Part shown: positions 1 to 64,000 of the stretch, one piece after another
How positions within the stretch are numbered: the stretch's first letter is position 1
Layout of the letters: every line of letters begins with the position of its first letter
Source: Thalassotalea hakodatensis
GTDB lineage: Bacteria > Pseudomonadota > Gammaproteobacteria > Enterobacterales > Alteromonadaceae
Reading direction: 5' to 3'
Length of the DNA stretch: 64,000 nucleotides
NCBI RefSeq assembly: GCF_030295995.1
Contig: NZ_AP027365.1
Span: 1,426,001 to 1,490,000 of the forward strand
Translations under genes and position numbers: made by a program
Notes under the pieces: model-generated
Seen by the model: only the letters and a program-made list of their open reading frames with translations
Databases searched by the model: none
Told to the model about the DNA's origin: nothing

Positions 1-1
1 A

Positions 2-229
2 TACCCTCAAGAGCTGTTAGCAAATAGGCAAACAGGTATCGTAAAAATGCGCTATCAAGTCGCTGAAGATGGGCGTGTTTTTAATATAGAAGTTATCGAA
101 CAAAGTGGGGCAAGACAGTTTAGACGTGCTGCTCAAAAAGCTTTAGGTGCTTGGCAATACGACAAACAATTGTCTGTAAATGATACGCTTGAAGTCGTTT
201 TTGAATTCCAATTGGAAGCTAAGGAATAA
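2..229 (+). CDS. TonB C-terminal domain protein (5' truncated by window edge)
   Basis: The reading frame is open to the left edge, so the gene begins outside the window; the first ATG inside it (position 47) is internal. The visible 75 residues look like a TonB_C fold: a YP..L..R.TG-type opening, then DGRVFNIEV, then a QFRRAAQKALGAWQY segment resembling the FxxAAxxAlxxWxY signature of TonB and periplasmic TonB-like proteins. Such proteins span the periplasm and energise or contact outer-membrane receptors. The N-terminal membrane anchor cannot be seen, so a periplasmic TonB-domain protein is an alternative to a true energy transducer. Confidence 0.75.
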   Translation, partial: YPQELLANRQTGIVKMRYQVAEDGRVFNIEVIEQSGARQFRRAAQKALGAWQYDKQLSVNDTLEVVFEFQLEAKE

Positions 230-309
230 ATTTATATGACTTTAGCACTATTCGCAATTGAGGAAAGATAGATTAGTATGGCTAACACAATAATAAAAAA
301 TTATCTGTT

Positions 310-3300
310 ATGCTGCCGATTTCTGTCTTAGTTTTATTAAGCTTTTTCTATCTTATTTTACTGTTTACCATCGCCTTTGTTGGTGATAAATACACAATCT
401 CAAAGAAAGTTAAGCCGGTAGTATATAGCCTAGGGTTAGGAGTTTACTGCACCTCTTGGGCGTTTTATGGCGTAACAGGGCAGTCAGCTACCACGGGATG
501 GTGGTTTACACCAACCTATACCGGCGCGATTTTAGTGTTTATCTTCGCTTGGCCTTTAGTGTTAAAGGTTGCTCGCATTTGTCGTGAGCAGTCGTTAACC
601 TCGTTAGCCGATTTTATTGCTTCTCGCTATGGTAAATCATCTAAACTAGCTGGCTTAATTACCATTACGGCAGTGTTTGCCATTATTCCGTATATTGCTT
701 TACAGCTTAGGGCGATTACTAGCAGTTTCAACGAAGTGATTAATTATCCCGCTGAACAATCTCCTGTAGATATTACCTTATTGTTTACTGTTACCTTAGC
801 CGTGTTTGCCATATTATTCGGCACTAGGCGTATTCGCCCCTCTGAACATAACCCAGGGCTATTATTAGCGATTGCGTTTGAATCGATAGTGAAGCTATTC
901 ACCTTTTTAGCGATTGGTTTTTTTGTGTGTTTTTACATGTTTGACGGTATGACTGAACTGTTTCAACAGGCAAGCGAGCACCGTGCGGTTCAAACCATTA
1001 GCTCGCCACCCAGCTATGTTTACGTCATGCAAACGTTATTAGGCGTGTTAATGATGTTTTGTTTACCGCGTCAGTTTCATATGACTTTTATTGAATTAGA
1101 TGAAGAAAGAGAGCTTAAAACAGCACGTTGGCTTTTTCCTGTATATATGATTTTAATCAATATATTTGCATTACCTATTGCTTATGCGGGCTTAATTTTA
1201 TTTGATGGTGTGAGCGTTGGCTCTGACAGCTTTATGCTGCAATTGCCGATATTAGCGGGCAGTCAATTAATGACATTAGTGTCATTCTTAGGTGGTTTTT
1301 CTGCGGCGACGAGTATGGTGATTGTCGCAACCATTGTATTAAGTATTATGATTTCAAATGACTTGATCACACCAAAATTACTAAACCGTGAAGCACATGC
1401 AGGCCAGCTGCAAAAGCTTAGCCCTGATAAACTGCTGTTGATCCGCCGTATTGCCATTGTCATTATACTGTTAGCTGCTTATGCCTATTATCAGGTGACT
1501 TCTAATTCAGAATTATTAGCGGTTACCGGTTTAATGTCTATGTCGTTAGTTGCACAGTTTTCTCCTGCATTATTGTTAGGGTTGGTATGGCGAAAAGCGA
1601 ACCAAAAAGCGGCTTATCGCAGTATTATTGTTGGCACGCTATTTTGGGCGTACACTTTGTTATTACCTTCGCTTCATCAAAGCTTGATTAATATTGATGC
1701 ATTACTTCAGGAAGGATTTTTAGGTATTGCCTGGTTGCGTCCAACGATGATGTTTGGTTTAGAGCTCGAGTTTATTTCTCACGGTGTGTTTATTAGTCTT
1801 GTCGCGAGTTTCTTGGTATTTGTTTATTACTCTTTAGCTACTACACCGGAAGTTACCGAACAATTATATGCGGTTAACTTTATACAGCCCGATGATTCTC
1901 AGCGCGATATTAATCAAATATCTTCTGCACTCACCATTCGTGATTTACATAGTTTAGTGGCTCGTTTTTTTGGACCAACGGTCGCTGATCAGCTTATAAA
2001 TGATTATTTTCAACAGCAGGCGTTTAACTGGGAACATGTTGCCCCGGTTGCTTTAGAGCAAAAAGCAGAACAAGAGTTAGCGGGTGTTATTGGCGGTGCA
2101 TCAGCAAAACTTTTGTTTGATTCAGCAAAACGCAGACGTAGTGCACTGTTAAATGATGTGGTTGATATTGTTGATGAAGCGAGTGAGTTGCTACGCTTTA
2201 ACCGTTCGTTATTACAAGCGACCATTCAAAACGTTGAACAAGGTATTTCGGTGGTCGATAAAGAATTACGTGTTGTTGCATGGAATCGCCGCTACATAGA
2301 AATGTTTGATTACCCTGAAAAAGAGATATTTGTCGGTAGGCCAGTAGAAGAAGTATTACAGTTTAATGCAAACAGAGGCTTATTTAATAAAGATAATAGT
2401 AATGAAGAAATAGCTAAGCGAATTTCGTATTTGCAGCAAGGGAAGTCTTACCGATTTCAGCGGGTGCAAAAGAACGGTAAAGTGTATGAAATGTCTGGTA
2501 ACCCTTTGCCAGGTGGCGGCTTTGTTACCACGTATGCAGATATTACCGAATTTGTAAACACACAAAAAGCGTTAGAAGAAGTGAATGTACATCTAGAATC
2601 ACGCGTTGAGCAACGTACGCATGATTTACAGAAATTAAACTTGCACTTACAGGCGGCGAAACAAGAAGCAGAGCAAGCGAATATCAATAAAACGCGTTAT
2701 TTTGCTGCCTTAAGCCATGATTTGTTACAGCCGTTTAATGCTGCCAGCTTATTTTCTTCTATCCTTGCAGAAAAAGCAGGAGAACAAGGTGGCGATAAAG
2801 CTGATATTAAAGAATTAAGCGATAATATTCATTATTCATTGACCAATGCTGAGCAACTATTAAGTTCTATTTTAGAACTAACAAAGTTAGATGCTGGCAG
2901 CACAACGCCTTATTTAGAAGATTTTAATATAGAAAGCTTTATACGACCTATTGCGGAAGAGTTTTCTTACCTTGCCCAAAATAAGCATTTAGCATTTGAG
3001 CAACGTATTGATAATTGCGCAACACGTTCTGATAAAGCGTTATTACGACGTGTATTACAAAATTTATTGGCCAATGCGCTGCGTTATACTAATCAAGGAA
3101 CTGTTTCATTAAATGCCTATCAATTACAGCAAAAACTGATTATTGAGGTAGCTGATACAGGTGTGGGGATAAAACAAGAAGATCAACAACGTATTTTTAA
3201 TGATTTCGAGCAAATCGAAGGAGCACAAGGTAATAAGCATCATGTTGGTTTGGGGTTAGGCCTCGCCATTACTTCTCGTATTTGTAAAATTCTAGGTATT

Positions 3301-3795
3301 CCACTGTCGTTAACATCTTCAATAAACGAAGGGAGTTGTTTTACCTTATCGTTGCCAGTGATCAAAATGTCGCAGCACACAGAAGTTGACAAACTCCCCG
3401 TTATTAATCGAAATAGACGAGACTTAACGGGCTTACATGTTTTAGTGATAGATAACGATACGGCGGTATTGACGGCGATGAAACAACGCTTACTAGAATG
3501 GGGGTGTCAGGTCAGTGTTGCACACGATCAACAAACGGCTTTAGCAAAGTGTCAACAGCAGTTGCCGGAAATGATTTTGGCCGATTACCACTTAGATCAT
3601 GGTAAAACGGGTGTTGATGCGGTTAATCATATTCGTGATACTTTACAGTGTCAGATCCCTATCATTATCAATTCTGCTGATCATTCCGAAGAGCTTTATG
3701 AGCAAGTCGTTGAGAATAACTTTATTTTTATAAATAAGCCGGTAAAGCCTGCGGCATTAAAGCGGACGATAAAATCTTTGATGAAAACGGTATAA
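310..3795 (+). CDS. crbS: CrbS-type hybrid sensor histidine kinase with SSS (symporter) domain
   Basis: 1161 aa. The first ~500 residues are about a dozen hydrophobic helices of the sodium:solute symporter fold. A linker and PAS domain follow (VEQGISVVDKELRVVAWN, ~640-750), then a coiled segment, a HisKA domain with phospho-accepting His near residue 803 (AALSHDLLQPF), a HATPase domain (NLLANALRY, DTGVGI, GLGLGLAI) and a C-terminal receiver with Asp near 1092 (ILADYHLD). This is the CrbS/MxtR architecture, known in Vibrio and Pseudomonas to control acetate use (acs) through a LuxR-type partner. That partner lies convergently next door. The start at 310 fits the first helix but its ribosome-binding site is weak. 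The assignment to CrbS rests on architecture plus neighbour. Confidence 0.85.
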   Translation: MLPISVLVLLSFFYLILLFTIAFVGDKYTISKKVKPVVYSLGLGVYCTSWAFYGVTGQSATTGWWFTPTYTGAILVFIFAWPLVLKVARICREQSLTSLADFIASRYGKSSKLAGLITITAVFAIIPYIALQLRAITSSFNEVINYPAEQSPVDITLLFTVTLAVFAILFGTRRIRPSEHNPGLLLAIAFESIVKLFTFLAIGFFVCFYMFDGMTELFQQASEHRAVQTISSPPSYVYVMQTLLGVLMMFCLPRQFHMTFIELDEERELKTARWLFPVYMILINIFALPIAYAGLILFDGVSVGSDSFMLQLPILAGSQLMTLVSFLGGFSAATSMVIVATIVLSIMISNDLITPKLLNREAHAGQLQKLSPDKLLLIRRIAIVIILLAAYAYYQVTSNSELLAVTGLMSMSLVAQFSPALLLGLVWRKANQKAAYRSIIVGTLFWAYTLLLPSLHQSLINIDALLQEGFLGIAWLRPTMMFGLELEFISHGVFISLVASFLVFVYYSLATTPEVTEQLYAVNFIQPDDSQRDINQISSALTIRDLHSLVARFFGPTVADQLINDYFQQQAFNWEHVAPVALEQKAEQELAGVIGGASAKLLFDSAKRRRSALLNDVVDIVDEASELLRFNRSLLQATIQNVEQGISVVDKELRVVAWNRRYIEMFDYPEKEIFVGRPVEEVLQFNANRGLFNKDNSNEEIAKRISYLQQGKSYRFQRVQKNGKVYEMSGNPLPGGGFVTTYADITEFVNTQKALEEVNVHLESRVEQRTHDLQKLNLHLQAAKQEAEQANINKTRYFAALSHDLLQPFNAASLFSSILAEKAGEQGGDKADIKELSDNIHYSLTNAEQLLSSILELTKLDAGSTTPYLEDFNIESFIRPIAEEFSYLAQNKHLAFEQRIDNCATRSDKALLRRVLQNLLANALRYTNQGTVSLNAYQLQQKLIIEVADTGVGIKQEDQQRIFNDFEQIEGAQGNKHHVGLGLGLAITSRICKILGIPLSLTSSINEGSCFTLSLPVIKMSQHTEVDKLPVINRNRRDLTGLHVLVIDNDTAVLTAMKQRLLEWGCQVSVAHDQQTALAKCQQQLPEMILADYHLDHGKTGVDAVNHIRDTLQCQIPIIINSADHSEELYEQVVENNFIFINKPVKPAALKRTIKSLMKTV

Positions 3796-3844
3796 TACCT
3801 CTATAAACGAGATGTTTTGCAATATTACTCTTTATACTAAATAG

Positions 3845-4507
3845 CTAGGTAGATGACTGTGGTGTCATCTGTTTTAGGTTTTGAAATAACATACTGGCTT
3901 GTGTTCGGTTATTCACTTGAAGTTTTTGTAGTATCGCTGAAACATGATTTTTGACGGTTGGCTCTTGAATATTCATTTCCCAGGCTATTTGTTTGTTTAA
4001 CAAGCCATCCGCGATCATTTGTAATACACGATATTGTGCAGGCGTGAGTTTATGGAGTTTATCAGCGAGTGCTTTAGCTGGAGTTGGCTCAATGTTCGTA
4101 AGATCAATTCCGGCGGGTAACCAGGTTTCACCATCTAATACTTCTTCGATTGCGGCGGCAATTTGATCTAATGAGGCTGATTTAGGGATATACCCACTTG
4201 CGCCTAAATCAATAGCTTTGCTGATAACACTGGGCTCTTCTGTCGCAGAAACCATGACCACTTGAATGTCTTGATAGGCATTTTTGATTGAGGTTAACCC
4301 TGTAAAACCTTCATTGCCTGGCATGTTTAAGTCAAGGAAAATAAGTTCAATATCAGGGTGTTGTTGAATCACTTTGATAAGATTGTCGTAGCAATCCGCT
4401 TCAATTATTTCGCTAGTTGGTAATACCTTACTCGCTGCTTGAATTAGTGCAGTTCTAAATAATGGATGATCATCGGCAACTGCTAATTTCACAATTTCTT
4501 CACTCAT
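3845..4507 (-). CDS. crbR: LuxR-family response regulator CrbR-like
   Basis: 220 aa. An N-terminal receiver domain shows the acidic pair in AVADDHP, the phosphorylation Asp in IELIFLDLNMPG (near residue 58) and the conserved Lys in GYIPKSAS. The C-terminal LuxR/NarL helix-turn-helix reads LTPAQYRVLQMIADGLLNKQIAWEM..PTVKNHVSAIL. It is convergent with the CrbS-type kinase, 49 nt apart, with no obvious terminator between. Known homologues (CrbR, ErdR) activate acetyl-CoA synthetase genes. No acs gene lies in this window, so the target is inferred from the family. The neighbouring 3-hydroxybutyrate locus would produce acetyl-CoA, which fits the theme. Confidence 0.82.
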   Translation of the reverse strand: MSEEIVKLAVADDHPLFRTALIQAASKVLPTSEIIEADCYDNLIKVIQQHPDIELIFLDLNMPGNEGFTGLTSIKNAYQDIQVVMVSATEEPSVISKAIDLGASGYIPKSASLDQIAAAIEEVLDGETWLPAGIDLTNIEPTPAKALADKLHKLTPAQYRVLQMIADGLLNKQIAWEMNIQEPTVKNHVSAILQKLQVNNRTQASMLFQNLKQMTPQSST

Positions 4508-4531
4508 AATAAACCTTAATACAACTATTTA

Positions 4532-4570
4532 AACAGAATGAAGAAGAGGGCGCTAGTGCCCCCTTCTGTT
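4532..4570 (-). terminator. Hairpin terminator after the TonB-dependent receptor
   Basis: Read on the minus strand, AACAGAAGGGGGC and GCCCTCTTC-ATTCTGTT form a long stem around ACTAGC with one bulge, followed by an AT-rich tail (TTAAAT). It sits 11 nt beyond the receptor stop codon and before crbR, so it separates two minus-strand genes. Confidence 0.65.
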
Positions 4571-4581
4571 TATGCTAAAAG

Positions 4582-6861
4582 TTAAAAACGATAGCCTACT
4601 GTTAAGTGAATGGTTCGTGGATCACCGTAGTAGCCAATAAGGGTGGTATCGCCACCAAAACCAGGGCCGTATGAACCGTCTGGATTGCGACTAGTGAAGT
4701 TATAGCCACCTACCATGTACTCTTCATCGGTAATGTTTTTCGCATGTAAACCACCATACCAATTACCATCATTTCCTTCCCAAGTAATGCTGGCGTTAAC
4801 TTGGCCAAAACCGTCTTGATTTAATGAATCATCATCTTCGAAGATAATGTATTCATCGCGATAGTAATAACCGGTATTAAACATAAAAATACCCATGTCT
4901 GTTTCTAAGAGATAATTCGCTGATACACTAAAAGTGTTATCGGGGGTATTTGATAAGCCGACTAACGGAACGTTAATATTTTCATCTTGTTCAATATCAG
5001 CTGAAATGTGCCCGTAAGCCATATTTATCGTTAAGTTTTCACTGGCTAACCATGTAACCTCTGCTTCAATACCTTGTACATCAGAACTTGCCGCATTTGC
5101 TAAGTTTTGACCTAAATCTGTTGGGTTTTCTTGTGGTAGAACAACAATATATTGTCTATCTTCATGTTTGGTTGCAAAGGCGGTTATGTTAGTTCTTAAG
5201 TTATCAGTCCAATCTTTTTTCAAACCAATTTCGAAAGAGTCAACGATTTCTGGATCAGCTGCGTTTTCATTGGCACCAGCGCGTGGGTTAAAGGTACCTG
5301 ACTTAAAACCTTGTGAGTAGCTGGCAAAATACATGGTATCGCTGTCAGCTTGATATTCAATACCTATACGTGGCGTAAAGCGTGACCATTCATCAGATTT
5401 CATGGTATCTAAAATGCCATCACCGTTACTATCTTTACCTAACACTTGTGTTTGCGGTAAATTAGGATCTTGCGTATAGCCGTCAATCCAGTTGTCGTAA
5501 GGGTATACAATGCTTGCGTAAGTATCTGAATACACATCAGCTTTACGTTCTTCTTTGGTATAACGAGCACCTAGTGTTAACGACATTTTGTCGGTTAAAT
5601 CAATATTGCTTTGTATATAGGCAGCAACAGAGTCGCTCTCATTACAGCCTGATTTTTCAGCTGTTAAACTTAAAAAGATGATCGCATCATACTTACCGCA
5701 AGACTCACCTGAATAGTGATATAAACCACCCACTATATTAAAGCCATTACCACGGTAACTTGCTTGGATCTCATGGCTTGAGTTTTCGTCATCATACACC
5801 GCAGGTACATCAAAAATTTGCAAGCTAGTGTTATCAAAATCTATATTAGTTGGTGAATAACTTTCACGGCTTGCTCCCACGTACTTGAATGAGAGGTTAT
5901 CAGTTGCTTGCCAGTCGATGGTTAAACTTAAGCCCTCAAGTTCAACTTTATTCCAAGTCGGCAAGCTGGTGTAAGAATCAAATTTGCTATCAGGAATAGC
6001 AGCATCTGGTGCTAATAAACTTGGTAGTAGTCGATACCCGCCCTTGGAATTTGAATCATCATCTGTTTTATCCCACGCTAAACGCATGAAGAGGTTATCA
6101 GTGGCATGATATTCTAATGTTAAACGAGATGCAGTTAGATCTTTGTTATAGTTTTCAGTATCTTCACCGGCAGGCGCTACCAAAAATTCACCAAAACCAT
6201 CACGATTTAATGTGCCGTGGCCAAAGCCAAGATAAAGTTTTTCATCAATTAAGGGAATTTGCCCCGTAATTTTTAAATCACGTTGGTTATAACTGCCCAC
6301 CGTTGCTTCAATATTAAATTCAGTATCACCTGACATAGGTTTGGTGACATACTTAATAGCACCACCTGTAGTATTTTTACCATAAAGTGTGCCTTGTGGG
6401 CCACGTAGCACCTCAATGCGTTCAACATCGAGTAAATCTAGCACAGCCCCTTGCGGTCGAGCCATGTAAACGTCATCGATATATATACCAACACCCGGTT
6501 CATAGCCCCATAAAGGGTCTTGTTGACCAATACCACGAATGAAGGCAGTAAGTGTTGAGTTTGTTCCTCGGCTAGCTTGTAACGTGGTGTTTGGAGAAAA
6601 TCGCTCTATCTCAGTAATGTTTGCAATACCATTTTCTGCTAATTCTGCAGCGCCAACTGAAGTGACGGCAATAGGTACTTCTTGTAAACTTTCAGTGGTT
6701 TTACGCGCTGTAACTTCAATGCGTTCTAACCCTTGTTTTTTAACGGCTTCTTCTTCTGCCGCAATAATATTACCTGAAAAGATCGCTGAACTAATTGCGA
6801 TAGCACAGAGTGATTTGCTGTAGCGTGAAGCCTTGTTCACATTTATGTTTGTATATTTCAT
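4582..6861 (-). CDS. TonB-dependent receptor next to 3-hydroxybutyrate locus
   Basis: 759 aa. A signal peptide (hydrophobic stretch ending near NIIAAEE) is followed by a TonB-box-like RIEVTARK segment. The plug domain has SLQEVPIAVTSV, GVGIYIDDVYMAR and VERIEVLRGPQGTLYGKN, typical of iron-complex/substrate TonB-dependent receptors, and a beta barrel ends in an aromatic residue (LTVGYRF). It is transcribed divergently from the permease that opens the hydroxybutyrate operon. Family members import siderophores, vitamins, sugars and other organic substrates. Import of hydroxybutyrate oligomers or esters is my inference from position only; the substrate cannot be read from sequence. Confidence 0.9.
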   Translation of the reverse strand: MKYTNINVNKASRYSKSLCAIAISSAIFSGNIIAAEEEAVKKQGLERIEVTARKTTESLQEVPIAVTSVGAAELAENGIANITEIERFSPNTTLQASRGTNSTLTAFIRGIGQQDPLWGYEPGVGIYIDDVYMARPQGAVLDLLDVERIEVLRGPQGTLYGKNTTGGAIKYVTKPMSGDTEFNIEATVGSYNQRDLKITGQIPLIDEKLYLGFGHGTLNRDGFGEFLVAPAGEDTENYNKDLTASRLTLEYHATDNLFMRLAWDKTDDDSNSKGGYRLLPSLLAPDAAIPDSKFDSYTSLPTWNKVELEGLSLTIDWQATDNLSFKYVGASRESYSPTNIDFDNTSLQIFDVPAVYDDENSSHEIQASYRGNGFNIVGGLYHYSGESCGKYDAIIFLSLTAEKSGCNESDSVAAYIQSNIDLTDKMSLTLGARYTKEERKADVYSDTYASIVYPYDNWIDGYTQDPNLPQTQVLGKDSNGDGILDTMKSDEWSRFTPRIGIEYQADSDTMYFASYSQGFKSGTFNPRAGANENAADPEIVDSFEIGLKKDWTDNLRTNITAFATKHEDRQYIVVLPQENPTDLGQNLANAASSDVQGIEAEVTWLASENLTINMAYGHISADIEQDENINVPLVGLSNTPDNTFSVSANYLLETDMGIFMFNTGYYYRDEYIIFEDDDSLNQDGFGQVNASITWEGNDGNWYGGLHAKNITDEEYMVGGYNFTSRNPDGSYGPGFGGDTTLIGYYGDPRTIHLTVGYRF

Positions 6862-6980
6862 ACTTCCCCCGATGGATTTCTTCTTATCTTTTTTATCTAT
6901 AGGTTTATGTTTATCGTTATTTGTTGTGATTATGTTTCAGTCGCTTATTAATCTAGTCGAAGCGTTTCCATCTGTATGTG

Positions 6981-6992
6981 GTACTTAAGTAC
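6981..6992. promoter_or_regulatory. 12-bp palindrome in divergent receptor/permease intergenic region
   Basis: GTACTTAAGTAC is a perfect palindrome midway between the divergent receptor and permease starts, where a shared operator would be expected. No regulator gene lies in this cluster and I cannot assign a binding family. The remaining sequence is AT-rich without other clear structure. Confidence 0.25.
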
Positions 6993-7139
6993 TATACCTA
7001 TTTCTGCGTTCGCGTTTAATAATGAATGAGTCATTTACGTATTGAATGTTGATAAAAGCATCAACCGTAAATATGCCGCGTGTTGTGAGTGAACTATTTT
7101 CAGTCAAAAAATAACTCTAATATAACGCAGGAACGGCTT

Positions 7140-8435
7140 ATGATAAGTATGATTGGCTTGGTAGGAGGGCTTATATTGCTCGTGATTCTTACCATGCGGG
7201 GGATGAATTTATTCATTAGCGCCCCATTGTGTGCACTTTTTGTTGCACTAACAAATGGTATGACGTTACTCACGGGTGATGTACATTTTGTTAGTACCTA
7301 TATGTCAGGCTTTACCAGCTTTATTGCTGCTTGGTTTTTCATGTTTTTGCTTGGTTCATTGTTTGGTAAATTCATGGAGGATACTGGTGCAGCTGACAGC
7401 GTAGCACGATATATTGTCGACAAACTTGGCATGAAAAAAGCGGTATTTGCTGTTGTAGCTGCCTGCGCCATTTTAACTTATGGCGGGGTTAACTTATTTG
7501 TGGTCGCTTTCTCGGTTTATCCTATGGCGTTAAGTTTGTTTAAAGATGCAAATTTACCACGTCGTTTTATTCCAGCAACGCTTGCCTTCGGTTCTGTTAC
7601 CTTCACCATGACATCTGCTGGCTCTCCAGAAATTCAAAACTGGATCCCAATTAAGTATTTAGGCACCACACCTTATGCTGGTTGGGAAGTCAGTTTGGTC
7701 GTTGCTTTGTTTATGGCATTGTTTGGTTATTGGTGGCTTAACCGTTTAATTGGTAAAGCTGTCGCTAATGGTGAAGTGTTTGAACACAGAGAAGATGACC
7801 CTGAAATACCTGAACGTGATTATCCACATCCAATCACGGGTGTGATTCCTTTATTAGTGGTACTTGGCTTATCGTTTACGTTACATCATGATTTTGGTCA
7901 TAACGCATTAATTATTGCATTAGCTGGTGGTGTACTCAGTATTTTAGCGATAAACAATAAATACTTTCATCACCTATCAAACGCAGTAACCGAAGGAACG
8001 AATGGTGCGTTAATCGCTATTGGTAACACTGCCGCAGTGGTTGGTTTTGGTGCTGTCGCTAAATCAACAGACGGCTTTCAGCTAGCAGTAGAAATTATGA
8101 CTCAGGTACCCGGTAATGAACTCATCGGCGCTGCTGTTGCGGTAACCGTGATTGCAGGTTTAACTGGCTCTGCTTCAGGTGGCCAAGCAATCGCATTACC
8201 GTTATTAGCACCGCATTATTTAGATCAAGGGGTTAATCCAGAAGAGCTTCACCGTGTAGTGGCAATCAGCTCTGGTGCATTAGATACCTTACCGCATAAC
8301 GGTTATGTTGTTACAACGATAAGAGCAATCTGTAAAGAAACGCATGCGAGTGCATATTTGTCGATGTTTGCTATGACAGGTATCGTCCCTCTGATAGGCT
8401 TAATACTTGCTATTAGTTTGTTTATATTATTTTAA
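7140..8435 (+). CDS. GntP/CitMHS-type permease, probable 3-hydroxybutyrate importer
   Basis: 431 aa from ATG 7140. I prefer this start over the in-frame GTG at 7089 because AGGA lies 7 nt upstream and the protein then opens directly with the first hydrophobic helix (MISMIGLVGGLILLV). About 11-12 hydrophobic segments are visible, with glycine-rich loops such as GLTGSASGGQAIALPLLAP and SSGALDTLPHNG typical of GntP/CitMHS carboxylate transporters. It opens an operon with an esterase, bdhA and scoAB, so the likely substrate is 3-hydroxybutyrate or a related short hydroxyacid. The substrate is inferred from context. Confidence 0.8.
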   Translation: MISMIGLVGGLILLVILTMRGMNLFISAPLCALFVALTNGMTLLTGDVHFVSTYMSGFTSFIAAWFFMFLLGSLFGKFMEDTGAADSVARYIVDKLGMKKAVFAVVAACAILTYGGVNLFVVAFSVYPMALSLFKDANLPRRFIPATLAFGSVTFTMTSAGSPEIQNWIPIKYLGTTPYAGWEVSLVVALFMALFGYWWLNRLIGKAVANGEVFEHREDDPEIPERDYPHPITGVIPLLVVLGLSFTLHHDFGHNALIIALAGGVLSILAINNKYFHHLSNAVTEGTNGALIAIGNTAAVVGFGAVAKSTDGFQLAVEIMTQVPGNELIGAAVAVTVIAGLTGSASGGQAIALPLLAPHYLDQGVNPEELHRVVAISSGALDTLPHNGYVVTTIRAICKETHASAYLSMFAMTGIVPLIGLILAISLFILF

Positions 8436-8450
8436 TAAAAAGAGAACCTT

Positions 8451-9620
8451 ATGATGAATTTTCAACGCACAATTTGTTTATTTTTACTTGTGTTTGCTAG
8501 CAACCTTTGGGCAAGCGAGCTTATCGTAGAAAAACAAAAGTTCACCTTAGATAACTTCAAAACCTTTAATGGCAAATTAATCAAGCAAGTGAATGTTGGC
8601 TGGGAAGCTTACGGCACATTGAATGAAGATAAATCGAATGTCATTTTAATCACTCATTACTTCACGGGTAATTCACATGCAGCAGGAAAATACAGTAAGC
8701 AAGATGCAATGCCTGGTTATTGGGATAGCATTATTGGCCCTGGAAAAGCCATTGATACCAATAAATACTATGTGATCAGCTCTGATACGTTAGTTAATGC
8801 TAGTGCCTTTGATAAAAAGGTTATTACAACTGGGCCTGCAAGTATCAACCCTGAAACGGGTAAGCCTTATGGATTAAGCTTCCCAGTAGTAACCATTCGC
8901 GACTTTGTTAATGTACAAAAAGCACTAATAGATAGTTTAGGAATTAACAAATTACATGCTGTGATTGGCGCTTCTATGGGATCAATGCAAGCGTTAGAGT
9001 GGGCTGTCGCTTACCCTGATATGGTTGAACGTATGGTGTCAGTTATTGGTATTGGCCAATCTGATGCGTGGTTAGTCGCAGGATTAGAAAAATGGTCAGC
9101 ACCAATCAAACAAGATCCAAAGTGGAATAACGGTGATTATTATCAAAGTGAAGCTCCTAATACGGGTTTAATGTATTCGCTTGCCACTATTACTCAAGAA
9201 GCAATGCATCCTGCGATTTTTAATGCTTCGAATCCTACCCATAAGAATATAGTAGATGGCGCTTTAAACGATATTAATGCAACGTTTCCTGTGGTTGATT
9301 GGCTATATGGCGCAGCAAAAGCCAGAGTAAATACAATGGACGCTAATCATATTTTGTATCTTGTGCGGGCAAGTCAACTATTTATTGCAGGACATAATAA
9401 TGATTTATCAGCAAGTTTAGCGAAAGTAACCGCGAAGTCACTGTTTTTACCAGCTACTAACGACTTATTGTTGTATCCAGAAATGGCGAAAAAAACCCAT
9501 GAAATGTTAGGGGATAAAAGCCAGTACGAAGAAATTAATGGCATGTGGGGACACTTAGACGGTTTATTCACCATACAACAAAAAGCTAAAACGTTAAGTG
9601 ACTTTTTGGAGCAGGAGTAA
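8451..9620 (+). CDS. Exported E22/MetX-like alpha/beta-hydrolase esterase
   Basis: 389 aa. An N-terminal signal peptide (MMNFQRTICLFLLVFASNLWA) predicts export. The body resembles homoserine O-acetyltransferase-like hydrolases: THYFTGNSHAAG oxyanion region, nucleophile elbow GASMGSMQ (Ser near 176), a candidate acid in PATNDLLLYPE and His in GMWGHLDGL. Export and operon position argue against a biosynthetic MetX role. It sits between the permease (15 nt upstream) and bdhA (stop/start overlap). I infer that it hydrolyses an ester or oligomer of 3-hydroxybutyrate in the periplasm, feeding the permease and dehydrogenase; this is untested. Confidence 0.78.
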   Translation: MMNFQRTICLFLLVFASNLWASELIVEKQKFTLDNFKTFNGKLIKQVNVGWEAYGTLNEDKSNVILITHYFTGNSHAAGKYSKQDAMPGYWDSIIGPGKAIDTNKYYVISSDTLVNASAFDKKVITTGPASINPETGKPYGLSFPVVTIRDFVNVQKALIDSLGINKLHAVIGASMGSMQALEWAVAYPDMVERMVSVIGIGQSDAWLVAGLEKWSAPIKQDPKWNNGDYYQSEAPNTGLMYSLATITQEAMHPAIFNASNPTHKNIVDGALNDINATFPVVDWLYGAAKARVNTMDANHILYLVRASQLFIAGHNNDLSASLAKVTAKSLFLPATNDLLLYPEMAKKTHEMLGDKSQYEEINGMWGHLDGLFTIQQKAKTLSDFLEQE

Positions 9621-10387
9621 TGAAAAATAAAACGGTCCTTATTACCGGAGCTGCAAGCGGTATTGGCTTTAGCATTGCTCAATTACTGGCAAAGCAACAG
9701 GCGTCGGTGATTATCACCGATGTCAGCGAAGAAGCGGCGCAACAAGCAAAACAAACATTAATAGCAGAAGGTTTTTCTGTTGATGCATATAAACTTGATG
9801 TAACCAATGAAAATGATATTGCTCACTTAGTGGAAACACTCGGCAATACACCAATTGATATTTTAATTAATAATGCAGGCATACAACACGTTTCACGGTT
9901 AGAGGAGTTCCCGATGGGGGCTTGGCAAAAAATCGTTGATATATTGTTAACGGGGCCGGCAAGAACCTGTAAAGCAATATTACCTAAAATGCGTGAACAT
10001 GGTTTTGGACGCATTATTAATATTGGTTCGATTCACGGTTTAGTTGCCTCACCTTATAAATCGGCCTATGTGGCAGCTAAGCACGGATTAATCGGTTTTT
10101 CTAAGGTTATCGCGCTAGAAACTGCTGATTGCGATATCACGATAAATACCATTTGTCCTGCGTATGTCAAAACCCCTCTAGTGGAAAAACAAATTGCAGA
10201 TCAAGCAAAAGAACATGGCATTAGCGAGGATGAGGTGATTGAAAAAATAATGTTGGCACCAATGCCGAAAAAAGCCTTTATCGATATGGAAGAAATAGCC
10301 GCAACCGTGCAATTTCTTGCGAGTGAAAATGCCAGAAATATGACCGGTCAAGCCCTAGTGCTGGATGGCGGTTGGACAGTTAAATAG
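9620..10387 (+). CDS. bdhA: 3-hydroxybutyrate dehydrogenase
   Basis: 255 aa short-chain dehydrogenase. It has the NAD-binding TGAASGIG motif at the N terminus, NNAG, catalytic Ser in NIGSIHG, and Tyr-Lys in SAYVAAKHG; the [17 protein letters not shown] segment is characteristic of D-3-hydroxybutyrate dehydrogenases. It oxidises 3-hydroxybutyrate to acetoacetate with NAD+. Its ATG overlaps the esterase stop (TAATG) with AGGAG just upstream, so it is translationally coupled. The next two genes encode the CoA-transferase that consumes its product, which makes the assignment firm. Confidence 0.93.
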
Positions 10388-10395
10388 GAACAAAC

Positions 10396-11106
10396 ATGTC
10401 AGGATTCAATAAGGTAGTGGCAAGTTACCAAGAAGCACTTGCTGGTCTTGAAGACAATATGACGATCATCGCCGGTGGTTTTGGTCTTTGTGGGATCCCA
10501 GAAAATCTAATTAGTGAAGTAAAACGTAAAGGTACAACAGGGCTCACAATAGTTTCTAATAATTGTGGCGTTGATGACTTTGGTTTAGGTGTATTACTAA
10601 AAGATCGTCAAATAGCAAAAATAATCGCGTCATACGTTGGCGAAAATGCAGAGTTTGAGCGTCAAATGTTAAGTGGTGAATTAGAGGTTGTTTTAACACC
10701 GCAAGGTACACTAGCGGAAAAAATGCGTGCGGCGGGTGCCGGTATTCCTGCTTTTTATACGGCTACGGGCTATGGCACACCAGTGGGTGAGGGCAAAGAA
10801 GTACGAGACTTCAACGGTAGAAGTTACATTCTTGAAGAAAGTATCAAAGGCGATTTTGCTTTAGTTAAAGCATGGAAAGCTGATACCTATGGTAATCTCA
10901 TTTATCGTAAAACCGCGCGAAACTTTAATCCGATGGCGGCAACTGCTGGAAAAATTACTGTTGTAGAAGCCGAAGAAATTGTACCCGCTGGAGAGCTCGA
11001 ACCCGATCAAATACACACACCTGGAATTTATGTTGATCGTTTAATTCAAGGTAAGTTTGAAAAGCGTATTGAGCAAAGAACCGTTAGACAAAGCGAAGGG
11101 GAATAA
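10396..11106 (+). CDS. scoA: 3-oxoacid CoA-transferase subunit A
   Basis: 236 aa. The N-terminal segment [20 protein letters not shown] and the [18 protein letters not shown] region are typical of the alpha subunit of succinyl-CoA:3-ketoacid CoA-transferase. With ScoB it moves CoA from succinyl-CoA to acetoacetate, giving acetoacetyl-CoA for thiolysis. It lies 8 nt after bdhA and 2 nt before scoB, in one operon. The closely related AtoD is an alternative name, but pairing with bdhA favours ketone-body catabolism. Confidence 0.93.
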
Positions 11107-11108
11107 CC

Positions 11109-11765
11109 GTGGCATTATCACGAGAACAAATGGCAAAGCGTGTTGCACAAGAGTTACAAGATGGTTTCTACGTTAATTTAGGTATTGGCATTCCAACATT
11201 AGTAGCAAACTACGTACCGTCGAATATGGAAGTCATGTTGCAATCAGAAAATGGCCTACTTGGGATGGGACAATTTCCAACTGAAGAAGAAATTGATGCT
11301 GACTTAATTAACGCGGGTAAACAAACGGTTACGGCTGCAAAAGGTGCCTCAATTTTTTCTAGTGCTGAATCATTCGCGATGATACGTGGTGGTCATGTAG
11401 ATTTAACGGTATTAGGTGCGTTTGAAGTTGACGTATACGGTAATATCGCTTCTTATATGATCCCCGGAAAGTTAATTAAAGGTATGGGGGGGGCGATGGA
11501 TTTAGTGGCAGGTGCCGATAATATTATCGTAACCATGACACATGCCTCGAAGCATGGTGAATCCAAACTCTTATCTCAATGTACTTTACCTTTAACCGGC
11601 AAAGGGTGCATCAAAAAAATATTAACCGATCTAGCGTATATTGAGATCATTGATGGTAAGTTTCATTTGCTCGAATACGCACCAGGCGTTTCAATTGAAC
11701 AAATCAAAACGCTCACCCAAGGCGACCTCGTGGTGAGCGAGCAAGTAAAAGAGATGAATATTTAA
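11109..11765 (+). CDS. scoB: 3-oxoacid CoA-transferase subunit B
   Basis: 218 aa from a GTG start 2 nt after scoA. The catalytic glutamate lies in the conserved QSENGLLGMG motif, followed by the NAGKQTVTAAKGAS and GKLIKGMGGAMDLV segments of the beta subunit. It completes the acetoacetate to acetoacetyl-CoA step. A factor-independent terminator follows immediately, so it is the last gene of the hydroxybutyrate operon. Confidence 0.93.
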   Translation: MALSREQMAKRVAQELQDGFYVNLGIGIPTLVANYVPSNMEVMLQSENGLLGMGQFPTEEEIDADLINAGKQTVTAAKGASIFSSAESFAMIRGGHVDLTVLGAFEVDVYGNIASYMIPGKLIKGMGGAMDLVAGADNIIVTMTHASKHGESKLLSQCTLPLTGKGCIKKILTDLAYIEIIDGKFHLLEYAPGVSIEQIKTLTQGDLVVSEQVKEMNI

Positions 11766-11771
11766 CTATTT

Positions 11772-11805
11772 AAGCGCTTTAGTTAGAAACATAAGCGCTT
11801 TTTTT
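11772..11805 (+). terminator. Rho-independent terminator of the hydroxybutyrate operon
   Basis: Two copies of AAGCGCTT (self-complementary) separated by 13 nt form an 8-bp stem followed by a T run. It lies 7 nt after the scoB stop. Confidence 0.85.
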
Positions 11806-11815
11806 ATTTATCGCG

Positions 11816-12370
11816 CTACGCTTTATTGAGCGCTTTCATTAATGATTCTATAGCTTTAAAACCATATCCGTGTTTGTTTTCTGTTGCAACTTTATCGAAA
11901 AAATGTCGCTTATGTCGAGAGTACGGTTCAATGCTTATCTCGACGGTTTTCGCCGCTAGGATTCGCTCAAACATTTCTATCGGCATTCTGTAAGCTAAGG
12001 TAGAACTTTCAACATCACCACGCATACCAGGGAATGCGCCTGAGTGACTATCAAATTGTGTAACTTCTTTTCCCTTAACTAAAACAACCGGTACTTTATC
12101 GATATATAAAGTGGTTTGTTTTAAATTAAATCCAGCCCTGAAGTGAACAAGTAAAGTAACTTCGTTGGGTGATTCAGCCGTCCAAGTCGCACCTAACCAT
12201 GAACAATTGTCGGTTAATAAACATAAATTTCTTCTTGGTTTGGCAACAATAGAGGCAATTTCGTTATTATTATTATATTCAATGACTGCTTGTTCTGTAT
12301 TTTCTTCAGGTTTAGTTGATGCACATCCTGAAATGACAGCCAGTAATATTATTAATTTGAAGTAATGCAT
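11816..12370 (-). CDS. Uncharacterised lipoprotein
   Basis: 184 aa. The N terminus has a short hydrophobic stretch and a lipobox (LAVISGC, Cys near 16), predicting a lipid-anchored envelope protein. The rest is mixed alpha/beta with two further cysteines (LCLLTDNCSW) that might form a disulfide. I recognise no named family. It converges on the scoB terminator and has no co-directional partner within 400 nt. Function unknown. Confidence 0.7.
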   Translation of the reverse strand: MHYFKLIILLAVISGCASTKPEENTEQAVIEYNNNNEIASIVAKPRRNLCLLTDNCSWLGATWTAESPNEVTLLVHFRAGFNLKQTTLYIDKVPVVLVKGKEVTQFDSHSGAFPGMRGDVESSTLAYRMPIEMFERILAAKTVEISIEPYSRHKRHFFDKVATENKHGYGFKAIESLMKALNKA

Positions 12371-12450
12371 AAAAATTCCTTGTAATATTCATTATTTTAT
12401 CTCGCCAGACTACATTTCTATCATACTTAATTAGTAATAAATAGGTACTT

Positions 12451-12764
12451 ATACCAATTCGCATAAATATTCGGTCATTCAGCGAGAATTAAACGCTTTA
12501 GAGGCACGGCGTTGATTGCAGAGAATGGTTATTCAGGAGAACGTGCTCCTGCGTTCTCTAATAAGCTACATCCTTGTAGCGTCCTTGTTAAAATCAACAA
12601 CACGGGCTATGAAGCGTTTAAACTCGCCCTTTGGGAGCGTGTTAGAGGCGCGATAATTGCGCAAAACGTGTTTGATGTAGAACAACTATACCTGCACACG
12701 TTTCGCTTATTCTTCCATCTCTAACATCGCTCTGAACTGACTTAATCTTTATGCCAATTGGTAT
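12451..12764. mobile_element. MITE-like element with 15-bp terminal inverted repeats
   Basis: ATACCAATTCGCATA at the left end and TATGCCAATTGGTAT at the right end are inverted repeats matching at 14 of 15 positions, bounding 314 nt. A 70-codon open frame inside (12512-12724) matches no protein I know and is probably accidental. The length, terminal repeats and intergenic position suggest a non-autonomous miniature transposable element. I could not define a target-site duplication with confidence, and only one copy is in the window. Confidence 0.55.
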
Positions 12765-12814
12765 TATTTAATACCTTAAAGGTTAACTGTAGATTGTCGA
12801 TCTTGAAAAAATAT

Positions 12815-13534
12815 TTAAATGCGCTCAATCATCGACATGGTGTTTAGTGCGCAATGTGCGATAATTAATGGCCATAGGTTTCTGTTAAAGACAACATAAG
12901 CTATGCCCATTGCTAGGCCGATTAACCCTACAGTAATTGAACGTTCAGATAAATCGTAAGAATGTCTAAAGCCGAAAATAAAAGCCTGTAAAATAACCGC
13001 AATGAAAGTCGAAAACCAAGTATTAAATAATGCTTGTTCTATCCAATTAATTAAAAAGCCTCTATCGAGAATTTCTTCTAATGCTGATTGTAGCCAAATG
13101 AAAGGTATTATCATAAAAAATAATGACCAGTTATTTGAAAGTTTTCCAAATTTAGATTCTGCTTGTTCGTTAGAAAGGTCGGGGGCTAGTTGAAATCCGA
13201 GTTCTTGTTTGAACAACTGAAAAATAATAATAGATAAGATGGTAAAGGCAAAAATAAACACGGTTACGAAAAGTAACTTTTTAAAACTTTCAGGTTTGAA
13301 AAGGCCAAGTTTTGCTAATGAAACGTGCCTAAAACGAATAAAAGTTATAGCAACAACAAGTGTTGAAAGTGACCAAAATAGACCGTTAGTGATAAAATTA
13401 TGTTGTTCAAAATAAATCTCGCGTATTAAAAACATTACTGAAAGGTAAATGGCAAGGTCAATGCAATAAGTGTATTGCGACTTACGATATACGGATATAA
13501 ATGAACCGATTACATTCTTTCTTCCTGAAAACAT
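12815..13534 (-). CDS. CPBP-family intramembrane glutamic endopeptidase
   Basis: 239 aa from ATG 13534, chosen because GAGG sits 6 nt upstream; the in-frame TTG at 13546 would place that sequence inside the gene. There are about six to seven hydrophobic segments. The CPBP motifs are present: a paired-Glu motif LEEILDRGFL (near residue 152), FGFRHS, and IIAHCALN near the C terminus. Characterised members (Rce1, bacteriocin self-immunity proteins) are membrane proteases. It is the third gene of an operon with a membrane protein and a winged-helix regulator. Substrate unknown. Confidence 0.82.
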   Translation of the reverse strand: MFSGRKNVIGSFISVYRKSQYTYCIDLAIYLSVMFLIREIYFEQHNFITNGLFWSLSTLVVAITFIRFRHVSLAKLGLFKPESFKKLLFVTVFIFAFTILSIIIFQLFKQELGFQLAPDLSNEQAESKFGKLSNNWSLFFMIIPFIWLQSALEEILDRGFLINWIEQALFNTWFSTFIAVILQAFIFGFRHSYDLSERSITVGLIGLAMGIAYVVFNRNLWPLIIAHCALNTMSMIERI

Positions 13535-13554
13535 AAAATACCTCAAGTCAACGT

Positions 13555-13845
13555 TTATACGCCACCTACAATCTCACGTAAAGCTGCTAGGTGTCCGTTA
13601 TATGCTTCTCGTCCTGTTTTTGATAATGACAGCCATGTTCTTTGTCTGCCCATATGAGTACGTTTTTGTGCACAAAGATATTGAGCATCTTCAAGTGATT
13701 TCAAATGTTTTGAAAGCACAGAATCACTTACGTTAAGCTTTTCTCGTAATACTTTAAATTCTATTTCTGCAGTTGCCGCTAGAATGGCACAAATTTGTAA
13801 ACGATTTTGTGCATGAATTAGCGGATCAAAGCTGACGTTACTCAT
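13555..13845 (-). CDS. Winged-helix transcriptional regulator
   Basis: 96 aa, a single DNA-binding domain: RLQICAILAATAEIEFKVLR then NVSDSVLSKHLKSLEDAQYL (recognition helix) and a wing RTHMGRQRTWLSLSKTG. This is the small MarR/ArsR-like PF13601 type with no ligand domain. It overlaps the upstream membrane-protein gene by 8 nt, so the two are co-translated. Three inverted repeats before the operon are the likely operators, implying autoregulation. Confidence 0.82.
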   Translation of the reverse strand: MSNVSFDPLIHAQNRLQICAILAATAEIEFKVLREKLNVSDSVLSKHLKSLEDAQYLCAQKRTHMGRQRTWLSLSKTGREAYNGHLAALREIVGGV

Positions 13846-14320
13846 GGTGACTGTTGTCCTTAATGTAATTGCCTGTTGAGTAATGATGCAATAAATATGC
13901 GAGTACTAGCGCATTGAGTATACCGCCAATGTAGGCGGCATATTCTAAGCCATTTACGCTTAATATGCGGGTGAGAATGATGACTGCCGCAAAAAAAATA
14001 CCGGAAAATAAATGAAAAAAACATTCACTTTTACTTTTTGGTAGTACCTTAGGCTTTATGCCAAGTAAATGACTGCTGTAAAGATAAAAGGCGACACTTG
14101 CTAGAAAACAAATTGCTGAAATAATTAAACCGAGCATCCAAAGGTTTTCATGTCGGGTAGATGCCCAAGAAAAGGTCATCATTCCGTAAAAAAAGGCCAT
14201 AATGACCGTCAGCCAAAGTGGCGGTCTGATAAGTTTATTGGTACTGCTGTCTATATTGGCTAAACTATCGAGTGCTAGTTGAGCTTCCTCTGTCGATACT
14301 TTTTGTTCTTTATTATTCAT
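13838..14320 (-). CDS. Membrane protein co-encoded with winged-helix regulator
   Basis: 160 aa. A hydrophilic N-terminal ~35 residues is followed by four hydrophobic helices (around 38-53, 63-83, 105-120 and 125-145) and a short polar tail ending HHE. No catalytic motif was seen and no named family is recognised beyond small multi-pass proteins commonly paired with PF13601 regulators. It is the first gene of the operon. A role as sensor or partner of the regulator is inference. Confidence 0.65.
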   Translation of the reverse strand: MNNKEQKVSTEEAQLALDSLANIDSSTNKLIRPPLWLTVIMAFFYGMMTFSWASTRHENLWMLGLIISAICFLASVAFYLYSSHLLGIKPKVLPKSKSECFFHLFSGIFFAAVIILTRILSVNGLEYAAYIGGILNALVLAYLLHHYSTGNYIKDNSHHE

Positions 14321-14333
14321 GATTACGTCCTTT

Positions 14334-14406
14334 ACTTTCCGATGTGGAAAGTAATATAAGTCATACTTTCCAAGTTGGCAAGTTAAAACTTTCCATAGTG
14401 GAAAAT
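14334..14406 (-). promoter_or_regulatory. Three tandem ACTTTCC-N5-GGAAAGT operators
   Basis: Three 19-bp inverted repeats precede the membrane protein/winged-helix operon: 14334-14352 (ACTTTCC, 5 nt, GGAAAGT; perfect), 14365-14383 (right arm GGCAAGT) and 14388-14406 (right arm GGAAAAT). The centres are 31 and 23 bp apart. Their position just upstream of the first start codon suggests cooperative repression by the regulator in the operon. Confidence 0.65.
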
Positions 14407-14470
14407 AATTAGGTGTTTTAGATTTATATCATTGAATTTAATTTTTTATATATGTATTCAGTATGAAAAA

Positions 14471-15490
14471 TTAACGAGAATTTTTGATTTTTTTACTGGT
14501 AGATTCCCTCTTTACCAGTCGCGGAATATGTTTAAATGTGGTTTCGGCCACAATATTTTCTTCTGGTTTTGTCATGCACAAAGCCAAATTTGCTGCTTGT
14601 TTAGCCATTTCCACGATAGGATAGTGTAGAGTAGTTAGTTTGGGTCTTGAATAACGAGACAATAAAACATCATCAAAGCCGATGACTGAAACGTCGTTTG
14701 GCACACGGTACCCGTTATCTTCTAGCGTAGAAATAGCACCAATTGCCATTGCATCATTGTATACAAATAATGCGGTAAAGGGGTGACTACTAGCGAGTAG
14801 GTTTTGAGCGGCAATCTCTCCACCTTGCAGGGTAGGGGCTTGATATTCTATAAGTTGTTCTTTGAGTGTTAAATCATGCTCTGACAATGTTTCTTTAAAA
14901 CCTTTAAGCCTTAGGGCAGGATCTTCTATAGGGTAATGACTGCTTATACAAGCAAGCTTTTGATGTGATAGCGCGATTAAATGACGTGCTGCTATTTTGC
15001 CTCCTTCCATGTTATCTAGCCAAATACAGCGATTTTCTAAACCTTTAACCATTCTATCGATCACAACTAAGCCTTTTACTTTTTGGCTTAATTCGTTAAG
15101 TTGGCTTTCACTTAATGCCTTGCTGTGCACCACCATCACATCGCAACGTCGCTCAATGAGTAAATTGATTGCTTGCATTTCAGATTCAGCATTAACTTGA
15201 CTGGTACTTAATAATAATTGTCTATGATGTTCGCGAGCAACCTGTTCTACGCCACTGGCTAAAGAAGCAAAAAAAGGATCAGTTATATCAGGGATCACAA
15301 CGCCAATAGTTGTGCTTTTTTGTGTTACAAGTGCTCTAGCATTTTCATTCGGTGTGTAACCAAGTTGCAGCATCACTTGACTGACTTTTTCTTTGGTTTT
15401 AGCACTTACTTTTGGACCGTTATTTACCACTCGGGATACTGTTGCTACAGATACACCTGCGATACGAGCTACATCTTTAATTGTTGACAT
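14471..15490 (-). CDS. galR: LacI/GalR-family repressor of the gal operon
   Basis: 339 aa. The N-terminal LacI helix-turn-helix reads TIKDVARIAGVSVATVSRVVNNGPKVSAKT, with hinge LGYTPNENARAL, then a periplasmic-binding-protein-like sensor domain (TIGVVIPDITDPFFASLASG, FVYNDAMAIGA, DVSVIGFDD). It is divergent from galTKE and 157 nt from the galT start, with LacI-type half-sites next to its own start codon. By family and context it should repress galactose genes until the inducer binds. The exact inducer is not visible. Confidence 0.85.
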   Translation of the reverse strand: MSTIKDVARIAGVSVATVSRVVNNGPKVSAKTKEKVSQVMLQLGYTPNENARALVTQKSTTIGVVIPDITDPFFASLASGVEQVAREHHRQLLLSTSQVNAESEMQAINLLIERRCDVMVVHSKALSESQLNELSQKVKGLVVIDRMVKGLENRCIWLDNMEGGKIAARHLIALSHQKLACISSHYPIEDPALRLKGFKETLSEHDLTLKEQLIEYQAPTLQGGEIAAQNLLASSHPFTALFVYNDAMAIGAISTLEDNGYRVPNDVSVIGFDDVLLSRYSRPKLTTLHYPIVEMAKQAANLALCMTKPEENIVAETTFKHIPRLVKRESTSKKIKNSR

Positions 15491-15491
15491 A

Positions 15492-15505
15492 TGTAAATGT
15501 TTACA
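15492..15505. promoter_or_regulatory. LacI-type operator at galR start
   Basis: TGTAAATGTTTACA has symmetric TGTAAA/TTTACA arms around a 2-nt centre, the usual LacI/GalR operator layout. It lies 1 nt upstream of the galR start codon, in the divergent galR-galT region. Confidence 0.55.
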
Positions 15506-15601
15506 TTTATTAAGTATTTAACTAGTGCACAGTATATATAAGCAATGCTGCTGGTGCAATATGATAAATTTGTTCCTAAAAAGTAAGCTTGTAATAAAAA
15601 G

Positions 15602-15615
15602 GGAAAACGTTTACA
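15602..15615. promoter_or_regulatory. Second LacI-type operator before galT
   Basis: GGAAAACGTTTACA keeps a perfect TTTACA right arm and the CG centre typical of LacI-family sites, with two mismatches in the left arm. It lies about 33 nt upstream of the chosen galT start. The two sites, 110 bp apart, could support looping. Confidence 0.4.
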
Positions 15616-15647
15616 TTTACGTCAAATTTACAAGATGGAATGAGTGT

Positions 15648-16691
15648 ATGACTATCGAATTCGATCCAACGGAACATCCACATCGCAGGTTTAATCCCTT
15701 ATTGCGAGAATGGGTACTGGTTTCTCCGCATCGCGCAAAACGCCCTTGGCAAGGACAAGTAGAGGCAGTTGCTGAGCAACAATCTGTCTCGCATGATCCA
15801 AATTGTTATTTATGCGCAGGTAATACGCGTATAAACGGTGAAGTCAATGAGCGTTATGAAACAACGTTTGTCTTTACTAATGACTTTGCTGCGTTAAAAA
15901 CGGATACCCCACAAGTACAAAATAATGATCCGCTATTTCGAATGGCAACAGAGCAAGGAGAAAGCCGAGTGATCTGTTTTTCTCCTGACCACAGTAAAAC
16001 CTTGCCAGAATTATCAGTACCTGACATTAAGCATGTTGTTGATACTTGGCAAGTGCAATGTGAAGCGTTAAGCGAACAATACCAATGGATACAAGTGTTT
16101 GAAAATAAAGGGGCGGTTATGGGCTGCTCTAATCCACACCCTCACGGGCAAATTTGGGCACAGCAGCAAATTCCAACCTTGGCAGATCGTAAATGCCGTT
16201 CTCAGTTAGTGTACTTTAATCAATACCGTAGCAATCTATTGAGTGACTATGCTGTAAAGGAAATAGAACAAGATCAACGTGTTGTTGTACTAAACGACGA
16301 CTGGGTTGTGGTGGTGCCATATTGGGCAGCATGGCCCTTTGAAACGCTGTTATTACCAAGGTTTACAGTGTCTAGAATGGTTGAATTAACTGAACAACAA
16401 AAAACATCACTTGCCGATATCTTGAAAAAAATTGCGACTAAGTACGATAACTTATTTCAATGTTCTTTCCCTTATTCAATGGGATGGCATGGCGCACCGT
16501 ATGATGGTGAAAAACATCCTGAATGGACATTACATGCGAGCTTTTTACCGCCGCTATTACGCTCAGCAACAGTAAGAAAATTCATGGTTGGCTATGAAAT
16601 GTTAGCGGAAGCACAGCGTGATTTAACGCCAGAGCAAGCAGCAGAGAGGCTAAAGGCATTACCAAGTACACATTATAAGGAGGCTATGTAA
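15648..16691 (+). CDS. galT: Galactose-1-phosphate uridylyltransferase
   Basis: 347 aa from ATG 15648. An upstream in-frame ATG (15525) would add 41 residues unlike the family, whereas [29 protein letters not shown] is the usual N terminus and gives the normal length. The catalytic HPH motif is present in [22 protein letters not shown] supplies the metal-site cysteines; [10 protein letters not shown] is conserved near the C terminus. It exchanges UMP between UDP-glucose and galactose-1-phosphate in the Leloir pathway. It is first in galTKE and its stop overlaps the galK start. Confidence 0.95.
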
Positions 16692-17848
16692 TGGTTCAAA
16701 AAAATACTATTAATGCTTTATTTAAACAATGTTATCAACAAGAGCCGGATGTGATTTGTTATGCGCCTGCGCGGGTCAATATTATTGGCGATCATACTGA
16801 CTATAATGATGGTTTTGTTTTTCCCGCTGCGATTGATTGTGGTACCACCATCGCCGCGTCTAAACGTGATGATCAATTAGTCAAAGTGTATTCACATGAT
16901 TTTGGCAAAAGTTCTACAGAATTTGTTTTAAATCAGTTTAGCTTTGATACCGAACACATGTGGTGTAATTACATTAAAGGTTCGGTCCAAGCATTAATGG
17001 AAAAGTACCCTAACCTTAGAGGCGCTAATCTAGTGGTAACGGGTAATGTCGCGCAAGGGGCAGGGTTAAGTTCATCTGCCAGTTTTGAGATGGCAATATT
17101 GAAAACCTTTACCTCGTTATACAAATTAGAGTTAGATGGAAAAACTGCCGCTAAAATGGGACAGCAAGCTGAGAATGATTATGTTGGTTGTAATTGCGGC
17201 ATCATGGATCAACTGATATCGGCTATGGGCAAGAAAGGCCATGCAATGTTACTTGATTGTCGAGATTTAACGTTTGAAGATGCGCCAATTTCAGACGAGT
17301 TATCATTGGTTATTATTAATTCTAACGTTAAACGTGGATTAGTTGATAGTGAATATAACTTACGTCGTGAGCAATGTGAACAAGTTGCCAAGCACTTCGG
17401 ATGTAAAGCTTTACGTGATGTTACGTTAGCGCAATTAGAGTCAGAAAAAGAACAACTGTCAGATGTGCAATATAGACGAGCCAAACATGTGATCACTGAA
17501 AATGCTAGAACTGTCGCAGCATTAACGGCATTCAAATCTTCAGACATGTCGACGTTGAGTCAGCTAATGGCTGAGTCACACCAATCGCTTCGGGATGACT
17601 TTGAAGTAACGACAAAAGAAATGGATGGTCTAGTGGATATTGTGAGCGCACAAATTGGTAATCAAGGTGGTGTACGCATGACCGGTGGTGGATTTGGCGG
17701 TTGTGTTGTTGCTTTGATGCCAAAAGCACTCGTTGAAAAGGTGACTGAGCAGGTAAATATTCAATACCCAGAGCAGTTTGGCTTAACAGCAGATATTTAT
17801 ATTTGTCATGCATCACAAGGTGCATTTAGACATATTGACGAATCTTGA
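16691..17848 (+). CDS. galK: Galactokinase
   Basis: 385 aa GHMP kinase. It shows the galactokinase signature near the N terminus (RVNIIGDHTDYNDGFVFP), the ATP-binding loop GAGLSSSASFE and the C-terminal GGFGGCVVAL motif. It phosphorylates galactose with ATP at C1. The start overlaps the galT stop (TAATG), so translation is coupled, and galE follows by 18 nt. No galactose transporter or mutarotase gene is present in the window. Confidence 0.95.
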   Translation: MVQKNTINALFKQCYQQEPDVICYAPARVNIIGDHTDYNDGFVFPAAIDCGTTIAASKRDDQLVKVYSHDFGKSSTEFVLNQFSFDTEHMWCNYIKGSVQALMEKYPNLRGANLVVTGNVAQGAGLSSSASFEMAILKTFTSLYKLELDGKTAAKMGQQAENDYVGCNCGIMDQLISAMGKKGHAMLLDCRDLTFEDAPISDELSLVIINSNVKRGLVDSEYNLRREQCEQVAKHFGCKALRDVTLAQLESEKEQLSDVQYRRAKHVITENARTVAALTAFKSSDMSTLSQLMAESHQSLRDDFEVTTKEMDGLVDIVSAQIGNQGGVRMTGGGFGGCVVALMPKALVEKVTEQVNIQYPEQFGLTADIYICHASQGAFRHIDES

Positions 17849-17866
17849 TTGATTACAGGATAAACC

Positions 17867-18892
17867 ATGAAAATTTTAGTCACCGGTGGTGCTGGTTATA
17901 TTGGCTCTCATACCGTTTTATTGCTTTTAACAAACGGCTTTGAAGTTGTTGTACTTGATAATCTCATGAATGCCAGTATTGAATCCATTCGGCGGGTAGA
18001 GCACTTAACTGGAAAGAAAGTGTCATTTATTAAGGGAGATATTCAAGACAAAACGGCTTTGACGTCACTTTTTAATGAACACGCTATTGATGCGGTTATA
18101 CACTTTGCGGCATTAAAAGCAGTGGGTGAATCTTCTACTATCCCTCTAGAGTATTATCAAAACAATGTTCACGGAACATTATGTTTGTTAGAAGTTATGG
18201 CAAACCTAAACATTAATCATTTTATTTTTTCCTCGTCAGCGACAGTGTACGGTGGGGAAAATGCTGTACCTTATGAAGAAAGTATGCCGTTAGGTGAAGC
18301 GTCTAGCCCTTATGGAGCGAGTAAAGTGATGATTGAGCGAGTGTTAAAAGATCTTGCACAATCAAATTTAGATTTTCGCGCAGTGTGTTTACGTTATTTT
18401 AACCCAATCGGTGCCCATGAGAGTGGACAAATTGGTGAAGATCCTAAAGGTATTCCAAATAATTTATTACCTTATGTTGCACAGGTTGCGGTTGGAAAGC
18501 GTGAGCGTTTACAGGTTTTTGGTGATGATTATTCTACCCAAGATGGTACGTGCGAGCGTGATTATCTGCACGTCATGGATTTAGCGGAAGGGCATGTAGC
18601 AGCAGTCAATTGGTTGCAGAAAAATAGTGAATTTACTGGTGTTGAAGCTTTTAATTTGGGTACCGGTAAAGCGGTGTCTGTATTAAGCATCATCAAGGCG
18701 TTTGAACAGGCAAGCCAGCAAAAAGTACCTTATACTATTGCACCACGTCGTCATGGTGATTTACCTGCATTTTGGGCAAATGCTGAAAAGGCTAATAAAC
18801 AACTTGGCTGGCGAGCCACACGTGATTTAACACAAATGATGACCGACACTTGGCGTTGGCAATCGAACAACCCAGAAGGATATCCAAAGTAA
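17867..18892 (+). CDS. galE: UDP-glucose 4-epimerase
   Basis: 341 aa extended short-chain dehydrogenase. It has the NAD-binding GGAGYIGSHT motif, HFAALKAVGES, the catalytic region SSSATVYG and YGASK, then RYFNPIGAHESG and ERDYLHVMDLAEGH typical of GalE. It interconverts UDP-galactose and UDP-glucose and completes the Leloir operon. AGGA precedes the start. No U-tailed terminator was seen directly after the stop. Confidence 0.95.
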   Translation: MKILVTGGAGYIGSHTVLLLLTNGFEVVVLDNLMNASIESIRRVEHLTGKKVSFIKGDIQDKTALTSLFNEHAIDAVIHFAALKAVGESSTIPLEYYQNNVHGTLCLLEVMANLNINHFIFSSSATVYGGENAVPYEESMPLGEASSPYGASKVMIERVLKDLAQSNLDFRAVCLRYFNPIGAHESGQIGEDPKGIPNNLLPYVAQVAVGKRERLQVFGDDYSTQDGTCERDYLHVMDLAEGHVAAVNWLQKNSEFTGVEAFNLGTGKAVSVLSIIKAFEQASQQKVPYTIAPRRHGDLPAFWANAEKANKQLGWRATRDLTQMMTDTWRWQSNNPEGYPK

Positions 18893-18940
18893 GGCAGGAA
18901 GTTTAGTGCATTTTGAGCGGCAATTAATTCAGTTAATAAT

Positions 18941-18955
18941 TGTTATGTTATAACA
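18941..18955. promoter_or_regulatory. Zur-like 15-mer upstream of M1 peptidase
   Basis: TGTTATGTTATAACA, inside a longer AATTGTTAT-N3-ATAACAATT palindrome (18938-18958), has the TGTTAT-N3-ATAACA layout of gammaproteobacterial Zur boxes. It differs by one base from the box at 36499. It lies about 185 nt before a zinc metallopeptidase gene. It could also be a weak hairpin after galE. Confidence 0.4.
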
Positions 18956-19025
18956 ATTGAGACGAATGGTAGTATTTTCTTGTTAGAAAGCACTGAACTT
19001 AAGTGAAAATTCCTTTATTATCTAT

Positions 19026-19082
19026 GGGCTATTTTTCTTTGTTGTACTTTATTCAATAATATACACCAAAGAAAAATAGCCC
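19026..19082 (+). repeat. Long perfect hairpin in the M1 peptidase leader
   Basis: GGGCTATTTTTCTTTG (19026-19041) and its exact complement (19067-19082) form a 16-bp stem, which can extend inward past one mismatch. The loop is about 25 nt. No T tract follows on the plus strand, so it does not look like a standard terminator. A second small hairpin (CGCAC/GTGCG, ~19091-19111) follows before the start codon. Confidence 0.6.
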
Positions 19083-19138
19083 TAGTACTGCGCACGTTCT
19101 GAAATGTGCGTAACCTCAAGTAGTGAGCAGGAATAACT

Positions 19139-21568
19139 ATGATAAAAAAAACCATAACATTGGCAGCTTTGCTTGTATGTACCGCATCATTATCGGCGTA
19201 CGGTTCAGTGAAGCAAACCAAAGGGAGCTTTGAAGATAAGTTCCGCCAGTTAGATGAAGTGTTACCAACACCTAATGTATACCGTAACGCAGCCGGCGAA
19301 CCGGGCCATCAATATTGGCAACAACAAGTTGATTATAAAATAAACGTAACGCTTGACGAAGAAAAGCGTCGTTTAGAAGGAACAGAAGAAATTGTTTATG
19401 TGAATAATTCACCTGATTCATTGAAATACCTTTGGTTACAATTAGACCAAAATATTTTCAAGCAAGATTCATTAAGTGAGTTATCTACCACATTCAGAGG
19501 CAATAAAGCATCAGGCGGAAAAATTAGCTTGTCTGCGTTGCGTCGTCAGCAATTTATTGGCGATTCAGAATTAGGCTATACCATTAATAATGTAAAAGAT
19601 GGCCGCGGTAATACCTTAAATTACGTGATTGTTGGTACCAACATGCGTATTGATTTACCTAAGCCATTAAAGCCAGGGCAAAAAACATCGTTTTCATTAG
19701 ACTTTGGGTTTAACATTGTAGAAGAAGATGCTGTTTCGGCGCGTTCAGGCTATGAGCATTTTCCTGACGATGCTCGTGAAGGTGGTAATGATATCTTCTT
19801 ATTAGCTCAATGGTACCCACGTTTACATGCTTATACCGATTATGAAGCTTGGACAAATAAAGAGTTTCTAGGTCGCGGTGAATTTACCTTAGAGTTTGGT
19901 GATTATGAAGTCAATATGACAGTACCGGCTGATCACATTGTATCATCAACGGGTGTGTTAGCTAACCCTAAACAAGTATTAACGAAAGAACAGCGTAAGC
20001 GTTTAGAAAAATCAAAAGACGCAGAGCGAATTGTTTTCATTGTGACGGAAGAAGAAGCGTTAGAAAACGAAAAAGCTGGTACAGATAAAACTAAAACGTG
20101 GAAATTTAAAGCAAATAACGTACGTGATTTTGCTTGGGCATCGTCACGTAAGTTTATGTGGGACGCTCGCGGCTTTAAACAAGATAATGATGAAACTCCA
20201 CTTGTGATGGCAATGTCTTTCTATCCTAAAGAAGGTGGTGACTTGTGGAAGAAATATTCGACTGAATCTATTATTCACACCATGGATGTTTATAACCGAT
20301 TCTCATTTGATTACCCGTACCCAACAGCTCAGTCGGTTAACGGCCCTGTTGGTGGTATGGAATATCCAATGATCACATTTAATGGTCCGCGTACTGAATT
20401 ACGAGATGACGGTAGCCGCACATATTCACAAGCTGAAAAACGTTTTTTGATCGGCGTGGTTATTCATGAAATTGGTCATATTTATTTCCCTATGGTCGTT
20501 AACTCTGATGAGCGTCAGTGGACATGGATGGACGAAGGTTTAAACAGCTTTTTAGATGGTGTTGCTGGTCGAGAATGGGATCCAATGATTCCATGGGGTG
20601 TAGAGCCTCGTGATATCACAGGTTACATGAAGTCTTCAAACCAAGTGCCTATTATGACGCAATCTGATAGTGTTTTACGTTTAGGACCAAATGCCTATAC
20701 TAAACCAGCTGCAGCATTAAACATTTTACGTGAAACGATCCTAGGTCGTGAACTATTTGATTTTGCTTTTAAAGAATATGCACAGCGTTGGAAGTTTAAA
20801 CGCCCAACACCATCGGATTTCTTCCGTACAATGGAAGAAGCATCAGGGGTTGATTTAGATTGGTTCTGGCGTGGCTGGTTCTACTCGACCGATCATGTTG
20901 ATATTTCATTAGACCGCGTTTATAAACTGCGCATGGATACTAAAGATCCTGACATTGACTTTGCACGTGAGCGTCAACAAGAATTAGACAAGCCTAAATC
21001 TTTAACTGACGAGCGCAACAAAGCAGAAGGTCAAAAATTATGGGTTGAGCGCTTTTCAGATATCACTGATTTTTATGACGAAAATGATCGCTTCACCGTG
21101 ACTAATAAAGAACGTAATAAATATCAGAAATTCCTTAAAGGCCTTAAAGATTGGGAACGTGAAGTTTTCACTCGTGCGGTAAAAGAAGATAAAAACTACT
21201 ATGTTTTAGACTTTTCTAATAAAGGTGGTTTAGTTATGCCTATTATTTTAGAGTTATCATTTGAAGATGGTAGTAAAGAAATGATGCGCATTCCTGCTGA
21301 AATTTGGCGACGTACACCTAAAGCGGTTAGTAAGTTAATTGTCACTGACAAAAATAAAAACCTAGTGGGTGTAACAGTTGATCCTCGTTGGGAAACAGCA
21401 GACGTTGATGTAGAGAATAACCACTACCCACGTCGCATTATTCCTTCGCGTATTGAAAGTTATAAGCGTAAAAAGTCATCAGCAAAAGTGAGCCGAGATA
21501 TCATGCATGATATTAAAACGGAACTTAAAACAGACGATGATGAAAAAGATCAAGAAAAAGGTAACTAA
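19139..21568 (+). CDS. Secreted M1-family zinc metallopeptidase
   Basis: 809 aa. It has a signal peptide (ITLAALLVCTASLSAYG). The gluzincin site is HEIGH (near residue 443) followed by the third ligand in WTWMDEGLNSFL, and the substrate-side GPVGGMEYPM motif fits M1 aminopeptidases. A C-terminal region rich in Lys/Asp follows. It probably trims peptides in the periplasm or outside. It forms a pair with the DUF6702 gene 11 nt downstream. A Zur-like box and a strong hairpin lie in its leader. Confidence 0.88.
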   Translation: MIKKTITLAALLVCTASLSAYGSVKQTKGSFEDKFRQLDEVLPTPNVYRNAAGEPGHQYWQQQVDYKINVTLDEEKRRLEGTEEIVYVNNSPDSLKYLWLQLDQNIFKQDSLSELSTTFRGNKASGGKISLSALRRQQFIGDSELGYTINNVKDGRGNTLNYVIVGTNMRIDLPKPLKPGQKTSFSLDFGFNIVEEDAVSARSGYEHFPDDAREGGNDIFLLAQWYPRLHAYTDYEAWTNKEFLGRGEFTLEFGDYEVNMTVPADHIVSSTGVLANPKQVLTKEQRKRLEKSKDAERIVFIVTEEEALENEKAGTDKTKTWKFKANNVRDFAWASSRKFMWDARGFKQDNDETPLVMAMSFYPKEGGDLWKKYSTESIIHTMDVYNRFSFDYPYPTAQSVNGPVGGMEYPMITFNGPRTELRDDGSRTYSQAEKRFLIGVVIHEIGHIYFPMVVNSDERQWTWMDEGLNSFLDGVAGREWDPMIPWGVEPRDITGYMKSSNQVPIMTQSDSVLRLGPNAYTKPAAALNILRETILGRELFDFAFKEYAQRWKFKRPTPSDFFRTMEEASGVDLDWFWRGWFYSTDHVDISLDRVYKLRMDTKDPDIDFARERQQELDKPKSLTDERNKAEGQKLWVERFSDITDFYDENDRFTVTNKERNKYQKFLKGLKDWEREVFTRAVKEDKNYYVLDFSNKGGLVMPIILELSFEDGSKEMMRIPAEIWRRTPKAVSKLIVTDKNKNLVGVTVDPRWETADVDVENNHYPRRIIPSRIESYKRKKSSAKVSRDIMHDIKTELKTDDDEKDQEKGN

Positions 21569-21579
21569 TTAGGTTTTAT

Positions 21580-22077
21580 ATGAAATTTATCACTAAAAGC
21601 TTAATAATCTGCTTGTTTTTGTTCAGTAATGTTATTTTTGCACATCAACAAAAAGCGGCGATAAGTACTGTGTTATTTAATCCAAACACAGAAAATATTG
21701 AAGTAAGTCATCGCTTTTATTTACATGATGCAGAGCATGCTGTTAAACATATTTTTGGTAAAAACGCTGATATTATTCAATCTAAACAAACACAACAACG
21801 TTTTTTTGAATATGTGATGTCGCGTTTTTCATTGAAAGACGATAAAGGAAATACTATTGATTTAGGCCCCGTGGGTTTTGAAGTTGATGGTAAATTCTTT
21901 TGGGTTTACCAAGAAACAAAACAACCTGTATTGTTGAGCGGGCTTACTATTGAACATACAGCATTGCGTGATATTTGGCCTAGCCAAACAAATACTGTGA
22001 ATGTAGAAGGTAAGGGTGATGTTAAAACTGCCACGTTTAATGGTAGTGTTGAAGTTGCTAAGATCGAATTTCATTAA
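21580..22077 (+). CDS. DUF6702-family exported protein
   Basis: 165 aa with a signal peptide (IICLFLFSNVIFAHQ). The pattern of an early HQQKAAISTVLFNP and EVSHRFYLHDAEHA strand pair matches the DUF6702 family, small periplasmic proteins usually encoded beside M1 peptidases, as here. Function is unknown; a helper of the peptidase is plausible from conserved pairing. A strong terminator ends the unit. Confidence 0.78.
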   Translation: MKFITKSLIICLFLFSNVIFAHQQKAAISTVLFNPNTENIEVSHRFYLHDAEHAVKHIFGKNADIIQSKQTQQRFFEYVMSRFSLKDDKGNTIDLGPVGFEVDGKFFWVYQETKQPVLLSGLTIEHTALRDIWPSQTNTVNVEGKGDVKTATFNGSVEVAKIEFH

Positions 22078-22091
22078 TTTGATATTGATGT

Positions 22092-22129
22092 AAAAAGCCG
22101 CTAGGTGTTACGCATCTAGCGGCTTTTTT
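22092..22129 (+). terminator. Rho-independent terminator after DUF6702
   Basis: GCCGCTAG (22097-22104) pairs with CTAGCGGC (22116-22123), flanked by an A run and followed by six Ts. Confidence 0.9.
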
Positions 22130-22145
22130 GATCCTGTAATTAAAA

Positions 22146-22188
22146 GGGTCAGGTACAATATTCAATGATTGAATATTGTACCTGACCC
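22146..22188. repeat. REP palindrome, left side of RAYT
   Basis: A perfect 21-bp inverted repeat with a single-base centre: the left arm starts GGGTCAGGTACAATATTC and the right arm is its complement. GGGTCAGGTAC is repeated in the palindrome on the far side of the transposase gene, so the two probably form the ends recognised by the RAYT. Confidence 0.85.
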
Positions 22189-22264
22189 CTTTAATTATTT
22201 AATTAGGCTAATTAGATAAAGTTAATCTACACTGAGAGCTTTATTAACATATCAAGGATGATAT

Positions 22265-22960
22265 ATGGCAAGGTTACCTAGGATAGATTTACCAAATATT
22301 CCGCAACACATTATTCAACGTGGCAACAACCGTCAAGCATGCTTTTATCATGAAAAAGACTTTAAAGCCTACTTAAACTGGCTTAAGTATTATTCGTTGA
22401 AAGAAGATGTGGCAATACATGCATGGGTCTTAATGACCAACCACGTGCATTTATTATGCACTCCAAAAAAGCCTAAGGCTGTTAGTTTTATGATGCAAGG
22501 ATTGGGGAGACGCTACGTTCAATACTTCAATTATAGTCACCAAAGAACTGGAACTTTATGGGAAGGTCGATACAAATCTTGTTTAGTGCAAAATAGCAAC
22601 TACTTACTAGAAGTTTATCGTTATATAGAATTAAACCCTGTGCGAGCAGGTATGGTCGATAACCCTACTGATTACCCTTGGTCAAGCTATCAAATAAACG
22701 CATTGGGTAAGGTATCTAGTTTAGTTTCTTATCATGATCAATATTTGACCCTAGCTCAATCTGATACAGAAAGGCAGGTATAGTATATGGCGCTGTTTGA
22801 AGAAAAAATGACTGATATTAATGAACAAACAATAAGGAAGTCGGTAAACAAAGGATTAGTTCTTGGAGACGATAAGTTTAAATCTACTATTGTAGCTTTG
22901 ACAGGGAATAGAGTGAATTCAGGATGTAGAGGAAGACCAAGAAGTGCTATTGATGATTAA
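22265..22960 (+). pseudogene. REP-associated tyrosine transposase (RAYT) with in-frame amber stop
   Basis: The first 172 codons encode a Y1/IS200-type RAYT: IIQRGNNRQACF, HUH motif in MTNHVHLL, GTLWEGRYKSCLV, and the Tyr-bearing helix YLLEVYRYIELNPVRAG. A TAG at 22781 interrupts the frame after ERQV. The same frame then resumes (from 22784) with a typical RAYT C-terminal region, including ALTGNRVNSGCRGRPR, and ends at 22960. Full-length homologues run through this point, so one nonsense mutation probably truncated the gene. The 172-residue product retains the catalytic motifs and might still work. REP palindromes flank it. Confidence 0.85.
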
Positions 22961-22967
22961 CAATTTA

Positions 22968-23005
22968 AATGTACCTGACCCCTTTTATTTTGGGGTAGGT
23001 ACATT
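22968..23005. repeat. REP palindrome, right side of RAYT
   Basis: AATGTACCTGACCCC (22968-22982) faces GGGGTAGGTACATT (22992-23005), an inverted repeat with one missing base in the right arm. It shares the GTACCTGACCC core with the left palindrome. Confidence 0.8.
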
Positions 23006-23013
23006 ATTTTGAG

Positions 23014-24885
23014 TTATTTTAATACTGAGATTTCTATGCTACTTGCTTGATCAGCTTGATGATAAATTCGATGATCTGCTTTAACAAAATCCGCTTCTGT
23101 TGCTTTGAATATGTTGTCTACATAATTTTGAGGATTACGATCCAAAAATGGAAACATGCTGCTTTGCACCATTATCTGTAACTTATGGCCACGCTTAAAG
23201 GTATGCATAACATCATAAAGTTCAAAATTAACTGGAGTGACTTCATTCGCAGTAAAGGGTTTAGGGTCACTCATTGAGTCTCTAAATCTTCCTCGAATTG
23301 AGCCCCAGCGAACAAGTTCATGACGATTACCAAGCTTTTTATCTAACTTATTGCTGTTTTCACTTTTTGCTGGAAACACATCAACCAGTTTTACGATAAG
23401 ATCAGCAGCTGTTTGAGAAGTACTAAATTTCAATTTGAGCTCGATATTACCTGATAACGTTAAATCTTCTTTTAACGGCTCTGTTTCAAAAATTAATACA
23501 TCTGGGCGACGTGCAGCAAAGCGTTGATCTTCTGTCATATATGGGCGATCCCAACCGCGACCAATTGCTTTTGAGTGTGGTACTGGTTTATTTGGATCAC
23601 TAATATATTCAGAAAAACTTTTTTTAGTCGTAGGTTTATCTTTACTGATGCTTTCACCAGCGGTTAAGTATAGCGTTTGTTTTCTAACGGCTTTAGGCGG
23701 CCAAGTATCGAAACGATGCCAACGGTTAGCACCAGTATCGAAAATAGTCGCTTTTGCAAGATTGGCACTGTCGCTTGCTTTTAAATGCTCGGTAAAGAAA
23801 GGTAACAATATATGCTTTTGAAACCACTTACTGGTATTAAAGCCGTTATCAGCTTCACCCATTTTTGAGCCGTCACCTCGGTTCCACTGTCCGTGATACC
23901 AAGGGCCCATTACCAGTTGCACATTGTCTTTTTTATTGCCTTGAGACATGGTTTGATAGGTTTCTAACGGACCATACAAGTCTTCTGTATCGTACCAGCC
24001 ACCCACAACTAAAGTGGCAGGTTTTGTTTTACCTAAATGCTGCAATACGTCACGTGACTGCCAATAGTCATCGTAATTTGGGTGAGCTGCAAGAGCATCC
24101 CAAAATGGACGTTTATGTTTAAAATATTTTTTGTTTACATTCGATAACGGGCCTAAGTCTAAAAAGAACTGATAACCATCATGTGTTGCCATATCTTGAC
24201 CTTTAGGCCAATAACCATGTTTTTCATCTGGAAAATTATCGAATGTGTCGAAAAAGACAAAAGCCATAGGTAAAACAAAGGCACCATTACGATGAAAATC
24301 ATCAAAGAACCAGTCAGCAATTGGTGCTTGAGGTGAAATCGCTTTTAATGCTGGGTGAGCATTTATAGAAGCAACTGAGGTGTAGTAACCTGGATAAGAA
24401 ACACCCCACATGCCAAATTTACCATTGTTGTTATCAAGGTTATTGAGCAACCATTCGATACTATCGTATGTATCGGTAGCATCATCAGTTGCTTTTTTAC
24501 CGCGTTGATAAGCATTTTGCGGACGCATATTGTCGTATTCTCCCTCTGAACGGAAGCGACCTCTGACATCTTGAAAAACAAAAATAAAGCCTTCTTTTTC
24601 AAACGCCTCAGATGGGCCTAATCGAGTGCGATATTTATCTACACCGTATGGTCCAACAGAATATGGGGTGCGTTGCATTAAAACAGGGTATGTTTTTGAT
24701 ACATCGTATGGGGTATAGACAACAGTAAAAAGAGTTTTTCCGTCACGCATTGGAACTTCATATTCGTATTTTGCATAATTTTCACGAATATATTCAGCGC
24801 GTTTATCACCGCTGCTGTCGTAAGCTAAAGCGGTCATTGTGCTAGTAATAAAAAGCACCACAACCAGTATGAATTTTCTAAACAT
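23014..24885 (-). CDS. CocE/NonD-family secreted hydrolase (S15-like)
   Basis: 623 aa from ATG 24885, which begins a clean signal peptide (MFRKFILVVVLFITSTMTALA); the longer frame to 24969 adds 28 non-signal residues. Motifs fit CocE/X-Pro dipeptidyl-peptidase-like hydrolases: VPMRDGKTLFTVVYTPYD, QDVRGRFRSEGEY, nucleophile elbow GMWGVSYPGY, VVGGWYDTEDLYGP and a late GPWYHGQWNRG His region, then a C-terminal jelly-roll domain. Family members cleave acyl groups or dipeptides. It stands alone, after the REP-RAYT unit. Confidence 0.85.
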   Translation of the reverse strand: MFRKFILVVVLFITSTMTALAYDSSGDKRAEYIRENYAKYEYEVPMRDGKTLFTVVYTPYDVSKTYPVLMQRTPYSVGPYGVDKYRTRLGPSEAFEKEGFIFVFQDVRGRFRSEGEYDNMRPQNAYQRGKKATDDATDTYDSIEWLLNNLDNNNGKFGMWGVSYPGYYTSVASINAHPALKAISPQAPIADWFFDDFHRNGAFVLPMAFVFFDTFDNFPDEKHGYWPKGQDMATHDGYQFFLDLGPLSNVNKKYFKHKRPFWDALAAHPNYDDYWQSRDVLQHLGKTKPATLVVGGWYDTEDLYGPLETYQTMSQGNKKDNVQLVMGPWYHGQWNRGDGSKMGEADNGFNTSKWFQKHILLPFFTEHLKASDSANLAKATIFDTGANRWHRFDTWPPKAVRKQTLYLTAGESISKDKPTTKKSFSEYISDPNKPVPHSKAIGRGWDRPYMTEDQRFAARRPDVLIFETEPLKEDLTLSGNIELKLKFSTSQTAADLIVKLVDVFPAKSENSNKLDKKLGNRHELVRWGSIRGRFRDSMSDPKPFTANEVTPVNFELYDVMHTFKRGHKLQIMVQSSMFPFLDRNPQNYVDNIFKATEADFVKADHRIYHQADQASSIEISVLK

Positions 24886-25494
24886 AATAAGGCATCTCGT
24901 ATTGTTGTTTTTGTAAACGAAATTATTGTTACAAGTATGTACTGTATAGGCAAGTGGCAGGCATACCATTCAACAGGTAAAACCCTACCATTCAACGCAT
25001 TAATGTTAAGGCAGTGAATGAATAACCAAGTAGTAGTCTTTAAGTGAACACGTTATTAGGAGGGTTGTTCTCTTTGTAGCCCTTTTATGTAGAAAACTAT
25101 ACTTCAATTGCTACGCTTCAATTAAATTACGTTTAGTTAGACCCAAAGGGTAGTGTTTTTTGTCATTTATACGTCGTTATTGCTTTTTCATGTGGAATAA
25201 CTACACATTAATCACAATGCTTGGTCTAAATACCAATAAACGGCTGCAAAAATAAACGCGAAAGATCAACAGATCCTAGTCACAGATCAAATAAGTGATT
25301 TAAGAAATTATTTCAATACAGCCTGTAGAATTTACATAAGTTTGTATAACAAATATAAATTGCAATCAATGAATATGCTTTATAGCCTATTAAACCAGTA
25401 CTTAAAAAAGAATCGATCATGGTATAGCCATTGCACCTGTATGTTTGACTCACAAAATAGAGTGAGAAATTTTAATTAAATATTGGAGAGTACT
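24886..25494. other. 609-nt gene-free region
   Basis: AT-rich intergenic DNA between the divergent CocE and YqjD-like genes. TACCATTCAAC occurs twice within 30 nt near 24965-24995. A segment near 25240-25280 (AAAGATCAACAG, then CTAG) faintly resembles the right end of the element at 47341-47603. No convincing gene, RNA or terminator was seen. Confidence 0.5.
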
Positions 25495-25821
25495 ATGGCT
25501 AGTCAAGCAACGAAAGCACAGAGTGAAAACAGTGAATCAAAAACGACTAAAGGTAACGGATCATCTCCTATTGCAAATAAACTTACTGAGTCGTTACATC
25601 AATCTGTAGATCATTTAGGTGAGCAAGCAGCTAAAACTGAAGAATCGCTAAGAAAAAACGCGACTAATTCAGCAAATTCAATGAAAGATAAGCAAGTAAA
25701 AGTGCAAAGTATGTGGAATCAATCGGCAGTAGGTCGATACACACAAGAACATCCTGTGGCCTCAGCGGGTATTGCTTTTGCAGCTGGAATGCTACTGACT
25801 AGCTTACTTAAGAGAAAGTAA
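25495..25821 (+). CDS. YqjD/ElaB-like (DUF883) inner-membrane protein
   Basis: 108 aa from ATG 25495, which has GGAG 6 nt upstream; the in-frame TTG at 25483 overlaps that ribosome-binding site. A Ser/Lys/Gln-rich amphipathic helical body is followed by GRYTQEHPVASAGIAFAAGMLLTSLLKRK, the C-terminal membrane helix typical of the YqjD/ElaB family, which in E. coli anchors ribosomes in stationary phase. It starts a three-gene operon with YqjE-like and a small third gene, mirroring yqjD-yqjE-yqjK. Confidence 0.82.
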   Translation: MASQATKAQSENSESKTTKGNGSSPIANKLTESLHQSVDHLGEQAAKTEESLRKNATNSANSMKDKQVKVQSMWNQSAVGRYTQEHPVASAGIAFAAGMLLTSLLKRK

Positions 25822-25824
25822 CGG

Positions 25825-26241
25825 ATGAATAATAACGCTGAACATCAAGCTCAAGAAAGTGCAACGTCTGCGAATGACGTTGCACTTTCAGAGATATTAT
25901 CTGCATGGCAAGAAGTATTAACTGTTTATAAATTGCAGATACTAAAAGCGGGTGATCTTGTTGGCTCAGAAATTAAACTCAGTATTAAAGCGATGACTTT
26001 AAGTTTAATAGGCTTATTGGTGTTAGTTGGTATTGGTTTAATCATGTGGATAACCGTTTGTCTAACCATTGCCTATGCTGTATTTACCTTTGGAGGTCAT
26101 TGGTTGTTGATTCCCGCTACAGTATTGTTGATTAATGCAATTGTGGCTTGGATAAGCTTTAAATTGTATAAGCAAAGTAAATCGGCGATAGGGTTACCGT
26201 ATGCAAAGTCGTTGTTGGTGAATTCAGAATCTGAGGAGTAA
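25825..26241 (+). CDS. YqjE/phage-holin-like (DUF1469) membrane protein
   Basis: 138 aa. A soluble N-terminal ~45 residues (LSEILSAWQEVLTVYKLQILKAGDLVGSE) leads into two hydrophobic hairpin segments (about 50-80 and 85-108), the layout of YqjE/holin-superfamily III proteins. It lies 3 nt after the YqjD-like gene. The E. coli counterpart is an inner-membrane protein of unclear function. The holin label is structural only and does not imply lysis. Confidence 0.78.
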   Translation: MNNNAEHQAQESATSANDVALSEILSAWQEVLTVYKLQILKAGDLVGSEIKLSIKAMTLSLIGLLVLVGIGLIMWITVCLTIAYAVFTFGGHWLLIPATVLLINAIVAWISFKLYKQSKSAIGLPYAKSLLVNSESEE

Positions 26242-26244
26242 GCT

Positions 26245-26475
26245 ATGTTTGATCTGCTAAAAAAGCATAAAGCAAATGTTCAGTATATATATGATGATTA
26301 TCAAATTGTTACATCGTATAAAAGGATGAGCATAGAGCAAGCGAAAAATAAAAGCTTATACGTTATCGGTTCGCCAAAAGGACTAGCTGCCAGTTTTGCC
26401 GCAGGTTCAGTGGCTGGTTTACCGTCTTCTTCGCATCAGCGTTTATTACCTTTGATCAAGTTGTTTGTGTTTTAA
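26245..26475 (+). CDS. Small protein in YqjK position
   Basis: 76 aa with a good ribosome-binding site (GAGGAG). The basic N-terminal half is followed by SPKGLAASFAAGSVAGLPSS and a hydrophobic tail LLPLIKLFVF. It occupies the place of yqjK in the yqjD-yqjE-yqjK arrangement, but I see no firm sequence match. TTTACCGTCTTC within the gene (26418-26429) has an exact inverse at 26490-26501 past the stop, so the 3' end could fold into a long-range stem. Confidence 0.65.
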   Translation: MFDLLKKHKANVQYIYDDYQIVTSYKRMSIEQAKNKSLYVIGSPKGLAASFAAGSVAGLPSSSHQRLLPLIKLFVF

Positions 26476-26513
26476 TTGATACTTGTTCTGAAGACGGTAA
26501 ATTTGCCATTTAT

Positions 26514-26921
26514 CTATTTATTTTCAACATGTTTTTTAAAATTGTTCAGGATCATTTTCCATCCTTGTTTCTGTTGTTCTAGAGTGCTTTCATCTTCTGT
26601 TTGAAAGGTTTCTTTAACGGTTGTGCCGTTGTCGGTTTCAATGAACTCAACCGATACAGTACGTCCATCATTCAGGGTAAAATTAATTGCCTCAAAAGCA
26701 ATTATTTTGCTAAATTCCCCTGAAAAATCAAAGGCCATGGAGTTATCTTTCGCTGCCATACGATAGTTAAATTGACCTCCTTCCTTAAAGTCTATTTCCG
26801 CGTTAGGACAGCACCAATCATCGTTGGCAAAATTCCAACATTTAATGTCTTCTGGTGTCACCCATGCATGCCAAGTCTTGCTTAATGGCATATTCACAGT
26901 TGTTTCTATAACTACGTTCAT
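26514..26921 (-). CDS. SRPBCC (AHSA1-type) domain protein
   Basis: 135 aa, a single START-like domain: ETTVNMPLSKTWHAWVTPEDIKCWN at the N terminus, the GGQFNYRMAAKD strand, and a C-terminal QGWKMILNNFKKHVE helix. These cytosolic proteins bind hydrophobic ligands, and many are described only as AHSA1-like. It is monocistronic. Two Cys in DDWCCPNAE are notable. Ligand unknown. Confidence 0.82.
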   Translation of the reverse strand: MNVVIETTVNMPLSKTWHAWVTPEDIKCWNFANDDWCCPNAEIDFKEGGQFNYRMAAKDNSMAFDFSGEFSKIIAFEAINFTLNDGRTVSVEFIETDNGTTVKETFQTEDESTLEQQKQGWKMILNNFKKHVENK

Positions 26922-27105
26922 GTTATCTCCTCTGTATTAGATTTAAGTGTACGCTAAGCCAAAATCAGGCTTTGTGTATTAGTCGAACGTAGTAATGGTA
27001 AATCGACATGTTATGCTAATTATTTTTATCAAGGTCTGTCGACCTTTCGAGATTAAAGATTGCATAGAAGTGTTGGAACAGGTTTAGTCTTAATTCTTCA
27101 TATTG

Positions 27106-27441
27106 TTATATTTCGTGTTCACAAGTGCTGTGTTTTTTTATGATTATTTTTTTAAGGTGATTTTTTATTAACCTTTGTTCAAAATAAAGTGCCACAAAAC
27201 TGCCTACACCAAAAGAGGTAAAGCTAAGTACAATAAAAAGAAGACTGAATATTGAGCCTTGAGTAATGTAATTCAGGTATAAATTGAAAGGGAGCACGAT
27301 TAATAAAAAGCCAACGACTTTAATAAACTCACGAAATAATTTGGTATTTTCTTTTGCTTCAACAATATAATTTTCAATGAGTTCATGAGAAGTATCGTTA
27401 ACTTGAGGGAAGGTTTTGCGTATCCAGCGTGAATAATTCAA
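27106..27441 (-). CDS. Small two-helix membrane protein, unknown
   Basis: 111 aa. A charged N-terminal ~40 residues is followed by two long hydrophobic helices (FIKVVGFLLIVLPFNLYL and IFSLLFIVLSFTSFGVGSF) and a Lys/His-rich tail. I do not recognise a family. It is monocistronic and distinct from the DUF2785 gene upstream on the same strand (about 100 nt away). Confidence 0.55.
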   Translation of the reverse strand: MNYSRWIRKTFPQVNDTSHELIENYIVEAKENTKLFREFIKVVGFLLIVLPFNLYLNYITQGSIFSLLFIVLSFTSFGVGSFVALYFEQRLIKNHLKKIIIKKHSTCEHEI

Positions 27442-27544
27442 AAAGTAATCCTTTTAATTCAGTTCGTTTAACAGTGCTATTATAGAAAATAAAAGAGATC
27501 GTAACAACGATGTACGTAAGTCAACAGTTCTCGTAATTCGATGT

Positions 27545-28444
27545 TCAGTCGACGCGTTTTAATGCTTGCTGTAACGAAGCTTGTATAGCTTTTAGCTTGG
27601 GATTTTTACTGTTACTGGTGATGGCATATAGGTTATGTATAAAACTTCTTGTGTTATGAAGCTTTGCTAGGCCTTGCTCGCTTTGATAAACGTTTTGCCA
27701 GTTCTCAAAGGGGGCAGGAGATGTTACGGAAGTTAACCAATTAGCGAATTCATTAGCAGAAAGCTTGTTTTGCAAAATAATATAAACAACCGGCATGGCT
27801 AAGCGTTTAGGCTCCCCAAAAGTATAGAAGGTGTTTGTAGGAGTAATTTGTTGCTTTATTGCAGTTAATATCTGCTGATGCTGAGCTTTAGTAACTTGTT
27901 TATTAAGTGCAAGTTGTAAGAAAATATCAGCCGTATGGGCAACATTGTGTCGCCAGCCTTCTTGTTCGTTAAATCCTCGGTAATCTGAAATGTTCGACAT
28001 GAAACGAGTGCTAACATCAACAATGGTTTGCCGTTCTTGCTCTGTCATATAAGGGGTTATGCGATCAACACGAACCACTTCCGATAATACTAATGCCGCG
28101 AAAGGTTGTTCGAAACCATTAGAGTCTATGCTTTTAGAGGTTAATATTGTTTGTAGTTTGTTTAATAAGGTATGGAGTGTTTTAATTTCAAGTTCATTGT
28201 TTCTTAGCCATGCGCTGTATGCTTGATAAACAATTTCATCACGTATTTTAGGGTCAGGGTGAGACAAACAATTAAGTAAGATAATCGCGAAATTATTGCG
28301 CTTTTTATCATCTTTGATAGTAAAGTCATTTGTTTTTAAAGACTTAAGATCTTCAGAGGTGATTTGTTGCTGACATTCATTAGCCAATCCGGTATGCGTA
28401 AAAAAAGTTAATGACGTAAGTAGAATTAAGGAGGTTATTTTCAT
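27545..28444 (-). CDS. DUF2785-family exported protein
   Basis: 299 aa. It has a signal peptide (ITSLILLTSLTFFTHTGLANE) followed by a helical repeat-like body. The patterns LLNCLSHPDPKIRDEIVYQAYSAW, FAALVLSEVVRVDR and YRGFNEQEGWRHNVAHTADI match DUF2785, an all-helical family without assigned function. Two Cys (N-terminal ECQQ and the NCLS segment) may pair after export. It stands alone upstream of a divergent spermidine-synthase-like gene. Confidence 0.75.
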   Translation of the reverse strand: MKITSLILLTSLTFFTHTGLANECQQQITSEDLKSLKTNDFTIKDDKKRNNFAIILLNCLSHPDPKIRDEIVYQAYSAWLRNNELEIKTLHTLLNKLQTILTSKSIDSNGFEQPFAALVLSEVVRVDRITPYMTEQERQTIVDVSTRFMSNISDYRGFNEQEGWRHNVAHTADIFLQLALNKQVTKAQHQQILTAIKQQITPTNTFYTFGEPKRLAMPVVYIILQNKLSANEFANWLTSVTSPAPFENWQNVYQSEQGLAKLHNTRSFIHNLYAITSNSKNPKLKAIQASLQQALKRVD

Positions 28445-28669
28445 TATTTTGCCTTAGTAGAATATGTTCGCTTGTGATAAGGCTAATACGAAAACTAGCT
28501 GACCAAGCAAGTTCTTCATTGTTTGTTAATTGCTGGCATGTTGTCAATGAATAAGAGGGAAAATTATTAAAGCTAATATCTTGACCTTATTAAGGTGTTA
28601 TCTGTAAAAATAGTCTTTATAATCAGCCACAAAATTCAATAAAAAAAGCTAATTTGCTTCGTTTTACCT

Positions 28670-30742
28670 ATGCATTATCTTCTTGTTGTTTTCATCGGTG
28701 CTTTTTTACTGTTTCAAGTACAGCCATTGATCGCTAAATTAATTTTACCGTATTTTGGTGGGGGAGCTGCTGTTTGGACAGCTTGCATGTTATTTTTTCA
28801 AGCTTTTTTATTAGCAGGTTATGGCTATAGTCATGCATTATCACGAATAAAATCGGTTAAACATCAAGTGATGCTTCATGTGATATTGTTGTTTATCAGT
28901 GTGATCACTCTTCCTATTGGTTTGTCTGAACAAGCTTTACTGAGCACCTATGATGACAGTCCCTTATTAAATATTTTATATCAATTAATGTTGTCTGTTG
29001 GCCTACCTTATTTTGTTTTATCGTCAACGGGTCCGTTGGTGCAAAATTGGTATGCTAGTAACCATCAAGGTAAAGCGCCTTATTTTCTATATTCATGGTC
29101 AAATGTTGCTTCTTTAATTGCGTTGTTAAGTTTTCCTTTTGTCATTGAACCGCAATTATCAGCTTCAATTCAATTAACTGTTTGGTCAGTGCTATATGGG
29201 CTATATGTGCTAGCTTTTATGGTTATATCGATTTCGACTTATCGAAATCATTTGATTTCGTCAATAGAATTAACACAAAATCTTGCTGGAGTGGGGATTG
29301 AAAATGGGGTTGCGCAGATTGATGTGCATACACATAGTTTTACATTAACGAATGCATTTTCTTGGGTTGCTTTGTCATCACTTGGGGTTATTTTTTTAGT
29401 GGCGACTACTAATGCAATCACACAAAATGTTGCGCCCATTCCGTTTCTTTGGATCTTACCTCTTTGTTTGTATCTGCTTAGTTTTATTATTTGTTTTCAT
29501 AGTAACCGTTGGTACATTCGCTGGTATTGGTTGGTGTTGTTTGTATTAAGCAGTATTATTGCGATTTTTTTGTATTTCATCGGTTCTCAGTTTGATTTAA
29601 TTACGCAAGTGATTCTCTATAGTTTTGTATTGCTTACTGCCTGCATGGTTTGTCATGGTGAGTTGGCGAAAACTAAGCCTGCGCCAAGGTATTTAACGCA
29701 TTTTTATCTACTTATTGCACTGGGCGGTTTCCTTGGTTCGTTGTTTGTTGCCTTTATTGCCACGAATGTATTTCAACAGTTTCTTGAATTTCCATTAGCG
29801 TTTATTGGCTTACTATTGTTACTGACAATGGTGTATTGGCGAGAAAACTTGTCGACAAAATACATCATAGCGATGTCATTGTCAGCGGTGCTATGTGCTT
29901 CTCTATTCAGTGTGTTACTTAGTCGTTATCAACAAAATGATATTTTTCAGCAACGTAATTTTTATGGCATTTTAACGGTAAAAGATGTTGATGTTGCGGG
30001 TAAAACTGAACGTCGCCTTGTTGATGGAACAACATCACACGGTACACAATATCTTGATGAATCATTACAACAAATACCGTTAAGTTATTATCGTAAAGGC
30101 ACAGGAGGTGCAATTGCGATTGAGCTCATGCAAAAGACAAAACAAACTGGGATCAATGTAGGGTTTGTCGGTTTAGGTGCTGGTGCGTTGGCAGCCTATG
30201 GTGAAAAAGAAGATCATTTCAGCTTTTTTGAATTAAACCCAGCAGTGATCGATGCAGCACAACGTTATTTTACTTTTTTAGCACATTCTAAAGCTCAAAT
30301 TGAAGTGATAAAAGGGGATGCCCGTATTTCTATCGCGAAAAATAGAGCTCAACTGGTAAATAAACCCTTTGATGTATTGGTGTTAGATGCGTTTTCAGGT
30401 GACAGTATTCCTCAACATTTATTGACTGTAGAGGCGTTGAAGCTTTATCAGCAAGTGGTGAGCGAACAAGGGATCATTGCGATACATATTTCTAATAGTC
30501 ATTTAAATTTATTGCCACTGATGAAAGGGCTTGCAGATAAGGTTCAATTGGAATTGGTGTATTTTCATACGGCAGGTAAACGTGCTGAAAGCCATGATAC
30601 TGATTGGGTTTGGCTGACACAGAATAACAATTTAATAGATAACCCTGTCGTTAAGTTACAGAGTACGCGAGTAAAACTGTCATCGATAGAGCAAATAGTT
30701 TGGACTGATGATCACAGTCACTTAATGTCATTACTTAAATAA
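28670..30742 (+). CDS. Membrane-fused spermidine synthase-like protein
   Basis: 690 aa. The N-terminal ~400 residues contain about ten hydrophobic segments beginning LLVVFIGAFLLFQVQPLIAKLILPYFGG, typical of fused MFS/spermidine-synthase proteins. The C-terminal ~280 residues form a class I methyltransferase-like fold: GFVGLGAGALAAYG, FFELNPAVIDAAQRYF, VIKGDAR and VLVLDAFSGDSIPQHL, as in SpeE. Whether it makes a polyamine is unknown; several such fusions lack known activity. No speD or other polyamine gene is nearby. Confidence 0.8.
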   Translation: MHYLLVVFIGAFLLFQVQPLIAKLILPYFGGGAAVWTACMLFFQAFLLAGYGYSHALSRIKSVKHQVMLHVILLFISVITLPIGLSEQALLSTYDDSPLLNILYQLMLSVGLPYFVLSSTGPLVQNWYASNHQGKAPYFLYSWSNVASLIALLSFPFVIEPQLSASIQLTVWSVLYGLYVLAFMVISISTYRNHLISSIELTQNLAGVGIENGVAQIDVHTHSFTLTNAFSWVALSSLGVIFLVATTNAITQNVAPIPFLWILPLCLYLLSFIICFHSNRWYIRWYWLVLFVLSSIIAIFLYFIGSQFDLITQVILYSFVLLTACMVCHGELAKTKPAPRYLTHFYLLIALGGFLGSLFVAFIATNVFQQFLEFPLAFIGLLLLLTMVYWRENLSTKYIIAMSLSAVLCASLFSVLLSRYQQNDIFQQRNFYGILTVKDVDVAGKTERRLVDGTTSHGTQYLDESLQQIPLSYYRKGTGGAIAIELMQKTKQTGINVGFVGLGAGALAAYGEKEDHFSFFELNPAVIDAAQRYFTFLAHSKAQIEVIKGDARISIAKNRAQLVNKPFDVLVLDAFSGDSIPQHLLTVEALKLYQQVVSEQGIIAIHISNSHLNLLPLMKGLADKVQLELVYFHTAGKRAESHDTDWVWLTQNNNLIDNPVVKLQSTRVKLSSIEQIVWTDDHSHLMSLLK

Positions 30743-30752
30743 TCAAAGCTAT

Positions 30753-30780
30753 CGCAGGCATAAAGACTCTTATGCCTGCG
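30753..30780. terminator. Bidirectional hairpin between convergent genes
   Basis: CGCAGGCATAA and TTATGCCTGCG form a perfect 11-bp stem with a 6-nt loop between the spermidine-synthase-like gene and gloA. The flanking sequence is AT-rich but without a long T run on either side. Confidence 0.65.
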
Positions 30781-30788
30781 AAATAATA

Positions 30789-31208
30789 TTACCAATTACC
30801 TGTATTTTCCATATTTTGCCAAGGTTCTTTTGGTGGCAAAGCATCACCTTTTTGTAAAAGCTCAATTGAGATCCCATCAGGAGACTTTACAAATGCCATA
30901 TGGCCGCAGCGCGGTGGGCGATTAATAACAACACCATTATCCATTAAATGTTGACAAGTTGCGTAGATATCATCAACTTCATAGGCTAGGTGACCAAAAT
31001 TTCTACCTGAGAGATACTCCTCTTCTGAATCCCAATTGTGGGTTAATTCAATTTCAGGCGCACCTTTTTCTGTCGCTAAAAAAATCAAGGTGAACTTACC
31101 CGCTGGAACGTCATAACGATTAGTTTCAATAAGCCCAAGTTTGTTGATAAAAAAATCGAGAGACGCCTCAACGTCTTTTACGCGTATCATGGAATGGAGA
31201 AATTTCAT
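30789..31208 (-). CDS. gloA: Glyoxalase I (lactoylglutathione lyase)
   Basis: 139 aa VOC-fold enzyme. It has [20 protein letters not shown] at the N terminus, [23 protein letters not shown] and [11 protein letters not shown], giving the His/Glu metal ligands expected of glyoxalase I. It converts the methylglyoxal-glutathione hemithioacetal to lactoylglutathione. It lies on the same strand as the SMR gene, separated by 86 nt. Confidence 0.88.
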
Positions 31209-31294
31209 GTGAACCTCTAATTAATGAATTTTACTGAATTGTTCAAATATACAACTTTAGAGAGATAAAGTAGATGAACGTAGAATACCTCTAT

Positions 31295-31618
31295 CTAGCT
31301 GTTCGGTAAATTTATCTTTAAACCGATGATACCAATGAGGATCAGACTAATAAAGAGAAACTGTATGGTTGATAAACTATGTTGATACATCACATAATTT
31401 AGCAAAACGATAGTACATACCCCTACAGCTAACCAAATTAAATACGCAATGGTTATTGGAATTTCTTTGATAGCAAAAGAAAATAAAATAAGACTAATAA
31501 TCATCGATATGATGGCGAGGAATACATAAGATAATTTAGAAAAGGATGCCGATTTGTCTAAAAAAAATAACCAGCCTGCTTCAAAAACACCAGCAACAAT
31601 GAGAGAAAGCCAATACAT
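31295..31618 (-). CDS. gdx: SMR-family guanidinium exporter (Gdx/SugE)
   Basis: 107 aa with four transmembrane helices. The essential proton/substrate Glu is in VFEAGWLFFLDKS (near residue 13), and a conserved Trp lies in YLIWLAVGVCT. SMR proteins split into multidrug Qac/EmrE types and guanidinium exporters. Two upstream hairpins with ACGR loops form a guanidine-II riboswitch, which identifies this one as a guanidinium/H+ antiporter. GGAG lies 7 nt before the start. Confidence 0.88.
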   Translation of the reverse strand: MYWLSLIVAGVFEAGWLFFLDKSASFSKLSYVFLAIISMIISLILFSFAIKEIPITIAYLIWLAVGVCTIVLLNYVMYQHSLSTIQFLFISLILIGIIGLKINLPNS

Positions 31619-31635
31619 AATTCTACTCCAATTAA

Positions 31636-31677
31636 AGGGCCGTCCCTGATGGAATAGAGCGGTGAGGTCGTCCTCAC
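31636..31677 (-). promoter_or_regulatory. Guanidine-II (mini-ykkC) riboswitch
   Basis: On the minus strand two hairpins precede the SMR gene. GTGAGG-ACGA-CCTCAC (31677-31662) and AGGG-ACGG-CCCT (31647-31636) are separated by 14 nt. Both loops match the ACGR signature of the guanidine-II class. The ribosome-binding site (31629-31626) lies just downstream, so guanidine binding probably frees translation. Class and gene partner agree with the known riboswitch regulon. Confidence 0.93.
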
Positions 31678-31753
31678 TTCGGTTAATGTTTTTAAATGGT
31701 ACGCTTTATTGTCGGTAATTCGAAGTTACTTTTCGAAAAAAGTAAAAAAGCGG

Positions 31754-31802
31754 TTGAAAATGCTATATAACAAAATTATTATATAATGAATTTGTTATAT
31801 AG
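31754..31802 (+). promoter_or_regulatory. ars promoter and ArsR-type operator
   Basis: A sigma70-like promoter TTGAAA (31754) - 17 nt - TATTAT (31777) overlaps a perfect 12-bp inverted repeat, CTATATAACAAA (31763-31774) and TTTGTTATATAG (31791-31802), spaced by 16 nt. The position over the -10 and start region fits repression by the ArsR domain of the first ars gene. Confidence 0.7.
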
Positions 31803-31809
31803 GTGATTT

Positions 31810-32571
31810 ATGAAAGTTCTTTTTTTATGTTCTGAGAACTCTGCACGATCAATAATGGCTGAAGCATTGTTAAAACATCATGGTAAAGATCAATTTGTTG
31901 TTTATAGTGCAGGCACTCACCCATCAGGTATTGAACCAAAGGCAGCAAAGGCGATTACGCACTTTGGTTTATCAACAGATGGACTAACATCTAATAGTCT
32001 TGATGACGTAAAAGATATTCATTTTGATTACGTGATTACTTTGTGCGACAAAGCAGCGAAAGAGTGTGATACCAGTGTAATGGGGACCAATTGTTTGTCT
32101 TGGGACTTTCCTGAACCACGCAGTAGAATGGTTGCTAACCCTTATGAGAAAACACTTCAAGAGCTTAATGAACGAATAAAAATGTTTTTGCTAATTCAAG
32201 AAAAGCAAAAGCCAGCCCCAATATCACCTACCATTTTTTTTAAGTGCCTAGCAGATGAGGTGCGCCTTAAAACGTTATTGATTATTGCTGTGGAACAAGA
32301 AGCATGTGTTTGTGAAATCATGGAAGCGTTAAATGAAGTGAGTCAGCCAAAGGTATCTCGTCACTTAGCACAACTGAGAAACACAGGTATTTTAGCTGCG
32401 AGAAAGCATCAACAATGGGTATTTTATTCATTGAATCCAACGTTAACAGACTGGATGAAATCGGTGATCACTTCAACAGTTGTCAATGAGCCACAGTGTA
32501 TTGAACAAGAACTAGCAAGATTGAATGCTATGGGTGATCGTCCTACTCGCATGCAACGTTGCTGTAATTAA
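31810..32571 (+). CDS. Fused arsenate reductase (LMW-PTP type) and ArsR regulator
   Basis: 253 aa. Residues 1-135 form a low-molecular-weight phosphatase-type arsenate reductase with the P-loop CSENSARS at Cys7 and later Cys residues in LCDKAAKEC and GTNC. Residues ~140-240 form an ArsR winged helix with the metalloid site EACVCEI and recognition helix QPKVSRHLAQLRNTG. A C-terminal RCC may add a ligand. The reductase makes As(III), and the regulator would sense it and release the promoter repeat just upstream. It heads the ars operon. Confidence 0.9.
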   Translation: MKVLFLCSENSARSIMAEALLKHHGKDQFVVYSAGTHPSGIEPKAAKAITHFGLSTDGLTSNSLDDVKDIHFDYVITLCDKAAKECDTSVMGTNCLSWDFPEPRSRMVANPYEKTLQELNERIKMFLLIQEKQKPAPISPTIFFKCLADEVRLKTLLIIAVEQEACVCEIMEALNEVSQPKVSRHLAQLRNTGILAARKHQQWVFYSLNPTLTDWMKSVITSTVVNEPQCIEQELARLNAMGDRPTRMQRCCN

Positions 32572-32580
32572 GGAAAGAAG

Positions 32581-33600
32581 ATGGGAATATTCGAACGGTT
32601 TTTATCTTTATGGGTTGCACTGTGTATTGTCTGTGGTGTAGTTTTTGGCGTGTATTTTCCTGATTTTTTTTCATGGGTTGCAAGGGCTGAAGTCGCACAA
32701 GTTAATATAATAGTGGCGGTTTTTATTTGGTTAATGATTTATCCGATGATGGTCCAAATTGATTTTTCTACGATAAAAGATGTTGGTAAAAACCCTTCAG
32801 GTCTAGTACTGACTTTAGTCATTAATTGGTTAATTAAACCTTTTTCAATGGCTGCACTAGGGTGGTTGTTTTTTGAAGTGGTGTTTACAGATTTCGTTAA
32901 CCCCGAAAGCGCTCAAGAATATATTGCAGGTATGATTCTACTTGGCGTTGCTCCATGTACAGCAATGGTATTTGTTTGGTCACAGTTAACAAAAGGTGAT
33001 GCGAACTATACTTTAGTACAAGTATCATTAAATGATATTATCATGATCTTTGCATTTGCGCCTATCGCTGCGTTATTGTTGGGCGTTGCTAATATTAATG
33101 TGCCATGGGACACCTTAGTATATTCAGTATTACTCTATGTGGTATTGCCGTTAATTGCAGGGGTTGCAACCCGCGCGATACTCAATAATTCAGAACGAAA
33201 AAATCACTCCATTGATGAACTAATATCGAAGTTCAAACCCTTTTCAATTATTGGCTTACTATTAACTGTTGTTCTACTTTTTGCCTTTCAAGCTCAACGG
33301 ATTATTGAGCAACCGCAAACGATAGTATTGATTGCGATCCCGTTAATTATTCAAACTTATGGCATTTTTATTATTGCATATTATGCGGCAATAAAAATGA
33401 AACTAAAGCATAACATTGCAGCCCCTGCCTGTTTAATTGGCACATCTAACTTTTTTGAATTAGCGGTTGCTGTGGCTATTTCACTGTTCGGTTTACATTC
33501 TGGTGCTGCGCTTGCAACAGTTGTAGGTGTGTTGGTCGAAGTGCCAATTATGTTATCACTTGTCGCTATTATTAATAAAACACGTCATTGGTTTGATTGA
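32581..33600 (+). CDS. acr3: Acr3-family arsenite efflux transporter
   Basis: 339 aa with ten hydrophobic helices. The Acr3 hallmark Cys is in [25 protein letters not shown], with a conserved C-terminal [20 protein letters not shown] helix. It expels arsenite made by the reductase encoded 9 nt upstream. The name arsB is often used but the fold is Acr3, not ArsB. Confidence 0.92.
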
Positions 33601-33610
33601 GGAGTTAACA

Positions 33611-34126
33611 ATGTATAAGCACCCATTTGATACCTTAACACTCGAATCTGGGGGGAAGTTCATTTTTACTCCTTGTCCTGGTACACAGAGTGTCAATTTA
33701 CAGCAATCCATTGAGCAATTAAGGTCCGAAGGTGTTACGACGCTTGTTTCGCTTATGTATGATGATGAACTCGTTACACTTGATGCTCATTCAATAGGAC
33801 AAGTTTGCCAAGCACAGAACCTAACATGGCTGCAAATGCCAATTAAAGATGATGATGCTCCTAATGACGATTTTATGCGGGCATTTTCACAGCATATTAC
33901 ACGGATAATAAATAGCATAAATAAAGGTGAGGCGATAGCTGTTCATTGTAAGGGGGGATCTGGAAGAACAGGTCTTGTGATCGCCTTATTTCTTATTCAT
34001 TTAGGTTACGACAAAGCACAAATCGTGGATATGGTGCAATTGATACGACCGAAAGCATTACAACACCCCATACAACGTAAATATTTTAATGACTTTATTT
34101 TTTTGGAGACTTCTAATGACAATTAA
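33611..34126 (+). CDS. Dual-specificity/CDKN3-like protein phosphatase in ars operon
   Basis: 171 aa from ATG 33611, with GGAG 6-7 nt upstream; the longer frame to 33527 runs inside acr3. The Cys-phosphatase loop is [10 protein letters not shown] (CX5R intact), with a candidate general acid in the IKDDDAPND segment, as in CDKN3/KAP-like phosphatases. It lies between the Acr3 and GAPDH genes and overlaps the latter by 11 nt, so it belongs to the operon. Its arsenic role is not established; it might act on phospho- or arseno-esters or on a regulator. Confidence 0.8.
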
Positions 34127-35123
34127 AGTTGGTATAAACGGTTTTGGCCGAATGGGACGCTTAACCCTGAGAGCAGGTTTTGGTAGTCCAGAAATTGAAT
34201 TTGTGAAAATAAACGATCCTGCGGGTAATGCAGAAACATTAGCGCATTTATTAAAGTATGACTCGGTGCATGGTATTTGGCCGCATGATATTTCGAATAT
34301 TGATAATGCGCTTAAAATTAATGATCAGATCATTCATGTTAGCCAACATAAAACGATCAAAGATACCGACTGGTCGGGTTGTGATGTAGTGATTGAAGCA
34401 TCAGGAAAAATGAAAACGAAGGAAAAATTGCAGAGTTACTTTGATCAAGGTGTTAAAAAAGTTGTCGTTACTGCACCAGTAAAAGAAGAGGGTGTGTTAA
34501 ATATTGTCATGGGAGTTAATGATGATCTGTATGATGTTAACACTCATGATATTGTCACTGCAGCCTCGTGTACGACAAATTGTTTAGCACCAATTGTTAA
34601 GGTTTTACAAGAAAAAACAGGCATTAAGCATGGTTCAATCACTACTATTCACGACATAACGAATACGCAAACTATCTTAGATGCACCACATAAAGATTTA
34701 AGGCGTGCACGTGCTTGTGGCATGAGTTTAATCCCGACAACAACCGGATCGGCCACGGCAATTACGCATATATTTCCTGAATTGAAGGGGAAATTAAATG
34801 GTCATGCGATCAGAGTGCCGTTAGCAAATGCTTCAATTACTGATTGTGTTTTTGAGCTTGAACGTGCAACAACTGCAAGTGAGCTAAACCTATGGTTTAA
34901 AGAGGCCGCAGAAACGAATTTAGCAGGTATTTTAGGCTACGAAGAAAAGCCACTTGTATCAATTGATTATAAAACGGATCCTCGTTCAAGCATTGTTGAT
35001 GCATTATCAACAATGGTGATTAATGATACCCAAGTGAAAATATATGCTTGGTATGATAATGAATGGGGTTACGCAAATAGAACGGCTGAACTAGCTATTA
35101 AAGTAGCTCGTAGTATTCAGTAA
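34116..35123 (+). CDS. ArsJ-associated glyceraldehyde-3-phosphate dehydrogenase
   Basis: 335 aa from ATG 34116 ([15 protein letters not shown]); the nine residues available upstream overlap the phosphatase frame and are not GAPDH-like. The NAD-binding [10 protein letters not shown], catalytic Cys in [10 protein letters not shown] and [11 protein letters not shown] are intact. In ars operons this enzyme uses arsenate in place of phosphate to give 1-arseno-3-phosphoglycerate, which ArsJ exports. It directly precedes arsJ by 10 nt. Confidence 0.9.
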
Positions 35124-35133
35124 GGGCATATAA

Positions 35134-36348
35134 ATGAAACAATTGGCAACGCTTTCTAACGAAATTAAACAGTACTTAATTGTAACAGGCAACTATTGGG
35201 CGTTTACGTTGACCGATGGTGCGTTGCGTATGCTGGTTGTTTTGTATTTTCATCAATTAGGGTATTCGCCACTCAGTATAGCAATGCTGTTTTTGTTTTA
35301 TGAAATATTTGGTGTCATTACTAATTTATTTGGTGGATATTTAGGGGCTCGAGTTGGCTTAAATCGCACGATGAATATAGGCCTTGCTATTCAAGTAATG
35401 GCGTTGTTGATGTTAACAGTGCCGGCAGAATGGTTAACTGTTGTTTATGTGATGGCCGCTCAGGCCCTATCGGGGATAGCCAAAGATCTCAATAAAATGA
35501 GTGCAAAAAGCTCTATTAAAATGTTGGTGGCTAATGGGCAAGAAGGCACATTATTTAAATGGGTTGCGGTATTAACGGGCTCTAAAAATGCCTTAAAAGG
35601 CATTGGTTTTTTTCTTGGCGGTTTGCTGTTAACGTTGTTGTCTTTTCAAGGGGCGATGCTACTGATGGCAGCGGTGTTAACAATGGTTTGGTGCTTTAGT
35701 GTATATGCGTTAAAAAATGATTTAGGCAAAGCGAAAACGACGCCAAAGTTTAAGCAGATTTTTTCTAAAAGCGACGCCATTAATACGCTTTCAGCAGCAC
35801 GCATGTTTTTATTTGGTGCGCGAGATGTATGGTTTGTTGTTGCCTTGCCAGTATTTTTATCCCAAGTATTTAACTGGGATCATTGGACTGTTGGTGGCTT
35901 TCTTGCCATTTGGGTCATTGGCTATGGAATTGTGCAATCATGTGTTCCTTCACTATTTAACCTTGACCAAGGTGTATCACCTGCGAAAGATGCAGTTAAA
36001 TGGACTTCTTTATTAGCATTCGTTACCTTTAGCATTGCAATTATGTTGTCTTTTCAGTGGGCAGTTCAACTTTCTTTAGTTATAGGGCTATTAATATTTG
36101 GTATATTGTTTGCCGTTAATTCTTCATTACATAGCTATTTAATTGTCAGTATGGCAAACGCTGACGGAGTTTCTTTGGACGTTGGTTTTTACTATATGGC
36201 AAACGCGATGGGTAGGCTGATAGGCACCGTACTGTCTGGTTGGGTTTATCAATATTACGGTTTGACAGCTTGTTTATTTATTTCCAGTGTTTTTATCATG
36301 TTAGCGATGCTGGTATCGTATAGATTGCCAAAAACTTCCCTTATTTGA
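35134..36348 (+). CDS. arsJ: ArsJ organoarsenical efflux permease (MFS)
   Basis: 404 aa, about 12 transmembrane segments of the major facilitator type. The N-terminal NYWAFTLTDGALRMLVVLYF and LSGIAKDLNKMSAKSSIK loop are characteristic of ArsJ. It extrudes 1-arseno-3-phosphoglycerate, giving a second arsenate route besides reduction and Acr3. It is the last gene of the operon; no clear terminator hairpin follows. Confidence 0.9.
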   Translation: MKQLATLSNEIKQYLIVTGNYWAFTLTDGALRMLVVLYFHQLGYSPLSIAMLFLFYEIFGVITNLFGGYLGARVGLNRTMNIGLAIQVMALLMLTVPAEWLTVVYVMAAQALSGIAKDLNKMSAKSSIKMLVANGQEGTLFKWVAVLTGSKNALKGIGFFLGGLLLTLLSFQGAMLLMAAVLTMVWCFSVYALKNDLGKAKTTPKFKQIFSKSDAINTLSAARMFLFGARDVWFVVALPVFLSQVFNWDHWTVGGFLAIWVIGYGIVQSCVPSLFNLDQGVSPAKDAVKWTSLLAFVTFSIAIMLSFQWAVQLSLVIGLLIFGILFAVNSSLHSYLIVSMANADGVSLDVGFYYMANAMGRLIGTVLSGWVYQYYGLTACLFISSVFIMLAMLVSYRLPKTSLI

Positions 36349-36498
36349 TTAAAATTTCATTTTTGAATAATTGTTTCACTTTCGCAGCATTTGCCTGCAT
36401 GTTCATGTGGTTTTTGTGATTTTTTACTCTTTTTTATTAATAAGTTTTTAAACCATGTTTAAAAATTAAAAAAGAGATTGCGAAACTTTTACTTGTGT

Positions 36499-36513
36499 TG
36501 TTATGATATAACA
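36499..36513. promoter_or_regulatory. Zur-like box
   Basis: TGTTATGATATAACA matches the TGTTAT-N3-ATAACA core of gammaproteobacterial Zur sites, with one asymmetric base in the halves. It lies 32 nt upstream of a truncated signal-peptide ORF and 415 nt before the MerC-like gene. Confidence 0.6.
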
Positions 36514-36545
36514 TATCAATAGCTAGCCTGTTTTAAACAATCATA

Positions 36546-36632
36546 ATGAAGAAAAGTATTTTTAAGCGTACTGCTATTGCAAGTGCGGTTTATTGTAGTG
36601 CTATTTTTAGTCCTGTATATGCGGATCACTAA
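36546..36632 (+). pseudogene. 28-codon signal-peptide ORF, relic of an exported protein
   Basis: The ORF encodes a complete signal peptide (KKSIFKR, hydrophobic core, then SPVYA/DH) and stops at TAA two residues past the cleavage site. A real gene would continue, so this looks like the start of an exported protein, possibly a zinc-regulated receptor, that was lost. The Zur-like box upstream supports a zinc-starvation gene. A leader peptide is a less likely alternative. Confidence 0.5.
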
Positions 36633-36928
36633 TCGAAGGGTTGGTGTAATGCTATTAAACAGGAGTGTTTTTTGAGCTTTAGATAGATATGCGAATATGG
36701 CGACGGTTACTAATATTCAAATTACTAACACTTTGAGCAAGTGCAATAGAGATTCAGATAATACATTTCCACTCTTTTTATCATTAATTTACTTTACAGA
36801 ACTGCACGAAGATATCGATTAACAGCAAGTGATGTCAGTGTATTAGATGAGAAAGCAATTTAATAATCTCATTTATTATTTGTGAATTAATGATGTGCTC
36901 TGATCAAAACTAATATGGAAGACATAAT
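36633..36928. other. Gene-free stretch between signal-peptide relic and MerC-like gene
   Basis: About 300 nt with stops in all frames, consistent with decayed coding sequence. I could not identify the original gene. Confidence 0.4.
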
Positions 36929-37324
36929 ATGAAGATTTTTGAACAACCGATCTTAGATAAGCTATCTATTGCAACATCCGTTATTTGTGCTATTCACTGT
37001 GCTATTGTGCCTATTTTTATTGCACTATTTCCGACAATCTCAGTGTTTAGTAGTAATGAGCATGAATTTCATCAAGCGATAGTATGGTTTATTATACCTT
37101 TGAGCATAATGGCTGGCTTTTTGGGATGCTATAAGCATAAGAGTAAAAGGATATTATTAACGATTCTTTCTGGGCTTTGCTTACTTGTTTTTGCTGCATT
37201 ATTTGTTCATGAACTGTGGGGTGAAAATGTAGAAAAAACGCTAACGGTATTTGCAACCATGATTCTAGCTTTTGCACACTGGCAAAACTTTAAACGTTGT
37301 CGTGACAATAGCTGTGATCATTAG
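36929..37324 (+). CDS. MerC-domain membrane protein
   Basis: 131 aa. Four hydrophobic helices; the first carries the paired Cys/His motif VICAIHCAIVP typical of MerC-domain proteins, and the tail is RCRDNSCDH. MerC proteins move mercury or related metals, but many chromosomal members lie in zinc-responsive loci. The Zur-like box upstream suggests zinc control here. A decayed copy of this gene is present at ~43880-44055. Confidence 0.8.
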   Translation: MKIFEQPILDKLSIATSVICAIHCAIVPIFIALFPTISVFSSNEHEFHQAIVWFIIPLSIMAGFLGCYKHKSKRILLTILSGLCLLVFAALFVHELWGENVEKTLTVFATMILAFAHWQNFKRCRDNSCDH

Positions 37325-37678
37325 ATAAGTTGATTTTTTGTTAGCTAATCTAAATAAGTGCTCTCTCATTATATTGATACGTTCAACTTTAATTTTGATA
37401 CACGCAAAGTTTTTCATCGTTATTGTTAACGTAGCCTTGGCTTTATGTACTTTCTAATCTAAAGGTAAGGCTCGTAAATACGCCGATAAATCAAATGATT
37501 AGTGAGCTACTGTGTCAGAATGCTTTACACTTCATGGATGCCTTAATGTTGCCTACTTCCTACGGTATTGAAAATGTTCAGTATTTTTACTTTGGTATAT
37601 TATTTGTATAAATGTACAAATAATAGTGGTGTTACGATCTTCTAAAATTACTAATACGAATAAATAAAGGGGTATTAA
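37325..37678. other. 354-nt gene-free region
   Basis: AT-rich DNA between the MerC-like and PEP-CTERM genes. No ORF, hairpin or repeat of note was seen; it presumably carries the PEP-CTERM promoter. Confidence 0.4.
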
Positions 37679-38377
37679 ATGAAACTTAAGTACTTAAAAA
37701 CGACTATTGCAGGTTTGGCAATGGCTATCAGCAGTGTTGCAAATGCTGGATTATTATACGATCAACATTTAATTAACGGCGTACATTTTGGTTCAGGAAA
37801 TCAAAATGGTGCTTTTACAACGGAAACTAACAACGGTATAGAAATAGGCATACGTGGTAAATTGCGCTTTGACGAAAATAATAATCCACAATCTATATAT
37901 AACAGTAATGGTGACGGTACTTATTCATTTGATAATGTAGCTCCGCCAACGGGTTTCGGTTGGGCTCCTAATGCATCGACCACTTCGATATGGAGCTGGG
38001 ATTGGAGCATAGATGTTTCTGGTTCACAATATAGTTTCGGAGATTTAACGTATCTTATGGAGATTGATTTTGATCCATCTTCAGCGACAAACTTTTTATC
38101 TTTTGACCCAATCAACAGCCCGAACGATAATTCCAATTCAGGTGCTTCACAGCAAAACTCTTGGAACATGGAATTTTTTAACGGTCCTTTAGCTTACAAT
38201 AATACTGATGTTGGTATTTATACCATTCAGCTCTCAGCATTTGACGGCTCTACTTTATTAGCAAGCTCTAGTATTGATATTGTGCAGGGTGTTGATATTC
38301 CTGAACCATCTACTATCGCTATTTTTGCACTTGGTGTGATTGGTCTAGCTTCGCGTCGATTTAAGAAACAAAGGTAA
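37679..38377 (+). CDS. PEP-CTERM sorting-domain protein
   Basis: 232 aa. A signal peptide (TTIAGLAMAISSVANA) is followed by an Asn/Ser/Gly-rich secreted domain. The C-terminal tripartite signal is present: IPEPSTIAIFALGVIGLASRR (PEP motif, hydrophobic helix, basic end), which an exosortase cleaves. No exosortase gene is in the window. Such proteins are often associated with exopolysaccharide; the specific function is unknown. Confidence 0.85.
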   Translation: MKLKYLKTTIAGLAMAISSVANAGLLYDQHLINGVHFGSGNQNGAFTTETNNGIEIGIRGKLRFDENNNPQSIYNSNGDGTYSFDNVAPPTGFGWAPNASTTSIWSWDWSIDVSGSQYSFGDLTYLMEIDFDPSSATNFLSFDPINSPNDNSNSGASQQNSWNMEFFNGPLAYNNTDVGIYTIQLSAFDGSTLLASSSIDIVQGVDIPEPSTIAIFALGVIGLASRRFKKQR

Positions 38378-38402
38378 TCATTTTTTAGTCAGCTAAAAAT
38401 GT

Positions 38403-38462
38403 AAAACATTCTGCTTTAGTCATCTATGTTAATAGTCAGTCGTAAAGAGCAGAGTGTTTTTT
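38403..38462 (+). terminator. Possible terminator of PEP-CTERM gene
   Basis: AAAACATTCTGCT near 38403 can pair with GCAGAGTGTTTT near 38449 (one G-U) and is followed by Ts. The loop is long (about 35 nt), so confidence is moderate. Confidence 0.45.
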
Positions 38463-38552
38463 ATATCGTTTGTGGTATTAAATATTTAATAGTTGTGAGT
38501 CTTGCTGATTTAACATCATCAAGTCTGTTAACTCTCATGGTATTCGAAGCAT

Positions 38553-38582
38553 AAAAAAATCCGCGATATACGCGGATTTTTT
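38553..38582. terminator. Bidirectional terminator between PEP-CTERM and S41 peptidase
   Basis: An A run, ATCCGCG, ATATA, CGCGGAT and a T run form a symmetric hairpin usable from both strands. It lies 28 nt past the stop of the minus-strand S41 gene. Confidence 0.88.
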
Positions 38583-38610
38583 ATGATAAACATGGTCAAA
38601 AGGAAGGAGA

Positions 38611-41600
38611 TTACTTCAGTTTTTTAAGTAATACTTCAACGGCTTTCTCTATTTGCTTATCTTGACCTTTTGATGAAGATTCAGGATCATTCTTAACCAT
38701 GTGATCTGGCATAGTTTGATTGTTTTCTAGGTATTTTCCTTTTGTATCTTTCATACCAACTTGAGGTACCCCAGCACGAAAATCACCTGAAATACCCGTT
38801 TCCCACCAAACTGCAGTCATCGTTCCTGGTACAGGCATGCCTACCATTTCACCTAAGCCTAATTCATCATAGGTGTAAGCAAAAGCATGAGCGTCGCTAT
38901 AATTTCCTTCGTTAATTAATAATACAGAAGGCTTATTCCATTGATCAAAAGGGTCACCAGCATATTGGCGGCCTCGTACATGCATGGTGAAATATTCATT
39001 ACCGCTAAGTAGCTTCGCTAAGTCGTTGTGTAACCAGCCACCACCATTAAAACGAGTATCAACAACCACAGCTTCCTTATCAAAATGTTTGCCTAACAAA
39101 CTAGAATATACGGCTCTAAAACTAGGGTCATTCATGCCTCGAACATGTACATAAGCCAAACGTCCATTTGATAGTTTCTTGACTAATGCTTCACGTGATG
39201 TCACCCAACGATCATATAATAAATTACTTACTTTTCTTGCTGATACAGGCTTTATTACTTCATCAAAATGACTACCTTTAGCGTCTTCAAAGGTGAACCT
39301 TACTCGTCTACCTGTTGTATGATTAAGTAACTGATATAGGTTTTGGTTTTTGGTTAATTCAACGCCATTTACTGCGGTTAATTTGACACCCAGCTTGACT
39401 TTACTTTCGGCATTATCGAAAGGACCATTAGCGAGTACTTCTTCAACCAGTAAGCCATTATCATCATTAAAAAATAGCCCTAAACGACCGGTTTTATCAT
39501 TGGTGCTCGTAGATTTAGGTCGGTAAGATGAGCCAATGTGTGACGCATTCAATTCGCCGGTCATTTCAGCAAACATGTTGGCAAAATCTCGACCATGACC
39601 AATTGAAGTTAGCTTCTTACGATAAGATTTACCAATATCATCCCAATCGATGCCATGATAATCGCTTCGATAAAATTTATCTTTAATGACACGCCAGCTG
39701 TGGTCAAACATGAATTCTCGCTCTGCAACAGTTTTAAGTTGCATAACAGGATTAACTTTAATTGATTTTAATGTGATTTTTTTACCGACTTTACCTTGCT
39801 TTAATTGACCATCGGCAAGGATAAAAAGGTTTTTTTCATCTTCACTAAACGACATATTCACAGAACGGGCATTGAGCTTGGCGACTAATTCCGTCTTTTT
39901 ATCTTTAATTGATTGACGCCATAAATCAAAGCCTTTTTCAAAGCGCGCTAAGTAATATAACTCTTTAGCATCTTTAGTCAGGTAGGCTTGGCCTAAATGT
40001 GATGAGTGTACAGTAAGACGAACAGTGCGACGTTCGATATTTTCCCAGTCGATTTCTACAGGTGCTTTTGATTTGGTTTTATCAACAGCCTTTTCTTCGT
40101 CTTTTTTATCCTTTGCTTGCTTGTCTTCTAGTTCTTTTTGTAATTCGTATTCTTCTTTAGACATACGAAATTTGTCATAGCTATCTTGCGTTAAAAATGC
40201 TGCTAACACATCACCTTCGCGCCCCCAACTGCCATGGTCTCGTTGACCAAAACGAGCGCTCCACCACAAAACGGCATTACCATCTGTATGCCAAGTAGGC
40301 GAACCATCGTTGTAACCAGATAGACTGATGTCTTTCGGTTTTGCTGAACCATCTGATGGGAAAATGCCAACATTTTTAATAAACAATCGGCCACGTGGAG
40401 CAAAGTTTGCTGTCATCCAATAACTATCTGGTGCCCAAGCAAATGAAATATCTCCATCGGCATACGAATAATTGTTTTCTTTACTTAACGCTACATTGAC
40501 TTTTTTGGTTTCACGGTTAATAATTTGGATTTCGTCACGGTTTGACAAAAAGGCTATTTTTTTACCGTTTGGTGAATATACCGGCTGAAAACTATCGGTA
40601 TCGGCTAAATACACTGTTTTTTCTGTTAATGTTGTTGCCGCAAAAAAGTAGGGCTCTGACTCGTTTTCAATGGTCGTTTCATATAAGCCCCAGTTGTCAT
40701 CACGCTCTGCTGCATATAAAAGCGTTTTACCATCTTTATGGAAAGATACAGAACGCTCTTGTTGAGGGGTATTGGTTATTGCACGAGTTGTTTTAAATTC
40801 TGTACTAGCAACAAAAACTTCACCCCGGGCAATAAATGCCACTTCCTTACCGTCGGGTGAAACCGCGTATTCTGTAATTTTTCCACCTAACGAAACAGGC
40901 AGTAATTCATCTTCTTGTACATCGTTGGCAATGGTTATTTTTACATGTTTTAAAGAACCGTTTTTATTGGTGTAGATGTTGCCGTGATGAACAAAGGCCA
41001 GGGTACCGTTATCACTGGTTGATAAGCTACGTACAGGGTGTTGTTTAAATTTGGTGATTTGCTTTTTGTTACTACCATTTAAGCTTGATTGCCAAACATT
41101 AAACACGTCTGACTTTTCTTCTGAGGTGTAATAAAAGGTATCATTATTTTTCCAGACTGGGTTATGGTCACCGCCTTTAAAAGTCGTTAACTGCTGATGT
41201 TTCCCAGAGTTTAGATCGTGTAACCAAATATCTCGGGCAAATGCTGAAACATCGTGCTTTCTAAATTGGTTTTCATAAGATTTTTCATCACGATAAAGTA
41301 CTTGATCGCCGTTAGGTGAAAATTGAAGCTCAGACGCCGGAACCGTAGCAAGCATTTTTGGTGTTGCACCATCAACGGAAACGGTATAGCTTTCTGTTAA
41401 GCGAGTCGTGGGGAATATCGTTGAGTCTTTTGAGTCTATACGGCTAGAGGTGAATAGCACTTCTTTATTATTTTTCGTGAAATCTTGTGGAATATCATTA
41501 GCCGAATGATAGGTGAGTCGTTTGGCCTTGCCGCCATTTTCAGGCATGATATAAACATCTAAGTTACCACTTCGATCACTGGCAAAGGCGATGTTTTTGC

Positions 41601-41829
41601 CATCACTAGACCAAATAGGGTGTCCATCCCAATCACTATGAATAGTTAACGGTCTAGCCGTTCCACCATTTGTAGGAACAGTGTAGATATCTCCTTTGTA
41701 TGAAAATGCGATAGTTTTACTGTCGGGTGAAATACTACTGTGCAGGAACCATTCCTGTTCTTTTTCTACGGCTGTTGCGGCAGTGGCAAAGATTGCCAAA
41801 GCCGACAATGCATATTTTTTATAGCGCAT
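38611..41829 (-). CDS. Secreted tricorn-like S41 peptidase
   Basis: 1072 aa. It has a signal peptide (ALSALAIFATAATA). Residues ~30-600 contain WD40-like/TolB beta-propeller repeats (SPDSKTIAF, WSSDGKNIAFASDRSGNLDVY and similar). A Lys/Asp-rich linker, a C1-like helical domain, a PDZ domain (GLLVEEVLANGPF) and the S41 catalytic domain follow, with the nucleophile in NYSDAHAF and VVDTRFNGGGW. This is the tricorn protease layout, here exported. A Zur-like box precedes it. The M28 peptidase gene lies 250 nt upstream on the same strand. Confidence 0.9.
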   Translation of the reverse strand: MRYKKYALSALAIFATAATAVEKEQEWFLHSSISPDSKTIAFSYKGDIYTVPTNGGTARPLTIHSDWDGHPIWSSDGKNIAFASDRSGNLDVYIMPENGGKAKRLTYHSANDIPQDFTKNNKEVLFTSSRIDSKDSTIFPTTRLTESYTVSVDGATPKMLATVPASELQFSPNGDQVLYRDEKSYENQFRKHDVSAFARDIWLHDLNSGKHQQLTTFKGGDHNPVWKNNDTFYYTSEEKSDVFNVWQSSLNGSNKKQITKFKQHPVRSLSTSDNGTLAFVHHGNIYTNKNGSLKHVKITIANDVQEDELLPVSLGGKITEYAVSPDGKEVAFIARGEVFVASTEFKTTRAITNTPQQERSVSFHKDGKTLLYAAERDDNWGLYETTIENESEPYFFAATTLTEKTVYLADTDSFQPVYSPNGKKIAFLSNRDEIQIINRETKKVNVALSKENNYSYADGDISFAWAPDSYWMTANFAPRGRLFIKNVGIFPSDGSAKPKDISLSGYNDGSPTWHTDGNAVLWWSARFGQRDHGSWGREGDVLAAFLTQDSYDKFRMSKEEYELQKELEDKQAKDKKDEEKAVDKTKSKAPVEIDWENIERRTVRLTVHSSHLGQAYLTKDAKELYYLARFEKGFDLWRQSIKDKKTELVAKLNARSVNMSFSEDEKNLFILADGQLKQGKVGKKITLKSIKVNPVMQLKTVAEREFMFDHSWRVIKDKFYRSDYHGIDWDDIGKSYRKKLTSIGHGRDFANMFAEMTGELNASHIGSSYRPKSTSTNDKTGRLGLFFNDDNGLLVEEVLANGPFDNAESKVKLGVKLTAVNGVELTKNQNLYQLLNHTTGRRVRFTFEDAKGSHFDEVIKPVSARKVSNLLYDRWVTSREALVKKLSNGRLAYVHVRGMNDPSFRAVYSSLLGKHFDKEAVVVDTRFNGGGWLHNDLAKLLSGNEYFTMHVRGRQYAGDPFDQWNKPSVLLINEGNYSDAHAFAYTYDELGLGEMVGMPVPGTMTAVWWETGISGDFRAGVPQVGMKDTKGKYLENNQTMPDHMVKNDPESSSKGQDKQIEKAVEVLLKKLK

Positions 41830-41882
41830 TATTGATATTCCTTGAGCAACTGGAGGAGTTGTTTTATTTTTTGTTATTTTGA

Positions 41883-41897
41883 TGTGATGTTATAACA
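41883..41897. promoter_or_regulatory. Zur-like 15-mer before S41 peptidase
   Basis: TGTGATGTTATAACA differs from the 18941 site by one base and keeps the TGTNAT-N3-ATAACA layout. It lies 54 nt upstream of the S41 start codon. Confidence 0.4.
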
Positions 41898-42039
41898 AAT
41901 ACAGTGACTATGCCAATGAGCATTCGATAAGGTGTAAGAAAGCTGCGACGGTTATTTTGCAATTGGTATAAAAGCGTTTTACCGTGGAGGGTACTTATTT
42001 TAATGTTCGTAAAATGTACTGATGCTAATACTTTTTGTA

Positions 42040-42073
42040 AGTTAGCGGGCGGCTAAGGTGCCGCCCGCTAACT
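42040..42073 (-). terminator. Strong GC-rich hairpin after M28 peptidase
   Basis: AGTTAGCGGGCGGC and GCCGCCCGCTAACT form a perfect 14-bp stem with a 6-nt loop, 5 nt beyond the M28 stop. No T run follows on the minus strand, so it may act as a 3' stabiliser or a Rho-assisted terminator. Confidence 0.65.
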
Positions 42074-42078
42074 AAATG

Positions 42079-43479
42079 TTATGGTTTCAGTTCTACGTCT
42101 GAATCGGCAATCAAATATATGCTAGCTGCATATGCTGCAATGTTTTGGGCTAATTCATCAGGGTTAATTTTATCAAGCGTATCGTCTGGTGTATGATGTA
42201 AATCAAAGTAATCTCCTCCGTTTTGACTTAAACGAATAGTAGGTACACCTTTAGCGGCAAGCGGGATGATATCTGGGCCGCCACCTGGTACGTTTGAACC
42301 CCCTCTAATAATACCCAAAGGTGATAAGATTTTAGCAATATCATCCATTAACAGGGTAGCTTTTGGGTTGACGTTTGACACCAGTTGCCAAATAGTTTGT
42401 GCACCGAAATCTGATTCTGTTGCTACTACATGATTTTTCAAATTAGCTTCATGCTGTTTAGCATAGGAAAATGCGCCGAGTAGGCCGACTTCTTCTGCGC
42501 CAAACATAACCACTCGAATGGTACGTTTAGGACGCTTAGGTAGCTTTGCAATAAGCGCTGCAGCAGCGGTGGTAATAGCAATACCAGCACCGTCATCTAC
42601 GGCACCAGTACCGAGATCCCAACTATCTAAATGGCCACCAATGAGAACTATCTCTTCTGGTTTCTCACTACCAACTAGATCTAAAATGACGTTACCACTG
42701 CTCACATCACCTTTCCATTTTGATTCTGAATGAAGCGATATAGTTAAGGGTTTATCTAAGTTGTGTAAACGGCGAAGGTGATCAGCATCAGGGTTTGAAA
42801 TTGCAATCACTGGAATACTTGCCCATTTATCACCATCTGAACTCATCATTCCCGAATGAGGAAATCGGTGTGAATCTGAGCCAACAGAGCGAACAACTAA
42901 GGCACTTGCACCACCACGTTCAGCATGTTGCCAGCCTATTCTTCGGCGTTGATTCGCTTGACCATAACCGGCGCCAGTTTGGCTTTTTACCATCATATCG
43001 CCATCAACAAACACAATTTTACCGTTCAAGCTATTATCTTTCACTGCTTTTAATGCGTGAATATCTCTAAAATATACAACATCAGCATTAATACTTTCTT
43101 TAGTAGGTGCAGCACCACCTAAAGCCGTACCGTATAAATCTTGTTGGTAAGGGGATGTAAGCGATATATGTAAGTGGCCTCTATCCCAGAACGGCATAGT
43201 GAACTCTTCAATCCAAGCCTTATCAAAACCTAAATCTTGCCCTAATTTAAGCCCCCAGTCTCTCGCCCGCTTTTCTGCTTCAGAGCCGCCTAAGCGAGGG
43301 CCAATTTCTGTGGTCAGAGAAGTGACAATTTCCATGCCTAAATCGCTTTTGATAGCGGTTTGCATGAGTTGTGTTGCGGTTTGTTTTTGATCATCAGTTA
43401 TTGGGGATTGTGTCGCCAATAATTGCACACTAAAAATGCTTAGCACAGCGCCAAAAGTAAGGCGTTTCAATTGTTGCAT
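42079..43479 (-). CDS. Secreted M28-family zinc peptidase
   Basis: 466 aa. It has a signal peptide (LTFGAVLSIFSVQLLA). The M28 co-catalytic zinc site is visible: HLDSWDLGTGAVDDGAG, FGAEEVGLLG, ATESDFGA and DLHHTPDDTLD. A PA-like insert lies before it (residues ~130-260). It is likely an exported aminopeptidase or carboxypeptidase, complementing the S41 and M1 peptidases in the window. ATAAGTTATAAGTTAT repeats sit just upstream of its start. Confidence 0.88.
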   Translation of the reverse strand: MQQLKRLTFGAVLSIFSVQLLATQSPITDDQKQTATQLMQTAIKSDLGMEIVTSLTTEIGPRLGGSEAEKRARDWGLKLGQDLGFDKAWIEEFTMPFWDRGHLHISLTSPYQQDLYGTALGGAAPTKESINADVVYFRDIHALKAVKDNSLNGKIVFVDGDMMVKSQTGAGYGQANQRRRIGWQHAERGGASALVVRSVGSDSHRFPHSGMMSSDGDKWASIPVIAISNPDADHLRRLHNLDKPLTISLHSESKWKGDVSSGNVILDLVGSEKPEEIVLIGGHLDSWDLGTGAVDDGAGIAITTAAAALIAKLPKRPKRTIRVVMFGAEEVGLLGAFSYAKQHEANLKNHVVATESDFGAQTIWQLVSNVNPKATLLMDDIAKILSPLGIIRGGSNVPGGGPDIIPLAAKGVPTIRLSQNGGDYFDLHHTPDDTLDKINPDELAQNIAAYAASIYLIADSDVELKP

Positions 43480-43674
43480 GAATTCTCCAGTGATATTGTT
43501 ATAAGTTATAAGTTATTAGTTTGTGAGCGTAAAAAGTTAATTCTACGCTATTTTATCGTTATATTCACACAAGTCTTCAGTAATAAAAAACCTATTTATC
43601 TTTCAGTATGCCTCAAGCTAGTGGCACAGTAATTAAGCCTTCTAGTCATAGCAGGGGGAATTTGCGGTATTGGC

Positions 43675-43855
43675 GCTGTATTGCAGACAGTAATGGTGCT
43701 GGAAAATCAACGCTATATAAGATTTTATTGGGCATTATCGTACCTTCGGATGGCGTAGCAATGTTTTAGGTACACCGTCACATTCATAACCCCATAAGCT
43801 TCGCGGCGATATAGGTTTTGTAAATGAGGAGCACTCTTGATTTGAAGACAGATCA
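43675..43855 (+). pseudogene. Relic of an ABC transporter ATPase
   Basis: From 43680 the frame reads IADSNGAGKSTLYKILLGI, then VPSDGVAMF and a stop; a later frame reads RGDIGFVNEEHS. These match, in order, the Walker A and following region of the intact ATPase at 58107-59009 (GSNGAGKSTLFKILLG, APSDGTA, RGDIGFVNEEHS). Frameshifts, stops and loss of the ends make it a clear pseudogene fragment. Confidence 0.8.
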
Positions 43856-43879
43856 AAAAAACAAATTATTGACTGCTCC

Positions 43880-44055
43880 TGACATCAAGCGCTTGTTTGC
43901 TTCATTGTGCTATTACGTGTAATTGCTGCATTTTTGGACATGGCATATTGAATGAAAATGGTGAAAAACTTATTACAGTGACTACCACAACAATACTAGC
44001 AATAGCACATTGGTAAAACTTTAAACGCTGCCTTGAAAATAGCTGCGACCATTAA
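43880..44055 (+). pseudogene. Relic of a MerC-domain gene
   Basis: The final 38 codons read GHGILNENGEKLITV, then TILAIAHW, a TAA stop, and NFKRCLENSCDH, ending TAA at 44053. They parallel the C terminus of the intact MerC-like gene at 36929-37324 (ILAFAHWQNFKRC...NSCDH). The stop replaces the Gln codon (CAA to TAA). The 5' half is unrecognisable. Confidence 0.78.
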
Positions 44056-44098
44056 CGTGATTTCTTTGAACCTTTTATAGAGTTGTAAATCATAGTGA

Positions 44099-44111
44099 TG
44101 AATTATATTCA
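44099..44111. promoter_or_regulatory. Perfect MetR box upstream of mesX-mesD
   Basis: TGAATTATATTCA fits the MetR consensus TGAA-N5-TTCA exactly. It lies about 200 nt before the mesX start and a metR gene is 3 kb downstream, so MetR activation of methionine synthesis is likely. Confidence 0.65.
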
Positions 44112-44303
44112 TGTATTTATGAGAAAATACCATTTTTATTCATAGTAAGACGCACGTATAAATCACATATGAGCTTAGCGCTACCAACATTGACAGGGTT
44201 ACCTAAGTAATGATGGATATTCCACGATGCAGACAACTTCGGGAAGCGTAACAAGCAAGCAGTTTGTTTTGGTTTATTACAGGAAATGGGTTATCAAATC
44301 ACC

Positions 44304-45281
44304 ATGAGTAAAGATTTTACATTTAACATAAAGAATATTTGTCTTGATGAAAATTATCATCCTTCAGACAATACACGTATTACAACCAACTTTGCTAATC
44401 TGGCAAGAGGTGAAAGCCGCCAGCAAAATTTACGTAACGCGTTGAAGATGATCAATAATAGCTTTAATGCGTTGGCATTTTGGGATAATCCAAAAGCAGA
44501 TCGTTACTCGGTCGAGCTTGACATTATTTCAATCGATATGGATATCAACGGTGATGGCGACGCATTTCCATCCATTGAAATTCTGAAAACTAATATCGTT
44601 GATCATAAAACGGATGAACGTATTGAAGGAATCGTAGGTAATAACTTTTCTTCTTATGTGCGCGATTATGATTTTAGTGTATTGCTTGGTGAGCATAATA
44701 AAGGACAATCACAATTTAGTGTTCCTGAAAATTTTGGTGAATTACACGGCAAACTTTTTCAATATTTTGTTCATTCAAATGCTTATAAGCAGCACTTTAA
44801 AAAGTTGCCTGTTATTTGTTTAAGTGTATCTGATAATAAAACCTACTACCGTACAGACAATCAACATCCGGTTTTGGGTGTTGAATATCAGCCAAACGAG
44901 TCCTCATTAACTGAGCAATACTTCAAAAAGATGGGCTTGCAGGTTCGATATTTTATGCCACCTAATAGTGTCGCACCGTTAGCGTTTTATTTTTTTGGTG
45001 ACTTGCTTAACGACTACAGCAACCTTGAACTAATAAGCACTATTAGCACAATGGAAACGTTTCAAAAGATTTATCGACCTGAAATTTATAATGCCAATGC
45101 CGTTGCGGGAAATTGCTATCAACCAAACTTAAATAACGTAGATCATTCACTTACCCAAATAGTGTATGACCGAGAAGAACGCAGTGAATTAGCAATAAAG
45201 CAAGGTAAGTTTGCTGAAGAGAATTTTATTAAGCCTTATCAAACCGTACTTGAGCAGTGGTCTGCTAAATACGCACTTTAA
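44304..45281 (+). CDS. mesX: MesX (DUF1852), partner of methionine synthase MesD
   Basis: 325 aa from ATG 44304, the usual family start (MSKDFTFNIKNICLDENYHPSDNTR). An in-frame ATG at 44286 has AGGA only 1 nt away, which is too close to serve; neither site has an ideal ribosome-binding site. The sequence is the DUF1852 family (TTNFANLARGESRQQNLRNAL; NFSSYVRDYDFS). Published work shows MesX is needed for MesD, the oxygen-dependent, folate-independent methionine synthase. mesD follows by 37 nt. Confidence 0.88.
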   Translation: MSKDFTFNIKNICLDENYHPSDNTRITTNFANLARGESRQQNLRNALKMINNSFNALAFWDNPKADRYSVELDIISIDMDINGDGDAFPSIEILKTNIVDHKTDERIEGIVGNNFSSYVRDYDFSVLLGEHNKGQSQFSVPENFGELHGKLFQYFVHSNAYKQHFKKLPVICLSVSDNKTYYRTDNQHPVLGVEYQPNESSLTEQYFKKMGLQVRYFMPPNSVAPLAFYFFGDLLNDYSNLELISTISTMETFQKIYRPEIYNANAVAGNCYQPNLNNVDHSLTQIVYDREERSELAIKQGKFAEENFIKPYQTVLEQWSAKYAL

Positions 45282-45318
45282 TTGATTTTAGCGACACAAA
45301 AGGTAAAGCAGTACTATT

Positions 45319-46365
45319 ATGAACAATACTAACGTTAACACATTATTACCCACGTCTACGGCTGGCAGTTTACCTAAACCGTCATGGCTTGCAGAACCTG
45401 AGGCGCTTTGGTCTCCTTGGAAGCTACAAGGTAAAGCTTTAATTGACGGTAAATGTGATGCACTACGAGTGTCATTGCATGAGCAGCAACAGGCGGGAAT
45501 TGACATTGTTAGTGATGGCGAACAAACGCGTCAACATTTTGTGACTACCTTTATTGAACATCTTAATGGCGTAGATTTTGAAAACCGTAAAACGGTTAAG
45601 ATACGTGATCGTTATAATGCGAGCGTACCTACGGTTATTGGTCCAGTTTCACGTACTAAATCAGTTTTTGTGGAGGATGCAAAGACACTACGAACACAAA
45701 CTAATCAACCGATAAAGTGGGCGCTACCAGGCCCTATGACAATGATCGACACCTTGTTTGATGACCACTACAAAAGCCGTGAAAAGCTGGCATGGGAATT
45801 TGCTAAAATTCTTAATGAAGAAGCCAGAGAGTTAGAGGCTGCTGGGGTTGATATTATTCAATTTGATGAACCTGCGTTTAATGTGTTTTTTGATGAAGTG
45901 AACAAATGGGGAATTGCGTGTTTAGAAAGAGCAGTTCAAGGTTTAAAATGTGAAACAGCAGTTCATATTTGTTATGGCTACGGTATTAAGGCCAACACCG
46001 ATTGGAAGAAAACATTGGGCTCGGAATGGCGACAATACGAAGCGATATTTCCACGATTGCAAGAATCGAAAATCGATATTATTTCGTTAGAATGCCATAA
46101 CTCTCATGTGCCAATTGAGCTGCTTGAATTGATCCGCGGTAAAAAAGTTATGGTAGGGGCAATTGATGTCGCCACGAATACCATTGAAACACCGGAACAA
46201 GTCGCTGATACGTTAAGAAAGGCATTACAATATGTTGATGCAGACAAGCTTTACCCATGCACAAACTGTGGTATGGCACCTTTATCACGAGAAATTGCAC
46301 GCGGTAAATTGAATGCGTTAAGTGCAGGAGCAGCGATAGTTCGTCAAGAAATCGTTAACCTATAA
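45319..46365 (+). CDS. mesD: MesD core methionine synthase
   Basis: 348 aa, corresponding to the C-terminal catalytic half of MetE without the folate-binding half. It has STAGSLPKPSWL at the start, DIVSDGEQTRQHF, WALPGPMTMIDTLFD, DIIQFDEPAFN, HICYG and a C-terminal PCTNCGMAPL zinc ligand motif. Pairing with DUF1852 identifies the MesD type rather than MesA-C. It would methylate homocysteine using a non-folate methyl donor that is not yet clear. Confidence 0.9.
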   Translation: MNNTNVNTLLPTSTAGSLPKPSWLAEPEALWSPWKLQGKALIDGKCDALRVSLHEQQQAGIDIVSDGEQTRQHFVTTFIEHLNGVDFENRKTVKIRDRYNASVPTVIGPVSRTKSVFVEDAKTLRTQTNQPIKWALPGPMTMIDTLFDDHYKSREKLAWEFAKILNEEARELEAAGVDIIQFDEPAFNVFFDEVNKWGIACLERAVQGLKCETAVHICYGYGIKANTDWKKTLGSEWRQYEAIFPRLQESKIDIISLECHNSHVPIELLELIRGKKVMVGAIDVATNTIETPEQVADTLRKALQYVDADKLYPCTNCGMAPLSREIARGKLNALSAGAAIVRQEIVNL

Positions 46366-46421
46366 AATTAACATAGTTGTATTTTAATACCTTCAGTAAA
46401 TTGGCGAGTATTGAATAGGTT

Positions 46422-46453
46422 TATTGGTTTGATGCGTATGTATCAAACCAATA
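46422..46453. terminator. Hairpin between convergent mesD and TSUP genes
   Basis: TATTGGTTTGAT and ATCAAACCAATA form a perfect 12-bp stem with an 8-nt loop in AT-rich DNA, 19 nt before the TSUP stop. Confidence 0.65.
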
Positions 46454-46472
46454 TTAAAAAATAAAAGTGCCT

Positions 46473-47303
46473 TTATAAAAAAAGCTGCGCTAGCATTCTT
46501 AAACCCGTTATGAGTAATACAATGGCAAAGACCTTTTTTAGTTTTACTGCATCTAATTTTGCTGCAAAAGCTGCTCCAATAGGGGCAAACAAGACCGTTA
46601 ATGGCACAATAAAAATAAACCCAATTAGGTTAACTAAACCATAAGTACCAACAGGTGCGTCAGTTGGTGTGCTACCTAGAGTAAGCATGGTTATCGCGCC
46701 AGGTAGCGAAATGATTAACCCAATTGCTGCTGCAGTGCCAACAGCTTTGTGAGCGGGATAGTTAAAAAGGGTAAGCAATGGTACTGAAATCGTGCCGCCG
46801 CCAATGCCCACCATTGCACTGAAAAAGCCGATAGATGTGCCCATGACGGTTTGTCCTACGATATTAGGTAATGCTTTATATATCGTTGATTTACCTGTTC
46901 TAAACAACATATTAAGTGCTGACATTGTTGCTATCAAGCCAAATAATAAGGTTAATATGGTGCCATCTACGCGAGTGACTAGCCAACTGCCCACTAACAC
47001 ACCTACAAGAATACAAACTGACCAGCGTTTTAATAGCACCACATCAACGTTACCTTGTCGATGATGAGAACGAATTGAGCTAATTGAAGTGGGCACGATG
47101 GTAGCTAAAGATGTTGCGGTAGCAACGAGCATTGCAGATTCAGCAGAAACACCAAGGCTTTGAAATAAAAAATAAAGTACTGGCACAATCACTATGCCGC
47201 CACCTACACCTAACAAACCTGCTAACATTCCAGCGAATATGCCGGTGGCAACCAATGCTGAAAATGTAGGGATATTATTCAATATAAACTCAATGTAATT
47301 CAT
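46473..47303 (-). CDS. TSUP (TauE/SafE) family transporter
   Basis: 276 aa with about eight hydrophobic helices and the duplicated glycine-rich motif of the family: GMLAGLLGVGGGIVIVPVL and FSAMVGIGGGTISVPLL. TSUP members move sulfite, sulfonates or other organic anions. Its place between mesXD and metR suggests a sulfur-related substrate, but this is inference. Confidence 0.85.
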   Translation of the reverse strand: MNYIEFILNNIPTFSALVATGIFAGMLAGLLGVGGGIVIVPVLYFLFQSLGVSAESAMLVATATSLATIVPTSISSIRSHHRQGNVDVVLLKRWSVCILVGVLVGSWLVTRVDGTILTLLFGLIATMSALNMLFRTGKSTIYKALPNIVGQTVMGTSIGFFSAMVGIGGGTISVPLLTLFNYPAHKAVGTAAAIGLIISLPGAITMLTLGSTPTDAPVGTYGLVNLIGFIFIVPLTVLFAPIGAAFAAKLDAVKLKKVFAIVLLITGLRMLAQLFL

Positions 47304-47340
47304 TAGTAACTGCTCTAATGTATAAGTGAAGGGGGATTAA

Positions 47341-47603
47341 AGCGTGTTGATCTTTCATGTTTACTTTTGCCGCAATTTGTTTGGTATTTATACAAGGCAA
47401 CACTTGCGCTGTGTAGTTATTCTACTCCAGTCAAGCGTTAACACAGTAGAAATGCCAAACAGATACAGCCCGAAGAGTTCAACTAAACGCCTCCTGCTCT
47501 TTGTTACTTGAATTAACCATTGAATGACTATGCAATAATCCAAGTGCCGCGATCAGAAGGCGTGTAATTTGAACAAAACTTAAACAGCAAAGATCAACAC
47601 GCT
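47341..47603. mobile_element. MITE-like element with perfect 15-bp terminal inverted repeats
   Basis: AGCGTGTTGATCTTT at 47341-47355 and AAAGATCAACACGCT at 47589-47603 are exact inverse complements bounding 263 nt in the TSUP-metR gap. No gene lies inside. The size and termini fit a miniature inverted-repeat element. A degenerate match to the right end may exist near 25240-25280. No clear target duplication was found. Confidence 0.55.
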
Positions 47604-47683
47604 CTAGTGGCTAATTCGTTTTATTCGAGGTATTGTATCGAACCTTATTTGATGAGTATAAATGATATAATTTCATGAATTAA

Positions 47684-47696
47684 TGAATTCCACTCA
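47684..47696. promoter_or_regulatory. Possible MetR autoregulatory box
   Basis: TGAATTCCACTCA differs from TGAA-N5-TTCA at one position and lies 25 nt before the metR start, where autoregulation is known in this family. Confidence 0.35.
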
Positions 47697-47721
47697 TGAT
47701 AAAGTGAACAGGACCAATAAC

Positions 47722-48606
47722 ATGTTAGAAAGGATCCATTTAGAAATACTTACCGCCATAAAAACACATGGTACGCTAACTAAGGCGGCTAGTTCATTAC
47801 ATTTAACGCAGTCTGCATTGAGCCATAGTATTAAAAAATTAGAAGGACAAATTGGTACATCTATCTGGCAGAAAGATGGGCGGAGTTTACGGCTTACAGC
47901 AGCAGGTGAGCATATTCAAATTCTTGCTAATAGAATGCTGCCTCAGTTTTCCCATACGGAATTATTACTCAAGCAAATTGCAAAAGGTGAAATGGGTTCG
48001 TTACGCATTGGAATGGAGTGTCACCCTTGTTATCAATGGTTACTCAGGGTTATTCAACCTTATTTAGAACACTGGCCAGACATTGATATGGACGTCAGGC
48101 AAGAATTTCAATTTGGTGCATTGGGCGCATTACTTAGTTATGAAATTGATGTATTAATAACGCCAGATCCATTATATAAACCAAAAATAGACTATATTCC
48201 CGTGTTTAATTATGAGCATAGGTTGGTTGTTTCTGAATCTCATGATCTGGCGAATCAAGCATATGTACTACCTGAACAACTAACTAAAGAAGTTCTCTTT
48301 AGTTATCCTGTTGAACCAATGAGACTTGATATTTTTAGTCAATTTCTTAATCCAGCTAAGTGTTCAGTAAAAAAACACAAAACGATTGAAACCACTGAGA
48401 TTATGTTACAGATGGTCGCTGCTGGTCGTGGAATTTGCGCCTTACCTGGTTGGCTGGTTGATGAGTACTCAAATGCAATGCCGATCAAAAGTCTTCGCTT
48501 TGGTCAGCAGGGTATCAATAAACAGATCTTTGTTGGTATTCGTAATGATGAACAACATATTGATTACTTGAGCGATTTTATTACTCATGCGAAAAATACA
48601 GCATGA
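47722..48606 (+). CDS. metR: LysR-family regulator MetR
   Basis: 294 aa from ATG 47722 (MLERIHLEIL), the standard MetR N terminus with AGGA 9 nt upstream; the longer frame to 47683 adds 13 polar residues. The LysR helix-turn-helix is GTLTKAASSLHLTQSALSHSIKKLE. The effector domain contains the MetR-typical GMECHPCYQWLLRVI and AAGRGICALPGWL. MetR responds to homocysteine and activates methionine synthesis genes; a perfect box lies before mesX. Confidence 0.88.
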   Translation: MLERIHLEILTAIKTHGTLTKAASSLHLTQSALSHSIKKLEGQIGTSIWQKDGRSLRLTAAGEHIQILANRMLPQFSHTELLLKQIAKGEMGSLRIGMECHPCYQWLLRVIQPYLEHWPDIDMDVRQEFQFGALGALLSYEIDVLITPDPLYKPKIDYIPVFNYEHRLVVSESHDLANQAYVLPEQLTKEVLFSYPVEPMRLDIFSQFLNPAKCSVKKHKTIETTEIMLQMVAAGRGICALPGWLVDEYSNAMPIKSLRFGQQGINKQIFVGIRNDEQHIDYLSDFITHAKNTA

Positions 48607-48712
48607 TCAGTTAAGTCAGTTTAAGAAGGTCTAAACGTGATAGCCATTCAGGTTACTTACATAATGGAAAAACAAAAAAAGCGTGAAAGCAAGCCATCCT
48701 TGGCTTGCAGAT

Positions 48713-49234
48713 TTAATTAGCGTCTATCAGGTCTTGATAATCGCTTTGGTTCGCCACATCTTGGATAAACTCTCTGCCATTAACCGACAGTGGAATATCT
48801 GTTGAAGCCTGATTAAAGGCGTCGCGGCTGAATTGGCTAAACGAAACTTGTAAGGCTTCGATTGTGATATTGATAGTTCCACTGACCGGGCTTGCAATAC
48901 CATCACTCACCGTGTAACTAAAACTGTCAGAGCCTGTTTGCTCGGCAAATGGGATGTAAGTAAAGGTCCCATCTGAGGTCACACCAACGGTACCAAGCAT
49001 TGGATCGCTGCTGATCTCATAGGTCAGTGGGTCACCATTAGCATCGCTAGCAGGCAAATTATCAACAATGTTTGTTTCAGTTTGTGTCGCTAAATTAGCG
49101 TCATTTGCAACTGGTGGTACGTTTGGCTCAATAACAACCTTACCGTCATTGTCGCTATCCAAACAAGCGCTCAAACTTATCACCACCGACGATAAAGCAA
49201 ACAGTTTTAGACGATATACATTTATTTTATTCAT
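48713..49234 (-). CDS. Lipoprotein with Ig-like (cadherin/VCBS-type) domain
   Basis: 173 aa from ATG 49234, with AAGGAA 7 nt upstream. The lipobox SLSAC anchors it. An Asp-rich linker (LDSDNDGKV) precedes one Ig-like repeat (PPVANDANLAT ... DANGDPLTYEISSDPMLGTVGV ... YTVSDG) as found in surface proteins. It follows the DUF4331 gene by 26 nt and is probably its operon partner under the ECF-type promoter. The ligand is unknown. Confidence 0.78.
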   Translation of the reverse strand: MNKINVYRLKLFALSSVVISLSACLDSDNDGKVVIEPNVPPVANDANLATQTETNIVDNLPASDANGDPLTYEISSDPMLGTVGVTSDGTFTYIPFAEQTGSDSFSYTVSDGIASPVSGTINITIEALQVSFSQFSRDAFNQASTDIPLSVNGREFIQDVANQSDYQDLIDAN

Positions 49235-49260
49235 GTTTGATTCCTTCATTAATTGTATGC

Positions 49261-50853
49261 TTATTCAGAGCCCGCTTTAGGCGTTGCTAAGTATGGGAAT
49301 GTTGCATCCATCATGTTGGCATTTAAGGGGGCACCATCGGTAAAAGGCACGTTACCTACAACAGCATCTTCTGGGGCACATAAGCCAAGATTTGTTGATT
49401 CTCCGTTTACTGGAATAGGGTGACATAAAGCCCCCATAGCTACGCGAAGGGCAATATCTACTACATCATCACCAGGGCGACGACCGTTCGGAAACCCAGC
49501 TAAGTCATTACCAGCAACACCAAAGGCAGATTGCTCTGATTGCGGTGTGGCAGGAATACCAGTGTTTAGTCTTAACATTTCAGATGGAGTTACCGTAGAA
49601 AGCTGGTTTACACCTTCAACACCCGTTAGAAAGGCAGTGACTAAATCTGTTCTTGGGAAGTTAGTTGGCGCAAGCGTTGCAAAGTCTGTTCCTAACGTCG
49701 CATTTACGGGGTCTTTAAACAAAATGTTCAGCAACTCAGGCAATGCGGGGTGCGTGACATAATCCGCAAACTGCCCATCATTCATCGGATGTGCGCTTGA
49801 GAACTTATCTTTATCTTCAATACCAATAACTAATTCGTTGACCAGAGGTGAGCCTAAACGCGAAACCTGTGTCATGGCACCGCCAGTAACTTCTGGTTTA
49901 TCAAATGTCGCATTCGGATTTAGCACGCGCGCTTGCGGAAGGCTTGCGGTGGTCCAGCTTCCAATAGTGCCGTTGCCGTCACCTGTTATGCATGCCTTAG
50001 GTACTTCAATAGCAATGCTCGTTACGTTTTTATTGGCCAAATCATCATTACCTGCATCTTGTGTAATGCCGCCGGGAAAACCGCCGTTATCATTAGCACC
50101 TGGTGCGCTATCACCTTCTACTGGTACATAGTTCACTAGATCGAAAGTTTCGCCTAGGTTGACCACAAATGGGTCTTTACGCTGACCTACAAACACACGG
50201 CCCATGGTGCTACAGCCAGGTATGGAAATGTCATACACGAAGCTATTGGCGTAGTCCTGATATCCTGCCATATTAGAAAATGTTTTATTACCAATGTAAT
50301 CCAGAGGCTTACTAAAACTTTCACCGCCGCTAGTTGCATTGCTGATGGGTGTGTGTGTACCGCTGCGAGTATCGCCTTCAATCATTGTTAATGTGTATGA
50401 TTCAGCAAAATTTGCGCTGTTTTGATCTGTGGCCGACACAGGGCCAATATTAACGAGTGGCACGCCCACTGAACGCTGATTTCCTTCCGGACCAACAGTT
50501 AACTTCACTCCTTGATTATTGTTTGCGAGGCTGCGTTCAAAGTCAAAGGCAAAGGTAATATCTTCAACGGCATCGCCGTCAGTATCTATATGAATGCTAT
50601 AGATAGCTTCTGGATCCATGGGGAAATAATTTGGACCGCCGTAAGCATCTTGCAAAGGAATATAGTTTGCAATCATAGTCACGTAGTCTCCACGGCCTTC
50701 TTCATAGCTATTAAAAGCGTAAAAGTCGGTAGAGTCGACGGTAGGGAAGCGAGTAATATTTGGTGCTTCACGGTGGCTAGATGCTTGTATGGTACTACTA
50801 ATGGCTACACAGCATAAGGCTGGTATTATTAGTGATAGATGTGCTTTTTTCAT
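49261..50853 (-). CDS. DUF4331-family exported protein
   Basis: 530 aa. A signal peptide (IPALCCVAISSTIQA) is followed by the diagnostic SSHREAPNITRFPTVDSTDFYAF segment of DUF4331 and a large beta-rich Asp/Gly/Asn-containing body. The family is common in bacteria and often lies beside ECF sigma factors, but its function is not known. Here it is divergent from an ECF sigma/anti-sigma pair and shares a promoter motif with it. A lipoprotein gene follows. Confidence 0.85.
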   Translation of the reverse strand: MKKAHLSLIIPALCCVAISSTIQASSHREAPNITRFPTVDSTDFYAFNSYEEGRGDYVTMIANYIPLQDAYGGPNYFPMDPEAIYSIHIDTDGDAVEDITFAFDFERSLANNNQGVKLTVGPEGNQRSVGVPLVNIGPVSATDQNSANFAESYTLTMIEGDTRSGTHTPISNATSGGESFSKPLDYIGNKTFSNMAGYQDYANSFVYDISIPGCSTMGRVFVGQRKDPFVVNLGETFDLVNYVPVEGDSAPGANDNGGFPGGITQDAGNDDLANKNVTSIAIEVPKACITGDGNGTIGSWTTASLPQARVLNPNATFDKPEVTGGAMTQVSRLGSPLVNELVIGIEDKDKFSSAHPMNDGQFADYVTHPALPELLNILFKDPVNATLGTDFATLAPTNFPRTDLVTAFLTGVEGVNQLSTVTPSEMLRLNTGIPATPQSEQSAFGVAGNDLAGFPNGRRPGDDVVDIALRVAMGALCHPIPVNGESTNLGLCAPEDAVVGNVPFTDGAPLNANMMDATFPYLATPKAGSE

Positions 50854-50887
50854 AGTTTGCTTTCCTTTTCGTTTAAATTACCTCAAG

Positions 50888-50917
50888 CCAAACGAGCGAG
50901 GAAAGCAACTGGATGCA
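50888..50917 (-). promoter_or_regulatory. ECF-type promoter of DUF4331 operon
   Basis: On the minus strand TGCATCCA, 15 nt, then CGTTTGG, with the second half 34 nt from the start codon. The spacing and sequence are identical to the sigma-factor promoter at 51149-51178. Confidence 0.72.
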
Positions 50918-51148
50918 TAAAAATTAAAATTTTTTTAAGACTTGTTTACCTTAGAAAATTACTCGACTACCTGAGGTGACAACAATTGATCTTATTTTAA
51001 TTGTGAACACTTGAATAGTTACTATTGTTGGCCTTTAGTTTTAGTTGTTGATCGGAACAAGACAAATCAAAAAAAGTCCCTATACTAAAGTCTAAAATAA
51101 TTAAAATGAATTTCAAAAGTTTTGCACTTCTTACCCTTTACTTTTGAT

Positions 51149-51178
51149 TGCATCCAATTTCAAGGCTGAGCCGTTTGG
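51149..51178 (+). promoter_or_regulatory. ECF-type autoregulatory promoter of sigma/anti-sigma operon
   Basis: TGCATCCA, 15 nt, CGTTTGG. The second half ends 27 nt before the sigma-factor start codon. It is one of four sites with the same layout in this region, which supports self-activation. Confidence 0.75.
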
Positions 51179-51205
51179 ATAGTTGAATATTGAAATAAGT
51201 AAACA

Positions 51206-51757
51206 ATGGGAAAAAAAATGGAACATGAAGAGTTATTGCCACTTTTGCTTAAAGTTGCTCGCAACGACCGTTCGGCGTTTGAAGCGATTTATAACAAAAC
51301 CAGTGGGCAGATGTATGCGGTTGCATTAAAAATGCTAGCAAAGCCTGAATTGGCAGAGGAAGCTACGCAAGAAGCGTTTGTAAGAATTTGGTACAACGCA
51401 AGCCAATATACGGAAGGTAAAGGAACAGTACTTACTTGGATAATCAGTATCGTACGCTATCGTGCTCTGGATATTTTACGGTATCGCAAAGTACGAAAGG
51501 AAGAAGGTGTTGATGATTTAGAAGGCATGGCTTCATATCATTCTGATGAAGCAGAACCTGAAACTGACATTGAGTCAGGTAAGCTCAACCGTTGTATGGG
51601 TGAATTAGATAGTTTGCAGCGCCAAGCGATTCATTTGGCTTATTTTAATGGTTGCTCTCATGGCGAAGTGGTGACACACATGGAGAAGCCACTAGGTACG
51701 ATTAAAAGCTGGATCAGACGAGGCCTTCAGGCCTTAGAGAGGTGTTTAAGCTTATGA
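51206..51757 (+). CDS. ECF sigma factor (SigK-like)
   Basis: 183 aa. Region 2 is visible (SAFEAIYNKTSGQMYAVAL, EEATQEAFVRIWYNAS, ILDILRYRK-like DNA-melting helix), as is region 4 (LDSLQRQAIHLAYFNGCSHGEVV, PLGTIKSWIRRGLQAL). It lacks regions 1 and 3, as ECF factors do. Its stop overlaps the anti-sigma start (ATGA). The promoter motif before it also occurs at three other units nearby, so these are its probable targets. Confidence 0.9.
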   Translation: MGKKMEHEELLPLLLKVARNDRSAFEAIYNKTSGQMYAVALKMLAKPELAEEATQEAFVRIWYNASQYTEGKGTVLTWIISIVRYRALDILRYRKVRKEEGVDDLEGMASYHSDEAEPETDIESGKLNRCMGELDSLQRQAIHLAYFNGCSHGEVVTHMEKPLGTIKSWIRRGLQALERCLSL

Positions 51758-52467
51758 ATTATACTCAATCAGAATTACTCTCTTCGCTCGCATCTGAATA
51801 TGTGTTAGGCACCTTGCGGGGCCCTGCTCGTCATCGCTTTGAATCGTTGAAGGTGAAGGATGCCAAGGTACAAGACGCTGTGCAATATTGGGAGTCACAA
51901 TTAAATGTGATGGCGACTTCGATTAAGCCCATTGAACCCCCCGCGAGAGTGTGGAAGAAAATTGAGCTTAGTTTGGGTTTTGTATCCAACAGCGATGATC
52001 TAACTAATCCACGAGTATCAAATGAGATAAGAGAACAACCTAGCGCTAATAAGAGCTGGAAAGTGATAAGCGGGCTTGCCGTCGCAGCAAGTTTTATCTT
52101 GTCGGTTATGTTTTATCAGTTTTCTACCGATTTTAAATCGCCGAACTCAGTTGCTGTGTTTGCTAATGCTGAGCAACAAACGTTGTGGTCAGTAGATGTA
52201 CGTAAAGATAACTTGTTCATCCGTAGTACGCAAAATTTGGCAAAACGTCCAGCAAATGATTATGAACTATGGATTGTTCCTGCATCAGGAGGTGCGCCTA
52301 TATCACTCGGCTTATTGCAACAGGAAGGCACATTTACTTTACCTAAACCGAGGGTATTTGACGAGGTTGAAATTGCAGCGTTGGCGGTAAGTATCGAACC
52401 GAAAGGGGGCAGTCCTACAGGAGCACCTACAGAAGTGTTGTTTACTACCCAGTTGGCCTTATTATAG
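51754..52467 (+). CDS. RskA-type anti-sigma factor
   Basis: 237 aa from ATG 51754, chosen for the ATGA overlap with the sigma stop; the in-frame GTG at 51742 is possible. A cytoplasmic N-terminal sigma-binding part (ELLSSLASEYVLGTLRGPARHRFE) leads to a single membrane helix (VISGLAVAASFILSVMFYQF, near 108-127) and a periplasmic RskA C-terminal domain (NDYELWIVPASGGAPISLGLL). It should hold the sigma factor at the membrane until a periplasmic signal arrives. Confidence 0.88.
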   Translation: MNYTQSELLSSLASEYVLGTLRGPARHRFESLKVKDAKVQDAVQYWESQLNVMATSIKPIEPPARVWKKIELSLGFVSNSDDLTNPRVSNEIREQPSANKSWKVISGLAVAASFILSVMFYQFSTDFKSPNSVAVFANAEQQTLWSVDVRKDNLFIRSTQNLAKRPANDYELWIVPASGGAPISLGLLQQEGTFTLPKPRVFDEVEIAALAVSIEPKGGSPTGAPTEVLFTTQLALL

Positions 52468-52488
52468 GGGGTAGGAAAGCGCTTAGTT

Positions 52489-52553
52489 GATGTGAACACA
52501 TGACAAATGTGTTCACATCAAAAAAAGCGAGCCTTGTAAAGGCTCGCTTTTTT
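52489..52553. terminator. Two stacked hairpins between anti-sigma and DUF4198 genes
   Basis: GATGTGAACACA (52489) pairs perfectly with TGTGTTCACATC (52508-52519). A second stem GCGAGCC/GGCTCGC (52527-52547) is flanked by an A run and a T run, so it can end transcription from both converging genes. Confidence 0.85.
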
Positions 52554-52573
52554 ATCAAAATAGAAAGATTAAG

Positions 52574-53395
52574 TTATTTCTCATAGCCAAAGGTTAAGCT
52601 AGAAAAATATGTTTCATATTCAGCTGTGCTGCGGTATGTGTTAGGTACACTCCAAATAACATTAACTATCCAGCTACCTTGCGTTTCAATTTTAAAACTC
52701 GCTTCCCCTTTAGCGTTGGTGCGCATGGTTTGCTTTTCCATATTACTTCCAGCAAGTGGCGCAATATCAACAAGGGCATTTTCAAGTGGCTTCCCCCTAA
52801 ACATAACGTTTACCGGTAATATTTTATCATCTCCTAATTGATAGGGGTTGCGTAGCGGCACAATTTCAAGCATGTGACCAATAGCGACAGTAGCATTGTC
52901 GGTGAATTTATTGCCCACCTGTAATAAGGCTTTAGCTTTTCGCGAATAAATCTCGCGACCGCTAGTTTGTGTCTGATTCAAGCGTTTACGATCTTCTAGT
53001 ATGAGCGCTAAACCTTCATTTTTTGCGTAGTCATTAAACTTATCGGCCTTTAAACTACTAAAGCTATGATAACTTTCAAAACCTAAAACATGCGTACCTT
53101 CCTCTGCCAGTGCTACATTAGCTAAGCCTTTAACTATGCCGTTGTTCACGATTATATTTTCTAGCTGGTCTTGATAGGCGCCATCGCTATAAGTTCTGAG
53201 CGCGACGATTTTATTCCAACTTAAAGCCCAAGCGCCAACATCGTTAGCATGACCGACTAAAAATTTTACAGGGATCTTAACGGGGGCTTTGTCCGCTTGA
53301 AAAGAGTTTGGACTTAACCAAAAATCGTGGGCATAACTGAATGTAACGTTGATGCACAGCAGACCAATTAGGGTAAATTTAGTGATAAATCGCAT
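52574..53395 (-). CDS. DUF4198-family periplasmic protein (first copy)
   Basis: 273 aa. A signal peptide (FTLIGLLCINVTFSYAHDFWLSP) ends in the AHDFWL segment typical of DUF4198. The C-terminal half is an Ig-like domain (LPVNVMFRGKPLENALVDIAP ... TNAKGEASFKIETQGSWIV). DUF4198 proteins are often associated with nickel/cobalt uptake systems. It faces away from the second DUF4198 gene and lacks the clear ECF motif seen for its neighbours; a partial -35-like CGCATCCA lies at 53475-53482 (minus). Confidence 0.8.
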   Translation of the reverse strand: MRFITKFTLIGLLCINVTFSYAHDFWLSPNSFQADKAPVKIPVKFLVGHANDVGAWALSWNKIVALRTYSDGAYQDQLENIIVNNGIVKGLANVALAEEGTHVLGFESYHSFSSLKADKFNDYAKNEGLALILEDRKRLNQTQTSGREIYSRKAKALLQVGNKFTDNATVAIGHMLEIVPLRNPYQLGDDKILPVNVMFRGKPLENALVDIAPLAGSNMEKQTMRTNAKGEASFKIETQGSWIVNVIWSVPNTYRSTAEYETYFSSLTFGYEK

Positions 53396-53573
53396 AGGCT
53401 CTCCTTAGAACTCTATTTTTTGTAATGTGTGAATTTAACGCACCGTTACATTTTAGGGTGATTAACATCTTGATGGATGCGTAAGTTTTGTATCAGAGAA
53501 CCATACTCCTCACCCCGTATATTGGATGCCAGATTTATGAATAAACAAGAAAATAAATTTAAGCATACCTCTT

Positions 53574-53603
53574 TGCATCTATTTAGCTTAGTTGCACGTT
53601 TAG
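53574..53603 (+). promoter_or_regulatory. ECF-type promoter of second DUF4198 operon
   Basis: TGCATCTA, 15 nt, CGTTTAG. It lies 83 nt upstream of the DUF4198 start and matches the layout of the sigma-factor promoter. Confidence 0.65.
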
Positions 53604-53686
53604 TTTAATTCAGTGAGGAAGAAGTACTAAAAATAGGTTACTGAGTACTAACAATTACGTCATGAAAACTTATAAATGGAGCAATT

Positions 53687-54409
53687 ATGTTTGAATGGAA
53701 AATAAATCGAATAAAAAGTATGTTGATCTTACTACTGGCTATAAATAGTTCTTTAACTATGGCACATACAGTATGGCTTGAACCCGCGAAAGAGAAGAAC
53801 ACTTATAATATATCGTTCGGAGGACATGGTGGAAAACAGGTTGCCTATGAACCGGAAAAGTTAAAACGAATAGCAGCGTTTGATGCTAAAGGGAAGCCGT
53901 TGAACGTAACACGCTCAGATAAAAGTGAAGCTAGCCAATTGCAAATCCAGCCAAATACCGCGCTAGTCGCTATCTACTTTGATAATGGAATATGGAGTAA
54001 AGATAAAATGGGTAAAAGTGTTAACAAACCCATGAACCAAGTACCACATGCAACTCAAGCGACTAAAGCCGTAAAATACCATAAAACCGTTCTTGAGTGG
54101 TCACCAGTTGTACTTAAATCACTTGACCAAGAATTTGAGGTGATTCCTTTAGAAGACAGTCAACCAGAAGCTGGAAAAGTCATGCGTGTAAAGGTTTTGT
54201 TAAAAGGAAGACCCTTAGCAGGGGTTAAGCTTGGTCAGGGGGAAATTGGTGACAACATAGAAACCAACGCTGAGGGCATTGCTGAATTTGTACCTAAATC
54301 AGGTTTCAATAAATTGTGGGCAGGTAAACGATTCCAAGTTCAACAAGAACAATACACTGAATTAAGTTATGAATACTTGTTTGGGTTTTACACAGGAGAT
54401 AAGAAATGA
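53687..54409 (+). CDS. DUF4198-family periplasmic protein (second copy)
   Basis: 240 aa with GGAG 6 nt before the ATG. A signal peptide (MLILLLAINSSLTMAHTVWLEP) leads to a DUF4198 body including ISFGGHGGKQVAYEP and a C-terminal Ig-like LLKGRPLAGVKLGQGEI ... TNAEGIAEFVP. The stop overlaps the next start by 4 nt. It lies between ECF-type promoters and upstream of the TonB-dependent receptor, suggesting a periplasmic or surface partner of that receptor. Confidence 0.8.
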   Translation: MFEWKINRIKSMLILLLAINSSLTMAHTVWLEPAKEKNTYNISFGGHGGKQVAYEPEKLKRIAAFDAKGKPLNVTRSDKSEASQLQIQPNTALVAIYFDNGIWSKDKMGKSVNKPMNQVPHATQATKAVKYHKTVLEWSPVVLKSLDQEFEVIPLEDSQPEAGKVMRVKVLLKGRPLAGVKLGQGEIGDNIETNAEGIAEFVPKSGFNKLWAGKRFQVQQEQYTELSYEYLFGFYTGDKK

Positions 54410-54759
54410 AAATCAATGTCGGTAATTTGATCACGTTAATAGTACTTCTGTTTTCTTACAGTACGCACCTATATGCCCATGAATTGGATTTAGAAGTAAG
54501 AGTGCTTAGCTCTTCAGTGATAGAAGGGCAGATCAGTACTTCTCATGATGACGGTTCATTTAGGCAATATATCAGCATAGAGAATCTAACGGATACCAGT
54601 TTTAACAAGATTACGTTGCAAAGTAATCATTATGGTCAATTTAAGCTTGTTGGCGTTCCTGGTCATCGATATCGCATCATGCTTGAAGGGGAAGAGGACC
54701 ATTTAGTGTCTGAAGAAGTAGTACTGCCAACGTTGTCTCGATCAAACGTTAGTGAATAA
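54406..54759 (+). CDS. Small exported protein with carboxypeptidase-regulatory-like fold
   Basis: 117 aa. A signal peptide (LITLIVLLFSYSTHLYAHELD) precedes a beta-sandwich-like sequence (LEVRVLSSSVIEGQISTS ... NHYGQFKLVGVPGHRYRIMLEG) resembling carboxypeptidase-regulatory or transthyretin-like domains, often seen next to receptors. Its ATG overlaps the DUF4198 stop, so both are co-translated. Function unknown. Confidence 0.7.
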   Translation: MKINVGNLITLIVLLFSYSTHLYAHELDLEVRVLSSSVIEGQISTSHDDGSFRQYISIENLTDTSFNKITLQSNHYGQFKLVGVPGHRYRIMLEGEEDHLVSEEVVLPTLSRSNVSE

Positions 54760-54767
54760 TATTTAGT

Positions 54768-54797
54768 TGCATCTAATTCATTTAGTTAGGCGTTTTG
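54768..54797 (+). promoter_or_regulatory. ECF-type promoter of TonB-dependent receptor
   Basis: TGCATCTA, 15 nt, CGTTTTG. It begins 9 nt past the preceding stop and ends 70 nt before the receptor start. It is the fourth site with exactly 15 nt between halves. Confidence 0.62.
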
Positions 54798-54867
54798 TTT
54801 TTTTTACGTTGAAAGAGAGCCAGCTAAAAAATAGCTGGCGTTAAGCGATTATGACAATGGAGCAGTT

Positions 54868-56901
54868 ATGAATAAAAACAAAATGACGTTAGCGATGGTA
54901 TCAATATCGGCAGGCATGAGCACGATGGTATTGGCAAACGTCGAGAACGAGTTAAGTAATAAAGAGTCGCGAAAAACAATTGAAGTGATCACGGTCAAAG
55001 GACAAGCGTTAAATAGACTTAACTTTTCCAATTCAGCAACTCAGATATCAACAGAAGATATTCGTTCAAAACAGGTGAAGGACATTAATGAACTGTTAGA
55101 GGATGTACCAGGTGTCAGCATAAGGGATTATGGTCTTGGCGGAGTAGCAAGCTCAACGATTATAAGGGGCTTTGGCGACGGTGCTCATGGCGGGGATTTA
55201 GGCGTCGTTATTGACGGGCTCCCTCTTAATGAAGCCAACTCTCATGCAGATGGATATGCAGATTTAAATGTTGTTGTGCCGCTTGAGATTGAGCAAGTGA
55301 CCGTTTACAAGGGGCCGATTTCAGCACTTTATGGCAACTTTAATCGGGGTGGGTTATTAGCACTTGAAACGCGAAGCTCTGGTAACTATACCGACATTGA
55401 TATAAGTGGGGGAGCATTTGATACTTTCGATGCTCAGGTGGCTGTCGGCAATGAGCTGAACGAAAAACATAATGTTAATTTTGCAGCTCAGCACTTCACT
55501 ACCGATGGGTTTCGCCCGCAGTCAGATGCACGAAGAAGCACTGTATCGGGGCAAACTCGCTACAGGATAACTGAGCAACTTGAATTTGGTTTGTCTGGCC
55601 GTTATCACGATGCAAAGGCAAGTTCTGCAGGCTATACAACGCTAGCGCAGTTTGACGTAGACCCCTACGGCATTGACCCCAGAGTAAAAAATGACGGCAC
55701 TGAAAAAGAATTTGGCACGGCGAGAGCAGATGTTGGTTATGTGATTAACCAAGACACCAAACTTTTGACCTATGCCTACACTACTCAACAAACGTTTACC
55801 CGATGGTTTAGCCGTGGCGGCGCGCAGGCTGAAAATTGGCGACAACGAGAAGAAACTTACGACAGAGATGTATATGGTGTAGGTACAAGTCTAAATGGTG
55901 TTGTTCGTTTAGGCACATTCGAGTTCTCTTATGTCGCAGGGTTAGAGCACTTTAATGAGGAAACAGATTTTCAGTTTTATGAAGATTTAGACAATCGCAA
56001 AAGAGTGTCTTTAGCCGATTTCAATCGCAGATCTACCCTTACCAGTAACGCGGTGTTTGCAGAAGCAGATTTGAATGTTACCGAAAGTATTAACGTCTCA
56101 CTGGGATTACGAGCTGATCAGTTTGATGGCGATTGCCAGCGCTTGGGAGCTGAAACTGCAGTCGCTCCATGCGAGGAGTTAGAAAGTGTCAGTAATGTCA
56201 GTCCTAAAGCAAGTATTCATTATAATATTATTGATAGTCTTCAGCTGAGAGCAAGTTACTCAGAAGGGTTTGCTTTAGCTAGCGGCTTTGCCAAGTTTGC
56301 CTCTGGTGCACAGGATCTTGAAGTCAACGAAATCAAGCAGTATGAAGCGGGTTTATTCTTTCTCCCTTCAGCAAACCTTGAATTTGATGTGTCGCTTTAT
56401 GATATTCAGTCTTCTAATGAAATTAATGAAGTTGCACAAGGAGAATTTATCAACTTTGGGCAAACAACCCGCAAAGGCTTAGAGGCCAGTGTAAGGTGGA
56501 AAATATCCGAACAATTCGAAGTAAAGGGTGTTTTTGGGCAAAGTGACTCAGAGGTTGATAGCAACCTCAACCGAGGTTTACTGGGTAAAGCCGTCAATGG
56601 AGTGCCAGAACAAACTGCAACGCTGATGCTTGATTGGTTTCCAAGCGATAGGCTTAGATTTAATACAACGCTCAGGTATATGGGCGAATACTTTATCAAT
56701 ACGGAAAATAGCAGCTCGGCAGACGATTATACCGTATTAGACCTTCTGTTAACCTATAACCTTAATGTAGGAGAATCTAGTAAAGTGTTTGTTAGGGTTG
56801 ATAACGTGACTGACGAAGTATATGCCTCTACGGTCAACGGCTTAGGAGCATCTCCAGGTGCACCTCGCGCGTTATACGCAGGGGTTCAATTAAGCTTTTA
56901 A
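54868..56901 (+). CDS. TonB-dependent receptor of the ECF/DUF4198 cluster
   Basis: 677 aa. It has a signal peptide (MTLAMVSISAGMSTMVLA), a TonB-box-like IEVITVKGQ, a plug with INELLEDVPGVSIRDYG, IIRGFGDG, LGVVIDGLPLNEANSH, VTVYKGPISALYGNFNRGG, and a beta barrel ending in aromatic VQLSF. The plug is compact and closest in style to metal or small-ligand receptors. The adjacent DUF4198 proteins and the ECF promoter suggest regulated uptake of a scarce ligand, perhaps a metal chelate; the ligand is not readable from sequence. Confidence 0.9.
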   Translation: MNKNKMTLAMVSISAGMSTMVLANVENELSNKESRKTIEVITVKGQALNRLNFSNSATQISTEDIRSKQVKDINELLEDVPGVSIRDYGLGGVASSTIIRGFGDGAHGGDLGVVIDGLPLNEANSHADGYADLNVVVPLEIEQVTVYKGPISALYGNFNRGGLLALETRSSGNYTDIDISGGAFDTFDAQVAVGNELNEKHNVNFAAQHFTTDGFRPQSDARRSTVSGQTRYRITEQLEFGLSGRYHDAKASSAGYTTLAQFDVDPYGIDPRVKNDGTEKEFGTARADVGYVINQDTKLLTYAYTTQQTFTRWFSRGGAQAENWRQREETYDRDVYGVGTSLNGVVRLGTFEFSYVAGLEHFNEETDFQFYEDLDNRKRVSLADFNRRSTLTSNAVFAEADLNVTESINVSLGLRADQFDGDCQRLGAETAVAPCEELESVSNVSPKASIHYNIIDSLQLRASYSEGFALASGFAKFASGAQDLEVNEIKQYEAGLFFLPSANLEFDVSLYDIQSSNEINEVAQGEFINFGQTTRKGLEASVRWKISEQFEVKGVFGQSDSEVDSNLNRGLLGKAVNGVPEQTATLMLDWFPSDRLRFNTTLRYMGEYFINTENSSSADDYTVLDLLLTYNLNVGESSKVFVRVDNVTDEVYASTVNGLGASPGAPRALYAGVQLSF

Positions 56902-57614
56902 TTGGTCCGCTAAGTTTTTTTGATTGATTATTGCCAACCAAGAACGATAGTGTTTTTGGTTGGCGGTTCATTGAAAATTGTTGTAGTTAGCAATCTACAT
57001 GAGGTGAATATCGGCTCTTTTACTGCGTTATAGCCCCTGATTCGCCACTAAAATAAATACCAACAGTTTGATTATTTACCAGTTGCTAAATAAAGTGTGG
57101 TTGTGATCAAATGACGACATGAACTCTAGCAGTTAGACGAATCGCCGAAAAACGTATCAAGTTTAAGTGGTAAAGTACGTGTAGCTAGTTAACCAATAAA
57201 GTAGATAAATTCAATGAATACATGGGGAGCCTACATCCTCAGGTGTTCAGAGCAAAAACCATATGTGATAGCTAACGTACCAGCTTTATCTTCATCAATA
57301 TACACACCGCACCTAGCCTAGGTTACACAAGTTAAGGAACATGTAAAATTAGCCTGTGTTAAATGTTTGCTTTTTATTTATCACACTGTTCTAGCACGGA
57401 GTTTTTTCTTAGTGCAAGGCAAATTTGTGCGTCAATTACGTGTCTATTGCAAATAAATTTAATGCAGTAATAAGGAAAACAACTGTTAGAAAGTAAGTTG
57501 TTATCCCGAGATCCGGTTATGTATTATCACTTTGTAACATTTATTGATAAAGGTACAACTCTCTGTTTTATAAATGATTTGTTTTTATTCAGAGAAGCAA
57601 TAAATATAAAATTT
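56902..57614. other. 713-nt gene-free region before GntR operon
   Basis: A hairpin, GCCAACCAA/TTGGTTGGC (56933-56964), follows the receptor and may end its transcript. A 28-codon open stretch on the minus strand (57231-57317) looks protein-like but lacks start and context, possibly a relic. Otherwise AT-rich with no clear gene. Confidence 0.5.
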
Positions 57615-57641
57615 ACGTGTACCACTTGAAGTGGTACACGT
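57615..57641. promoter_or_regulatory. Perfect YtrA-type operator
   Basis: A 27-bp perfect palindrome: ACGTGTACCACTT, one base, and its exact complement AAGTGGTACACGT. GTAC..GTAC-type palindromes are typical of YtrA-subfamily GntR repressors, and the GntR gene starts 57 nt downstream. Confidence 0.8.
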
Positions 57642-57647
57642 GTTGTG

Positions 57648-57670
57648 GTGTACTACTTAAGGTGGTACGC
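57648..57670. promoter_or_regulatory. Second, imperfect YtrA-type operator
   Basis: GTGTACTACTT, one base, AGGTGGTACGC repeats the first operator with mismatches, about 31 bp away centre to centre. It probably provides a second dimer site for repression. Confidence 0.65.
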
Positions 57671-57698
57671 TTTAGGCAAACTTATTTCGGCGTTCAAT

Positions 57699-58088
57699 AT
57701 GATTAATATAACTGTCGGAGATTCACGACCTCTCTTCAAACAGATTGTCGATGAACTTCATATTAAGATTGTTAAAGGTGATTTGCCTCCAGGCACTAAG
57801 CTTCCCAGTGTACGTGGTTTAGCGATTCAATTAGCGATCAATACCAATACTGTGGCAAAGGCATACAAAGAGCTTACTGCATTAGGTGTGGTCGAAGCTA
57901 AAACTGGATTAGGGTTATTCACTAGGTTTCCTGAACGAAGCGCTAGTGAGAAAGAGCAAATGCAACAAGTAAAACAAGCGATTAGTCACTTTATTGCAGA
58001 TATTGCGGGAACGAACATCGATCAAGAAACAATTTTAGAGTTGATTGAAAATGAGCTTAATACGCTGTATCGAATCAATGATAAATGA
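57699..58088 (+). CDS. GntR-family (YtrA subfamily) repressor
   Basis: 129 aa from ATG 57699 (MINITVGDSRPLFKQIVDEL), the normal YtrA start; the longer frame to 57645 runs through the second operator. The winged helix reads PPGTKLPSVRGLAIQLAINTNTVAKAYKEL then a short C-terminal helical dimerisation segment, as in YtrA. It is first in an operon with an ABC ATPase and permease and is probably autorepressed through the palindromes just upstream. Confidence 0.88.
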   Translation: MINITVGDSRPLFKQIVDELHIKIVKGDLPPGTKLPSVRGLAIQLAINTNTVAKAYKELTALGVVEAKTGLGLFTRFPERSASEKEQMQQVKQAISHFIADIAGTNIDQETILELIENELNTLYRINDK

Positions 58089-58106
58089 TAAATCAGGAAC
58101 AGTCCT

Positions 58107-59009
58107 ATGAATAAATACGTCATTGAAACGGATAAATTGAATAAATATTATGGAGAAAAACATGCGCTCAAAAATCTTTCTATTAAGGTTAAAGCCGGAA
58201 AAACAACGGCAATAGTAGGAAGCAATGGTGCCGGTAAGTCGACGTTATTTAAGATTCTTTTGGGTGTTCTTGCGCCATCGGATGGAACCGCAACAGTGTT
58301 GGGTATGCCGACAAATTTCTTATCCCCTAAAATACGCGGCGATATAGGGTTTGTAAATGAAGAGCACTCTTTACCGTTTTGGATGCCTGTTGGTAAATTG
58401 GTAACAATACACAAAGCGCTATACGTTAATTGGAATGATGCAGTATACAACGATGTTGTTGCTTTTTTTAATGTGGCTAAAACACAACGTATATCTGAAC
58501 TTTCTAGAGGAGAACGTGCGGGTGTTAATTTAGCAATGGCATTAGCGCAACAGCCTAAATTACTGTTATTAGATGAGCCGACTCTTGGGCTTGATGTTGT
58601 CGCTAAACGCGCATTTCTAGAAGCATTAATTAGCATTCAAAATTTAAGTTCGTGCGGCATCGTTTATTGTTCGCACTCGATGGATGAAGTGGAAAGAGTC
58701 GCTGATGACTTACTTATTATGGAGAAAGGAGCACTTCGATTTCATTCAACGCCTGATGAGTTTGTTGAACGAGTTAGTGCTTGGATGGTTGATTTTGAAG
58801 AGAAAATGCCAAATAAAGAGAATTTTCCAGGCTTGCTGAATATTAACCGTATAGATGACTCCTACCAACTAGTTGTGCTAGATCAAAACGACTCTTACAA
58901 AGAACATTTATTGGAACTTGGCGCATCCAATGTTTTTAAGATCCCAGTAAACCTCGATAAAGCCATTAATAGTATCTTGGCACAAAACCATGCATCAAAA
59001 GCGCTATAG
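58107..59009 (+). CDS. ABC transporter ATP-binding protein (YtrB-like)
   Basis: 300 aa. Walker A GSNGAGKSTLFK, signature LSRGERAGVNLAMALAQ (LSRGE in place of LSGGQ), Walker B LLLLDEPTLGLD and the switch His in CSHSMDEVERVA are present. A C-terminal extension (~220-300) is typical of ABC-2 exporters. It couples with the membrane protein 9 nt downstream. A decayed copy of this gene is at ~43675-43855. Substrate unknown; YtrA-regulated exporters often respond to envelope stress or antibiotics. Confidence 0.9.
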   Translation: MNKYVIETDKLNKYYGEKHALKNLSIKVKAGKTTAIVGSNGAGKSTLFKILLGVLAPSDGTATVLGMPTNFLSPKIRGDIGFVNEEHSLPFWMPVGKLVTIHKALYVNWNDAVYNDVVAFFNVAKTQRISELSRGERAGVNLAMALAQQPKLLLLDEPTLGLDVVAKRAFLEALISIQNLSSCGIVYCSHSMDEVERVADDLLIMEKGALRFHSTPDEFVERVSAWMVDFEEKMPNKENFPGLLNINRIDDSYQLVVLDQNDSYKEHLLELGASNVFKIPVNLDKAINSILAQNHASKAL

Positions 59010-59018
59010 GAACAAAAG

Positions 59019-60851
59019 ATGAAACAGATATTTTATTGTGAATGGTTACGATATAAAAAATTGACCATAGTTTGTGCAGTTATCTATGTTGCATTGCTCT
59101 TTGTATTACATGCAAAAAGCCCATTGTACACCATGAGTGAATTAGCGTTTATTTTGCTTATTATTGTGCCAAGTTTGTTTGCTATTACCCTAGGGGTGAA
59201 TCAGTTTTTGTTGTACAAAAAATCTAGCCATTGGACTTATCTTATCCATAAACCTCTGCCGATGTTTAAAATTTATGCTGGGTTAACTTCAGTGTTTTTG
59301 GCTATACTTTTAATGGTCATTTTAGTGCCACTTACTGTTTATATTTTTCTTATTGATATAAACCAACCCATATTAGTAGAACCTCGTCACTTCTTATTAA
59401 TTCCTTATATTACGCTTACTGCACTGAGTTTCTACTTCGCAGGAGTTTTTGTTACTTTGCATCCCAAAAAACTCGCTTATGTGATTGTGTTGATCCCATT
59501 CTATGTGTTGGCTGCTGAAGTAAAAGGTGTTGAACAGTTTGCACCATTAATTTTCGTGACTTTACTTTTGTTTCTCTTATCGTGGTCAACTTTTAAAGAA
59601 GATTTGCAGAAAAATTTGCATAAACCGATATCATCACTGTGTAGTAACGTGGTGACCCAATACAGCTTATTTATATTAATTAGCTTAGCGACATTTGAAA
59701 TCGGTCACATTGGTACTTCATTGAGAACAGTCGATCTATCGCCACAAGATGATGTTAATTATTATTCAAACGCCGTTATTATGGATGATAAGCAACGCAT
59801 GTTATGGAATATTAATGGAATAGAACAAGATCAGTATGCCAACTTTCAAAACGAATTATCATTATCTACGTTTTCTTATTTTTCACCAATTAACGGTGAA
59901 GCTTTACCTAAAATGATAGAAAATCAACCAATTATGGATGATCGTGGTGCTAGCTTCTTTGATAAAACGCATAAAATTAGTTGGCGTTATTCACATCAAT
60001 TTATGTTGTTTTCGGGATTTGATCGCAACGGAGATTTTGTTGGTTGGTTAGGTAAAAGGGGCAGAGCTGAGTCGTTAGAATTAGCTGAGAAATTTGATTA
60101 CGTACCATTTTTTAGTCAGGGGTATTTATATCTTCCAAATGCTCTTATGCAATATAACGAATCTGAACAAGTATTTGATGTTAAATTACCAATAACAGAA
60201 AACCAACGAGTTGAATATACGCCTTTTGTGGGATCTAATTTTGTCGCTGTACTGCTTACTAATGAAATTCAGATGTTTATGAAAAACCAGTTTTTTAGTG
60301 ACGGCGTTGTTTTGAAACCAACAGCAACCATTCCTTTAAATACTCCAATAGACACAGTAAAAAATATCACGTTTGCTGAATTGTTTGATGGTCACTTGAT
60401 ATCGATTAATATTGGAACCACCAAATATAATACCTATGATAGAGGTTCAGCAGATATTAAAGACGGTTATTCTGTTACCTATAAAGCTGCGTATGAGGCC
60501 AATGTAATTCAAATTGCTTCACGGCCGTTTAAGCAAGGCTGGTCAGATTGGATGTTTTATCGAGATTTTGTTATTTCCTATGTGTATGGTCATGCAAAAT
60601 TTTATTTTGTTAAAGGATTGAACGTAAATGTTCCTCAAGCTCAACTTCTCGCCTCCATTGTCATGATGATTCTTGTTGCGTTAATAACGACATTGTTAAT
60701 GTTGCGCTCAACAAAGTCGATGACTGAAAAAGTTTGTTGGGTTATTGGAAGTACATTGGCTGGAATACCCGGATTAATAACATGTTGGTTTTTTTCTGAT
60801 TGGCGGCCAGACAAGCCAATTGACAATAATTCAGTAATAACCACCCAATAA
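59019..60851 (+). CDS. ABC-2-type permease with large extracytoplasmic region
   Basis: 610 aa. Hydrophobic helices at about 15-210 and 545-600 flank a long, largely polar middle (about 230-540), probably periplasmic. The arrangement fits ABC-2 permeases of YtrC-like exporters but the family is weakly defined. It follows its ATPase by 9 nt and precedes an S9 peptidase gene by 49 nt. Confidence 0.72.
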   Translation: MKQIFYCEWLRYKKLTIVCAVIYVALLFVLHAKSPLYTMSELAFILLIIVPSLFAITLGVNQFLLYKKSSHWTYLIHKPLPMFKIYAGLTSVFLAILLMVILVPLTVYIFLIDINQPILVEPRHFLLIPYITLTALSFYFAGVFVTLHPKKLAYVIVLIPFYVLAAEVKGVEQFAPLIFVTLLLFLLSWSTFKEDLQKNLHKPISSLCSNVVTQYSLFILISLATFEIGHIGTSLRTVDLSPQDDVNYYSNAVIMDDKQRMLWNINGIEQDQYANFQNELSLSTFSYFSPINGEALPKMIENQPIMDDRGASFFDKTHKISWRYSHQFMLFSGFDRNGDFVGWLGKRGRAESLELAEKFDYVPFFSQGYLYLPNALMQYNESEQVFDVKLPITENQRVEYTPFVGSNFVAVLLTNEIQMFMKNQFFSDGVVLKPTATIPLNTPIDTVKNITFAELFDGHLISINIGTTKYNTYDRGSADIKDGYSVTYKAAYEANVIQIASRPFKQGWSDWMFYRDFVISYVYGHAKFYFVKGLNVNVPQAQLLASIVMMILVALITTLLMLRSTKSMTEKVCWVIGSTLAGIPGLITCWFFSDWRPDKPIDNNSVITTQ

Positions 60852-60900
60852 CACGGCCTAAGGTGCAGTCATTACTGTACTAAAACATAGGAAAACTAAC

Positions 60901-62964
60901 ATGAATCACCAAGTATTTATTTGGGTGAGGCTTTTGTGCGCCTCATTCACAGTATTATGGTTATCACCTTATCAAGTGGTAGCGATTGAATTATCTACTC
61001 AAGCGTTGAATCAAGATGAAGAAAAACAAGCTAAACGGCCATTGTTAGAAGATTTTTATCAACGCCCTAGTAGTCATCAGGTTACTCTCTCACCTGACGG
61101 TAAAAAAATCGTCTGGATATATGCTCTAGACAATAAATCACTTCGCCACTTGATGGTTCTTGATTTAAAAACGCATAAAACGATTAAGTTGTTAACCGCA
61201 CCAAACATCATCCTTCCTGTTTGGCACCGTTCAAGTGAGTCATTATTTGTTGTTACTAATACCAGTATAGTTGAGCTCTCTTTAAGTGACATTCATAAAA
61301 GAACAACAATTATGAAGTTTGACAAGTCGACAAATCAAACGTTTGAAAAGTATGACTCAAGGTTAGATGTTATTTATTACAGTGAAAATGACGAAAAGTC
61401 CCATCGGATATTCCGTCTTGGTCGTTTGGAAAAACCTATATTGTTGTTGGAGTCAGTTGAGACAATTCGAAACTTTTATCACTATCCTCAAAAGGGTACC
61501 TTATTTTATTCGCTTCATTTTAATGATCGCATTGAAATTTTCGCCAAAGAACAGGGTAAAACTCGAAGTTTACGTACTTGCGATATGATAAAACGGTGCA
61601 GTTTAAAAGGTGTCGACATAAAAAGCGGCAAATTATTCATTAACAGTAACGCGCAATCACCTATTGATGCGCTTGCATCTCTGGATGTTGAAACGAAGAA
61701 AGAGTCCTTGCTACTTGCTGATCCTAAAGGTATCTCTGATAGGGAACATACTCTGGTACGAAATGGTAAGCACATTTATACGAGTTTTTTTGGAGATTTT
61801 AGACAATTTTATAGCCCAATAAGCTCGGTTCAATCAGCATTAAAACAGTTAACACTGTTATTTCCACGCAAGAACTTAAAACTACAGCTTAATGAAGATA
61901 TGTCGCGATGGTTGGTCGAAGTAACTGGCGGTAATATGCAACTATCGTCTTATTATTATTACTTTCCTGAAACGAATAACCTGAAAAATATCACTCAATT
62001 AGTTGAGCAAAAATCTCCAAAAATCACTGAGCATAATTTAATTGAAGCAATGCCACTCACATACAAAGCTAGAGATGGTCTATCAGTTCAAAGCTATGTG
62101 TGGCTACCAAAAAATACAGCGTTGAAATCTGCACCATTAGTTACCTTTGTTCATGGGGGACCTTGGAAACGACTTAAGGGCGAATATGATGTCATCACTC
62201 AATTGTTAGTGAGTAATGGCTACATTGTATTTCAGCCAAACTTTAGAGCATCTTGGGGATTTGGTGTCGACTTTATTCTAGCTGGCGCTAAAACTTTCGG
62301 TAAAGGGAAAACTCACAATGACATTATTGATGGCATTGAGACTTTACTCGATAAAGGTATTGGCAATAGAGATAAACTAGGTATCTTCGGTCATTCTTTT
62401 GGTGGTTTTTCGGTGTTAGGGGCATTAGCATTTGAGCCAAACTATTTTAAGGCAGGTTTTGCAACGGCGCCACCAGCCCAGATGCCTAGTTTTAACTCAG
62501 AGAAAATACGAAAAAAAATGGGGCGCAGCAAACCGAAAAGAGGGTTTGATCGAATTCATCAAGACAGAGTTTTTTTAATAGACGACAGAAACCAAGCTGA
62601 AGTGGACCGACTTTATTCAATATCGCCAGACGCCCATAAAATGGCGATTAAAGCCCCGTTAATTATTGCTGCAGGAGCTAAAGACATTAAAGTGCCGGTA
62701 TCAGATGTTAAGTCTTTTTCACTGGCACTAAAACTGGCAAATAAACCTGTCAGCTTATTTATAGATAAACAGGCGAACCATTCATTTCATTGGGAACCTA
62801 CTTGGTTATCACTGACATATTTAATGGAGCACTTCTTTGCTGAACATTTAGGCGGTCAGGTACATAAATCTAACGAGAAAACGTACCAAAAGTATATATT
62901 GGAAATGGAAACGTTCAGTACAAAAGAGGTCAAACAATATTTTACCCTCAACAAAGGCCTTTAA
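60901..62964 (+). CDS. S9-family (prolyl-oligopeptidase-type) secreted peptidase
   Basis: 687 aa. It has a signal segment (LLCASFTVLWLSPYQVVA). The N-terminal ~400 residues look like a beta-propeller (LSPDGKKIVWIYALDN). The C-terminal alpha/beta-hydrolase domain has HGGPWKRLKGEYD, nucleophile FGHSFGGFSVLG, Asp in AAGAKDIKVPV and His in ANHSFHWEP. It likely cleaves peptides after export. It follows the ABC genes on the same strand and may be co-transcribed, linking peptide processing with the exporter. Confidence 0.87.
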   Translation: MNHQVFIWVRLLCASFTVLWLSPYQVVAIELSTQALNQDEEKQAKRPLLEDFYQRPSSHQVTLSPDGKKIVWIYALDNKSLRHLMVLDLKTHKTIKLLTAPNIILPVWHRSSESLFVVTNTSIVELSLSDIHKRTTIMKFDKSTNQTFEKYDSRLDVIYYSENDEKSHRIFRLGRLEKPILLLESVETIRNFYHYPQKGTLFYSLHFNDRIEIFAKEQGKTRSLRTCDMIKRCSLKGVDIKSGKLFINSNAQSPIDALASLDVETKKESLLLADPKGISDREHTLVRNGKHIYTSFFGDFRQFYSPISSVQSALKQLTLLFPRKNLKLQLNEDMSRWLVEVTGGNMQLSSYYYYFPETNNLKNITQLVEQKSPKITEHNLIEAMPLTYKARDGLSVQSYVWLPKNTALKSAPLVTFVHGGPWKRLKGEYDVITQLLVSNGYIVFQPNFRASWGFGVDFILAGAKTFGKGKTHNDIIDGIETLLDKGIGNRDKLGIFGHSFGGFSVLGALAFEPNYFKAGFATAPPAQMPSFNSEKIRKKMGRSKPKRGFDRIHQDRVFLIDDRNQAEVDRLYSISPDAHKMAIKAPLIIAAGAKDIKVPVSDVKSFSLALKLANKPVSLFIDKQANHSFHWEPTWLSLTYLMEHFFAEHLGGQVHKSNEKTYQKYILEMETFSTKEVKQYFTLNKGL

Positions 62965-63196
62965 TAAAAATGCTCTTTTAAAGGCTACCCTCGTTGAATA
63001 ATGACAAAAAGAATTAGCTAATTTTGCCCTTGTACTCACAAATAACTTCATAAATATAGTCATCACAACTAGGTTTACGTGTTGTGCAGGAACTTTTCCC
63101 ATGGATTATAAGCCCATGGTGACAGCTATATTGAATTTAGTGTGATTAGATACAGACTCGGTACGTTTATCTACGGTGATAGTTCCGTGTTGTGTC

Positions 63197-63218
63197 TGTT
63201 ATCAGATAGCTGATAACA
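63197..63218. promoter_or_regulatory. Palindrome before uncharacterised exported protein
   Basis: TGTTATCAG, 4 nt, CTGATAACA is a perfect 9-bp inverted repeat 36 nt upstream of the next start codon. It could be an operator or a leader hairpin; no T run follows. Confidence 0.4.
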
Positions 63219-63254
63219 TCAGTAGTTAACAATTATTTAGAGAAAAGAATTGTC

Positions 63255-63899
63255 ATGAGAACATCTATTTTATCGTTTTTTATTGTTGGTGGAACTGCCT
63301 TAAGCGTAAGTATGGGCGGTAAGGCAGACGTAAATGTTACTGAAAGAAAATCTGTTATTTTGCCTGCGCCAGAAGTCTCTATTTCGACCCAAGATGCTTA
63401 TTTTGAACATATAAAAAAACATTGTGGCAAAGCCTATCAAGGAAAAGTTACCGTCGACAATGCTAATGGAAGTAGTTTTTCCAATAAAAAATTAGTGATG
63501 CATGTTCGTAAATGTACTGATCGTCAACTGCAAATTCCATTTCATGTAGGGAACGATGCCTCCCGTACGTGGATTTTAACTAAAACGGGCTCTGGCATTT
63601 CTCTAAAGCATGATCATCGTCAAGCAGATGGTACTTATGATAAATCTACCATGTATGGCGGCCATACCTTGGATGCAGGCTGGGAGCGAGTGCAATCTTT
63701 TCCAGCTGATCAGTATTCAAAAGAGATGTTTGTAAAACACGGCATACCACAATCAAATGGTAATACGTGGCAAATGTTTATTTATCCTGAAAAATTTACC
63801 TACCGCATGATTCGAGAAGGCCGTGAATTTAGAGTGGATTTCGATTTAACAAAACCTATTACACCACCTGACGCGCCATGGGGATATAGCGATAAATAA
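63255..63899 (+). CDS. Uncharacterised exported protein
   Basis: 214 aa with a signal peptide (ILSFFIVGGTALSVSMGGKA). The mature part is mixed beta: HCGKAYQGKVTVDNANG, LVMHVRKCTD, IPFHVGNDASRTWILTKTGSG, LKHDHRQADGTYDKSTMYGG and a C-terminal YRMIREGREFRVDFDLT. It resembles a conserved hypothetical family I know from marine proteobacteria but cannot name. Two Cys (HCGKAY and RKCTD) may pair. Function unknown. Confidence 0.72.
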   Translation: MRTSILSFFIVGGTALSVSMGGKADVNVTERKSVILPAPEVSISTQDAYFEHIKKHCGKAYQGKVTVDNANGSSFSNKKLVMHVRKCTDRQLQIPFHVGNDASRTWILTKTGSGISLKHDHRQADGTYDKSTMYGGHTLDAGWERVQSFPADQYSKEMFVKHGIPQSNGNTWQMFIYPEKFTYRMIREGREFRVDFDLTKPITPPDAPWGYSDK

Positions 63900-63961
63900 A
63901 CGTGTTGGTAAATAGGGATTTAAATATCAGTATGTATTTATTGCTCATGACGACAACAAGT

Positions 63962-63990
63962 ACAGAGTAACCATAAGCTTACTCTGTTTT
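63962..63990 (+). terminator. Terminator after last gene
   Basis: ACAGAGTAA and TTACTCTGT form a perfect 9-bp stem with an 8-nt loop followed by Ts, 62 nt past the stop. Confidence 0.75.
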
Positions 63991-64000
63991 CATGCTCTGT

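Follow-up and report, generated by a model that had tools for sequence, protein, structure and literature searches.

The window analysed here is a 64,000-nt stretch of a 4.28-Mb genome. It carries genes for a SigK-like ECF sigma factor and an RskA-type anti-sigma factor, and around them genes for secreted DUF4331 and Big_9 proteins, two DUF4198 proteins, a 117-aa secreted protein and a TonB-dependent receptor (Table 1). The best match of the sigma factor among solved structures is SigK (PDB 4nqw, E 2.9e-25), followed by RpoE (5.6e-17). Since its score against the NCBIfam SigK model PRK09646 (142.4 bits) is below the curated cut-off of 226, we call it SigK-like and not SigK proper. Residues C130 and C180 align with SigK cysteines 133 and 183 (group frequencies of the SigK cysteines are those of PMC7509140), and both are kept in 80/80 orthologues (best 80 of 575). 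The sigma alignment (A1) comprised the window protein and eight of nine strong relatives, with L060 left out because of a stop codon within its match. The sigma gene may start at 51218 instead of 51206, which would make its promoter distance 39 nt; the equivalent methionine opens the match in 4/7 aligned relatives, these being match boundaries and not annotated starts.

RskA_C was the sole Pfam family found in the anti-sigma factor, which was aligned in 15 sequences (the window and 14 relatives) and has a homologue in 80/80 loci (best 80 of 575). By eye, it shows a single hydrophobic stretch near residues 105-125. The hairpin downstream of its gene is probably a two-way terminator; it did not appear in the output of the terminator scan, and that scan and a sigma-70 promoter scan both stayed at chance level. 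A repeat search in three promoter regions found none.

Table 1. Genes and candidate promoter elements of the locus (window coordinates)
Feature	Position	Strand	Evidence
Big_9 (Ig-like) secreted protein, downstream of DUF4331	48713..49249	-	Pfam PF17963
Secreted DUF4331 protein, predicted core target	49261..50853	-	Pfam PF14224, E 2e-151
Putative DUF4331 promoter site (-35/-10-like)	50888..50917	-	Exact motif; matrix 21.5; sibling species keeps 15/15 positions
Putative sigma-anti-sigma operon promoter site (autoregulation)	51149..51178	+	Exact motif; matrix 22.0; sibling species keeps 15/15
SigK-like ECF sigma factor	51206..51757	+	Pfam Sigma70_r2, r4_2
RskA-type anti-sigma factor	51754..52467	+	Pfam RskA_C PF10099, E 1.5e-20; 4-base overlap with sigma gene
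Strong hairpin flanked by A/T runs, between convergent anti-sigma and DUF4198 genes	52521..52553	.	Fold -21.5 kcal/mol, z -5.8
DUF4198 protein, probable fifth-site gene	52574..53395	-	Pfam PF10670, E 2.3e-28
Probable fifth site, before the other DUF4198 gene	53501..53530	-	GGCATCCA-N15-AGTATGG; 3 mismatches
Putative promoter site of DUF4198 / 117-aa gene pair	53574..53603	+	Exact motif; matrix 18.7; sibling species keeps 15/15
DUF4198 protein	53687..54409	+	Pfam PF10670, E 7.6e-15
117-aa secreted protein, overlapping DUF4198	54406..54759	+	Weakly NikL-like; Pfam none
Putative TonB-dependent receptor promoter site	54768..54797	+	Exact motif; matrix 22.5; sibling species keeps 14/15
TonB-dependent receptor	54868..56901	+	Pfam Plug, TonB_dep_Rec_b-barrel

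The first-pass annotation had described four promoters sharing the motif TGCATCYA-N15-CGTTTDG, each 27-83 nt from a start codon. Re-checking of the coordinates confirmed four exact copies in the window, on the strands given and always with 15 nt between the halves, and the second half lies 34 nt (DUF4331), 27 nt (sigma), 83 nt (DUF4198) and 70 nt (TonB receptor) from the listed start codon. Since that consensus had been fitted to its own four sites, we re-tested them with an independent matrix derived from the promoters of 52 sigma orthologues, to which the window contributed none. The four sites took ranks 1 to 4 in the window (22.5, 22.0, 21.5 and 18.7), ahead of next-best sites at 13.7 and 9.4 and a reversed-window maximum of 9.5. 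In a sibling species, 59/60 motif positions are identical over the four sites compared with 510/661 other intergenic positions (Fisher p = 9e-6), the latter sum containing a neighbouring motif within one spacer, an effect that runs against the contrast. When three mismatches were allowed the window count was near chance (12 sites against a chance mean of 9.2), so the signal is confined to near-exact sites.

A whole-genome scan, the check that had been put forward with the motif, returned these four local sites as the only exact matches in 4.28 Mb, with one further site at a single mismatch. Looser matches occurred at control frequency (45 sites at two or fewer mismatches versus 52 for the reversed-pattern control), which gives no sign of a genome-wide regulon. 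With a relaxed pattern and gaps of 14-16, 12 sites turned up, compared with 4 for the control. The known sites account for four of them, and seven of the remaining eight lie within ORFs of at least 80 aa, so no clear distant target emerged. The one relaxed-scan site outside ORFs (C1:3900505, gap 14) is followed by a small ORF at a distance of about 200 nt.

Two weaker sites in the window were considered further. A probable fifth promoter, judged from sequence comparison, serves the other DUF4198 gene. Its matrix score of 8.3 is, taken alone, inside the control range; the copy in the sibling species (TGCATCCA-N15-AGTATGG) scores 15.7, with 14/15 positions in common. The minus-strand site at 54742-54771 (13.7), which overlaps the receptor promoter, was rejected: in the sibling species no site at this place reaches 12. 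It is retained in the same-species sibling G084, as near-identical DNA would predict.

We found that the motif recurs in related loci, of which the best 80 of 575 were retained, that is, the closest ones and not a random sample. These 80 loci contain 124 matrix sites scoring at least 15 compared with 3 in the reversed control; 53 precede sigma, 52 DUF4331, 4 a TonB receptor and 11 other ORFs, and 4 precede none. As many as 52 of the 53 sigma-promoter matches are essentially the training set of the matrix, so that an independent test is provided only by the sites at DUF4331, at receptors and in the window. Among the same best 80 of 575, a site precedes DUF4331 in 52/59 loci that carry this gene; of the seven others, L137 lacks the sigma site too. 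An unbiased count of gapped words gave GCATC-N17-CGT as the commonest word both before sigma (52/80) and before DUF4331 (50/58) in these best 80 of 575 loci, where the [TC]GCATC pattern occurred 0-2 times at other gaps and 0-2 times in the reversed control. The proposed consensus recurs beyond the window, albeit in a broader form, TGCATCC(A/G)-N15-CGT(T/A) with a variable tail. Autoregulation, likewise proposed earlier, appears common but not universal: the site precedes sigma in 40/59 loci with DUF4331 and 13/21 without it (best 80 of 575).

We compared the presence of the sites with that of the sigma factor. In one related genus, the two sigma-bearing loci that were fetched (G318 and G366) both have sigma and DUF4331 sites (19.8-25.1), whereas all six fetched loci with a DUF4331 module and no nearby sigma/RskA match are without a site of 11 or more; these six, all from one genus, may represent a single event. 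Across a family sample of 147 genomes, DUF4331 occurs in 37, and precisely these 37 have a sigma match below about 1e-43, a threshold placed at a gap noticed afterwards (at 1e-28, 47/147 genomes match). The pairing is looser order-wide: among 247 genomes, 20 have DUF4331, 26 have sigma (1e-28) and 13 have both. G183 (locus L228) has an RskA-like gene beside DUF4331, yet no DUF4331 site (best 0.3); its RskA-like gene is preceded by a site of 12.6, and a sigma-like gene some 5 kb away has one of 26.3 next to it.

The putative target genes differ in how widely they are shared. Big_9 is present in 51/80 related loci (best 80 of 575), while the DUF4198 protein at 53687..54409 was matched in 3/147 family genomes and the DUF4198/TonB layout was found in just three genomes, all from a single genus. 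A receptor occurs in 17/80 related loci and directly adjoins the module in 16/17 (best 80 of 575), with 12 next after the module and 4 just before sigma with a site of their own. Only 8 candidates were scored per genome, out of 14-55 candidates on first look in the genomes listed, so some orthologues of the receptor may have escaped detection. In G051, a receptor of 36% identity had no site of 12 or more. Modules in relatives additionally encode a TPR-like protein (a label from one protein, with matches under Pfam cut-offs), a HupE/UreJ_2 protein (a label from one protein of its cluster, of which another member, the 170-aa L140, did not match) and sometimes a TonB receptor. A single, distant match to HupE is present in the window's own genome (35% across the permease part). 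The DUF4331 sequence had no match in the PDB up to E 1, and its AlphaFold model (mean pLDDT 57.5, from an alignment of 35 sequences) had no structure match at E 0.001 or better, so nothing is read from its fold. A literature search on DUF4331 returned nothing.

Our data indicate that the window very probably holds a compact, autoregulated ECF sigma regulon of the SigK/RskA type. Its predicted core targets are sigma-RskA and DUF4331-Big_9, and DUF4198, the small secreted protein and the TonB receptor would be additions in close kin. The first-pass annotation had defined the regulon by four sites under control of the sigma factor. All four sites were upheld, although a weaker fifth was missed, and control of the four units is supported to different extents: in independent loci across genera a site with constant spacing precedes sigma and DUF4331, and in a related genus it disappears together with the sigma gene, whereas DUF4198 and the receptor are backed by the matrix and one sibling species, these genes being found only in close kin. 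We infer that the sigma protein itself uses these promoters.

Three other explanations were weighed against such a regulon. Coincidental similarity singled out by eye is hardly credible as the source of the repeated motif: the consensus was indeed fitted after the fact, and with up to two or three mismatches allowed the pattern does not outnumber its control, but the four sites lead a matrix made without them and the unbiased word count recovers the motif in other genomes, which refutes chance for sigma and DUF4331. It is also quite improbable that an activator or repressor encoded elsewhere binds the sites and that the sigma gene is merely one of its targets. The genome has at least nine ECF-like genes (E 0.001), and a similar site could thus be recognised by a different factor; however, the remaining matches to the sigma factor are much poorer (E 5e-18 for the next one, at about 30% identity), the element is asymmetric and promoter-like in its fixed direction and gap to the gene, and it is absent where the related genus has no sigma and RskA.

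The sigma factor might instead control only itself and DUF4331-Big_9, with the DUF4198 and receptor sites arising by chance or being read otherwise. The restriction of this layout to three genomes of one genus and the abundance of TonB receptor candidates speak for such a core, and we nonetheless consider it unlikely, as the two sites reach 18.7 and 22.5 where the control peaks at 9.5, the sibling species keeps 29/30 of their motif positions, and receptors join the module elsewhere as well.

Local autoregulated ECF regulons are textbook knowledge, and several described systems resemble the inferred regulon of the sigma factor. In FecI/FecR-type systems an ECF sigma factor adjoins a TonB-dependent receptor, as in the window. 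In the window, however, the anti-sigma factor is RskA_C and not FecR, a separate putative sigma-type promoter serves the receptor, and most relatives do without a receptor. The 117-aa protein weakly resembles NikL (NCBIfam NF058648, E 0.004) and DUF4198 is NikK-like, while HupE_UreJ_2, encoded in relatives, recalls HupE/UreJ nickel-cobalt uptake; the NikL match is far under its cut-off (17.1 versus 100 bits), and no ABC or ECF-transporter genes were found among the proteins scanned. SigK-RskA is likewise close in design. In Pseudomonas L151, L163 and L164 (among the best 80 of 575 loci), a fasciclin gene with the site stands just before sigma-RskA, and MPT83 is a fasciclin protein. The same layout is described for the mpt83-sigK-rskA cassette in PMC7509140. 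The window itself resembles SigK-RskA of M. tuberculosis and Yersinia in its best solved match, its adjacent RskA_C anti-sigma factor, both cysteines and a linked target encoding a secreted protein. The window differs in that its target is DUF4331-Big_9 and not fasciclin, of which none was found among 10 window proteins scanned with Pfam, and in its added DUF4198 and TonB-receptor units. M. tuberculosis SigK is labelled ECF18 in PMC7509140 and AS19-1 in PMC7406223. ECF18/RpoT of Pseudomonas is similarly a Gram-negative ECF sigma factor in an operon with its anti-sigma factor and, according to PMC3597554, controls the TtgGHI efflux pump, whereas no efflux pump was found among the window proteins scanned. 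Fetched Pseudomonas homologues are 40-44% identical to the window sigma factor, and in many of their loci TGCATCC-N16-CGTATATC precedes either sigma or the gene in front of sigma (both among the best 80 of 575). Their neighbours gave no link to the published ecf18 locus; in L149, none of five neighbours scanned was nhaA or cysE.

We propose that the anti-sigma factor would hold sigma inactive at the inner membrane until an envelope signal, possibly tied to redox in view of the SigK cysteine pair, releases it. Freed sigma would guide RNA polymerase to TGCATCYA (-35) and CGTTTDG (-10), amplify its own gene and that of its inhibitor, and boost production of several secreted, periplasmic and outer-membrane proteins. 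Judging by what the module contains in relatives (DUF4331, Big_9, TPR-like, HupE/UreJ_2 and sometimes a receptor), our guess is that it takes up or handles a small ligand, perhaps one containing metal. It is conceivable, though we hold it tentatively, that a SigK/RskA switch governs an undescribed envelope import system, perhaps for metal, in marine gammaproteobacteria. These module proteins, often with a TonB receptor, would then form the import route, and in the window lineage DUF4198, a NikL-like protein and a new receptor would have taken the place of the permease end by coming under the shared promoter.

The type of switch is already known, and the genes it would control are largely uncharacterised. 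The regulon would provide a first regulatory context for DUF4331, a family with no assigned function, by tying it to a SigK/RskA-type switch. The promoter is specific enough (four exact sites in 4.28 Mb) to predict direct targets, and the pair with and without sigma inside one genus constitutes a natural evolutionary control. On the import reading, other lineages would employ this switch for fasciclin genes, and one conserved sensor would thus have been rewired to differing surface proteins.

The first-pass annotation proposed that a SigK-like ECF sigma factor activates four promoters, including its own, through the motif TGCATCYA-N15-CGTTTDG. We found all four sites exactly where it placed them, with 15 nt separating the halves each time, and a scan of both strands of the one-contig genome (4,275,310 bases; the window is C1:1426001-1490000) returned these four as the only exact matches. 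Inexact matches across the whole genome showed no excess over a reversed-pattern control, so our data suggest that the regulon, if real, is local.

Coordinates of the features discussed (window positions)
Feature	Position	Strand	Remark
Motif site	50888-50917	-	before DUF4331
Motif site	51149-51178	+	before sigma
Motif site	53574-53603	+	before DUF4198-p117
Motif site	54768-54797	+	before TonB receptor
Probable fifth promoter, same kind	53501-53530	-	before second DUF4198 gene; stronger in sibling species
DUF4331 gene	49261-50853	-	SHREAP motif at residues 24-31
Hairpin	54819-54839	+	8-bp stem, 5-nt loop
Hairpin with A and T runs	52521-52553		probable two-way terminator
Methionine or sulfur cluster	44286-48606		adjoins regulon

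Since that consensus was fitted to its own four sites, we ran a matrix test built from relatives. Eighty named relatives of the sigma gene (the best 80 of 575) were fetched with up to 10 kb per side from Alteromonas, Paraglaciecola, Colwellia, Shewanella, Pseudoalteromonas, Photobacterium, Rheinheimera, Marinobacter, Pseudomonas and other genera. [TC]GCATC-N17-CGT lies at most 250 nt upstream of the sigma match in 52 of these best 80 loci. Enrichment is confined to gap 17: any other spacing between 11 and 23 yields 0 or 1, and the reversed control yields 2 at gap 17. When all 5-mer/3-mer gapped words were counted without bias, GCATC-N17-CGT ranked first both before sigma (52/80) and before DUF4331 (50/58). 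A matrix trained on the 52 sigma promoters of relatives, with none from the window, scored the four window sites at 22.5, 22.0, 21.5 and 18.7, while the next-best window sites reached 13.7 and 9.4 and the reversed window 9.5. At scores of at least 15, the best 80 loci hold 124 sites versus 3 in reversed sequence.

These 124 sites precede sigma (53, largely the matrix training set and not an independent test), DUF4331 (52), TonB receptors (4), other ORFs (11) or none (4). Among the best 80 loci, the site precedes DUF4331 in 52 of the 59 that carry it; sigma is itself preceded by a site in 40 of these 59, and also in 13 of the 21 loci whose fetched stretch lacks DUF4331. The counts thus make DUF4331 the steadiest target, and the proposed autoregulation is frequent but not universal. 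Four Alteromonas loci carry a receptor gene bearing the site, followed by sigma. An NHL-repeat protein gene lies under the same promoter in two loci (L087 11389-13545, score 21.5; L105 3952-5364, 16.2) and is possibly another lineage-specific target. One genome has a second, diverged DUF4331 and sigma (L213; G012:C11:36000-54000), both preceded by a separate site (24.5 and 20.8), possibly a paralogous copy of the switch.

We found that the site is absent together with the sigma gene in loci of one related genus. Two of its fetched loci, with sigma-RskA, have sites before sigma and DUF4331 (24.1 and 25.1 in L232; 24.1 and 19.8 in L233). The six fetched loci that keep DUF4331-Big_9-TPR-HupE_UreJ_2 without visible sigma or RskA (6/6) have no site of at least 11; no word upstream of DUF4331 scores above 0.1, and a search of the complete genomes found no sigma match at 1e-28. 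One locus from another genus of this family (L235) carries sigma as well as sites. An exception is genome G183 (L228), in which an RskA-like gene preceded by a 12.6 site adjoins DUF4331, which has none before it, and a 26.3 site is located next to a sigma-like gene some 5 kb off. Across 147 sampled genomes of the window's family, DUF4331 and a close sigma occur in an identical set of 37, at a threshold (about 1e-43) placed in a gap noticed afterwards; at 1e-28, 47/147 match. With looser pairing in an order-wide sample, DUF4331 occurs in 20/247, sigma in 26/247 and both in 13/247. Joint loss of site and sigma is visible in sequence, as are gene order, sites and conservation.

The sibling species keeps all four sites, with 59 of 60 positions identical versus 510 of 661 other intergenic positions. 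Before its other DUF4198 gene it has TGCATCCA-N15-AGTATGG, scoring 15.7, and the window counterpart is the GGCATCCA version (8.3), which is probably a fifth promoter of lower strength, arranged divergently to that of DUF4198-p117. The DUF4198-p117-receptor set is restricted: DUF4198 matches in 3/147 family genomes and the receptor in 4/147, one of these at 36% and without a site. The receptor leader, between promoter and start codon, contains a hairpin (leader z -3.2). A second hairpin, a strong one between the convergent anti-sigma and DUF4198 genes, was not listed by a terminator scan. The adjoining cluster encodes a methionine-synthase core protein (PRK09121), a TauE permease, a MetR-like regulator and an ORF that we take to be DUF1852-type; the matrix scan of the window found no strong site there.

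The sigma factor has regions 2 and 4, and its best solved match is SigK (4nqw, E 2.9e-25), with a score under the cut-off of the NCBIfam SigK model. Its residues C130 and C180 correspond in the alignment to the SigK cysteine pair, and both occur in 80/80 orthologues (best 80 of 575). The anti-sigma has an RskA_C domain and its gene overlaps sigma by 4 bases. Thirty-five aligned DUF4331 sequences share 50-80% identity and, early in the mature protein just past the likely signal peptide, a SHREAP motif; invariant in 35/35, it might bind a ligand or metal. A sequence search found no solved relative of DUF4331, and its predicted fold model was too weak for use. DUF4331-Big_9 is followed by a TPR-like cluster in 53 and a HupE_UreJ_2-typified cluster in 43 of the best 80 loci. 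TonB receptors occur in 17 of those 80, 16 of them directly adjoining the module. The two compared with the window receptor are only distantly related to it (22% overall; 35% across 127 residues), which suggests repeated recruitment of receptors.

Judging from its family, the anti-sigma would hold sigma at the membrane, an envelope signal would release it, and the cysteine pair may gate release by redox, as PMC7509140 reports for SigK. Given HupE_UreJ_2, the NikL-like p117 and the receptor, our guess is that the module takes up a ligand, perhaps a metal. The mpt83-sigK-rskA cassette, as described in PMC7509140, has the same layout: a gene for a secreted protein shares one type of promoter with sigma and rskA. 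Three Pseudomonas relatives (L151, L163, L164; about 9150-9860) carry a fasciclin-like gene with a site directly before sigma-RskA, the position of the fasciclin gene in the mycobacterial cassette; the label comes from Pfam on L163 and from homology for L151 and L164. A search for DUF4331 in the paper library used here found nothing, and the main ECF classification paper possibly mentions the motif or context. Given the shared layout and the Pseudomonas loci, this switch belongs to a known type; its novelty lies in the connection with DUF4331 and, for the window's lineage, with DUF4198 and a TonB receptor.
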